Below, one piece after another: positions 1 to 50,148 of a stretch of DNA of 50,148 bases (within the stretch, counting starts at the first letter, position 1; each line of letters opens with the position of its first letter). The position numbers and the translations under genes are program-made. The notes beneath the pieces are model-generated. The model was not told the origin of the DNA and made no database searches. It worked only from the letters and a program-made list of their open reading frames with translations. Source of the DNA: Zetaproteobacteria bacterium (GTDB lineage: Bacteria; Pseudomonadota; Zetaproteobacteria; Mariprofundales; Mariprofundaceae); contig JAJRTF010000092.1 of assembly GCA_021545585.1 (NCBI GenBank), forward strand, positions 1 through 50,148, given 5' to 3'.

Positions 1-122
1 AGCTCAAGGCCGTGCATTTGACGCTCGATCCGTTTATCCTGAAGGCGGATATTGACCGGAAACTGCGACGTATCTTTCAGCATGTGAAAGTTACATCAAT
101 TGTGAGGCAACGCGCGCACAGT

Positions 123-686
123 CTATTTGAAGAAACTCTTGCGGTAAAAAGCCAGCTCGGCAATCGATTCGCGTATATCAGCCAGGGCCAGATGCTCTGC
201 CTGCTTGCGCGGCGCACGCAGCTTTGGATACCAGCGGCGGCCCAGTTCCTTGATGGTGCTGACATCGATATTCCGGTAATGCATCCATGCCTCAAGCTTC
301 GGCATGTAGGGCACAAGAAAGCGACGGTCCTGATGGATGGAGTTGCCGCAAAGCGGTGAGGTGTTTTCCGGCACAAACTGCTGAATGAACGATAATGTCT
401 GTTGTTCTGCATCGGCCATGCTGAGGGTTGATACCCTGACCCGATGGGTCAGGCCGGACTCGCCATGGTGCTCCTTGCACCAGTCATTCATGTTATCGAG
501 TACTGTATCGGGATAATGAATGGCGAGGTTCGGTCCTTCGGCAATAATATTCAGCTCTGCATCGGTAATGATGGTGGCGATTTCGAGTATGGTATCCAGC
601 TCAGGATCGAGGCCGGTCATTTCAAGATCCATCCATACCAGATGATGGGGTGAAATAGTCGGGGTTGTCTGCTTGTGGTCTCTCAT
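123..686 (-). CDS. orn: Oligoribonuclease (DEDDh 3'-5' exonuclease)
   Basis: 187-aa ORF with [37 protein letters not shown] and [18 protein letters not shown] motifs typical of Orn. Confidence 0.95.
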
Positions 687-696
687 GGCTGCAAGG

Positions 697-1866
697 CTAA
701 ACGGTTCTTAGCCCGATGGCATGTGCCAGACTCAACGTGGCTTTATCTGCATCGATCAGGTGGAGCGGAGCATGCTCCCAGCCACGCCGGACGGGGTAAT
801 GCCGCCGATAGGCGGTAAAGGTATGCGCCATGTCCGTATCGGATTTCGATACCCATGATTTCATCATGGCATGGTTCTGATGCAGTGGATACAGGGCTTC
901 CGCTGCCTTGAGCATGTTGGTCAACGGATCACTCATGCATCTGAGGTCGACGGGCTTTGCGGGGGGGGGCAGCTCTTGCTGCACAGTCCATTGCGTCTGT
1001 ACTCCCAGCCAGTCGCACAGGGCGCGATAGACATACCATGTGTTGGCGGCTTTGCCATCCAGCGAATGCCCGGCAATATGCGGTGTGGCAATTACCACCT
1101 GCGGGTGGCCCAGAAGTTCTGTTGCCGGAGCGGGTTCATGCTCCCAGCAGTCGAGTGCGGCAAAGCATGCCGGGTTGTCGTTCAGCCACGCGTACAGGGC
1201 TCTGTTGTCGAGGCATGCGCCGCGGGCGGTATTGATAATGCCGCGGCCGTGGAAATGCTGTAGCCGGCTTTCATTCAAAAGATGGGTTGTTTTATCTTCG
1301 CCGTCCCGGATCAGCGGCGTGTGCAGAGTGAGAATATCAGCCTGATCAAGCAGTTGCCCGAGGGTGGAAAACGTATCACCGCCCTCTGTCCGCGCCCGGG
1401 GCGGATCATGAAGCAATACCTTCATACCCATCAGGCTGCACTTTTGTGCCAGTACACTGCCGATGCGCCCGACACCAATAATACCCATGGTGGTTTCAGG
1501 TATACTGATCAGCCCCTGACCGTGCAGATGCAGCAGTGCTGTGATCATGTATTCAATCACCGAAGCGGTGGAGGAGCCTGCGGCATTGGCAAATGCGATG
1601 CCCTGCCTGTTTAAAAAAGACTTATCATAGTGATCATCGCCGATGGTGGCTGTGGCCGCGAAGCGAACCGCTGAAGCGGCCAGAAGATCCGCATCCACCT
1701 GGGTGGATGAACGGGTTAACAGAATATCCGCATCGCGAACGGCATGGCTGGTGATATGTTTGCTCTCAAGCACGCGCAGATTCACCTGATAACCGGGCAG
1801 GGATGAAAAGGCTAATTCAACACCCCAGATATGAGCATCAGCGACTATGGTCAGCTTTGGATTCAA
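697..1866 (-). CDS. pdxB: 4-phosphoerythronate dehydrogenase (PdxB-like, D-2-hydroxyacid dehydrogenase family)
   Basis: 389-aa [32 protein letters not shown] Rossmann motif, [37 protein letters not shown]. Confidence 0.88.
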
Positions 1867-1896
1867 GGTGAAAGAGGTGCCGGCGGGTGGTTCGCT

Positions 1897-2373
1897 TCAG
1901 GCATGCCTGTCGCGGATGCGTGCAATCATGCCGGTACTGGAATGGCCTTCAAGAAAAGGAATTATAATGACCTCGCCGCCACGGGCGCGCACTTCCCCGG
2001 CACCAACGATATCATCCGGCGCATAGTCGCCGCCTTTAACCAGTACATCGGGCATCAGGGCTGTGATCAGGTTCAGCGGCGTGTCTTCGGAAAAGGACAC
2101 AACCAGATCCACCGCCTTCAATGCAGCCAGCATGCAGCTACGGTGATTCAGATCATTTACCGGCCGTGTCGGCCCTTTCAGGCGACGGATGGAAGCATCA
2201 TCATTGAGTCCTACCACGAGCAGGTCGCCCAGCTCCTTTGCGGCCTGCAGATAATGAATATGTCCCGGGTGCAGCAGGTCAAAACAGCCGTTGGTAAAGA
2301 CAATCTTTTTCCCCTGACGATGCCATTGCGCACATTGCTGCATGGCCTGCAGCAGATGCTGTATGTCATTCAT
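1897..2373 (-). CDS. rfaE2: D-glycero-beta-D-manno-heptose 1-phosphate adenylyltransferase (RfaE domain II)
   Basis: FTNGCFDLLHPGHIHYLQAAKELGDLLVVGLNDDASIRRLKGPTRPVN nucleotidyltransferase motif. Confidence 0.92.
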   Translation of the reverse strand: MNDIQHLLQAMQQCAQWHRQGKKIVFTNGCFDLLHPGHIHYLQAAKELGDLLVVGLNDDASIRRLKGPTRPVNDLNHRSCMLAALKAVDLVVSFSEDTPLNLITALMPDVLVKGGDYAPDDIVGAGEVRARGGEVIIIPFLEGHSSTGMIARIRDRHA

Positions 2374-2945
2374 AGCTGTTGTCCGGACTGCATCAGGTTG
2401 ACTACGGCTGTGACCCCGTCAACCGATTTGGCCACTTGCACGGCTTTTTGTCGATGCTCCGGCTGCTTGACCACACCCTGCAGATAGACTCTGCCATCGA
2501 CGGTTTCGACATGGATGGTGAAGCCGGATACTTCCCTGTCACTCCAGAGTGCTGTTTTCACGCGCGAGGTGATCCATGTGTCGGAAAACATATTGGCGCT
2601 GGCCGGTTCACCGATCTGCAGTTCGGAATGGATATCGAGTACGCCGCGTATGGACCTCACGATATAAAGAGCACGATCAATATGCTGCCGGGTTGGCAGA
2701 TAACCGGTCAGTATGGCGGTGCCGTTGATGACCTCAACGCTTACCCAGCGTGAAGGCATGTCTTTTTCAAGCAGCAGCCGGGAGTCGATCTTGGCGGCTA
2801 CGGCTGCATCATCCAGATGCTGGGGGAAAGAACGCTCATCGTTGATCGAGCTGCCGGCAACCGTGGCCCCGCCGACGATGGCTGTGGCGACACAGCCGGA
2901 TAATGCCAATGCCATCAGGACAAGAAATAATGGCGTTTTATACAT
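2370..2945 (-). CDS. dolP: BON-domain outer-membrane lipoprotein (DolP/YraP-like)
   Basis: Lipobox LALSGC, two BON-like repeats (ITSRVKTALWSDREVSGFTIHVETVDGRVYLQGVV); ORF could start at 2957. Confidence 0.8.
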   Translation of the reverse strand: MYKTPLFLVLMALALSGCVATAIVGGATVAGSSINDERSFPQHLDDAAVAAKIDSRLLLEKDMPSRWVSVEVINGTAILTGYLPTRQHIDRALYIVRSIRGVLDIHSELQIGEPASANMFSDTWITSRVKTALWSDREVSGFTIHVETVDGRVYLQGVVKQPEHRQKAVQVAKSVDGVTAVVNLMQSGQQL

Positions 2946-2969
2946 GGATGTCCCCATCAGTTTGAAAAC

Positions 2970-3917
2970 TTAGTGTAACTCATCGCCGACTGCGTCCCGT
3001 ACGGCTGCAAATAATAACGGCACAAGAATTTCATCCGGGCCGGATAGCAGATAACCCTTCCCCTTAGGCTGTGACAGGCGGGCCACCACATCTGCAATGG
3101 CGCTGGCTGCCGGATCAATGACTGCGGAGGTGATGCCCTCGACTTTTTTGCCCAGATTCCTGGCGGCATCCACGGCCTGCAGCAATACCCTTGGCAGGAT
3201 GACACTGGAGGCGATATTCAGCACGACCCCCTGATTGGCTGCAGCCATCATGCCGGCCAGCAGACGAAAATCAGTCATGCCCGCAGCTCCGATGGATTCA
3301 CCATGGGCTGCGGGGTGAAGGTCAAAAGCATCCGCGCCGATAGCCGGATGCACGGATACCGGGATACCGTAACGATAGGATGTGGCGACAACGGAATGAT
3401 CAAGGTGTTCAAGCTCTTCATCCTGCAGTTTTTTGCCAACACTTTGCCCGATCCCCCAGTTTTCCACAGCACCGAAATTGATGGCTTCATTGATGAGCTT
3501 TCCGGTCTCTTCGGTCATACAGAACTTGCCGTCATTCAATTCGCGCAGACGTGCCGTTACGGTGCGCCCGGACAAGGCGATTTCAACATCCTGCAGCAGG
3601 GCAGCTCCGGTTAACACAATACCGGAAACAACCTTTTGTTCGATCAGGCGGCAGATCATCGGGCCAAGCCCGGAATCGAATACATGGCCGCCACAGGCCA
3701 GAATGACCATATGTTTACGCCGGTGTGCGGAGACAATTGCATCGCGCAGCTGGAATAAATCTCTGGCACAGCCGAGATTTGGCAGGCTGCACAGGAAATC
3801 ACCGAAGCTGCTTCCCGGCTTGAACGGAGCGCCGAAATCCTGACCGTCGCTATCCACCTTGCGCTTGGCCAGCGGCACGGTTTTCAATGATGAAAAGGAC
3901 AAGGGTTTGATTATCAT
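2970..3917 (-). CDS. Deoxyhypusine synthase-like protein of uncertain function
   Basis: 315-aa ORF with GGHVFDSGLGPMICRLIEQKVVSGIVLTGAALLQDVEIALSGRT and ETGKLINEAINFG, resembling bacterial deoxyhypusine-synthase-like proteins; family assigned from memory. Confidence 0.55.
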   Translation of the reverse strand: MIIKPLSFSSLKTVPLAKRKVDSDGQDFGAPFKPGSSFGDFLCSLPNLGCARDLFQLRDAIVSAHRRKHMVILACGGHVFDSGLGPMICRLIEQKVVSGIVLTGAALLQDVEIALSGRTVTARLRELNDGKFCMTEETGKLINEAINFGAVENWGIGQSVGKKLQDEELEHLDHSVVATSYRYGIPVSVHPAIGADAFDLHPAAHGESIGAAGMTDFRLLAGMMAAANQGVVLNIASSVILPRVLLQAVDAARNLGKKVEGITSAVIDPAASAIADVVARLSQPKGKGYLLSGPDEILVPLLFAAVRDAVGDELH

Positions 3918-4498
3918 GATTGACCTCCGAACATGGTTTCATCAACAAGCGAACACAGCAGATGCAGGCAGGTGATGTGCATCTCCTGAATGCGGGCCGT
4001 GGAGGCATGCGGGATATTGATGCATGTGTCCACGCTGGGCCTTTTACCCAGTTCGCCGCCATCCTTGCCGGTCAGGGCAATGGTCCGCATGCCGGTCTTT
4101 GCCGCCATATCGACTGCCGCACAGATATTCTCTGACGAGCCACTGGTGGAAATTGCCAGCAGGATATCGCCTTCACGCCCCAGTGCTTCAATCTGGCGGG
4201 AGAACACCTGCGCAAAGGAAAAGTCATTGGCGATACTGGTGATCACCGATGCATCATGGGTGAGCGCTACGGCCGCCATGCCGGGCCGGTTGATTTCAAA
4301 ACGATTGACCAGTTCGGCTGCAAAATGCTGAGCATCGGCTGCCGACCCTCCGTTACCGCAGGCCAGCACCTTTCCCTTGTTCTGCAGGCACTGCACGATC
4401 ATGGCTGCAGCCTCGGTGAGCACGCCTGGAAGGTCATGCATGCATTGTTTGCGGAGGTCGATCCCTTCCTGCATGGCTTGGTGAATCATGTTTTGCAT
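3914..4498 (-). CDS. gmhA: Phosphoheptose isomerase (SIS domain; GmhA/DiaA family)
   Basis: SIS motifs: CGNGGSAADAQHFAAELVNRFE, AISTSGSSENI; close to rfaE2. Confidence 0.88.
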   Translation of the reverse strand: MQNMIHQAMQEGIDLRKQCMHDLPGVLTEAAAMIVQCLQNKGKVLACGNGGSAADAQHFAAELVNRFEINRPGMAAVALTHDASVITSIANDFSFAQVFSRQIEALGREGDILLAISTSGSSENICAAVDMAAKTGMRTIALTGKDGGELGKRPSVDTCINIPHASTARIQEMHITCLHLLCSLVDETMFGGQS

Positions 4499-4511
4499 GG
4501 GGATACCCTAC

Positions 4512-4874
4512 TTATCTTATAATGTCTTTCATATGTTCAATATGCGGCGGCAGCCAGGCTGGCAGCCTGGAGTTTGGTGTCAGGATGATTAAATCGAAAC
4601 GGCATTGCAAATCCCTGAACTCCGGATGTTGACCCAGCCAGGCAAGCGCGGCTGACTGTAAGCGGGCGCATTTATCCTCGCTGACCGCCAACAGTCCCGA
4701 TTCCCGTGTCCGGTGCGCTTTAACTTCAATAAAGACCAGCAGGTCGTTATGCCGGGCCACGATATCCAGTTCACCGCGCGCCAGTCGAAGGTTCCTGCCC
4801 AGGATGGTATAGCCGCGATGCCTGAGATAGCGGCAGGCCCTGTCTTCGCCGCTGCGACCTTTGGCTGTACTCAT
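4512..4874 (-). CDS. yraN: UPF0102 family protein YraN
   Basis: GRSGEDRACRYLRHRGYTILGRNLRLARGELDIVARHNDLLVFIEVK. Confidence 0.92.
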   Translation of the reverse strand: MSTAKGRSGEDRACRYLRHRGYTILGRNLRLARGELDIVARHNDLLVFIEVKAHRTRESGLLAVSEDKCARLQSAALAWLGQHPEFRDLQCRFDLIILTPNSRLPAWLPPHIEHMKDIIR

Positions 4875-4898
4875 GCAGCCCGGCAGCCATGGACGGCG

Positions 4899-5756
4899 TC
4901 AGTCACCGTTGAGAATCAGGGCATAGACCCGTGACTTGCTGACATTCAGCGATTGAGCCACGGCCTTGGCGCGGGCGGAAGGGGGGAGCTTCTGTACGGG
5001 TGCTGCGGCAAGCGCATCCTGAATCTGGGCATCAGTGACCACTGCGTGTTTTTTATTTTTCCCGCCGATCATCAGAACGATTTCGCCGCGTGGAGCTGTG
5101 CCAGAGAAATGGGCCAATAGATGTTCGGCCGTGCCGTTGACGAACTCCTCGTGCAGTTTGGTCAATTCGCGGGCGACACACAGTGGGCGCTCGGAGTTCA
5201 CAAGGGTTGCCAGATCATTCAATGTATCCAGCAGCCTGCGCGGCGACTCCAACAGAATCGTTGTTTCCGAACTGGCCACAATAACAGCGAGTTCCGCCTT
5301 GCGGGATTTGCCACTGCGCGGCAGGAAACCGGCGAAACGGAAATGATCCGTCGGCAGACCCGAGGCGCATAAGGCCGTGATAATGCTGCTCGGACCGGGA
5401 ATCGGGCTCACCGGAATATCAGCGGCACGCATTTTCTGTACCAGTCGAAATCCGGGATCGGAAATCAGCGGGGTGCCGGCATCGGAAATCAGCGCAATGT
5501 TTTCACCCTTCTGCAGTCGTGGAAGCAGCGCCTCAGCCATGGCTGCTTCATTGTGTTCATGCAGGGCAAACATCGGTGTGTCGATGCCATAATGCTGTAA
5601 AAGCTTGCGGCTGGTGCGTGTATCTTCGGCTCCGATGGCATGCACCTGTTTCAGCGTATCAATAGCCCGGTATGACATATCTGCCAGATTGCCGATGGGG
5701 GTTGCGACGACGAACAGTTGGCCGCAACCGTTTTGATGATTAGTCTCCGATTTCAT
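4899..5756 (-). CDS. rsmI: 16S rRNA (cytidine(1402)-2'-O)-methyltransferase
   Basis: LFVVATPIGNLADMSYRAIDTLKQVHAIGAEDTRTSRKLLQHYGI, ISDAGTPLISDPG, PGPSSIITALCASGLPTDHFRFAGFLP. Confidence 0.96.
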   Translation of the reverse strand: MKSETNHQNGCGQLFVVATPIGNLADMSYRAIDTLKQVHAIGAEDTRTSRKLLQHYGIDTPMFALHEHNEAAMAEALLPRLQKGENIALISDAGTPLISDPGFRLVQKMRAADIPVSPIPGPSSIITALCASGLPTDHFRFAGFLPRSGKSRKAELAVIVASSETTILLESPRRLLDTLNDLATLVNSERPLCVARELTKLHEEFVNGTAEHLLAHFSGTAPRGEIVLMIGGKNKKHAVVTDAQIQDALAAAPVQKLPPSARAKAVAQSLNVSKSRVYALILNGD

Positions 5757-7722
5757 GTTCCGGCTAAGTTATCCCGAGGCGCAGGTCGCCGCAACAGGTA
5801 TCCATCACTCTCGACATGCTTTGAGGCTGCTTCTGCCCGGGCTGCTGGTGATGCTGCTGCTGGCGGGCTGCCAGCCCAAAAAGCCGGTAACAGAAGTGGC
5901 CCAGCCGGTGAAAAGTTTTACACGCCTGGCGCCGCCACCCGTTAGCGCTGAAGAAATCATGTCGCTGATGCAGCGGGCCAGGGCCGGTGAGGATCCTCAA
6001 CTGATTTTTGCCGAACTCGACAGACTGGCGTTCGAGGGGTCGCCGCTGATCCGGGATGAAGCGGGTTTCCGCAAAGCCCAACTCATGCTGGATATGCAAC
6101 TGCCCGGCGCATTGGAGATGACCTGGCAGATGATTGAACAGCATCCCGAGCATGCGCTGGTGCCCTATGCACACTTTTGGCTGGCTAGGTACTGGATGGA
6201 TCTGGATGAATCCGAGCGCGCACTTGAGTCGATGGGTAAGGCATTGCGACATGTGCGGCTGACGCGCGAACTGGCTGATCAGATGATTTCACTGGGTTCT
6301 TCGTTGGCTCTTGATGTGCCGGAAGACGATGCGCTGCACTGGCTGATGGCAGCTGCCGAGGTGGATCAGGGCGGCCGCGATAACTGGTTGCGACTGGCGG
6401 CTCGCCGCGCATCCATATCGACTATCGAACAGATGCATGCCGATGGTTCCCTGCCGGCTGAGTTGATGACCCGTTTCGATGTACATGCCGCCCGGAAATA
6501 TCTCATGACCGGTGATATGGGCTCGCTGAATCGCATTGCCGATTTGCTGTCGGTTTTCCAGCCGGGCAGTTCGGAAGCTGAACAGGTGCGTGCCTGGGCT
6601 TCCGGCCAGATGCGTCAGGCCAGTATCGGTGTGCTGCTGCCGTTGACCGGTGAGTATGCTCGATATGGCGAGGCTGCATTGCGCGGTATTCGTATGGCGT
6701 TGGCCGGTATGGCCGGGGGCGAGCAGATCAGCTTGTTTGTTGAGGATACAGGCGGTGATAGCGAACTTGCCCTGCGAGCTTATCAACGCCTGCAGGAAGC
6801 GCATGTGGATATGCTGATTGGCCCCTTGCTGGCTGATATGACCGAGGCGCTTCTACCGCAGTTGAAGCCGAACCTGCCAGTGCTAAGCCTGACTGGGCGT
6901 ACGGATCTGGCAGCGGCCAGCCCGGCGCTGTTTGTGCATACATTATCGCCGTTGGCTCAGGTTGAATTCATGGCCCGCTATGCATGGCAGCAGGGTGCAC
7001 AGCGTATGGTCATCGTGGCCGATGACGATGGTAACGGCATGCTGCGCGAGGCCGTTCAGTTTCGGCAGGCATTTGAGGCTCTGGGCGGCGAGGTGATGCA
7101 GACATTGCTGCTGCGGCCCGGAGCGCTGGATTATCGCCCAGAATTGCGGCGTCTGCGATTCGAGACGGATGACGAAGAGTTGCTGGCTGAGCTGGATCAG
7201 GACCTGGCACTGTTATCGCCTGATTTGAATGTTGAAATCACGATGCCGGTGAATTTCGATGCCATGTACATGAGCATGGAGGGTCAGCATGTTTCAGTGA
7301 TGGCTGGACAGCTGGCCTATACCGGCATGACCAATGTGCCGATTTATGGCAGCAGCCGCTGGCTTGATGGTCATTTGCTGGATGATCGGGGGCGTTATCT
7401 GTCGCATGCCCGTTTTGCCGGCAGCAATGCCGTGAGCGGACGCGATGACACGGCCCTGCGACAATTACGTTTCATGTATCGCGAGGCATGGGGTGGCAGC
7501 AAACCGTCCGAGCTGACGGCACTCGCTTATGATACCCTGCTGATTGCCACGGTTATGACCAGCCGGCTGGGCCTGATCGGTAAAGGCATTATCCGTGAGC
7601 TGCATGATATCGAAGGTTTTCCCGGCATCACCGGCCATGTCCGTTTCGATGCTGCCGGTGTCGGCCAGAAGCTGCTGGATATTTATGGAATCAGGCGGGG
7701 CCGGATCATTCCGGCAGGGTAG
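5755..7722 (+). CDS. lpoA: Penicillin-binding protein activator LpoA/YraM-like lipoprotein
   Basis: Lipobox LLLAGC, periplasmic-binding-like C-terminal half (SIGVLLPLTGEYARYGEAALRGIRMAL); divergent from rsmI. Start may be TTG at 5821. Confidence 0.85.
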   Translation: MFRLSYPEAQVAATGIHHSRHALRLLLPGLLVMLLLAGCQPKKPVTEVAQPVKSFTRLAPPPVSAEEIMSLMQRARAGEDPQLIFAELDRLAFEGSPLIRDEAGFRKAQLMLDMQLPGALEMTWQMIEQHPEHALVPYAHFWLARYWMDLDESERALESMGKALRHVRLTRELADQMISLGSSLALDVPEDDALHWLMAAAEVDQGGRDNWLRLAARRASISTIEQMHADGSLPAELMTRFDVHAARKYLMTGDMGSLNRIADLLSVFQPGSSEAEQVRAWASGQMRQASIGVLLPLTGEYARYGEAALRGIRMALAGMAGGEQISLFVEDTGGDSELALRAYQRLQEAHVDMLIGPLLADMTEALLPQLKPNLPVLSLTGRTDLAAASPALFVHTLSPLAQVEFMARYAWQQGAQRMVIVADDDGNGMLREAVQFRQAFEALGGEVMQTLLLRPGALDYRPELRRLRFETDDEELLAELDQDLALLSPDLNVEITMPVNFDAMYMSMEGQHVSVMAGQLAYTGMTNVPIYGSSRWLDGHLLDDRGRYLSHARFAGSNAVSGRDDTALRQLRFMYREAWGGSKPSELTALAYDTLLIATVMTSRLGLIGKGIIRELHDIEGFPGITGHVRFDAAGVGQKLLDIYGIRRGRIIPAG

Positions 7723-7723
7723 C

Positions 7724-8533
7724 TCACGGATCGAAATCACCGGCCGGGAGCGACCAGTCGGGATTATTCAACGTGATATACCGTTGCGCCCAGGCCTCAA
7801 TGACACTGGCGGCATAGGCGGCATCGGCCGGGTTGCTGAGCATGTGGTCGGCACCGGCCAGTGAAATAAAGCTTTTCGGATGGCGCGCCGCTTCGTATAT
7901 GCGGCGCGCATGTCCGATATCAACGATGGCATCATCGGGGCTGTGGAAGATCAGCAGCGCCTTGTCTGATTCGCGAACCCGGGCGAGGATGTTGTGCTTT
8001 TCCAGATCATCGACAAATTCACGCTTCACGGTAAACGGACGTCCGGCGATATCCACATTTGCCTGACCATGCGAGTCAATTTCCTGCATCTGTGCAGCAA
8101 ACATATGGGTGATATGAGACGGATCGCCGGGGGCGGCGAGTGTGGTAATGGCCTGAACCGACGGGATGCGCGAGGCAGCGGCAAGTACGGCGGCTCCGCC
8201 GAGGCTGTGACCGATCAGTAATTGCGGGGAAAGATCCCTGCCGGCCAGCCATCGGGCTGCTGTTTCCAACTCGGCAATATTGGATGAAAAGGTGGTGTCG
8301 GAGAAGTCACCTTCGCTGTGTCCGAGGCCGGTAAAGTCGAAGCGCAGGACGGCAAAGCCATGCTCGGCCAGAGCGCGGCTGATACGAGAGGCGGCTGGCA
8401 CATCCTTGGAGCAGGTAAAGCAGTGCGCGAACAGAGCCGCGCGCCCTGTGCTCTGCTCGGGCAGATGCAGGCGGGCGGACAGGCTATGTCCCTGAAGACT
8501 TTCAAAGGTAACGGATTCAACCTTGGCAGACAT
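7724..8533 (-). CDS. Alpha/beta hydrolase (serine aminopeptidase-like)
   Basis: GRAALFAHCFTCSKDVPAASRISRALAEHGFAVLRFDFTGLGHSEG, LLIGHSLGGAAVL nucleophile elbow; start chosen at MSAKVES (ORF extends to 8572). Confidence 0.85.
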   Translation of the reverse strand: MSAKVESVTFESLQGHSLSARLHLPEQSTGRAALFAHCFTCSKDVPAASRISRALAEHGFAVLRFDFTGLGHSEGDFSDTTFSSNIAELETAARWLAGRDLSPQLLIGHSLGGAAVLAAASRIPSVQAITTLAAPGDPSHITHMFAAQMQEIDSHGQANVDIAGRPFTVKREFVDDLEKHNILARVRESDKALLIFHSPDDAIVDIGHARRIYEAARHPKSFISLAGADHMLSNPADAAYAASVIEAWAQRYITLNNPDWSLPAGDFDP

Positions 8534-8617
8534 GATGACCCCCTGAATGGTTGTTCCGGGCCCGACATCCATCTCGCCACCCGGAACAGTGGATTGGTCT
8601 GCCGTGGGTGATGGCGC

Positions 8618-9712
8618 TTACAGAGAGCCGTGGCGCTGTCGGCGGCTTGTTTTTACCTCGGTTTTTAGCTGGCCACAGGCGGCGGAGATATCGCGGCCGC
8701 GTGATTCGCGCACCACGGCGACCAGACTGGCCTCAACCAGTACATTGCGAAAAGTAGTAAGCTGCCTGTCGTCAGGACGTTCAAACAGGCTGCCGGGGTA
8801 AGGATTGAAAGGTAGCAGATTGACTGTGCATTTGAGCCCGTGCATCAGCTCTACCAGCCGCTGTGCATCAGCCAATGTGTCGTTGATGCCGCCCAGCAAC
8901 ACATATTCGATCAGCACCCGCTTATCGCCACGGCACTCAATATATTCATGTATGGCCTGCATTAGCTCGGCGATAGGGTACTTGCGGTTCAGTGGAATGA
9001 TGCGCGAGCGTACTTCATCGGTCGTCGCATTCAGCGACAGGGCCAGATTACAGGGGAGGTCATCCTCCATCATGCGACGGATGCCGGGAATCAGGCCGGA
9101 AGTGGATAGCGTCACACGACGGGGTGAAAAAGCCATGCCCTTGGGGTCGGTAGCGATACGCACGAATTCAGCGACCTGTTCGTAGTTGTGCAGCGGTTCG
9201 CCCATGCCCATCAGGACAAGGTTCCGCACATTGCGGTCGGTCAGTTTTCGGCCGGCCATGACCTGGGCCACCATCTCGGCAGTCGTCAGATTGCGGGTCA
9301 GGCCCGCCGTGGCGGTCAGGCAGAACGTACAGCCGACCGCACAGCCGACCTGCGTGGAGATACACTGAGTGATGCGGCCCTTACCGGGGATCAGGACGGT
9401 TTCCACTTCTTTGCCGTCAGCCATGCCCAGCAGAAGTTTTTTTGTGCCATCCGCACTTTGCTGGCTGGCTGTGCAGGCGGGGGCGAAGCTGCTGGTGTGC
9501 CGATGGATATGTTCACGCAGTTGAAGCGGAAGTTCGGCAATGGCATCAATGTCGGTCTGGCCGTAGCGATAGATGGCCGCGCGCAGATGCTCGGCATGGA
9601 TCGGTTTTACATCGGCTGCGCGGCACAGTTCGAGCATTTGGGCATGGCTCATGCCGACAAGCGCCGGCAGGGACTCCGGGGCAGGCTTTATTGCAGATGA
9701 ATGAAATGACAT
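8618..9712 (-). CDS. rlmN: 23S rRNA (adenine(2503)-C(2))-methyltransferase, radical SAM
   Basis: CTFCLTATAGLTRNLTTAEMVAQV (CxxxCxxC context), LVLMGMGEPLHNYE, LSLNATTDEVRSRIIPLNRKYPI. Confidence 0.95.
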   Translation of the reverse strand: MSFHSSAIKPAPESLPALVGMSHAQMLELCRAADVKPIHAEHLRAAIYRYGQTDIDAIAELPLQLREHIHRHTSSFAPACTASQQSADGTKKLLLGMADGKEVETVLIPGKGRITQCISTQVGCAVGCTFCLTATAGLTRNLTTAEMVAQVMAGRKLTDRNVRNLVLMGMGEPLHNYEQVAEFVRIATDPKGMAFSPRRVTLSTSGLIPGIRRMMEDDLPCNLALSLNATTDEVRSRIIPLNRKYPIAELMQAIHEYIECRGDKRVLIEYVLLGGINDTLADAQRLVELMHGLKCTVNLLPFNPYPGSLFERPDDRQLTTFRNVLVEASLVAVVRESRGRDISAACGQLKTEVKTSRRQRHGSL

Positions 9713-9720
9713 GGGGAAAG

Positions 9721-9760
9721 AATAAAAAAGCGCATACGCGGGCGATGCCGCGCATGCGCC
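9721..9760 (-). terminator. Rho-independent terminator downstream of fdxA
   Basis: Minus strand GCGCATGCGCGG-loop-CCGCGTATGCGC followed by TTTTTTATT. Confidence 0.8.
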
Positions 9761-9778
9761 TGATTCGGGACGCCTGCC

Positions 9779-10123
9779 CTACAGGCCGTACTTGGCCTTG
9801 TTGGCAGCCACTTCTTCGGCAGACGGTGGTTCATGATCTTTTACTTCAGCCAGATCAAATGCATCGCGTTCGGTATCGCATTTCTCGTTCAGGGCGATGT
9901 CGGACACAAAAACTTCCGGTACATCTTCTTCCGGATAAATGGCCTCCCATGGGCACTCCGGTTCACAGACGGCGCAATCGATGCATTCTTCGGGGGAAAT
10001 GTACAGCATGTTCGGGGTGTCATCGGAGATTGTCTTGGGCTGGTAGAAACAGTCTACCGGACATACCGCAACACAAGCAGTATCAACGCAATCCTTACAA
10101 AGCTGGGTGACAACAAAAGCCAT
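9779..10123 (-). CDS. fdxA: 7Fe ferredoxin (FdxA-like)
   Basis: [28 protein letters not shown]...[25 protein letters not shown]. Confidence 0.93.
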
Positions 10124-10302
10124 GGGTGGTTACCTCACTCATCCATATTTAAAAAACCGGAGTGGCGCAGCCTAGCAACTGCAGCCCTGCCATGCCACTG
10201 ACTTTATTGGTGATATCCCTGCAGGTATGCTGATTCTTCCCGGACAGGGATGTATTCAGTTTTGAGGATGCAAGATCGTGTATCTCAGGCTATGCTCACG
10301 GC

Positions 10303-13300
10303 ATGCGTTTTGCCCCGTTCGCCCATCTTCATACCCATTCGGATTTTTCTCTGTTGGCCGCCACGACACCGGTCAGCGGTATGCTGGATACAGTGGCGGA
10401 ACTGCGCCAGCCGGCCGTTGCCCTGACCGATTACGGCAATCTTTTCGGGGCCATTGAGTTTTATTCCAAAGCCATGCGTATGGGCATCAAGCCGATCATG
10501 GGTTGCGAAATGTATCTGTGCGATGATATTGGCAAACGTGTGTCCGAGGGTCCGCGCGGCCCGCGGTTTGCCCATATTGTGCTTCTGGCGCGTAACAATC
10601 ATGGCTGGCAGAACCTGCTCAAGCTCATCTCGACCAGCTATCTGGAAGGTTTCTATTACAAGCCGCGTATTGATCAGAAACTGCTGGAAAAACACAGCGA
10701 AGGCCTGATCGCGCTGTCTTCGGGCTGGAACGGGGAAATCGAGCAATGCCTGCAACGCGGGGATCGTGAAGCGGCCCGGCAGACGGCCCTGCGATACAAG
10801 TCGACATTTCAGGAGCACTGCTTCTTCATTGAAATACAGCGGCATGGCTTTGCCGGTCAGGAAGAGATGAATTGTCAGGTCATCAGTCTGGCCCATGAGC
10901 TGGATATTCCACTGGTCGCATCGAATAACGCGCATTTTCTTGAGCGCGAGGATTTTCAGGCTTTTGAAGCCGTACTGGCCCTGCAGCAGAATCGTAAGCT
11001 GAACGATGATGTATCCGGTCACTTTACACCGGAGTATTATCTCAAATCCTATGCTGAGATGCGCGAGCTGTTCGCTGATATTCCCGAGGCGCTGGAAAAT
11101 ACCATCCATATCGCCAATCGCTGCAATGTGGATATCCAGTTCGGCAATTACCAGTTGCCTGATTTTCAAACACCGGACAATAGCGATATCCAGACCTATA
11201 TGCGTAACCAGACACGCGAGGGATTGGATGATCGCTGGCCGGCCATCCTGCACGGCAGTCCGGAGGCGGATCGCGCCGTTTACGATAAGCGCCTCGAATT
11301 CGAGCTCAATATTATTGAAGAGATGGGCTTCCCGGGCTATTTCCTGATCGTGTCGGATTTCATCCTGTGGGCCAAACAGCACGGTATCCCGGTTGGACCG
11401 GGGCGCGGCTCCGGTGCCGGCTCGCTGGTCGCCTATTGTCTGAAGATTACCGATCTGGATCCGATTAAGTACGGACTGCTGTTCGAACGTTTTCTGAATC
11501 CCGAGCGCGTCTCGATGCCCGATTTCGATATTGATTTCTGCATGAGCAGACGCGAGGAGGTGATCCGCTACGTGACCGATAAATACGGTGATGAGCGGGT
11601 TTCGCAGATCATTACCTTTGGCTCAATGAAGGCCAAGGCTGTCGTGCGCGATGTCGGGCGCGTACTCGACATGGAACTGTCCAAGGTGAATGCCATTGCC
11701 AAACTGATCCCCAACGATCTGAAAATGACGCTGGAGAAGGCGCTTGTCGATGAGCCGAAGCTGGCCAAAATGGTGGATGAGGACAGTGATGTGGCGCGCC
11801 TGTTCGAGTTGGCTAAAAGGCTGGAAGGCCGGCATCGCAATGCCGGCAAGCATGCAGCCGGCGTGATTATCGGGCGTAAGGATCTGATTGAGACTGCGCC
11901 TCTGTTTAAGGTGGCCGGCGAAGAGGGCAAGGTCGTACAGTGGGATATGGCCCATGTTGAGCGTACCGGCCTGATTAAATTTGATTTTCTCGGTTTGAAA
12001 ACCCTGACTGTTATTGATCTGGCCTGTAAATTTATCCAGCAATACGATACACGGGACGAAGCGCAGGGCTTTGATATTACCACCATCCCGATGGATGATG
12101 TCGAAACCTTCAAACTGATGCAGCGCGGTCAGACCGGGGCGGTGTTCCAGGTGGAATCGTCGGGTATGCGCGATCTGCTGACGCGTCTGAGGCCCGACTG
12201 TTTCGAAGATATCATCGCCCTGGTGGCTCTGTACCGGCCCGGTCCGCTCGAATCGGGCATGGTCGATACCTTTATCGAGTGCAAGCACGGGCGTCAGGAA
12301 ATCGTTTACCTGATGCCGCAGCTGAAACCCATCCTGCAGGAAACCAACGGTGTGATTCTGTATCAGGAACAGGTGATGCAGATTGCTCAGGTGCTGGCCG
12401 GTTATACGCTCGGTCAGGCCGACCTGCTGCGTCGTGCGATGGGCAAGAAAAAGCACGAGGAAATGGCCAAACAGCGCCAGATTTTCATGCAGGGTGCGGA
12501 GAAGCACAAGGTTCCGGCAGACCGGGCCGAGCAGATTTTTGATTTGATGGAGAAGTTTGCCGGCTATGGCTTTAACAAGTCGCATTCAGCCGCCTATGCC
12601 ATGATCTCTTACCAGACGGCCTATTTGAAGGCGCATTTCCCCCAGGCTTTCATGGCGGCCACGATGTCCTGTGATATGGGTAATAGCGATAAGATTGCCG
12701 CCCTTACGACAGACTGTCGCAATATGGATATTGAGATGCTGCGGCCGGACATCAACGCATCGGACTGGGAGTTCAGGCCTGAAAACGATGCCATCCGTTT
12801 TGGCCTTGGTGCGATCAAGGGCGTGGGTGAGGCGGCGGTTCGTGAGGTGGTGAAGGTGCGCGAGGCTGACGGGGCCTTTGCCTCGCTGGAAGATCTGATA
12901 CTCAGAAGTCCGCCGCGGACATTGAACAAGCGTATTCTGGAGGCTTTGATCAAGGCCGGGGCGATGCAGGACATCCTGCCCGATGGGCATGCTGCTCTGG
13001 AAACACTCAGTGAGACGCTGGAGCATATGCAGCGTAAACGCCGCGAGTTCACTTCGCAGCAATCGGCATTGTTTGATGTGGCAGAGCCTGAATTCAGGGA
13101 TTCGGCGACGCAGGATGTTGTGCCGTGGAATGCCGGTGAAATGTTGCAGGCCGAGCGCGAGGTGCTGGGCTTTTACCTGACCGGACATCCGCTGGAGCAA
13201 TTTTTATCACGGGCCCGGAGCCTTGGTGATTGCCATTTAGGCAGGCTGGCCGAATTGCAGGATGGTGCGCAGGTGGTGGTTCCAGTCGGGGTGGCCGGCC

Positions 13301-13794
13301 TGAGGCCCTATCATGGTGGACGCGGTACGATGGCTTTTGTGCAGGTTGAGGATCTGCATGGTCAGGCTGAAATGGTCTGTTTTGCCAAGGTGTATGAAGC
13401 CGCCGCCGAGCATTTGCATGCGGACATACCATTACTGGTGGCAGCGCGTGTTGACCGCTCCAAGGATGAAGCTGTGCTGATTGCCGAGGCCATTGCACCG
13501 CTTGAATCCATCCTGTCCGAGCTGGTTGATGAGATTGAGATTGAAGCGGCCAGCATTGCCTGGGATGAAATGACACTGGCACGACTTAAATCCATGGCTC
13601 AGGGTGGTGATGCACGGCTTGCATTCCATGTGCGGTTACCAGACGCTAGTATGGCGCACTTGGTGACAGGCCCATGTATACGCTGGAATGAGAGTGTAAA
13701 AGCGCAGCTTGATGCACGTTTTGGTCAGGATGCTGTGCGTATACATTGCCGGCCATGGCAGCCGCCGCGCAAGCAGCGTGCTCGCCGCGGATAA
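10303..13794 (+). CDS. dnaE: DNA polymerase III subunit alpha
   Basis: 1163 aa; PHP domain [60 protein letters not shown]. Confidence 0.98.
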
Positions 13795-13814
13795 ACGCGA
13801 GAAACGGAGATATC

Positions 13815-14771
13815 ATGGCTTACAGTTATCTTGAATTTGAACGTCCGATTGCCGAGCTGACGTCTAAAATCGAAGATCTTTCGAGTATGGGTACGGATTC
13901 GGGTGTTAATATCGCCGAGGAAGTCGAGCGCCTGAGCAGTAAGCGCGATAAGCTGATTGAGCAGATTTACAGCAAGGCCAGCCGGGCGCAGATATGTCAG
14001 TTGTCCCGGCATCCTGACCGCCCTTATATCCTTGATTATATTCCGTTGATGTTTGATGACTTTCAGGAGCTGCACGGTGACCGGGCACTGGATGATGATG
14101 GCGCCATTGTGGGTGGCCTGGCCCATTTTCGCGGCCATGAGGTCATGGTGATCGGTCATCAGAAGGGCCGTGATACGAAGGAAAAACTGCGGCGTAATTT
14201 CGGTATGCCGAGGCCGGAGGGTTATCGCAAAGCCCTGCGCCTGTTTAAGCTGGCCGAGCGTTTTGAAATACCCGTGTTGACCTTTATTGATACAGCCGGC
14301 GCATGGCCGGGTATTGATGCCGAGGAGCGCGGCCAGAGTGAAGCCATTGCCAAAAATCTGCAGGAGCTGGCGGCCCTGAAGGTGCCGGTCATCTGCACGG
14401 TGATCGGCGAGGGTGGTTCGGGCGGTGCGCTGGCCATCGGTGTCGGCGATCAGCTGTTTATGCAGCAGTTTTCAACCTATTCGGTGATTTCACCGGAAGG
14501 CTGTGCGGCGATTTTATGGCGTGACCGGGCTTTTGCTAGCGAGGCAGCCGAAGCGCTGAAGCCGATTGCCACTGACCTGAAAGCTCTGGGCCTGATTGAT
14601 GATATTATTCCCGAGCCGAAAGATGGCGCACACCGGGATCCCGAGGCCGCTGCCGACCTGATGGCTGATGTGCTTGATGCATCACTGAAGGAATTGCTTG
14701 CCACACCGCTGGATACATTGCTGCAGAATCGCGATAAACGGCTGCGTAATATCGGTTCTTTTGAAGGATAA
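13815..14771 (+). CDS. accA: Acetyl-CoA carboxylase carboxyltransferase subunit alpha
   Basis: [22 protein letters not shown]..., [46 protein letters not shown]; start chosen at internal ATG. Confidence 0.97.
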
Positions 14772-14870
14772 CACCTCAGCCGGGTTTTCTAAGGAAGGTC
14801 TGAAAAACGACGTCCATGTCGTTTTCAGTACGCAAAGGCAAACGTGCGACTTTGCCAGAGCATCCCTAAC

Positions 14871-14962
14871 GGAGAGGTACTCGAAGTGGTCATACCGGCA
14901 CCGACTCGAAATCGGTTGGGGGCGAAAGTCCCACGCGGGTTCGAATCCCGCCCTCTCCGCCA
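14871..14962 (+). tRNA. tRNA-Ser (CGA anticodon)
   Basis: GGAGAGG acceptor with CCTCTCCGCCA; anticodon loop CTCGAAA; long variable arm; T-loop GGTTCGAATCC. Confidence 0.93.
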
Positions 14963-14973
14963 TATAAGCAACA

Positions 14974-14999
14974 ACGGGCTCCTGCATGGGGCCCTTTAT
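14974..14999 (+). terminator. Probable terminator after tRNA-Ser(CGA)
   Basis: GGGCTCC-TGCA-TGGGGCCC hairpin followed by TTTATT. Confidence 0.5.
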
Positions 15000-15199
15000 T
15001 CTGGACAGAAATGAGAGTCGGTTTGAACACTGGCATATCACAAAGGACCCCTGAAGGGGGGGTGAGGCTTGCAGGCATGAATGATCTCATCCCACCCTGT
15101 TTTATTGCATGGCGGTTTTTGCTTTCCGGTCCGTTCAAATTTCAACCTTGCGATGACCGGACTGTGACCGTACTATCCGCCGCCCTTAAGCAGGTGTCC

Positions 15200-15289
15200 G
15201 GAGAGATGTCTGAGTGGTTGAAGGAGCACGCCTGGAAAGCGTGTGTACGTGAAAGCGTACCGAGGGTTCGAATCCCTCTCTCTCCGCCA
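15200..15289 (+). tRNA. tRNA-Ser (GGA anticodon)
   Basis: GGAGAGATGTCTGAGTGGTTGAAGG..., anticodon loop CTGGAAA, variable arm, GGGTTCGAATCCC, 3' CCA encoded. Confidence 0.95.
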
Positions 15290-15314
15290 GTTTTCCATGT
15301 ATGTGGATACCCTG

Positions 15315-15428
15315 TGTCGTCCGGGCTGGGCCCCGCACGGTGAAACCCTGTGAACCCCGTCAGGTCCGGAAGGAAGCAGCGGCAGCAGGACTTTCGCGCG
15401 TTGCGGATATGTCCGGCTCGGACGGCGC
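15315..15428 (+). ncRNA. ffs: Bacterial signal recognition particle RNA (4.5S)
   Basis: GTCAGGTCCGGAAGGAAGCAGC core with complementary ends (GTCCGGGCTGGG / CCGGCTCGGAC) followed by a T-run; ends approximate. Confidence 0.92.
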
Positions 15429-15474
15429 TTTTTCATTTTTCAGTGTAAGTTTGTGCATGAAGCGCAGGATGATA

Positions 15475-16377
15475 TCAGGCCGGCTGTACCTGTTCGCCTG
15501 AGACTTCAGCCGCCTCACTGTGATCCAGCTTCAGTTCTTCAATGCGGTAACTTGAAGGGTCAGCCAGCAGTGCCTCAACAAGCAGATGGTTCATTTCATG
15601 GCCGGTGCGTTCGCCTTCAAAGGCGCCGACAATCGGCATGCCGGCCAGTGACAGGTCGCCCAGCGTATCCAGAATCTTGTGGCGCACGCATTCGTCTTCA
15701 TAACGCAGGCCGCCTTCATTCACGACGCGGTGTGTATCGAGCACAATGGCGTTTTCCAGCGAGCCGCCCAGAGCGAGTCCGGCCTTCTGCAGCGCTTCGA
15801 TCTCGTGCAGGAAACCAAAGGTCCGCGCACGACTGATTTCGCGGGTATAAGCCTGATGTGAAAAGTCCACTTCCACGCGACGGTTGCGCAGTAGCGGATG
15901 ATCATAGTCCAGCAGGTAGCCGATTTTAAATCCGGCTGCCGGGTATAATGCACAGCGCTTATCGCCATCGCTGACCTCCACGCGCTTGAGCATACGCATG
16001 ACCTTCTTGGCCTTACCCTGCTCCCGGATGCCGGCACATTGAATAAGGAATACGAATGGAGCGGATGACCCGTCCATAATCGGAACTTCCGGGCCGCTGA
16101 CTTCAATGCGGGCATTGTCGACACCAAGGCCGGCAAGGGCTGACAGCAAATGTTCAACCGTGGAAATACTGGTCTCAGCATTGCCGATGGTTGTACACAG
16201 GCGGGTATCAGTCACATGAGCTGATGTGGCAGGGATTTTGATGCCAAGGTCGGAGCGGATGAACGTAATGCCGGTATCTTCTGCAGACGGGTGTAGAATC
16301 AACTGGATTTTACGGCCGGAGTGCAGACCAATACCGCTACAGCGGATAGAATGGTCCAGCGTTCTCTGTGCTATCAT
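15475..16377 (-). CDS. lpxC: UDP-3-O-acyl-N-acetylglucosamine deacetylase
   Basis: MIAQRTLDHSIRCSGIGLHSGRKIQLILHPS, STVEHLLSALAGLGVDNARIEVSGPEVPIMDGSSAPFVFLI. Confidence 0.97.
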   Translation of the reverse strand: MIAQRTLDHSIRCSGIGLHSGRKIQLILHPSAEDTGITFIRSDLGIKIPATSAHVTDTRLCTTIGNAETSISTVEHLLSALAGLGVDNARIEVSGPEVPIMDGSSAPFVFLIQCAGIREQGKAKKVMRMLKRVEVSDGDKRCALYPAAGFKIGYLLDYDHPLLRNRRVEVDFSHQAYTREISRARTFGFLHEIEALQKAGLALGGSLENAIVLDTHRVVNEGGLRYEDECVRHKILDTLGDLSLAGMPIVGAFEGERTGHEMNHLLVEALLADPSSYRIEELKLDHSEAAEVSGEQVQPA

Positions 16378-16583
16378 CCATACCTCCTTGTACGAATTCC
16401 CATGGTGTCGACTCAGTGGATCAGCTAGTGCGATCCAAATCAGCCGGTGCCGTACACTGCCTGCTCAAAAGGCTCCGGCAGTGACATACAACACACCCCG
16501 TTTACAAGGGGCATACCTCCAATATTCGCGGCTATTCTGCCATGCAATGCCAGGTTGATAAACCTTGCATTCAGTCTCCTGTC

Positions 16584-17780
16584 TCAGTCCGCCTGACGGC
16601 GCAGGAAGGTTGGCACGGAGAATTCATCCTCATTGAATTCATTCTGGCCGAACAGCTGTGGCTGAGCCTGTTGGCCCTGTCCACTGATGGATGCCTGTGC
16701 GGGTTGGGAAGTTTTCTGCGAAGGCACGGAGCCAAGCGGCACATTCGGGATGCGGGGCATCTTGAATTCCACTGTTTCGCTGTCGGCGGTTGCCAGGCGT
16801 ACTGCCGGTGCATCGCCGGACAGTCCCGTCGCCACAACCGTGACGCGGATATCATCACCGGCATCCTTGTCATAGACCATGCCGCAGATGATGTTGGCAT
16901 CCTCATCTGCCATATTATGGATAATGGATACCGCTTCATCATATTCAGCCAGCGTCATGTCTTCATTGCCGGTCACATTGACAAGAATGCCCTGTGCGCC
17001 GTGAATATCGATATCTTCCAGCAGCGGCGAGGAAATGGCACGCTCGGCTGCTTCCATGGCACGGCTTTCACCATTGGCCATACCGGAGCCCATCATGGCG
17101 ACGCCTCTGGTTTCGCTCATCACGGCTTTCACATCGGCAAAGTCGACGTTCATGTAACCGGTGTGGGTGATCAGCTCGGCAATGCCGCGCACGGCCTGCA
17201 GCAATACATCATCTGCCTTGCGAAATGCCTCGAGCATGCTGGTGTTCTTGCCCACGGCCCCGATCAGCTTCTGATTGGGGATGGTAATCAGCGTGTCGAC
17301 GTATTTACGCAACTCAGCGATGCCTGCTTCAGCCTGACGCATGCGTCGCTTGCCTTCAAAGCTGAATGGTTTGGTGACCACAGCCACGGTCAGTACGCCC
17401 ATTTCCTTGGCTGCCTCTGCAATAACAGGAGCAGCTCCGGTGCCGGTACCGCCACCCATGCCTGCGGTGATGAACACCATGTCAGTATCAGCCATGAATT
17501 CGCGCAGATGTTCGCGCTCAGCTTCCGCTGCCTCACGTCCGATTTGCGGGTCGGCGCCTGCGCCAAGGCCGCGGGTGATGTTGGTGCCCAGTTGCATCTT
17601 GGTGTCGGCCTGATTGCGTTCAATGGCCTGTGCATCGGTGTTGGCGACGATGAATTCAACGCCGCGCAGTTTCTGGTCAATCATATTGTTCAGGGCATTG
17701 CCGCCACCGCCACCGATGCCGATGACCTTGATGGTTGCAGATTGAGCTGAGTTGTCCTCGAAAGTATATAAAGTTGCCAT
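16584..17780 (-). CDS. ftsZ: Cell division protein FtsZ
   Basis: IKVIGIGGGGGNALNNMI, tubulin signature GGGTGTGAAP; C-terminal FSVPTFLRRQAD tail. Confidence 0.98.
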   Translation of the reverse strand: MATLYTFEDNSAQSATIKVIGIGGGGGNALNNMIDQKLRGVEFIVANTDAQAIERNQADTKMQLGTNITRGLGAGADPQIGREAAEAEREHLREFMADTDMVFITAGMGGGTGTGAAPVIAEAAKEMGVLTVAVVTKPFSFEGKRRMRQAEAGIAELRKYVDTLITIPNQKLIGAVGKNTSMLEAFRKADDVLLQAVRGIAELITHTGYMNVDFADVKAVMSETRGVAMMGSGMANGESRAMEAAERAISSPLLEDIDIHGAQGILVNVTGNEDMTLAEYDEAVSIIHNMADEDANIICGMVYDKDAGDDIRVTVVATGLSGDAPAVRLATADSETVEFKMPRIPNVPLGSVPSQKTSQPAQASISGQGQQAQPQLFGQNEFNEDEFSVPTFLRRQAD

Positions 17781-17843
17781 GTTGTCCTCCTGTGTTTCCC
17801 TTTTTTGTTTTATAGGTCTGTTTTGTAGTGTGGTGGGTGTTGC

Positions 17844-19076
17844 TCAGGGGGTATCCCCGAACCAACTTCGCATGTGCGTCCATACACGCGCGAGAATATT
17901 GTGATCGCTGGATTTGATGCTCTTGCCGCTCTGACGGTAGCGTTGCCCGTACAGAATCAGTCCGACGCCGGTGGCGTATATGGGGCTGGAAACCACATCC
18001 ACCAAGCCGCCGACACCATGCGGGCGACCCAGGCGAACAGGCATGTCGAAGATGTCTTCGGCCAGCTCCACCATGCCTTCCAGTAATGAACTGCCGCCGG
18101 TCAGGACCAGCCCGGCAGCGACCAGCTCCTGATAGCCGGAGCGTTGCAGTTCGTTCTTGATCATTTCAAAGAGCTCCTCAACGCGTGGCTCAAGGATCTG
18201 TGCCATCACCTGACGTGGCATCGGCCGTGGATCGCGGCCGCCGACGCTCGGAATCTCGATTTGATCCTCGGGCAGGACCAGTGAGGTCATGCAGGCGCCG
18301 TACTTGCGCTTGAGCTGATCGGCTTCGCGGGCTGAGGTACGCAGGCCGATCACCAGATCGTTGGTCAGATGGTCGCCGCCAATGGGAATCACAGCGGTAT
18401 GGCGGATGGCGCCATCGAGGAAGATGGCAATGTCGGTGGTGCCACCGCCGATATCCACCAGCACCACACCGATATCCTTCTCATCCTGCATCAGCACGGC
18501 TTCGCTGGAGGCCACCTGCTCAAGCACCATGTCCGACACATCCAGATCGCAGCGATTGCAGCATTTGACGATGTTCTGGGCGCTCGATACCGCACCTGTG
18601 ACAATATGAACCTTGGCTTCCAGGCGCACGCCGCTCATACCGATGGGTTCACGGATACCGTCCTGATTATCGATAATGTATTCCTGCGGCAAGATATGCA
18701 GAATTTTCTGGTCGGCCGGGATATTCATCGCCCGGGCTGCATCAATCACCCGGTCCACATCCTCACGTACGATTTCGCTGCCCTTGGATGCGACGACACC
18801 GTGGCTGTTATAGCCGCGGATATGGCTGCCTGCGATGCCGGTGAATACGGACTGGATATCTACGCCGGCCATCAGTTCGGCTTCTTCGACGGCCAGCCGA
18901 ATGGATTCAACAGTCGATTCGATATTGACCACCACACCCTTGCGCAGGCCGCGCGATGGATGTGTGCCGATACCGATGACATCAAGTTTGCCGTCGGGTG
19001 AGGCCTCCGCAACGACACAGGCAATTTTGCTTGTGCCGATGTCCAGTCCTACCAGAACTTGGTCGTATTTGGGCAT
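17844..19076 (-). CDS. ftsA: Cell division protein FtsA
   Basis: VLVGLDIGTSKIACVVAE, VLVDIGGGTTDIAIF, amphipathic C-terminus HMRSWFGDTP. Confidence 0.97.
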   Translation of the reverse strand: MPKYDQVLVGLDIGTSKIACVVAEASPDGKLDVIGIGTHPSRGLRKGVVVNIESTVESIRLAVEEAELMAGVDIQSVFTGIAGSHIRGYNSHGVVASKGSEIVREDVDRVIDAARAMNIPADQKILHILPQEYIIDNQDGIREPIGMSGVRLEAKVHIVTGAVSSAQNIVKCCNRCDLDVSDMVLEQVASSEAVLMQDEKDIGVVLVDIGGGTTDIAIFLDGAIRHTAVIPIGGDHLTNDLVIGLRTSAREADQLKRKYGACMTSLVLPEDQIEIPSVGGRDPRPMPRQVMAQILEPRVEELFEMIKNELQRSGYQELVAAGLVLTGGSSLLEGMVELAEDIFDMPVRLGRPHGVGGLVDVVSSPIYATGVGLILYGQRYRQSGKSIKSSDHNILARVWTHMRSWFGDTP

Positions 19077-19831
19077 CAGATTACCCCCTCATGCTTGGCT
19101 GGCCGGATAAACCAGCGGGATGTTGTACGTGCATCAATGCGCCAGCTGCGTGCGCGCCAGCGTGGCTGTGCCAGCAGCGTGTTCAGTTGACGAAAAACAA
19201 TGGCTTCGCGTTGCTGGGGAATCAGCCAGCGTTCGCCCTTGCGGAAATACACCAGCCAGGCCGCATCGGCACTGCGTACTTCACTCAGACTGTTCAAATC
19301 ACGAACCTGCAGTTTTTTAAGCTCGGTAAGCAGGGTATGCGCCTGAGCAAGTTCCTGACTCGCGATACGCAGCATGGGCAGGTCCGGTGACTCGCCACGG
19401 GCCAGCTTGCGATAGGCCTTTCCCTTCTCATCCACCAGATAAATAACGCCGGCTTCGTCCTGCCATAGGGCAATCGGAATGCGGGCCTGGGCCGTGATGT
19501 GCAGGGTATCGGGCAGAATACGACTGATCTGTACCTCGGCCATGTCAGGAATGGCTGCCAGCCAGGCATCGTGCAGGACGCCGGGCCGGGTATGCAAATA
19601 GCTTTTATCAGGCATGGCGGCCAGTTGTTTCTCAATAGCAGCCTTCAGGTTTGCCTTACCTCTGATGCTCCAGCTGCTGACGGCCAGCACATCATTGAGC
19701 CACCACAGCCCGGCGCCGCTGCCAACGATCACCAGACCGGCCAGCATGCACCGGCGCAGATGACGCCAGAAACGCTGCCGCGATGTGCGGCGCTGTTCAG
19801 CACTGATGCGATGCTGGTTCCGGCGGCTCAT
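19076..19831 (-). CDS. ftsQ: Cell division protein FtsQ
   Basis: Single N-terminal TM, POTRA-like segment, position between ddl and ftsA. Confidence 0.88.
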   Translation of the reverse strand: MSRRNQHRISAEQRRTSRQRFWRHLRRCMLAGLVIVGSGAGLWWLNDVLAVSSWSIRGKANLKAAIEKQLAAMPDKSYLHTRPGVLHDAWLAAIPDMAEVQISRILPDTLHITAQARIPIALWQDEAGVIYLVDEKGKAYRKLARGESPDLPMLRIASQELAQAHTLLTELKKLQVRDLNSLSEVRSADAAWLVYFRKGERWLIPQQREAIVFRQLNTLLAQPRWRARSWRIDARTTSRWFIRPAKHEGVI

Positions 19832-20739
19832 TGCACAACTCCCGGCGCGTCATATTCAAGTGCAGCGCAGCTTAATATCTTCAGGCACAGATCTTCGAAG
19901 CTGATGCCGGCTTCGGCCGCAGCCTTGGGAAGCAGGCTGGTTTCGGTCATGCCGGGAATGGTGTTGATTTCCAGAATTACGGGTTCACCGCCATCGGGTA
20001 CGATCAAATCCACACGCGGGGCTCCGCTGCACTGACAGACAGCGACTGCCTGTTTGGAGCGCTCCATGCAGACACGCAGGGTCTCGGCCGGCAGGCGGGC
20101 CGGGCAGAAATATTCGGTTGCGCCGGCCGTATATTTGGAGGCGAAATCATAAACGCCGGATATGGGGACCACTTCGACGACGGGCAGCGCTGTGTCGGCA
20201 AGTATCGAGACATTCACCTCCACGCCCTTGACCGGCATCTCGGCCATCCAGGATTCGGGATCGGTGATATTCAGTGCCTGCCACTGTTGCGCATTTTCGA
20301 TCCGATGCAGGCCGATGCTTGAGCCCTCGGCAACCGGTTTGACGATGACCGGATAACGGATCGGGCCATCGGCAGTCAGCGGGATGCTTGTGGCGGTAGT
20401 CAGTCCCGCCTTGTCCAGCACCTGCTTGCATAACTGTTTATGCATGCACAGGGCCGAGGCGGTCACGCCCGAGCCAGTGTAGGGAATGCGCATGATTTCG
20501 AGCAGGCCTTGTACGCAACCGTCTTCACCGAGCGTGCCATGCAAGGCGATGAATGCAGTCTGGATATTTGCCTTGCGGATATGCGTCGGCCAGTGGTCGG
20601 TCAAATCAATACCGACGGCATCCACGCCTGCATCCTGCAGGGCCTTGAGTACCGCGCTGCCGGAGCATAGCGAAACCTCACGCTCGTTCGAGGTGCCACC
20701 CATCAGTACGCCGACGCGTCCATACTGTGCCGGGCTCAT
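19828..20739 (-). CDS. ddl: D-alanine--D-alanine ligase
   Basis: VGVLMGGTSNEREVSLCSG, FIALHGTLGEDGCVQGLLEIMRIPYTGSGV, EINTIPGMTETSLLPKAA. Confidence 0.97.
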   Translation of the reverse strand: MSPAQYGRVGVLMGGTSNEREVSLCSGSAVLKALQDAGVDAVGIDLTDHWPTHIRKANIQTAFIALHGTLGEDGCVQGLLEIMRIPYTGSGVTASALCMHKQLCKQVLDKAGLTTATSIPLTADGPIRYPVIVKPVAEGSSIGLHRIENAQQWQALNITDPESWMAEMPVKGVEVNVSILADTALPVVEVVPISGVYDFASKYTAGATEYFCPARLPAETLRVCMERSKQAVAVCQCSGAPRVDLIVPDGGEPVILEINTIPGMTETSLLPKAAAEAGISFEDLCLKILSCAALEYDAPGVVQ

Positions 20740-21665
20740 GACCCTGCTCCGGTATCTGAAACAATACGCACTTCCGGCTCCAGCATGATGCCGAACTTCT
20801 TCTTTACCACCAGGCGTACCCGCTCAATCAGGGCCAGAACGTCGGCGCTGGATGCCTCGCCTTCATTGACAATGAAGTTGGCATGGCGCTCTGAAATGCA
20901 TGCGCCGCCAATGCGTACGCCCTTCAGGTCCGCCGCCTCAATCAGGCGCGCTGCATGATCGCCGTCGGGATTTTTGAATACCGAGCCGCAATTCGGACGA
21001 TTCAGCGGCTGGGTGGAGCTGCGGCGGCTGCGCATGGTTCGCATGCGTTCGCGGATGGCCTCCGGGGTATCCGGTGTCAGTTCAAAATGGGCACTTAAAA
21101 TCAGCGTATCGGCAGGCAGCGCCGTATGGCGATAGCTCATGGCCAGTTCGCCAGCCTCGATTTCACTGACCTTTCCCTGCCGGTCAACCAGTTCAACCAG
21201 TTCAACGGTGTCGGAAACCTGCTGCGAAAAGGCGCCTGCATTCATGGCGATACCGCCGCCAAGATCGCCGGGAACAGTAGCCATGAATTCCAGTCCGGTC
21301 AGGCCGTGCTCGGCACAGGTACGGGCTATGGCACTCATGCGTACGCCGGCCTCGGCATGTATATGACAGCCTTCAACGCGTAGTTCATTGACATCACTCA
21401 GATCAATCACCAGACCGTCGAAGCCGGTGTCCGGTATCAGCATATTACTGCCACGACCAAGCGGAAGGATACGGATGTCTGCCGGGATGACCTGGCGTGC
21501 CGAGATCAGCTCAGCGCGTCCTGCTGGGCGGAAGAACCAGCGCGCCGGGCCGCCCGTGCCCAGCGTGGTATGGCGGGCCATCGGTTCCTGTTCGCTGAAG
21601 CGCCCGAGGTTGGCCAGGCTTGCTGCCCAGATGTCTGTTGTGTGGCCCGGCTGCATCATGTTCAT
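20736..21665 (-). CDS. murB: UDP-N-acetylenolpyruvoylglucosamine reductase
   Basis: HTTLGTGGPARWFFRP, LPLGRGSNMLI, ATVPGDLGGGIAMNAGAF; start chosen at MNMMQ overlapping the murC stop. Confidence 0.95.
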   Translation of the reverse strand: MNMMQPGHTTDIWAASLANLGRFSEQEPMARHTTLGTGGPARWFFRPAGRAELISARQVIPADIRILPLGRGSNMLIPDTGFDGLVIDLSDVNELRVEGCHIHAEAGVRMSAIARTCAEHGLTGLEFMATVPGDLGGGIAMNAGAFSQQVSDTVELVELVDRQGKVSEIEAGELAMSYRHTALPADTLILSAHFELTPDTPEAIRERMRTMRSRRSSTQPLNRPNCGSVFKNPDGDHAARLIEAADLKGVRIGGACISERHANFIVNEGEASSADVLALIERVRLVVKKKFGIMLEPEVRIVSDTGAGS

Positions 21666-23035
21666 GAGCCGGCCTCCTCGCGCATACGCGCAGCCAGTCC
21701 GCCGATTGAACCGGCCCCCATCAGAATGACGACACTCTCCTGCTGCAGGCATTCTGCAGCCATGGCATGTGCAGCATCCAGATCGGCCAGTAATGAGACA
21801 GCGCGATGGCCGCGCGCGCTTATGGCTTCGCACAGGTGTGCGCTGTCGATGCCGGCAATCGGCGCTTCACTGGCTGCATAGACGGGTAGCAGGGCCAGTT
21901 CATTGGCAACATCGAAGGCACCGAGAAACTCCTGCATCAGATCGCGGGTGCGGCTGTAACGATGCGGCTGGAAGATCACCCTGATTGTTTTATCGGGCCA
22001 GCATTCGCGTGCGGCTGTCAGGGTGGCGATGACCTCACTCGGATGATGGGCATAGTCATCGACCAGTATGCCTTTGCCGATACGCGTCCGGTGGAAGCGC
22101 CGCTGAATGCCTTCAAATGAGGTGAGGGCGGTGCGAATGGTTTCGATGTCAATATCCAGGTCCAGTAGTACGGCTATGGCAGCCAGAGCATTCTCGGCAT
22201 TGTGGCGACCGGGCATGGACAGACGGAATTCGCCCAGATCACCCCGCTCGCGGCTGGCGGCGGTGAAATGCTGTCCTTCAGCATCGGCCTGACAGGCAGT
22301 CAGGTGCAGGTCGGCCTGCGGGCTGCTTCCGTAGGTGGTCAGGGGCTTATGCAGATCCTCGCGCAGGGAGGCGACATGCGGATGTTCATGATGCAGCACC
22401 ACCCGGCCGTAAAAAGGCACCATATCGACGAACTGGCGGAAAGCAGCGAGCAGCGTGTCGAAATCACCGTAGTGATCCAGATGTTCCGGGTCGATATTGC
22501 TGACGACGGCAATGGTCGGGGACAGGCGCAGGAATGAGCCGTCACTTTCATCGGCCTCGGCGACCAGCCACGGGCTGGCGCCCAGACGCGCATTGCTGCC
22601 GGTGGCAATCAGGCGGCCTCCGATGATGTAGGTTGGATCAAGGCCTGCGGCTTCCATGCCGTGCGCAATCAGTGAAGTCATGGTGGTTTTGCCATGGCTT
22701 CCGGCAATGGCAATGCCCTGTTTCATGCGCATCAGCTCCGCCAGCATATCAGCACGTGGAATCACCGGGATGCCGTGCTCATGGGCAGCGGCCACCTCCT
22801 GATTGGTCGCATCAATGGCCGAGGAGATGACGACGACCTGCGCTTTACCCAGATTCTCACGATGGTGGCCGAGGCAGACCTGTATGCCCAGTCTCTGCAG
22901 GCGTTTGACGTTGGCGCTGTCGGCAGCATCACTGCCCTGCACGCTAAAGCCCTGATTATGCAGCAGCTCGGCAATACCGCTCATGCCGATGCCACCGATA
23001 CCGACCAGATGAATATGTTGTACGCGCGACTTCAT
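21662..23035 (-). CDS. murC: UDP-N-acetylmuramate--L-alanine ligase
   Basis: HIHLVGIGGIGMSGIAELLHNQGFSVQGSD, GIAIAGSHGKTTMTSLIAH; start chosen at MKSRVQ. Confidence 0.96.
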   Translation of the reverse strand: MKSRVQHIHLVGIGGIGMSGIAELLHNQGFSVQGSDAADSANVKRLQRLGIQVCLGHHRENLGKAQVVVISSAIDATNQEVAAAHEHGIPVIPRADMLAELMRMKQGIAIAGSHGKTTMTSLIAHGMEAAGLDPTYIIGGRLIATGSNARLGASPWLVAEADESDGSFLRLSPTIAVVSNIDPEHLDHYGDFDTLLAAFRQFVDMVPFYGRVVLHHEHPHVASLREDLHKPLTTYGSSPQADLHLTACQADAEGQHFTAASRERGDLGEFRLSMPGRHNAENALAAIAVLLDLDIDIETIRTALTSFEGIQRRFHRTRIGKGILVDDYAHHPSEVIATLTAARECWPDKTIRVIFQPHRYSRTRDLMQEFLGAFDVANELALLPVYAASEAPIAGIDSAHLCEAISARGHRAVSLLADLDAAHAMAAECLQQESVVILMGAGSIGGLAARMREEAGS

Positions 23036-24135
23036 GCGCTGCTCCTGCCCGGATTCAGATACGTTGCCAATACATCCAGTTGTCTGTCGGCTGCATCCAC
23101 AGGAGCCTGCTCGCATGCTGCCTTATGCATGGTTTCCAGGGTAGTATCATCAAACATGAGTCCGTCGATGATCGAAGCCAGGGTCATGGCAGAAAGATGC
23201 TTCTGATCAAGCACCCGGGCACCTTGCCCCTGAGCCACTGCATTATGTCGTTGATGGTCATCGGCGGCATGCGGCAATGGCACAAAGATGGCCGGCATGC
23301 CACACATGGCGGCTTCGCTGACACTCATGGCTCCTGAGCGGGCAATCAGCAGATCGCCATGTGCATAGAAATCCGGCATATCATCACAGAAGGCAAGAAT
23401 GTCGGCCTTAACGCCGGCTTTTGCATAGCTGTCCGCCACAGTCCGACGCGTGATATCATCCTGACCGGCGATATGGGAAACCGTAAATTTCCTGCCCTTC
23501 TGGGCTAGCAGGGCGCAGGCATCAGGGACGTTCTGATTCAGAACCAGGGCCCCCTGCGAGCCGCCCATGACCAGTAGTCGGGGCGGTTCATGCCTGTGCC
23601 AGTGCACAGAGGCAATGGCATCGCGCACAATATTGCCGGTGACCGTTTTGCGTACGGATGTGGATAATTTGTCACCTGCGGCGGCAAAGCCGAGCATGAT
23701 CTGTTTGCAGAAGCGGGCCAGCATGCGATTGACCAGTCCGGGCATGGCATTTTGCTCATACAGCACAACCGGTACGCGGGCGGTTAATGCGGCAAGCACA
23801 CCGGATACACTGGCATAGCCGCCCACACCGACCAGCAGATCCGGGCGCATATCCTGCCATGAACGACGGATACGCATCACAGCACGTGGCAATTCCCAGG
23901 TCAGTACGCGAACCTTGCGGAGCAGGCCGCTGCCCTTGATGCCGTGCATGGTCAGCAGCAACACAGCTTCACCCCGCTCCGGCAGCAGGCGTGCTTCCAG
24001 CCCGCGTTCAGCGCCGATAAACTGGACCTTGAGCTCCGGCCAGCGGTTTCTCGCCGCATCGGCCAATGCCAGGGCTGGCATGACATGACCGCCCGTGCCG
24101 CCGCCGGCAATACATAGCATGGGGGCGCGGTTCAC
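23032..24135 (-). CDS. murG: UDP-N-acetylglucosamine--N-acetylmuramyl-(pentapeptide) pyrophosphoryl-undecaprenol GlcNAc transferase
   Basis: MLCIAGGGTGGHVMPALALADA, LLVMGGSQGALVLN, ARSGAMSVSEAAMCGMPAIFVPLPHAADDHQ. Confidence 0.97.
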   Translation of the reverse strand: MNRAPMLCIAGGGTGGHVMPALALADAARNRWPELKVQFIGAERGLEARLLPERGEAVLLLTMHGIKGSGLLRKVRVLTWELPRAVMRIRRSWQDMRPDLLVGVGGYASVSGVLAALTARVPVVLYEQNAMPGLVNRMLARFCKQIMLGFAAAGDKLSTSVRKTVTGNIVRDAIASVHWHRHEPPRLLVMGGSQGALVLNQNVPDACALLAQKGRKFTVSHIAGQDDITRRTVADSYAKAGVKADILAFCDDMPDFYAHGDLLIARSGAMSVSEAAMCGMPAIFVPLPHAADDHQRHNAVAQGQGARVLDQKHLSAMTLASIIDGLMFDDTTLETMHKAACEQAPVDAADRQLDVLATYLNPGRSSA

Positions 24136-25283
24136 GGATTCACTCCACGGGGTTGGTTGCCGTTATGCTGGCGCTGGGCGGAAAGGATGAGGCCGATCAG
24201 GATGCATTCACCGATTAGTGCACTGCCGCCATAGGAGACAAATGGCATCGGCATCCCCTTGGTCGGCATAATGCCCATGGCGGCTCCCATATTAATGATG
24301 AAGGCAAAGCCGATTAGCAGCGTACAGCCGAGAATCAGCAGGCGGGGGAACATGTCTGTATGCTGCATGGCCAGTAGCAGGCCGCGACCGAGAAGGATAG
24401 CAAATACGAGGATCAGGCTGAGTGTGCCGATCAGGCCGAGTTCTTCGGCAATACTGGCAGAAATGAAGTCGGTGAAAACTTCCGGCAGATAGAACAGTTT
24501 CTGCACGCCCTGGCCGATACCTGTGCCGAACAGACCGCCGCTGCCGAAGGCGATCATCGACTGAACCAGCTGATAGCCGCTTCCGAACGGGTCGTTCCAC
24601 GGGTCAATGAAACTGGTCAGGCGCTGCATGCGGTAGGGCTCGGCAATCATGGCGATGGCAGTCAGCGGGAGCAGCGTGGCCAGCAGACCGCCCAGATGCC
24701 GCATCGGTATGCCGCCGACAAACCACATGCAGAAACAGACGCTTGTTAACAGCGCGGCACTGCCGAAATCCGGCTGTAGCAACAGCAGGGCCAGCACGGT
24801 GATCAGCACAAACAGCATCGGAGCCAGACCGGTCGAGAACTGGTGCAACCGATCAGGGAAACTGGCCAGATAATAGGCCATGTAAATGATGATGGCCGGC
24901 TTGAGGAGTTCGACGGGCTGCAGTGTCATGCCGGCCAGTGAAAACCAGCGTTGCGCACCGTTAATCTCACGCCCCAGTCCGGGCAACAGAACGGCGACCA
25001 TGAGCAGCAGGGCGAGTCCGAGGATGGGCAGGGCTATCGCCCGCCACCAGGTGATTTCAACGCGCGATAGCCACCACACCACCAGCAGGCCGATTGGAAT
25101 ATACATCAGCCAGTGGCGAATGATGCGCAACGAATCATGATAACGCACTTCAGCGATACTGATGCTGCTGCTGTAAACCATCAGGGTGCTGAAGGCGATC
25201 AGCGCCAGCACACAGGCGGTCAGGATAGGATCCGGGGCGGCCAAAAGGCGGCTCTGGCGACTCATGTCCGTCACGCCGCTCAT
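24132..25283 (-). CDS. ftsW: Peptidoglycan glycosyltransferase FtsW (SEDS family)
   Basis: Multi-TM protein; LLLQPDFGSAALL, GIGQGVQKLFYLPEVFTDFISASIAEELG, PMPFVSYGGSALI. Confidence 0.96.
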   Translation of the reverse strand: MSGVTDMSRQSRLLAAPDPILTACVLALIAFSTLMVYSSSISIAEVRYHDSLRIIRHWLMYIPIGLLVVWWLSRVEITWWRAIALPILGLALLLMVAVLLPGLGREINGAQRWFSLAGMTLQPVELLKPAIIIYMAYYLASFPDRLHQFSTGLAPMLFVLITVLALLLLQPDFGSAALLTSVCFCMWFVGGIPMRHLGGLLATLLPLTAIAMIAEPYRMQRLTSFIDPWNDPFGSGYQLVQSMIAFGSGGLFGTGIGQGVQKLFYLPEVFTDFISASIAEELGLIGTLSLILVFAILLGRGLLLAMQHTDMFPRLLILGCTLLIGFAFIINMGAAMGIMPTKGMPMPFVSYGGSALIGECILIGLILSAQRQHNGNQPRGVNP

Positions 25284-26662
25284 GTGGATGTCTCCAGTGC
25301 CTTGACGGCTGCAGCAAAAGCGCGTCCGCGTTCGGCATAATCGCGGAATTGATCCTGACTTGCGGCGGCGGGGGCTAGCAGAACCGGGAGACCGGGCTGT
25401 GCATGTGCAGCCTGATGAACAGCCTGCTCAACGGTGCCGGCAATCGTCGTTGGCACACCGGCCTGCTGGCAGAGTTCGGCATAGACCTTGGGATCCTTGC
25501 CGATAATGAGGGCATGGGCAACGCGTCGGGATACAGTATCAGATAACGGCGACAGATTCGCATCCTTGGACAGGCCGCCACAGATCCAGATCACCTGATC
25601 AAATGCTGACAGCGCTGCGATAGCTGCATCCGGATTGGTTGCCTTGGAATCATCAAACCATTCGCGCCGGGCTGTTACACCGAGCGATTGCAGGCGGTGA
25701 CTCAGTCCGTGGAATGAGGTCAGGCACATACGAATGACCGATGCAGAAACGCCGAAATCGGCAGCCGCCTGAGCGGCAATGGCGAGATTCAGGTGCTGAT
25801 GCATGCCGCGGGCCGGTAAATCAGCCGCCTGGATATATTCGATCTGATCACCGTGGCGCCAGAAAATCTGCCAGTCGCCGTCTGCCAGAGGCTGTACCCC
25901 GGCACATAGATGCTCGGCACTTCCGTGGCCGAAACGATGTACACGTACGCCTCTGGATGCAAGTTGGTCGGCGAGTGTTTGCCAGTGGGCATCATCGGGC
26001 AACATGGCTGTATCGCCTACACCCTGGGCTTTGAACAGGCGGCATTTGGCAGCCTCATAGGCTTTGGTATCGCTATGCATGTCGGCGTGGTCGGCCTGTA
26101 CGTTGAGCAGGACCGCCCAGCGTGGATGAATGATGTCGGCGCGTTCAAGCTGGAAACTCGACAGTTCAAGCACCACCCGCTGTGGGGAGCCGCCGTCGTC
26201 AAGCAGGTCGAGCATCGCCCTGCCGATGTTGCCTGCCGCTTCGATGCCGCCGGGCAGGGTATCGAGCAGGGTGTCGATAAGGCTGACGGTCGTGGTTTTG
26301 CCATTGGTGCCGGTGACGGCAATCAGTTCGCCCTTGAAGGATTCACTGAACAGGTCGAGGTCGCCGGCCACAGGTACCCCGGATTCACGTACAGCACACA
26401 GGGCCGGGTGCTGCCAGTTGATGCCGGGGCTGACAATGACTCTGGCAAATTCACTCAGTATGTCTTTGTCCAGTGCGCCGATATGCACCGGAATATGCAA
26501 TGAGTCCGGAATATTGACCGCCGCCTCGTCAAACCCCTCACAGGGGATGCCACGGCGAGCAAGGAAGGATGCAACCGCAATACCGGTGCGGCCCATGCCG
26601 ATAACAGCCGTCATATCGCTGCGCTCAGCGACAGGGAGGGTGGATCTGGCCAGGGTATTCAT
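25280..26662 (-). CDS. murD: UDP-N-acetylmuramoylalanine--D-glutamate ligase
   Basis: [48 protein letters not shown]. Confidence 0.96.
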
Positions 26663-27729
26663 CGCATCTTCAGTGTGGACAGCGCGATCAGTGCCAGAAT
26701 GATGGATATAATCCAGAAGCGGACAATGACCTTGGGCTCTGCCCAGCCCTTGAGTTCATAATGATGGTGAATCGGAGCCATGCGGAAGACGCGTTTGCCG
26801 GTGAGCTTGAAGCTGGCAACCTGCACCATGACCGACACGGCCTCTAACACAAACAGGCCACCGGCAATAGCCAGCAGGAATTGCTGGTGCACCGCACAGG
26901 CCACGAAGCCGAGCGCTCCGCCAAGGGCCAGGGCGCCTACATCACCCATAAATACCTGTGCCGGATAGGTGTTGAACCATAGAAAGCCGAGGCATGCGCC
27001 AACCACCGCGCCGCAGAAGATAGCCAGTTCACCTGCTCCGGCCACATGCGGAATCATCAGATAGGCTGAAAAATGAGCATGGCCTGCCAGATATACGACA
27101 ACAGCAAGTGCGCTGGCTACCATGAAGGTGGGTGCGACTGCCAGACCGTCCAGACCGTCGGTCAGATTGACTGCATTGGAACTGCCGATCAGCACAAAGA
27201 CCACAAATGGGGCATATAGCCAGCCCATATTCCATTGCGTATTCAGGAATGGCACATCCACCACGGGCTCGGTCAGCAGCATCAGGCCGTATGCTGCAGC
27301 GCCGCCGATAAGCAGTTGCATGAGGAGTTTCCAGCGCCCGGCCAGCCCCTTCGGATTCTGGCGGATCAGTTTCAGATAATCATCCCACCATCCGATCAGA
27401 CCGTAACCGAGCGTGACCATCAGCGCCAGCCAGATAAAGGGATTGCGCAGGTCGGCCCACAACAGGGTGGCGATGGTTAGCGCCATCAGGATCAGCAGGC
27501 CTCCCATGGTAGGCGTGCCCTGTTTAATCAGGTGCGTTTCGGGACCGTCATTGCGGATCGGCTGTCCCTTGGCCTGATGGCTTTTCAGCCAGCGGATAAA
27601 CAGTGGTCCGAGAATCCAGGATAGCAGCAGCGAGGTCACCAGCGCATAGACGGTGCGGAAGGTAATGTACTGAAACAGGTTGAAGGCCGAGATCTGATCG
27701 GCGAGCGGGTAGAGGAGGTTATACAGCAT
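26659..27729 (-). CDS. mraY: Phospho-N-acetylmuramoyl-pentapeptide-transferase
   Basis: [53 protein letters not shown]. Confidence 0.97.
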
Positions 27730-29089
27730 GTTGTTGCTCCTGCTTGCTGCCGCTCAATGCAGTCACGATACGCTCCAGTGCCATACTGCGTGATGCCTTG
27801 ATCAGGATGATGTCATCCGCATCCGGCTGATAACCCCGGAAGAAAGATATCGCCTCATCGGTATCTGTAAAACAGCGGGCTGCCGGATATTGATCTGCCA
27901 GATGCTGCATGTCCGGTCCGATCAGGTGGATCTGATCCACACCGTCAAGGTTGAGACCTTTGTGTGCAGCCGCACTATCCGCACCCAGTTCGGCCATGTC
28001 GCCGAGGATGGCAACGCGGTGGCCGTCCATGGCCACCAGCGTATCCAGTGCGGCCTGCATGGAGGCCGGATTGGCATTATAGCAATCGTCGATAATCAGG
28101 CTGCCGTTACGGCCTTCGATACGGCGCATACGGCCCTCGACAGGCTGCCAGCTGGCCAGTGCCGCGCCGATATCTGCAAGCGAGATTGAAAGCTGCCGCG
28201 CCTGCGTGGCGCGCAGCATGATATTTGCTGCCAGTGTCATATTGGCCGCCCAGTGGCGAGCCGGAAGCCCCATCGGAATAACGGTGTCGGCGCCCGCGTG
28301 GGTCAGGGTGAGGGTTGAACCTTCCAGATGCCAGTGTACGGCCGAAGCATCTTCTGCGATGAATACATCATCCGGCAGTCTGATGCCAAACTGTTGCAGG
28401 CTGGCCGCGACACCCTCGCCAAGGGCACACCAGCCGCGCTCTGCCGTGTGCTCCAGCAATAGCGATTTTTCCCGTGCGATGCCTTCAAGGCCACCCAGAC
28501 CTTCACCGTGGGCTGCAGTCAGGCCGGTCAGTACGGCAATATCCGGCTGTACCATGCGCGCGAGGCGTTGCATTTCACCCTGCTCACTGATGCCGCATTC
28601 GACGATGCCGAACTCGGCATCCTGATCAATGGACATCAGTGTTTGCGGCACGCCGACCAGATTGTTCAGGTTCGCCCGGGTTGCGGCAACGCTCAGTCCG
28701 AGCCTGTCAAAGCCGTGCTTGAGCAGGGAGCGCAGGCTGGTTTTCCCGAACGATCCGGTAATGGCGATCAGTGTGGTATGCTCAAGCTTCCGGCGCCATG
28801 CATGAGCGATATCGCCGAGGGCCTGCAGGGTATCGGTAACTTCAAGCTGTCGAACATCAAGGCTTCCCCATAACTGTACGCCCTGATGGTCTCCTATCAG
28901 CGCTTCAGCCTGATCGGCAATGCCCGGGGCAAAGCGATGGCCATCAAAATGCGGTCCGCGCAGGGCCAGGAATGTCTGGCCGGCCTTGAAGCTACGTGTA
29001 TCGGTGACGACATCGGCAATCTTCTCCGGGATTCCGCCATGCCATTGCCCCCGGGTGGCGCGTTCGATATCCATACCGCTCAGGCGCAT
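27719..29089 (-). CDS. murF: UDP-N-acetylmuramoyl-tripeptide--D-alanyl-D-alanine ligase
   Basis: [48 protein letters not shown]. Confidence 0.95.
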
Positions 29090-30588
29090 GCCCGCAGCTC
29101 CTTGGAGGCCAGATACTTTTCAGCCACCTCCTGATCGCTCCATATCAGACGCGTACCGGCGATTTCCATATAGGCCTCGTGGCCCTTGCCGGCAATGACC
29201 AGCGTATCGCCCGGCTGTAACTCGGCAATAGCTTCGGCAATGGCCTGTTCACGGTCGAGCTGCAGCCTGATATCGGCCGCATACGGACGAGAAATGCCAT
29301 GCTCGATCTCCGAGGCAATGACCTCCGGCAATTCGCCGCGCGGGTTGTCCGAGGTGATCCATACCAGATCGGAAAGATGCGCGGCCGTATCGCCCATTTG
29401 CGGCCGCTTCTCCCGGTCGCGTTCACCACCGCAACCGAACACCAGCAGCAGGCGCTTGCCGGTCAGTATGCGGGCTGCCTTCAGGCAACGCTCAAGCGCC
29501 TCGGGGGTATGGGCATAATCGATGAATACCTGCCACAGACCTGCCGCCAGATCCTGCATGCGACCCGGAGGGGCGCTGATAGCATTAAGAAGTTTCGGCA
29601 GCTTGTTGAAACGGATGCCCAGCGAGGTCATCAGGGTCAGGGCAACACAGGCGATATTCTCGGCGTGGAATTCGCCCAGCGGGATATCCTCAATCAGAAC
29701 TTCCTTACCCTTGTGGGCCAGACGAACCATGCCGGGTAATTCCTGTTCCCATGCCAGATCGATGCCGTCGCGATTCAGGCCGCGGCCGTACCAGTGGCTG
29801 CTGGAGGGGGCGCGGCTGCAGATGTCATCGTGATCGGCATTGGCCACGACCTGTCCGCCATTCTGCGCACAGGCTTTCACGAATCCGGCTTTGGTGGACA
29901 GGTAATTTTCATAGCCGCCATGATCCTGCAGGTGATCGTGTCCCATGCTTGTCCATACGGCGGTATTGAAATCCAGGCCTGTAATGCGTTCCTGGGCAAT
30001 GCCGTGCGAAGAAATTTCGCTGATGATATGGCTGATGTGCTTCTCTTCCGCCGTCGCCAGCAAGGCATGCATGGTCAACAGGGCGGGGGTGGTATTGCCG
30101 ATGTCCCGCATGTCGTCATCATTGACCACCCAGCCCAGTGTACCTGAACTCCAGATCGGCTTGTTGAGCCGGTGTGCCATCACCTCGCGCAGCATCCATG
30201 TGACACTGGTTTTTCCATCCGTGCCGGTGATGCCGATCAGGCGGGTGCTGGCTTGCTCGGTTTCAAACCAGCGGCGCAACAGCAGGCCAAGCTGCTGCAT
30301 GGAATCCAGCTGCAATACGGGTAAATCCGTTTGCACCTGCATACCGATGCTGATCACGGCATGGACGCCTTTTTTCTTGGCGTCGGCAGCATACTCGCTG
30401 GCAAAATGGGTGCTGCGCGGCATGCACAGGAAGGCATAGCCAGGCTTGACCTCGCGCGAATCGTCACAGATACCGGACAGCTGAACATCGCCATCTTTGC
30501 CTGTCTTGAGCAAGCCCAGCCCCTGGCTGATATGCAAAAGCGAATGTACCCGGTCGGTATTGGGGAAGAGGATATGGGGATCAGTCAT
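29080..30588 (-). CDS. murE: UDP-N-acetylmuramoyl-L-alanyl-D-glutamate ligase (MurE)
   Basis: LIGITGTDGKTSVTWMLREVM, EISSHGIAQERITGLDFN, VFGCGGERDREKRPQMG, TSDNPRGE (DNPR-type motif); start chosen at MTDPHIL. Confidence 0.95.
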   Translation of the reverse strand: MTDPHILFPNTDRVHSLLHISQGLGLLKTGKDGDVQLSGICDDSREVKPGYAFLCMPRSTHFASEYAADAKKKGVHAVISIGMQVQTDLPVLQLDSMQQLGLLLRRWFETEQASTRLIGITGTDGKTSVTWMLREVMAHRLNKPIWSSGTLGWVVNDDDMRDIGNTTPALLTMHALLATAEEKHISHIISEISSHGIAQERITGLDFNTAVWTSMGHDHLQDHGGYENYLSTKAGFVKACAQNGGQVVANADHDDICSRAPSSSHWYGRGLNRDGIDLAWEQELPGMVRLAHKGKEVLIEDIPLGEFHAENIACVALTLMTSLGIRFNKLPKLLNAISAPPGRMQDLAAGLWQVFIDYAHTPEALERCLKAARILTGKRLLLVFGCGGERDREKRPQMGDTAAHLSDLVWITSDNPRGELPEVIASEIEHGISRPYAADIRLQLDREQAIAEAIAELQPGDTLVIAGKGHEAYMEIAGTRLIWSDQEVAEKYLASKELRACA

Positions 30589-32509
30589 GCAACCACACCT
30601 CAAGGGTCTCACCTGCCTGTAGGCTGGATAATTGCACCGGCGACTGGCGGCGAACCCAGCCGGATCCGTGCACCTTCAGACTTAGCCCCAGGCGGGATGC
30701 CAGATGGCGAACTTCCCGCAGGGACAGGCCGACCGCGCCTTGCCCCGGCAGCGGATCGGCGATGTCGGCAATATTCATGCTTCGCCATGCCTGTGTGTCT
30801 TCGATGCGTGCTGAGATGCCGAGGTAGGGCAGCGCATTGGCGGCGATGTTGCGAAAGATGGGGGCCGCCACCTGACCGCCATAAATGCTTTGCTGGGGCT
30901 CATCGACAATGACGGCAATGACCAGTCTTGGATCATCGGCCGGGGCCACACCGGCAAACACGGCGGTGAACTTATCGCTGTTGTAACCGCCGTATTTATT
31001 GGGTTTCTGGGCCGTGCCGGTTTTACCGGCCACGCGGTAGCCCGCAGGCACTGCCTTGCTGCCCGTGCCCTCGCTGCTGGTGGCATACTCGAGCATGCTC
31101 AATACCTGCCGTGCCACCCTTTCGGGCATAATGCGATGTCCTGCTATGCTGCTGTATTCCCCTTCATCTTCAGCTGTTTGAATGAGTCTGGGCTGCATGT
31201 ACAGGCCACCGTTTGCCAAAACGGAAAATGCCGTCGCAAGTTGCAACGGCGTGACGGCGATACCCTGTCCGAAGGCGATGTTGGCCGTTTCCACAGGCCC
31301 CCATCGCTCAGCGGGCAGAATTATTCCGGGCGACTCGCCGTTGAGTCCGACATGGCTTCGACGTCCGAAGCCGACATCGTTCAACATCTGATACATCGGG
31401 GTCGCGCCGATATCGAGCGCCAGCTTGGCAGCACCGATATTGCTGGATTTAGCCAGCAGACCGGTCATATCGAGCCAGCCCTCCGAATGATCATCGTGGA
31501 TAATGTGGTCGGCGACCTGCATGGAACCGTTTTCACAGAAGATGCGCGAATCCGGCTGCCAGCGCCCTGACATCAGAGCGGCCGCTACGGTGAACGGCTT
31601 CAGTGTAGAGCCGGGCTCGAATACATCGGTAATGGCACGGTTTCTCCATTGGAAAGGATGGAACTCGCGGAAACTGTTGGGGTTGTAGCCGGGCCAGCTT
31701 GCCATGGCCAGAATTGCCCCGTCCCGCGGGCGCATGACAATAACAGAGCCGCCTTTGGCCTGCTGTTTGCGAATACCATCTGCCAGAGCGGCATAGGCAA
31801 TACTCTGGATGGATGCATTAAGCGTCAGTTTGATGGACTTGCCCGGAACCGTGTCCCGCAGCCAGATGCCGCCCGGCAGTGAGTGGCCGCGTGCATCACG
31901 GCGTACCTGACGGATACCCGCTTCGCCGCTGAGCTGGTCATCCAGCACGCGTTCGATACCTTCCAGGCCGTGGCCGTCAATGCCGACAAAGCCGAGCAGG
32001 TGGCCGGTTTCAGGGCCCAGCGGATGATAGCGGCGCCATTCGGTTTCCTGACGTATGCCGGGAATATTCAGGGCTGCTACTGCATCGGCCTGAGCCGGGG
32101 TGATCTGACGCGCCAGCCAGACAAAACCCTTGCGGCCATGCAGTTTACGGGCCACGGTCTTTTCCGACATGCCCAGTGCATGTGCCAGCTCCCTGATTCT
32201 GTCGGCGGGAACTTCATCACCCATGGCGGCAATGGACGGGACCTCCACGCTTTCGGCCAGAATACGGCCCTGTGAATCCGTGATGCTGCCGCGTGGTGCA
32301 ACGGCGGTATATTGGCGATAACGCTGTTTCTCAGCCAGATTGGTCAGATCATCCGCCTGCAGCCATTGCAGATCCACAGCGCGAATGGCGAGCAATGCGA
32401 TACCGAGCGCCATGAGGCCGGTAACAGCCTCAATGCGGCGGCGCACAAACAGCTGCTGGCGATCGCTTTTTCCGCTTGTCGGGCGGACAGGGAAGGGCGT
32501 CTGAGTCAT
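30581..32509 (-). CDS. ftsI: Peptidoglycan D,D-transpeptidase FtsI (PBP3)
   Basis: FEPGSTLKPFTVAAAL, SSNIGAAKLA, AGKTGTAQKPN; C-terminal PASTA-like region. Confidence 0.95.
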   Translation of the reverse strand: MTQTPFPVRPTSGKSDRQQLFVRRRIEAVTGLMALGIALLAIRAVDLQWLQADDLTNLAEKQRYRQYTAVAPRGSITDSQGRILAESVEVPSIAAMGDEVPADRIRELAHALGMSEKTVARKLHGRKGFVWLARQITPAQADAVAALNIPGIRQETEWRRYHPLGPETGHLLGFVGIDGHGLEGIERVLDDQLSGEAGIRQVRRDARGHSLPGGIWLRDTVPGKSIKLTLNASIQSIAYAALADGIRKQQAKGGSVIVMRPRDGAILAMASWPGYNPNSFREFHPFQWRNRAITDVFEPGSTLKPFTVAAALMSGRWQPDSRIFCENGSMQVADHIIHDDHSEGWLDMTGLLAKSSNIGAAKLALDIGATPMYQMLNDVGFGRRSHVGLNGESPGIILPAERWGPVETANIAFGQGIAVTPLQLATAFSVLANGGLYMQPRLIQTAEDEGEYSSIAGHRIMPERVARQVLSMLEYATSSEGTGSKAVPAGYRVAGKTGTAQKPNKYGGYNSDKFTAVFAGVAPADDPRLVIAVIVDEPQQSIYGGQVAAPIFRNIAANALPYLGISARIEDTQAWRSMNIADIADPLPGQGAVGLSLREVRHLASRLGLSLKVHGSGWVRRQSPVQLSSLQAGETLEVWLHD

Positions 32510-32769
32510 GGCCTGAGTACCTGCATGGGGCGGGGTGGAGCCATGTGCAACTGTTGCTGAGCCAGCTTACGCAGGCGTTCCGGGCGGGTGAGGCTGGCGA
32601 TTTCCAGACGCAGCTTGCTGGCTTCCAGTGCGACTTTCTGTTTCTCAGCCATCAGGCGCTGGGTATTCTGGGATGATTCGTAGCGAACATGCGAAAGCCA
32701 TACCTGAGCGGCAGCGAGCAGGCCGATAAAAAGCGGGATCAGCAGCCAGGGAAGGGTGCGCGTGGTCAT
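32506..32769 (-). CDS. ftsL: Cell division protein FtsL
   Basis: 87-aa single-TM protein with coiled-coil segment between rsmH and ftsI. Confidence 0.85.
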   Translation of the reverse strand: MTTRTLPWLLIPLFIGLLAAAQVWLSHVRYESSQNTQRLMAEKQKVALEASKLRLEIASLTRPERLRKLAQQQLHMAPPRPMQVLRP

Positions 32770-33749
32770 CAGCGAGTCCCCTCACCGACAGGATCGTGCA
32801 GCCGTTCTGCTACGCGCAGACGGGAGGAACGGCTGCGGGGGTTGGATGCCAGCTCCTCCTTGCCCGGGCGAAGCGGTTTTTTCTGAATCCAGTGCATGGT
32901 CGGGGTTTTACCGCAGACACACATCGGCATTTGCGGCGGGCACGTACAGGGGTGCACTTCGGCCTCAATCAGGTCGCGAATGCGCCGGTCCTCACCGGAA
33001 TGAAATGAAATCACTGCCAGCCTGCCATCGGGAAGCAGATGCTGCATGGCGGCCTTTATACCCATATCAATCTGATCGGCTTCACTGTTCACCCACATGC
33101 GCAGGGCCTGGAAGGTGCGCGTGGCCGGATGGGCGCCGCCATGACGGGCATGCCTCGGTACGGCATGAAAGCAGACGTTCTCCAGATCGCCGGTGCTGTG
33201 CAGTTTGTCTTCACGCCTGGCCCTGAGGATAGCAGGGGCAATGCGCCGGGAATAACGTTCATCGCCATATTGAAAGATGATGTCGGCCAGTTCTTTTTCG
33301 GACACATGATCAAGCATGCGTTGCAGCGGCAGGCCGCTGCCCGGATCCATACGCATATCAAGGGGGCCGTCTTTCTGGAATGAAAACCCGCGCTGCGGAT
33401 TATCCACCTGCGGTGACGATATGCCGAGGTCGAAGCCGATGCCGGTCACTTGCTGCCATCCCATATGCGCAAGGGCAGCCTCAAGGCTGCCGTAATCACT
33501 GTGAATAATGGTAAAGCGGCTGTCGTCGCGGGCCAGCCTTTCGCCTTCCTCAACCGCCTGCGGATCGCGGTCGAGGCCCAGCAGCCGCCCTTTGTTCGAA
33601 AGACGGGATAATAATACCCGGCTGTGGCCGCCGCGGCCGAAGGTGCAGTCGACATAGCGGCCATCCGGATCGGTAAACCATGCATCCACAAACACATCGC
33701 GGAGTACCGGAATGTGTTCCGGGCTGGATGAATCAGAAGGGGAATCCAC
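32769..33749 (-). CDS. rsmH: 16S rRNA (cytosine(1402)-N(4))-methyltransferase
   Basis: HIPVLRDVFVDAW, YVDCTFGRGGHSRVLLSRL, GFDLGISSPQVDNPQRGFSFQKDGPLDMRMD. Confidence 0.96.
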   Translation of the reverse strand: MDSPSDSSSPEHIPVLRDVFVDAWFTDPDGRYVDCTFGRGGHSRVLLSRLSNKGRLLGLDRDPQAVEEGERLARDDSRFTIIHSDYGSLEAALAHMGWQQVTGIGFDLGISSPQVDNPQRGFSFQKDGPLDMRMDPGSGLPLQRMLDHVSEKELADIIFQYGDERYSRRIAPAILRARREDKLHSTGDLENVCFHAVPRHARHGGAHPATRTFQALRMWVNSEADQIDMGIKAAMQHLLPDGRLAVISFHSGEDRRIRDLIEAEVHPCTCPPQMPMCVCGKTPTMHWIQKKPLRPGKEELASNPRSRSSRLRVAERLHDPVGEGTR

Positions 33750-33750
33750 A

Positions 33751-34182
33751 TTACAGGCCTAATTCAAAGCCCTGGGCCAGTACCAGATCGTTTTCAAGCT
33801 GCTTGTCCCAGCTTGCCTTGGCCCAGATTTCGAAGGTTTCGCCGGCTCCGGCAAACTGAATGGCGCGATCCATGTCGGCATACTCGCGCATGCTCGGCGC
33901 AACCAGAACACGACCCTGACGATCCGGGATATATTCCTGTGCGGAGCTGATGACGATACGTTTGAAAGCACGCAACTGGGGGCTGGGCGGGGTGGCGGCG
34001 ATGCGCGCCTGCAGGCGCTTCCATTCACGCATCGGGTAGGCCGTCAGATAACGCGAATGAGGAGAACGGGTAATCACAATGCGCTCGTCCGCATGGTGGG
34101 TCTTCAGCGTATCACGGAATGCGGCAGGGATGCTGACGCGTCCCTTATCATCCATGTTATTGCTGAATTCACCCTGAAACAT
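33751..34182 (-). CDS. mraZ: Transcriptional regulator MraZ
   Basis: MFQGEFSNNMDDKGRVSIPAAFRDTL, DRQGRVLVAPSMREYADM; start chosen at MFQGEF (ORF to 34227). Confidence 0.95.
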   Translation of the reverse strand: MFQGEFSNNMDDKGRVSIPAAFRDTLKTHHADERIVITRSPHSRYLTAYPMREWKRLQARIAATPPSPQLRAFKRIVISSAQEYIPDRQGRVLVAPSMREYADMDRAIQFAGAGETFEIWAKASWDKQLENDLVLAQGFELGL

Positions 34183-34221
34183 CTGGTTCCCAGCCTCCCT
34201 CATACAGGGAATGGAATGCTT

Positions 34222-34274
34222 ACCCACAATTCCCCACTAAATGCCAATATTGGCCACCAAACGATACTTGTCAA
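34222..34274 (-). promoter_or_regulatory. Putative mra promoter and MraZ box pair
   Basis: Minus strand TTGACA (34274-34269), 17-nt spacer, AATATT (34251-34246), then TGGGG-N5-TGGGT (34236-34222). Confidence 0.65.
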
Positions 34275-34332
34275 CCCCACTGTACGGGTCTGTGCTCTGG
34301 GTGAGGCAATAAGACACAATGAATAAACCTTA

Positions 34333-34369
34333 TATTATAAGGATAAATGCCCGGTGGGGGAAAGTGGGT
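34333..34369 (+). promoter_or_regulatory. Putative promoter -10 and plus-strand MraZ-box-like pair upstream of ycgN-like gene
   Basis: TATTAT at 34333-34338, then TGGGG-N5-TGGGT at 34355-34369, same 10-bp phasing as upstream of mraZ. Confidence 0.5.
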
Positions 34370-34441
34370 AAGGAGTCACATGAGTGTCTGCAACGATCGG
34401 CAGGCTTGTGTATGCAAGGCGATCTGTGCTGGAATCGGTGT

Positions 34442-34870
34442 ATGGATTTCTGGGATAAATCGCTGCATGAGCTCAATGGTCAGCAATGGGAGGCCCTTTG
34501 CGACGGTTGCGGTCAATGCTGCCGGCACAAATTCGAGGATGAGGATACAGCTGAGATGCTGTACACTGACGTGGCCTGCCGCTTATTTGACCAGCAGAAC
34601 TGCCGCTGTAGCGATTATCCGAATCGACGCCGGCGGGTGCCCGAATGCATGACCATTCGTTCTTTTCATGCCGGGCAGTATGCATGGCTACCGTCCACAT
34701 GTGCTTATCGCCTGCGCCATGAGGGCAAGCCGTTATATGACTGGCATCCGTTGATATCCGGGACCCCGGAGTCGGTGCACGATGCCGGTATCTCGGTGCG
34801 CGGGGCCTGTGTGCCGGAAAGCGAGGTGGCTGAGGATGACTGGCCCGATCATATCATCGGGGCGGCCTGA
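34442..34870 (+). CDS. ycgN: YcgN/UPF0260-like cysteine-cluster protein
   Basis: MDFWDKSLHELNGQQWEALCDGCGQCCRHKFEDEDT...CRCSDYPNRRRRVPECM. Confidence 0.88.
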   Translation: MDFWDKSLHELNGQQWEALCDGCGQCCRHKFEDEDTAEMLYTDVACRLFDQQNCRCSDYPNRRRRVPECMTIRSFHAGQYAWLPSTCAYRLRHEGKPLYDWHPLISGTPESVHDAGISVRGACVPESEVAEDDWPDHIIGAA

Positions 34871-34873
34871 CGG

Positions 34874-35341
34874 ATGGATATGACATTATGCCCATGCGGT
34901 TCAGGGCTTACCCTGCAGGCTTGCTGCGGGCCTGTGATGGATGCTGAATCGGCCACGACGGCTGAAGCGTTGATGCGCTCGCGCTATACGGCATTTGTTT
35001 TACAGCGTACCGATTATCTGTTGCACAGCTGGCATCCGGATTCACGGCCGTCGCGCATACGCTTTGACGATACGCGCTGGCTTGGCCTGAGTATTATTGG
35101 CACGGATCGGGGCCAGGCCGGGGATATTGAAGGAACAGTTGAATTCCAGGTGGCCTTCATCTGCGGCGGCGAGTGCCGGGTGCTGCACGAGATCAGTCGC
35201 TTCGAAAGGCTGGACAACCGATGGTTGTACCGGGACGGGGATTGCCGTATAGATGAGCCTGGCCGCAATGCACCATGTCCATGCGGCAGTGGCAGGAAGT
35301 TCAAGCGTTGCTGCGCACTGCCCGGGAAGCCTGGGGGTTAA
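34874..35341 (+). CDS. ychJ: YchJ-like SEC-C motif protein
   Basis: N-terminal CPCGSGLTLQACCGP, ALMRSRYTAFVLQRTDYLLHSWHP, C-terminal NAPCPCGSGRKFKRCC. Confidence 0.88.
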   Translation: MDMTLCPCGSGLTLQACCGPVMDAESATTAEALMRSRYTAFVLQRTDYLLHSWHPDSRPSRIRFDDTRWLGLSIIGTDRGQAGDIEGTVEFQVAFICGGECRVLHEISRFERLDNRWLYRDGDCRIDEPGRNAPCPCGSGRKFKRCCALPGKPGG

Positions 35342-35348
35342 TCAGTCC

Positions 35349-35951
35349 CTATGACATCCCTTTATCCATACCGATCAGTTGGAATAGTTCCAGACGGGAG
35401 GATGGATTTTTCAGGAATGCGCCGGTCAGCTTGGATGTCGTTGTCCATGAGTTTGGTTTGTGTATGCCGCGATGGCACATGCAGAAATGCTGGCACTGGA
35501 TAATCACAGCCACGCCATCCGGAGTGAGCACCTCGTCAATGGCATTGGCAATTTGCATGGTCAGTTTTTCCTGTACCTGCAGACGCTTGGCGTAGCCCTC
35601 GACGACACGCGCCAGCTTTGACAGGCCGACAACGCGGCCCCTGGGAATATAGGCTACATGCGCCTTGCCGACGAACGGCACCAGATGATGTTCACAATGG
35701 CTGTGCACATCGATATCCGAGACCAGTACCACTTCATCGTAGCCTTCGACCTCTTCGAAGGTTTTCAGCAGATGCTCTTTCGGATCTTCCTTGTAGCCGG
35801 AGAAATGTTCCTGCATGGCGGCCAGCATACGTGCCGGGGTTTCCTTCAGTCCTTCGCGGCCGGTGTCTTCACCAATGTATTCGAGCAGGCCTTTCACATA
35901 CTGCATGGCCTGGGTGTTTTTTGGGTCCTCGGTATCGAAATCTTCGGTCAC
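35349..35951 (-). CDS. folE: GTP cyclohydrolase I
   Basis: [62 protein letters not shown]. Confidence 0.97.
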
Positions 35952-36088
35952 TGTGAGCCTTCCTGTCGTTGTTTTTCCATTCGTTTGCCCACAGCTTAGC
36001 GGATGCAGGGGCGTAGAAACACCCGTAAAAAATCTGTGTATGGCATATGAATTGGCGCGGGAACAGATTTTCGGAGGCTGGGCGAAGA

Positions 36089-36667
36089 ATGATTATCGAT
36101 CTGTTACGGCACGGGGAACTGGAAGGCGGCATGAAATACCGGGGGCGGGTGGATGATCCGCTGACCCCGGAAGGTCGCCGGAGCATGGAGCATGTCTGGC
36201 ATAAACTGCAGGGCGAAGTCGATGCCATTGCCACATCGCCGCTGTCGCGCTGTGCCGGGCCGGCGCGGGGCTGGGCCGATGCGTCCGGGATACCGCTGTT
36301 CGTCGAGGAAAGGCTCGCTGAGCTGCATTATGGTGCATGGGAAGGTAAGACTGCCGTGGAGATTGATTACGAATTCCCCGGCAAACTTCAACAATGGCGC
36401 CGTGATCCAACCGCGATGCGTCCGCCCGGCGGTGAAAGCCCTGAGGAACTGCAAGCGAGATTAAGCGATTGGTGGCAGGAGATACTGCGGAGGGAGAAGC
36501 ATCATCATCTGCTGGTTATTTCCCATTCGGGCAGCCTGCGCATGCTGCTGGCCATAGCGCTCGGCGCCCCCATTGCAGCAACCCGTCAGTTTGCCATGCC
36601 CTATAGCTGCTGGAGCAGGCTGGTGATCGAGAACGGGAAGGCCATTCTGGATTTTCATCAGCGATAG
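36089..36667 (+). CDS. Histidine phosphatase family protein (CobC-like)
   Basis: [50 protein letters not shown]; start chosen at MIIDLL. Confidence 0.88.
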
Positions 36668-36830
36668 CATCGGCCTGTGATTGCTGCGGGATATATGCAC
36701 ACGCTGCACAAAGGGGACTGGATGTTTTACGGGCCCTTTTATAAGTCTTGGAAAAGGTTATGGTTCTCAGCCGAAAAATATGCTTTTCCGTTTCCAGAAA
36801 GACATATGAAGTTTACGAGTGAGGTTTTCA

Positions 36831-38327
36831 ATGATCAAAATCAATGTAAAGGCAGGCGCGGCTGCCAAGCAGCGCGATGATGCCGTTGTACTCCCGATTC
36901 TTGCCGGCAGGAAGCTAACCGCATCAGGCAGGGCATTGCAGGCATGCACGGGCAAGACCATTTCCCAGTATCTTCGTAAATTCGATCAATTGGGCGAATT
37001 CGGCGATATCGGCATGCTTTATGAAGTCGAGGGCAGCTTCAGCCAGCGCATCGTTTTTGCCGGGGCAGGCGAAGAGAAGGGGCTGAGTCTGGATGGACTC
37101 AGAAGGCTGTCCGCCAGGGTTGCCCGGCAGCTTGAGCGTGGCGGGTCACGCGATATTTCCATGTATCTGACTGAACTTTCAGTGCGCGGCGCGAGCCTTG
37201 CAGACAAGGTGCAGGCTGTGGCCGAAGGCATTCAGCTGGGCTTATACCGCTTTGATAAATATCAGAGCCAGAAAAAGAAGAACACCCGTGAACTGCGTTC
37301 GGCCACTATCATGATTGAATCCCGCAAAGCTCTGGCATCTGCCGAGACGGCAGTCATGCGTGCCCGGGCGATTGCCGCAGGTACGAACTTTGCCCGCGAT
37401 CTGGCCAATGAGCCTGGCAATGTCTGTATCCCTGAATGGCTGGGAGAACAGGCGGCCTCCCTTTCACATAAGAAGCTGAAGGTGACGGTGATGGATAAAA
37501 AGGCCATCGAGAAAGCCGGCTTTACCGCCTTGCTGGCCGTCAATCAGGGCTCTGCCAAAGAGCCGCGCTTCATCGTGCTTGAGTATGCCGGCGGTAAAAA
37601 GGCGGATAAGCCTGTGGCGCTGGTCGGTAAGGGACTGACCTTCGATGCCGGCGGTATTTCGATCAAGCCGGCAGCCCAGATGGACGAAATGAAGTTTGAT
37701 ATGTGCGGTTCAGCGGCTGTTTTGGGCATCTTCAAGGCGGCTATCAGCATGGGTTTGCCGCTCAACCTGCTCGGCGTGATTGCTTCAACAGAAAACATGC
37801 TGGGTGCAGCGGCCTATAAACCGGGCGATATTGTTACAAGCTACAAGGGCTTGACCATCGAGGTGCAGAATACCGATGCCGAGGGGCGCATTATTCTGTC
37901 CGATGCACTGGCCTATGCCGCCGAGCAGAAGCCGGCCGAAATCATCGATTTTGCCACGCTGACCGGTGCCTGTGTGATTGCACTGGGCGCTCAGGCCAGT
38001 GGCCTGATGGGTAATAATGACAAGCTGATCAGGGGGCTGAAGAAATCCGGCGATCACACGCATGACCGCGTCTGGCAGTTGCCGATGTATGAGGAATATC
38101 AGGAGCAGATCAAGTCCGAGATAGCCGATATCCGCAACATCGGCGGGCGTGAGGCCGGAACGATTACCGCCGCCTGCTTCCTGTCCCGTTTTGTGGATGA
38201 TATCCCGTGGGCGCATGTGGATATTGCCGGCACGGCCTGGAATATGAAGGGAACCGATATTTCTCCCGTCGGCGCAACGGGCGCCGGTGTGCGGCTGGTT
38301 CTGGATTATCTGCAGAAACGAAGCTGA
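36831..38327 (+). CDS. pepA: Leucyl aminopeptidase (M17)
   Basis: VGKGLTFDAGGISIKPAAQMDEMKFDMCGSAAV, NTDAEGRIILSDAL, ATLTGACVIALG. Confidence 0.96.
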   Translation: MIKINVKAGAAAKQRDDAVVLPILAGRKLTASGRALQACTGKTISQYLRKFDQLGEFGDIGMLYEVEGSFSQRIVFAGAGEEKGLSLDGLRRLSARVARQLERGGSRDISMYLTELSVRGASLADKVQAVAEGIQLGLYRFDKYQSQKKKNTRELRSATIMIESRKALASAETAVMRARAIAAGTNFARDLANEPGNVCIPEWLGEQAASLSHKKLKVTVMDKKAIEKAGFTALLAVNQGSAKEPRFIVLEYAGGKKADKPVALVGKGLTFDAGGISIKPAAQMDEMKFDMCGSAAVLGIFKAAISMGLPLNLLGVIASTENMLGAAAYKPGDIVTSYKGLTIEVQNTDAEGRIILSDALAYAAEQKPAEIIDFATLTGACVIALGAQASGLMGNNDKLIRGLKKSGDHTHDRVWQLPMYEEYQEQIKSEIADIRNIGGREAGTITAACFLSRFVDDIPWAHVDIAGTAWNMKGTDISPVGATGAGVRLVLDYLQKRS

Positions 38328-38364
38328 ACATAGCAGTGCATGGCGTCTGCCGGGGCGTGAACAG

Positions 38365-38396
38365 GGAGGTCGGCCATGGCCGACCTCCTTTTGTTG
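38365..38396 (+). terminator. Terminator downstream of pepA
   Basis: 24-bp perfect palindrome GGAGGTCGGCCATGGCCGACCTCC followed by TTTTGTT. Confidence 0.75.
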
Positions 38397-38459
38397 CTGC
38401 AGACATTTGCCATCGGGCTGCCGGTAGCATCCTGAAGCAGCCCTGCTAGGTTCGCAGCC

Positions 38460-39161
38460 ATGTCGTTCTCCGATATGAATCATTTTATGTTCCGTTTTGT
38501 AAACGATGCACACAGCACATGGCTTGATGGCGTGTTTGGACTGATCTCCGGTCTCGGCGATGGATTGATTGTTGCCCTGCTGTGTGCCGTGCTGATGTTG
38601 TTTCGCCTGCGTCTGGGCATGGCGGCACTGGCTGCATTTATTGTTTCCGGCCTGCTGGCCCAGATGCTGAAACGCCTGTTCGACATGCCGCGCCCGCCGG
38701 CCGTGCTTGAGCATGTGCATGTACTGGGCGCAGCCCTGCAATCGCATTCCTTTCCATCCGGCCATGCCACCAGCGATGGTGTGATGCTGCTGGCTGCATT
38801 GCTTCTCTGGTCACTGCGCGACTGGCGCGGCTGGGCCGGCGCCGGTGTGTTTTTACTGGCTGCCATCGGGCGCGTTTATGGCGGAGTACATTTCCCGCTT
38901 GATGTGCTGGCCGGTCTTTTACTGGGTGTGGCATGCATGTGGCTATTCTGGCGTATTTCAGCCGCATGGCCGGTTGAGTGTTGGCAGACCTCACCGTGGT
39001 CCTGGAAGATCACCGGGCTTATCGTGGCTGTGGAGGCGGTCGTGCTGGGGTTGGGCTATCACGTGCAGCCATCCACGGCACAGCCGCTGGCCCTGCTGCT
39101 GCCCGTCGCGGCACTGGTGCTGTTGATGCAGGAATGGAAGGCAAGGGTAAAGCATGACTGA
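38460..39161 (+). CDS. PAP2-superfamily membrane phosphatase
   Basis: KRLFDMPRPPA, SFPSGHATSDGVMLLAALL, GRVYGGVHFPLDVLAG; multiple TM segments. Confidence 0.9.
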   Translation: MSFSDMNHFMFRFVNDAHSTWLDGVFGLISGLGDGLIVALLCAVLMLFRLRLGMAALAAFIVSGLLAQMLKRLFDMPRPPAVLEHVHVLGAALQSHSFPSGHATSDGVMLLAALLLWSLRDWRGWAGAGVFLLAAIGRVYGGVHFPLDVLAGLLLGVACMWLFWRISAAWPVECWQTSPWSWKITGLIVAVEAVVLGLGYHVQPSTAQPLALLLPVAALVLLMQEWKARVKHD

Positions 39162-39618
39162 GCCCGGACAGACAACGCCACAGGCCGATCTCATGGTGCA
39201 TTTCGAGTTGCTCGAAACGCCGGACCGGGTGGAAGGTATTGCCAGATTATTGCTGCGCCGCGGTCGTTTGAAGCCGCATGTGCTGGTGCTTTGTCCGGAT
39301 GCCGTATTCAAGGCCCAACTTGATGAACGCCTGTGGACGATACATCCGGAATCTTTTCTGGCACATGGCGTGGCCGGAGCCGATACGGAGGAAAATAGTC
39401 GTCAGCCTATCCTGCTGGCCACCGAAGTACTCAGGGATAATCAGGCCGAGGTGTTGATCAACGGCGGCCTGGAAATTCCCTCGGATATCTCCGGCTTTGC
39501 CCATCTTGTCGATTTTGTCGATGGCTGGGATGAGAGCCTGAAGCAGGCGGCGCGCGAGCGCTTTCGCACCTATCGTCAGATGGGACTGGAGCCGACCTAT
39601 CTGGAAGGCAAATCATGA
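39154..39618 (+). CDS. holC: DNA polymerase III subunit chi
   Basis: VHFELLETPDRVEGIARLLLR..., LDERLWTIHPESFLAHGVAGADTEENSRQPILLATE. Confidence 0.8.
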   Translation: MTEPGQTTPQADLMVHFELLETPDRVEGIARLLLRRGRLKPHVLVLCPDAVFKAQLDERLWTIHPESFLAHGVAGADTEENSRQPILLATEVLRDNQAEVLINGGLEIPSDISGFAHLVDFVDGWDESLKQAARERFRTYRQMGLEPTYLEGKS

Positions 39619-39689
39619 TACCGGCCGCGCAGGCATGGTTCGAATGCTGCGGTGTTGAACTCGGTGTATTTGATCAGAGGATTTAGGCG

Positions 39690-40373
39690 GTGGCCGTCTT
39701 TTTTTCCGGAGCCACGTTCGAATTTTTGAGTCTGCTGGCTGAAAATAATAAGCGTGACTGGTTTCAGGAACACAAACAGCAGTACGAAGATGTGGTCAGG
39801 GCACCGGCGCTCAATTTTATCGAAGCGATGCAGCCGCGTCTGGTTGACATAGCGCCGCATTTTGTTGCCGATGCACGCAGGACGGGCGGCTCATTGATGC
39901 GCGTTTATCGTGACACCCGCTTCGGCAAGGATAAAACACCTTACAAAACGAATATCGGCATCCAGTTCCGTCATGCTCTGGGCAAGGATGTGCATGCGCC
40001 GGGCTTTTATGTGCATATCAGCACCGGCAGCGTGTTTGTAGGCGTCGGTCTCTGGCGTCCACCCGGCGAGGCACTGACCCGCATTCGTCAGGCTGTCGAT
40101 ACAGATCCCGCGGCGTGGCTGGCGGCACGCGATGATGCAGGGTTCAGGCGCTGGTTTTCGCTGGGTGGTGAAAGCCTGAAGCGGCCGCCGCGCGGTTTTT
40201 CGGCTGAGCACCCGCTGCTTGATGATCTCAGGCGCAAGGATTTTATTGCCTTCGCCTATCTGCCTCCGGCGCTGGTCGAGCAGGACGGATTTGACCAGCT
40301 GGCCAGCGATTATTTCATGGCGGCAACGCCTTTCATGCGCTTTTTATGCAAGGCCCTGCGCATTCCTTTTTAA
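39690..40373 (+). CDS. DUF2461 family protein
   Basis: FSGATFEFLSLLAENNKRDWFQEHKQQYE, RVYRDTRFGKDKTPYKTNIGIQFRH, GFYVHISTGSVFVGVGLWRPP. Confidence 0.88.
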   Translation: MAVFFSGATFEFLSLLAENNKRDWFQEHKQQYEDVVRAPALNFIEAMQPRLVDIAPHFVADARRTGGSLMRVYRDTRFGKDKTPYKTNIGIQFRHALGKDVHAPGFYVHISTGSVFVGVGLWRPPGEALTRIRQAVDTDPAAWLAARDDAGFRRWFSLGGESLKRPPRGFSAEHPLLDDLRRKDFIAFAYLPPALVEQDGFDQLASDYFMAATPFMRFLCKALRIPF

Positions 40374-40444
40374 ACCTGACGGGGGCGGAGATATCGATTC
40401 CATTGATGGCTTGCCCCGCATGTTCGGATCATTAGCATAACGGG

Positions 40445-41623
40445 ATGGCAGACGAACCCAGCATAGAAGAAATTCTCGCCAGTCTTGACCAGCTGCTTGA
40501 GGACACCGGTATCGGCAATGATGACGCCCGGCCTGCCGTGCATGATGATGCCCGGGCCGATGAAGAGCAGGCGTCTGAGGATGAAGATCTGGGCCTTGAT
40601 GCCCTGTTTGCCGCAGGCGAAGAAGCCGCTGTTGGGGACGAAGGGCAGGCGGGTCTGGAAGATGCTGTGCCTGAGCAGGATGATACGGGCGATGCGCATG
40701 AGGATATAGCGGGCGCCGGCGAACCCGCCGGGGCAGGGGAGGCGGATGCATCCGATCCTCTTGAATCGGATCTGGCCGCCGCCGTACTGGCCTTTAATCA
40801 GGTGCCCGAACAGCAGCAGGCAGATGCAGTCGATGCCGATGCGCAGGCGCCCTGTGCAGATGACGGAGCAGAGGTGATGGCCGAGGGCAGTGAAACCGCT
40901 CCGGATGCTGAAGTAGCCGAAGGGGACGGTGAGCCGGCTTCTGAAGTCGTGGCGGAAGAGGATGCTCATGGCGACAGCGGGGTAGATGAAGGCGATGTGC
41001 CGCCTGAGGAAGAGTCTGTTGTTGAAACAGCCGGAAGGGAAGCGGATGTACCCGTGTCGGAGGCTGACCCCGAAGATGATACAGCCCCGGTCAATGAAAC
41101 CGGCTCCGAGCCGGGTGAGGCGGCCGATGAGCAGATGCCTGAATCCGACACGGCAGAGTCTGACGACAGCGGCGGGGAAGAGGCCGGTCTTTCGGGGAAC
41201 GGTGATGATGCTGCGCCGGCCCCCAGGGTTGTATATCTGTCCGCTGAGCAGGCCGTGGCAACGAACACCCCCGATCTGTTTGCGCCCGCGCCGGATCTGC
41301 CTGAGGCGCATGGAGCCGGAGTAGTCATATTAACCGAAGACATGATGATCGAGGATCATCAGAATGCGTTGCCTTTTGATCAGCATGTGCCGGCGCCCAT
41401 GGCCGCTGCACAGCCGGATGACGGCGGGTCAGATGTGCAGGATGATAAGGCGCTTGCAGATCAAAGCTTGCCGGAGAATATGCCGGAAGCCTGGGAAGAG
41501 GCCATTAGCGAGCGGGTGGCGCGCCGGATTGAGGATGTGTTGCCGGCACTGATCGAAGCCAGTGTGAAAAAAGCGATGAAAAAGGCCAACAAGCGAGGCA
41601 AACGTAAGCCGCGTCGGGATTGA
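40445..41623 (+). CDS. PopZ/DUF2497-like acidic scaffold protein (putative)
   Basis: N-terminal DEPSIEEILASLDQLLEDT, roughly 300-residue Asp/Glu-rich linker, C-terminal helix SERVARRIEDVLPALIEASVKKAMKKANKRGKRKPRRD; immediately upstream of valS. Confidence 0.6.
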   Translation: MADEPSIEEILASLDQLLEDTGIGNDDARPAVHDDARADEEQASEDEDLGLDALFAAGEEAAVGDEGQAGLEDAVPEQDDTGDAHEDIAGAGEPAGAGEADASDPLESDLAAAVLAFNQVPEQQQADAVDADAQAPCADDGAEVMAEGSETAPDAEVAEGDGEPASEVVAEEDAHGDSGVDEGDVPPEEESVVETAGREADVPVSEADPEDDTAPVNETGSEPGEAADEQMPESDTAESDDSGGEEAGLSGNGDDAAPAPRVVYLSAEQAVATNTPDLFAPAPDLPEAHGAGVVILTEDMMIEDHQNALPFDQHVPAPMAAAQPDDGGSDVQDDKALADQSLPENMPEAWEEAISERVARRIEDVLPALIEASVKKAMKKANKRGKRKPRRD

Positions 41624-41680
41624 TGATAAACTCCGGCTTAGGCCGGGAAGGCCTCTGCCCATGAGGAGAAGGAACAAACA

Positions 41681-44328
<2,648 letters not shown>

Positions 44329-44332
<4 letters not shown>

Positions 44333-44538
44333 GGCCTCACACCGGGCTTCTTTTTGGAGCACAGGTGTTTGCAAGCCATTTCGAGCGCGGTCAATCCGGC
44401 CGCGCTCGTAAGCCCTGCAAACAGTATGTAAAACACGAATACCCCGATAGTACCCAGTAATGCCCATGCCAGATATGTGGCGCCAAAGGTGAGGCTCCAG
44501 ACAATCATGACTTTCAAAACATCAAATATCGAAACCAT
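44329..44538 (-). CDS. Small two-TM membrane protein of unknown function
   Basis: 69-aa ORF, hydrophobic MVSIFDVLKVMIVWSLTFGATYLAWALLGTIGVFVFYILFAGLTSAAG with basic C-terminus; purine-rich stretch upstream of ATG. Confidence 0.55.
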
Positions 44539-44764
44539 ATCACGCCCCCCCTTTCACAGCCTGTCTTAGTGCTGTAAACCAATCTGCCATCCGTTATAAC
44601 ACAATGTGGACACTGGCAGGTGAATGCCTGTTAACCGCCAAAAGCGGAGAGCCATTAACTATACGTCTGTAAAAGTTAATTCAAGATCGGTTTGGGTATT
44701 GCAGTAACTTATCTTGCGGGAATGCATATACTGCAATTGAATAATGGCTATACTGTGAGTTGGG

Positions 44765-44858
44765 AAAGAAAAAGCCCGGCGGATTTCTCCACCGGGCGGA
44801 TACAGAATCTTTCGATTCTTTATTGTAGTAACGGCTCTCACCCCGGATAACTACAATC
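44765..44858 (-). ncRNA. tracrRNA (type II-C)
   Basis: Minus strand ATTGTAGTTATCCGGGGTGAGAGCCGTTACTACAAT (44857-44822) is an anti-repeat to the array; followed by hairpin GAATC-GAAA-GATTC (44818-44805) and terminator hairpin GCCCGGTGGA-GAAA-TCCGCCGGGC (44797-44774) plus TTTTTCTTT. Confidence 0.9.
44774..44797 (-). terminator. tracrRNA terminal hairpin
   Basis: 10-bp stem with GAAA loop followed by TTTTTCTTT on the minus strand. Confidence 0.85.
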
Positions 44859-44865
44859 AGGTGTA

Positions 44866-44894
44866 AACGTAGGAGGAAGCCCTATGGCAGTCAA
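44866..44894 (-). promoter_or_regulatory. Putative tracrRNA promoter
   Basis: Minus strand TTGACT (44894-44889), 17-nt spacer, TACGTT (44871-44866); predicted start near 44858, the anti-repeat boundary. Confidence 0.4.
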
Positions 44895-47800
44895 GCAAAG
44901 TTCATCAGAGAAATTTGTATTTGGTCTCGATATTGGTATCGCTTCGGTGGGGTGGGCAGTGCTTGGAGAAAATCGCATCGTTGATCTCGGAGTGCGGTGT
45001 TTTGACAAGGCAGAGACAGCGAAAGAGGGCGAATCACTGAATCTGTCGCGGCGTATGGCGAGGCTTGCGCGGCGCCGTTTGCGTCGTCGGGCATGGCGGC
45101 TTACGAAGCTGGCTCGATTGTTGAAGCGAGAATGGCTGATCCCCGATGTTGAAACCCTCAAGCGTCCGCCGGAAAAGGGATTCAAAACGCCCAACCTTTG
45201 GCGCCTGCGGGTGGAAGCGCTTGACCGGCAACTGAGTAATGAAGAGTGGGCGCGAGTGATTTATCACCTTTGCAAGCATCGCGGTTTTCACTGGGTCAGT
45301 AAGGCGGAAGCCAAAGCAGCCGATAACGATAAGGAAGGCGGCAAAGTCAAACAGGGGCTAGCTGAAACAAAGCGGCTGATGCAGGAGAAAAACTATCGCA
45401 CAGCTGCCGAGATGGTGCTCAAGGAGTTTCCCGAAGCCCAACGCAATAAACAGGGCGATTACAGCAAGGCTCTTTCCCGTGAATTGCTGGGAGACGAGTT
45501 AAAGGAACTATTCAGCAAACAACGGGTTTTCGGCAACCCGCATGCGGATAAAACACTGGAAACCAAGATTCTCGGCAGCGGCGATAAAAAGAGTGGTCTC
45601 TTCTGGTCGCAAAAACCGGCGATTTCAGGGGAAGCCCTACTTAAAATGCTGGGACACTGTACTTTCGAGAAAAGCGAATACCGCGCACCCAAAGCCAGCT
45701 TTACTGCCGAGCGTCATGTGCTGCTTACGCGCATTAACAATTTACGCATCGTGGAAAATGGCTCGATTCGCAAATTAAATGATGAAGAAAGGCGAATTGC
45801 CATCTGGCATCCCTATCAGCAGGCCGGTGATTTCACCTACAAACAACTTGGCAGCGCACTGGTAAAAGCTGGACACTTGGAAAAGGATGGATACAGGTTT
45901 GCAGGGCTGTCCTACCCGAGTGAGCGCCAAAGGGTTGAGGAAAAGGTCAAAAATCCGGAAACAGCAGCGATTGTAAAACTACCGGCATGGCAGGCGTTAC
46001 GAAAAACGCTCGTAAGCGCAGGGTTGGAGGCCGAATGGAGGCTGATGGCTGATGCAGCGTTGGAAGGGCAACCGGATTTGCTTGATAGCATTGCATGGAC
46101 GCTTTCCGTGTACAAGGAAGATGATGAAGTGGAACGTGAACTCGATAAGCTCGAACTTCCTAACAAGGAGAAAATGATTGACGCCTTACAGCTTATTCGC
46201 TTCGACAAGTTCAGCAACCTGTCGCTTGCAGCATTACGCAAGATTGTGCCGGAAATGGAAAAGGGCCTTCGCTACGATGAAGCCTGCGTAGAAGCTGAAT
46301 ACCATCATAGCCTGCCCGATCCGATTGGTGACGCTGCCAAGGCAAAGTACCTGCCATCCTTCTATGCAGGCCGGGATAAGGACGGGCGTTTGATTTTCAA
46401 CGAGGAGATGGATATTCCGCGCAATCCGGTGGTGCTTCGGGCGCTGAATCAGTCGCGCAAGGTGGTGAATGCCCTGATCCGAAAATATGGCCCGCCGCAT
46501 GCGGCGCATATCGAAATGGCGCGGGACTTGTCCCGTCCAATCGATGAACGAAGAAAGATTGAACGAGCACAGGCGGATTACCGGACGAGAAACGAAAAAG
46601 CTCGGGCAGATTTCGCCAGGGAATTCGGATTTGAACCTAAAGGAAAGCAGTTCGAGAAATACATGCTCTATCGGGAGCAGCAGGGCAAGTGCGCCTATTC
46701 GCTTGAAGCTCTTGATCTCAATCGTGTGCTGAACGATCAGGGCTATGCCGAGGTCGATCATGCTTTGCCTTATTCACGCAGTTTTGACGACAGCAAGAAC
46801 AACAGGGTGTTGGTGCTAACCAACGAAAATCGTAACAAAGGAAACCGGACGCCGTATGAATACCTAGATGGCATAAGCGATAGTGAACAATGGCGTCTGT
46901 TTGAGGCCTTTGTGAATGGAAACAAGGTATACAGGCAGGCCAAGCGTAATCGCTTGCTTAAAAAGGATTTCGGTGAATCAGAAGCGAAGGGCTTCAGAGA
47001 GCGCAATCTCAATGACACCCGTTACATCTGCCGTTTTTTCAAGAACTATGTGGAGCAATACCTGCAACTTCATGAAGACAGCGATGCCAAACGTTGTGTG
47101 GTTGTGAGCGGTCAGCTTACTTCATTACTTCGTTTCCGCTGGGGTATCAACAAGGTTCGCAGTGAAAGCGACCGGCATCATGCACTGGATGCAGCAGTAG
47201 TGGCGGCATGCAGTCATGGCATGGTTAAACGCATGTCGGATTATTCCCGGCGAAAAGAGTTGCAAAACGTCCGCGAGCATATCGAAAAGGTCGATTCCAA
47301 AACCGGCGAAATACTCAATCATTTTCCGATGCCCTGGAATCATTTCCGGCAGGAGCTTCTTGCCCGCCTTAATATCGACAACCTGGATGAACTGAGAGCT
47401 GTGGCTGAGAATCTGGGCACCTATCCACAGGAAGATATAGAGGCGCTAAGGCCGCTTTTTGTATCCCGGGCTCCGCAGCGGCGCAACAGCGGCGCGGCAC
47501 ATAAAGAGACGATCTATGGTCAGCCGGAAGCGCTAAAGGAAAAAGGAAGCGTGACACAGAAAGTAGCCGTTACCAGCCTCAAGCCTGCCGATGTGGACAA
47601 GCTGATTGATCAACATCGCAACAAAAAGCTCTACGATTATCTTCGCTCATGGCTGGAAGGCAAGGATGCACGGGAGAAACGGGCAAAAGCCATTGAGGCT
47701 GGAGCCGGGCGGGGCAAGGATAAGCGAGAGCTGACTGCGGAAGAGAAGGCCGAGATTGCCAGATTGCGTGCCCTGCCGAGGAAGCCGGATAAGCAGGGCA

Positions 47801-48363
47801 ATCCTACGGGCCCTGTTGTTCGCACCGTTACGATGGTGATAGACAAGCTCTCCGGCATTCCGGTGCGTGGTGGTGTTGCCAAAAATGACACCATGCTGCG
47901 GGTGGATGTATTCCGCCATAAAACAAACAAAAAGTTCCATATTGTGCCGGTCTATGTGCATCACGCCGTAACAGGGCTTCCCAACAAGGCGATTGTGGCC
48001 TTCAAGAATGAAGAAAAATGGACAGAGATGGATGAAAACTACGCATTTCTTTTTTCACTGTACTCAAATGATTTGGTTCAAATTACGCATAAGAGTGGTG
48101 AAACAATGATGGGGTATTATCGTAGCTGCCATAGTGGTACTGGTACAGTGAGCATCGCATTACATGACCGGCTCGCATTTGGTGATAAAACAACAAGCAA
48201 GCGACTGTTTGAGAAAAACCCAAACAAGGTTCTGCCGAATGATAAGCGAGGGTTGATAGAAGGCATTGGCGTTAAAACCGCTGCTAATGTTGAAAAATAT
48301 AACGTCGATGTGCTAGGCAATATCTATCCGGCCCCACCGGAGACTAGGCGTGAGCTGGCGTAG
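44884..48363 (+). CDS. cas9: CRISPR-associated endonuclease Cas9, type II-C
   Basis: 1159 aa; RuvC-I FGLDIGIASVGWAV (D16), Arg-rich bridge helix ARLARRRLRRRAWRLTKLARLL, RuvC-II HIEMARD (E544), HNH VDHALPYSRSFDDSKNNRVLVLTNENRNKGNRTPYE (H626), RuvC-III HHALDA; AGGAGG 7 nt before the ATG. Confidence 0.98.
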   Translation: MAVKQSSSEKFVFGLDIGIASVGWAVLGENRIVDLGVRCFDKAETAKEGESLNLSRRMARLARRRLRRRAWRLTKLARLLKREWLIPDVETLKRPPEKGFKTPNLWRLRVEALDRQLSNEEWARVIYHLCKHRGFHWVSKAEAKAADNDKEGGKVKQGLAETKRLMQEKNYRTAAEMVLKEFPEAQRNKQGDYSKALSRELLGDELKELFSKQRVFGNPHADKTLETKILGSGDKKSGLFWSQKPAISGEALLKMLGHCTFEKSEYRAPKASFTAERHVLLTRINNLRIVENGSIRKLNDEERRIAIWHPYQQAGDFTYKQLGSALVKAGHLEKDGYRFAGLSYPSERQRVEEKVKNPETAAIVKLPAWQALRKTLVSAGLEAEWRLMADAALEGQPDLLDSIAWTLSVYKEDDEVERELDKLELPNKEKMIDALQLIRFDKFSNLSLAALRKIVPEMEKGLRYDEACVEAEYHHSLPDPIGDAAKAKYLPSFYAGRDKDGRLIFNEEMDIPRNPVVLRALNQSRKVVNALIRKYGPPHAAHIEMARDLSRPIDERRKIERAQADYRTRNEKARADFAREFGFEPKGKQFEKYMLYREQQGKCAYSLEALDLNRVLNDQGYAEVDHALPYSRSFDDSKNNRVLVLTNENRNKGNRTPYEYLDGISDSEQWRLFEAFVNGNKVYRQAKRNRLLKKDFGESEAKGFRERNLNDTRYICRFFKNYVEQYLQLHEDSDAKRCVVVSGQLTSLLRFRWGINKVRSESDRHHALDAAVVAACSHGMVKRMSDYSRRKELQNVREHIEKVDSKTGEILNHFPMPWNHFRQELLARLNIDNLDELRAVAENLGTYPQEDIEALRPLFVSRAPQRRNSGAAHKETIYGQPEALKEKGSVTQKVAVTSLKPADVDKLIDQHRNKKLYDYLRSWLEGKDAREKRAKAIEAGAGRGKDKRELTAEEKAEIARLRALPRKPDKQGNPTGPVVRTVTMVIDKLSGIPVRGGVAKNDTMLRVDVFRHKTNKKFHIVPVYVHHAVTGLPNKAIVAFKNEEKWTEMDENYAFLFSLYSNDLVQITHKSGETMMGYYRSCHSGTGTVSIALHDRLAFGDKTTSKRLFEKNPNKVLPNDKRGLIEGIGVKTAANVEKYNVDVLGNIYPAPPETRRELA

Positions 48364-49255
48364 CGTCGTTATCTCGCGCCCGGCCCGGTTGCAGCGTGAA
48401 AAGTTTTCGCTGCTAATCAGGCAGGAGCAATCGGTACGCGTTCCCTTCGAGGATATCGCCATCATTGTCCTCAATCACCGCGAAATCAGTCTCACCCACC
48501 CGGTTCTGTCAGCCTGCGGCGAGTATGGCATTAGCCTGTTTGCCACCGATGATACGTACCATCCAAATGGCGTGTTTCTGCCCTATCTTCAACATTCACG
48601 ATCCACCCGCATGTTGCGCAAGCAGCTTGCGCTTTCTCGCCCGCTTGCCAAGCAGACATGGGCGGCCATCGTGCGGCAGAAGATTGCCAATCAGGGTTTA
48701 TCTCTTGATTTGGCAGGTGCGGAAGGAGGAAAGAAGATGGCATCTTTTGTCCGGCAGGTTCGTTCCGGTGATTCCACCATGATGGAGAGTACGGCGGCAG
48801 CCTTCTATTTTAGCCGGCTATTCGGAAGCCATTTCCGGCGAAGCCAGTTGATCTGGCCGAATGCAGCGCTTAATTATGGTTATGCAATCTTGCGTGGCGC
48901 CATTGCGCGGGGCTTGGTTGCGCATGGTTTTTTCCCCTCTCTCGGCCTCCAGCATGCCAGCGAACAGAATGCTTTTAATCTTGCCGATGACATCATTGAG
49001 CCTTTCCGCCCTGTGATTGATCTTTATGTTGCATCACATCGAGATGATGATTTACGTGATTTAACGCCTGCCGACAAGGCAGCGCTGGTTTCGCTGCTCA
49101 ATGTCGATGTTGAAATGTCGCGTGGCAGGATGTCGGTGCTTTCCGCCATCGAACAGAGTATCGAGAGCCTGGCAAGGGTTCTGGAGCGGGGCAGTGAAAA
49201 GCTGCTTGAACTACCGGTACTTATCGAGCTTGAGCAGCACGTTGCTGAAAATTAA
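48350..49255 (+). CDS. cas1: CRISPR-associated endonuclease Cas1, type II
   Basis: [82 protein letters not shown] start overlapping the cas9 end by 14 nt. Confidence 0.96.
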
Positions 49256-49257
49256 CC

Positions 49258-49590
49258 ATGAGTTTGGCGACTCGGCGTTTTATGCGATTGATAGTCTTCT
49301 TTGACCTGCCGACGGTGACCAAGGCCGAAAAAAGAGCCTACACGCTGTTTCGTCGTTTCCTGCTTAACGATGGCTATGACATGCTGCAATGGTCGGTATA
49401 CGGGCGGGTGGTGAATGGCCTTGATGCCGAGAAAAAACACCTGAATCGACTGGAGGCGAACCTGCCCCCGGCCGGGTCGGTGCGAAGTCTGACTGTGACA
49501 GAAAAACAATTTGCCAGCATGAAAATGCTGGTTGGCAAGCCGAAAATTCAGGAAAAAAAGCTCAACAGCAATCAAATATTACTATTTTGA
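49258..49590 (+). CDS. cas2: CRISPR-associated protein Cas2
   Basis: [45 protein letters not shown]; 2 nt after cas1. Confidence 0.95.
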
Positions 49591-49605
49591 CATGCTTTTT
49601 TGAAT

Positions 49606-49644
49606 GCAAACCTTTGCCCCGCTGTAAGTGGGGCAAAGGTTTGC
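49606..49644. repeat. Perfect 15-bp inverted repeat between cas2 and the CRISPR array
   Basis: GCAAACCTTTGCCCC (49606-49620), 9-nt loop GCTGTAAGT, GGGGCAAAGGTTTGC (49630-49644). Confidence 0.95.
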
Positions 49645-49654
49645 GGGCCATGTA

Positions 49655-50086
49655 ATTGTAGCTATCCGGGGTGAGAGAGGGAACTACAACAGTAAACACA
49701 CCAACCAAGTAAAAAAAGCAATTGTAGCTATCCGGGGTGAGAGAGGGAACTACAACTCGATATCAAGCGCTGCGACAAATCCGCTGATTGTAGCTATCCG
49801 GGGTGAGAGAGGGAACTACAACCACCGTCCATCCGGCAGCCTTACGAATGGCATTGTAGCTATCCGGGGTGAGAGAGGGAACTACAACGGTCATTCTTGC
49901 AGAATATGTCTGTTATCAATTGTAGCTATCCGGGGTGAGAGAGGGAACTACAACACTACTCCACTTGTGAACAAACGTGCGCTTATTGTAGCTATCCGGG
50001 GTGAGAGAGGGAACTACAACCAGCAATCGGAAGAAATCAGAAGCGGTGCCATTGTAGCTATCCGGGGTGAGAGAGGGAACTACAAC
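49655..50086 (-). CRISPR. CRISPR array: 7 repeats of 36 bp, 6 spacers of 30 bp
   Basis: Plus-strand repeat ATTGTAGCTATCCGGGGTGAGAGAGGGAACTACAAC at 49655, 49721, 49787, 49853, 49919, 49985, 50051; crRNA sense inferred as minus strand from the tracrRNA. Confidence 0.97.
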
Positions 50087-50148
50087 ATAATATGCAGCAT
50101 AACGGGCTCACCAGCCAATTGGCTAGCTTCTCCCTCCGTAATGGTATG

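Follow-up and report, generated by a model that had tools for sequence, protein, structure and literature searches.

In type II CRISPR-Cas systems recovered from metagenomes, the tracrRNA lies upstream in 79.2% and runs in the reverse direction in 69.8%, which is the commonest arrangement (PMC10278012). Within a clade of Cas9 proteins, the place of the tracrRNA is conserved (PMC7606464). The tracrRNAs of that metagenomic set and of a catalogue for Cas9 orthologs were predicted by the logic used here (PMC10278012; PMC7606464). In the type II-C tracrRNA of Neisseria meningitidis 8013, an anti-repeat is followed by a short hairpin, a linker and a terminator hairpin. The same order was found in a contig of a Zetaproteobacteria bacterium (Mariprofundaceae; GenBank assembly GCA_021545585.1, contig JAJRTF010000092.1), of which a stretch of 50,148 nucleotides, hereafter the window, was analysed. 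The element on its minus strand, running from 44857 to about 44768 just upstream of cas9, almost certainly encodes the tracrRNA of a complete CRISPR-Cas9 locus of type II-C, similar in kind to that of N. meningitidis, judging from sequence and computed structure. The predicted RNA thus belongs to an already known kind of tracrRNA, that of the Nme-type II-C systems.

The cas operon and the CRISPR array

The predicted gene content is that of a complete type II-C system. The plus strand carries cas9 (44884..48363, 1159 aa; TIGR01865, E 5e-231), a type II cas1 (48350..49255; TIGR03639, E 3e-80) and cas2 (49258..49590; TIGR01573, E 7e-22), followed by the array, with no csn2, no cas4 and no other gene between. 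Residues D16, H626, N649 and D769 of Cas9 occupy the motif positions expected for the RuvC and HNH domains, and among solved structures it lies closest to II-C enzymes, Nme1Cas9 entries included. One such Cas9 is present in the assembly, a metagenome-assembled genome that comprises 1.75 Mb and is 87% complete. The array (49655..50086) has seven identical 36-nt repeats and six spacers of 30 nt; the crRNA strand is the minus strand, and the leader lies at the contig end. Against the Rfam family CRISPR-DR34 the repeat scores just below the gathering threshold. Between cas2 and the array, an inverted repeat with 18-bp arms that are 94% complementary (49606..49644, assigned to neither strand) is probably a two-way terminator common to the convergent cas operon and array.

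The far side of the array is flanked by cysK. A second array allele, at the end of another contig (C14; locus L009, 5580-5889), matches window positions 49560-50148 with identical leader and terminator flanks, and has three repeats with two different spacers against the seven repeats and six spacers of the window. The difference suggests that the assembly combines two strains and that spacer turnover is active, and the second allele places cysK on the leader side. An open frame of 173 codons (49628-50146, plus strand) runs across the array; each unit of repeat and spacer measures 66 nt, which is divisible by three, so the frame is a by-product and no gene. For eight spacers, joined by N, no protospacer match was found in collections of phages and plasmids. 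Exact PAM-proximal seeds of only three of them were found in viral contigs, with full-spacer identities of at most 25/30 and mostly 18-22; these were treated as chance matches, and no PAM was therefore inferred.

Promoters embedded in each CRISPR repeat have been described for N. meningitidis. In the window array (49655-50086, minus strand) and in the repeats of the related loci L011-L090 treated below, the 3' end of the crRNA-strand repeat keeps a -10-like TANNNT despite varying bases (TACAAT, TACACT, TACCAT, TACGAT, TATAAT), which is not kept in the matching part of the anti-repeat. This pattern fits putative promoters embedded in each repeat.

The tracrRNA gene and its pairing with the repeat

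Read on the minus strand from 44857 to 44769, the gene is ATTGTAGTTATCCGGGGTGAGAGCCGTTACTACAAT-AA-AGAATCGAAAGATTCT-GTATCC-GCCCGGTGGAGAAATCCGCCGGGC-TTTTT, with both a hairpin and a Rho-independent terminator 3' of the anti-repeat. The anti-repeat occupies 36 nt (44822..44857). It is followed by hairpin 1 (44804..44819; AGAAUC-GAAA-GAUUCU, 6 bp), by the linker GUAUCC (44798..44803) and by an intrinsic terminator (44769..44797; GCCCGGUGGA-GAAA-UCCGCCGGGC, then U5), which puts the predicted 3' end near 44768. The terminator hairpin itself, with 10 bp and a GAAA loop at 44797-44774 and then TTTTTCTTT, was also found independently. The size of about 90 nt agrees with the original prediction, which had described a complete minus-strand tracrRNA upstream of cas9 within 44765-44858. 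Strand and identity stand, and only the upstream border shifts, the first anti-repeat base being 44857 with 44858 one base upstream of it. The two GAAA hairpins described for the tail are likewise both present; the earlier description left out the 6-nt GTATCC linker between the terminator and hairpin 1, which reads AGAATC-GAAA-GATTCT over its 6 bp.

The anti-repeat was aligned position by position to the crRNA-strand repeat GTTGTAGTTCCCTCTCTCACCCCGGATAGCTACAAT. Among the 36 paired positions there are 30 Watson-Crick pairs, two G-U pairs (repeat positions 1 and 29) and four mismatches (positions 9, 10, 12 and 13, around an isolated C-G at 11), the same numbers as an earlier hand count. When repeat and anti-repeat were co-folded, a lower stem of 8 bp and an upper stem of 23 bp formed on either side of an internal loop that holds one isolated pair, which bears out the predicted division into a short lower stem, a bulge and a long upper stem. 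The duplex energy is -51.2 kcal/mol, far below that of 500 shuffled anti-repeats (mean -12.8, sd 3.3, minimum -24.1), and the tracrRNA by itself has a folding energy of -40.1 kcal/mol (z = -6.1). Among all other 36-nt sites of the window, those of the array excepted, the best match to the repeat reaches 21/36. A better anti-repeat encoded elsewhere would have weakened the assignment; this anti-repeat is the only one in the assembly, where a search for a second, at the stated completeness of 87%, found none.

The comparison with the Nme system was made against the published Nme1Cas9 sgRNA (PMC6594998). Over the bulge and lower stem (GAGAxCCGTTxCTACAATAA), the two sequences, GAGAACCGTTGCTACAATAA and GAGAGCCGTTACTACAATAA, are identical at 18/20 positions, so that the resemblance to the N. 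meningitidis tracrRNA proposed at first is borne out. The tail differs: it is 53 nt long including U5 in the window against 63 nt for the published sgRNA, the sequences of hairpin 1 and of the linker are not the same, with GUAUCC standing where Nme has a GCAACGCUCU stretch, and the terminators are also different. An Rfam search returned no tracrRNA family among its matches and no score above gathering for a tracrRNA model. The window repeat is identical at 28/36 positions to what we take to be the Nme repeat.

From these parts a course of events may be proposed. A sigma-70-type promoter across the cas9 start codon would give an RNA of about 90 nt from the minus strand, extending from the anti-repeat to the intrinsic terminator. 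Its anti-repeat would pair with the repeat portion of every crRNA, itself transcribed from that same strand in the array. The bulged duplex and hairpin 1, together with the GNANCC linker and the hairpin of the terminator, whose pairing and fold were computed, would form the scaffold for Cas9, with binding presumed by analogy to Nme1Cas9, and the loaded Cas9 would cut DNA matching a spacer.

Conservation across related cas9 loci

One genome per species was scanned for relatives, and the best 80 cas9 homologs were taken. Three of the 80 contigs begin at or inside cas9, leaving 77 testable loci, or 78 with the window. All 77 carry a homologous anti-repeat directly upstream of cas9, on the strand opposite to it. 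Hairpin 1 has at least 4 bp in 76/78 loci, the window included, the linker reads GNANCC in 77/78, and a terminator hairpin follows it in all; the size of the RNA ranges from roughly 78 to 112 nt across the family. Hairpin 1 and the terminator are retained with differing sequences, and hairpin 1 shows compensatory changes: AGAAUC/GAUUCU in the window is AGAGUC/GACUCU in L011 and AGAGCC/GGCUCU in L012. A hairpin-arm swap test is biased, the helices having been picked by folding, and is no proof alone. The outer, variable part of an anti-repeat agrees more closely with the local repeat than with the repeats at other loci (375/441 positions, compared with 267±15 after shuffling), a figure from which kinship is not removed and in which the loci are not independent.

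A displaced, degenerate repeat left over from an old array, with no functional RNA gene, might be expected to resemble the repeat as this element does (30/36), and stray repeats do occur near arrays. Yet the mismatches are confined to the bulge, where CCGTT is nearly identical across the family, and a hairpin and a terminator follow, all of them conserved with compensating changes at 77 other loci. A relic would not keep a conserved bulge, hairpin and terminator, which makes this origin extremely improbable. The element is better read as a tracrRNA gene, as its retention at every testable locus, its predicted pairing with the local repeat and its complete set of parts argue.

The beta-, gamma- and zetaproteobacterial II-C tracrRNAs of loci L011-L090 resemble that of the window in place, strand, anti-repeat core (UCCGGGGUGAGA..CCGUU..CUACAAUAA), hairpin 1, GNANCC linker and terminator. 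They differ from it in hairpin-arm sequence, hairpin length and the variable outer anti-repeat, and the corresponding Cas9 proteins are 52-76% identical. In Mariprofundus sp. UBA1536 (L012) the CRISPR repeat is identical to that of the window. The GNANCC linker (44798-44803, minus strand, in the window) is nearly invariant in the 78 loci while the flanking hairpins vary, and is possibly a contact for Cas9.

Among the 37 genomes searched in its family, that of the window counted in, close homologs of the window Cas9 turned up only in G000, G007 and G018, which makes the distribution of the system patchy. The cas9 of G018 agrees in position with that of L012 (Mariprofundus sp. UBA1536), which suggests a zetaproteobacterial origin for the window as well. 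Further members of this family (L110-L115, in genomes G030, G024, G031 and G012) carry far more distant Cas9 proteins with 26-43% identity and about 1040-1080 aa. Neither valS nor cysK was matched at five relative loci (L011, L012, L013, L015 and L018), and the cas cassette thus lies in other contexts there.

The predicted promoter and the start of cas9

The predicted tracrRNA promoter (44865..44893, minus strand) consists of a -35 TTGACT, a 17-nt spacer and a -10 TACGTT, with a predicted start near 44857. Inside it, on the plus strand, lie the Shine-Dalgarno-like AGGAGGA and the ATG start codon (44884) of cas9 (44871..44886). With 8/12 consensus bases this promoter is among the weaker examples in the family, and a plain consensus scan, in which it falls below threshold, did not list it. 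Across the 78 loci, a -10/-35 pair with at least 8/12 consensus bases on the tracrRNA strand and at the right distance is present in 85%, compared with 9% in shuffles, and a pair reaching 9/12 in 46%, compared with 2%. The geometry is shared: the -35 lies in the first cas9 codons, the spacer contains the start codon and usually the Shine-Dalgarno sequence too, and transcription is predicted to begin roughly where the anti-repeat does. In loci whose cas9 match starts from residue 1, about 19-27 nt separate the anti-repeat from the cas9 start.

The same evidence bears on whether the RNA could be read from the plus strand, as a scaRNA-like RNA or a cas9-leader RNA. A cas9 mRNA begun at an upstream promoter would cross this DNA, and scaRNAs have been reported for type II loci (PMC6199352; PMC13431127). 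Against such an RNA, the U-run after the terminator stem is on the minus strand only, the conserved promoter is that of the minus strand with no plus-strand promoter equally conserved, and a plus-strand transcript would carry the repeat sequence itself and so be unable to pair with crRNA in the manner of a tracrRNA. Apart from the array and the tracrRNA gene, no scaRNA-type element with partial similarity to the repeat was found. A plus-strand RNA is thus very improbable, and the minus-strand tracrRNA remains the preferred reading.

No plus-strand promoter for cas9 was convincingly located. Should the cas9 promoter be situated upstream of 44765, the leader of the cas9 mRNA would include the complete antisense of the tracrRNA. 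The tracrRNA and cas9 transcripts may hence interfere to some degree, since the tracrRNA promoter overlaps the ribosome-binding site of cas9 and a cas9 mRNA started upstream would be antisense to the whole tracrRNA. The predicted promoter, straddling the cas9 start codon across the family, suggests that expression of tracrRNA and Cas9 may be coupled, and this arrangement may be little described so far.

With the tracrRNA gene taken as genuine, the overlap could be a selected device in which tracrRNA transcription or antisense pairing lowers Cas9 when tracrRNA is abundant. The promoter over the start codon and Shine-Dalgarno sequence in most family loci, together with the gap of about 19-27 nt, would suit such a device, but the overlap may reflect mere compaction and the search for a cas9 promoter located none; we regard selection for this role as unlikely. 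A broader proposal for this II-C branch is that transcription of the tracrRNA acts directly on Cas9, fixing either its translation or the stability of its mRNA, with the tracrRNA promoter placed inside the cas9 start region and the cas9 mRNA passing in antisense across the tracrRNA gene; this proposal is doubtful to the same degree.

With the predicted RNA, a confident guide scaffold becomes available for a zetaproteobacterial Cas9 that seems not to have been studied before. The 78-locus comparison defines, by both sequence and structure, an RNA that is absent from Rfam; its marks are the conserved bulge, the GNANCC linker and a predicted promoter lying over the start of cas9. Apart from the scaffold, this family definition and the embedded promoter, the finding of a tracrRNA here is ordinary. 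The embedded promoter offers a testable idea about the balance of tracrRNA and Cas9, and is the sole part that is possibly of specialist interest. If the idea is true, a promoter at the start codon would adjust, from within the locus itself, the dosage of guide scaffold relative to nuclease, unlike the long-tracrRNA repressor of S. pyogenes.
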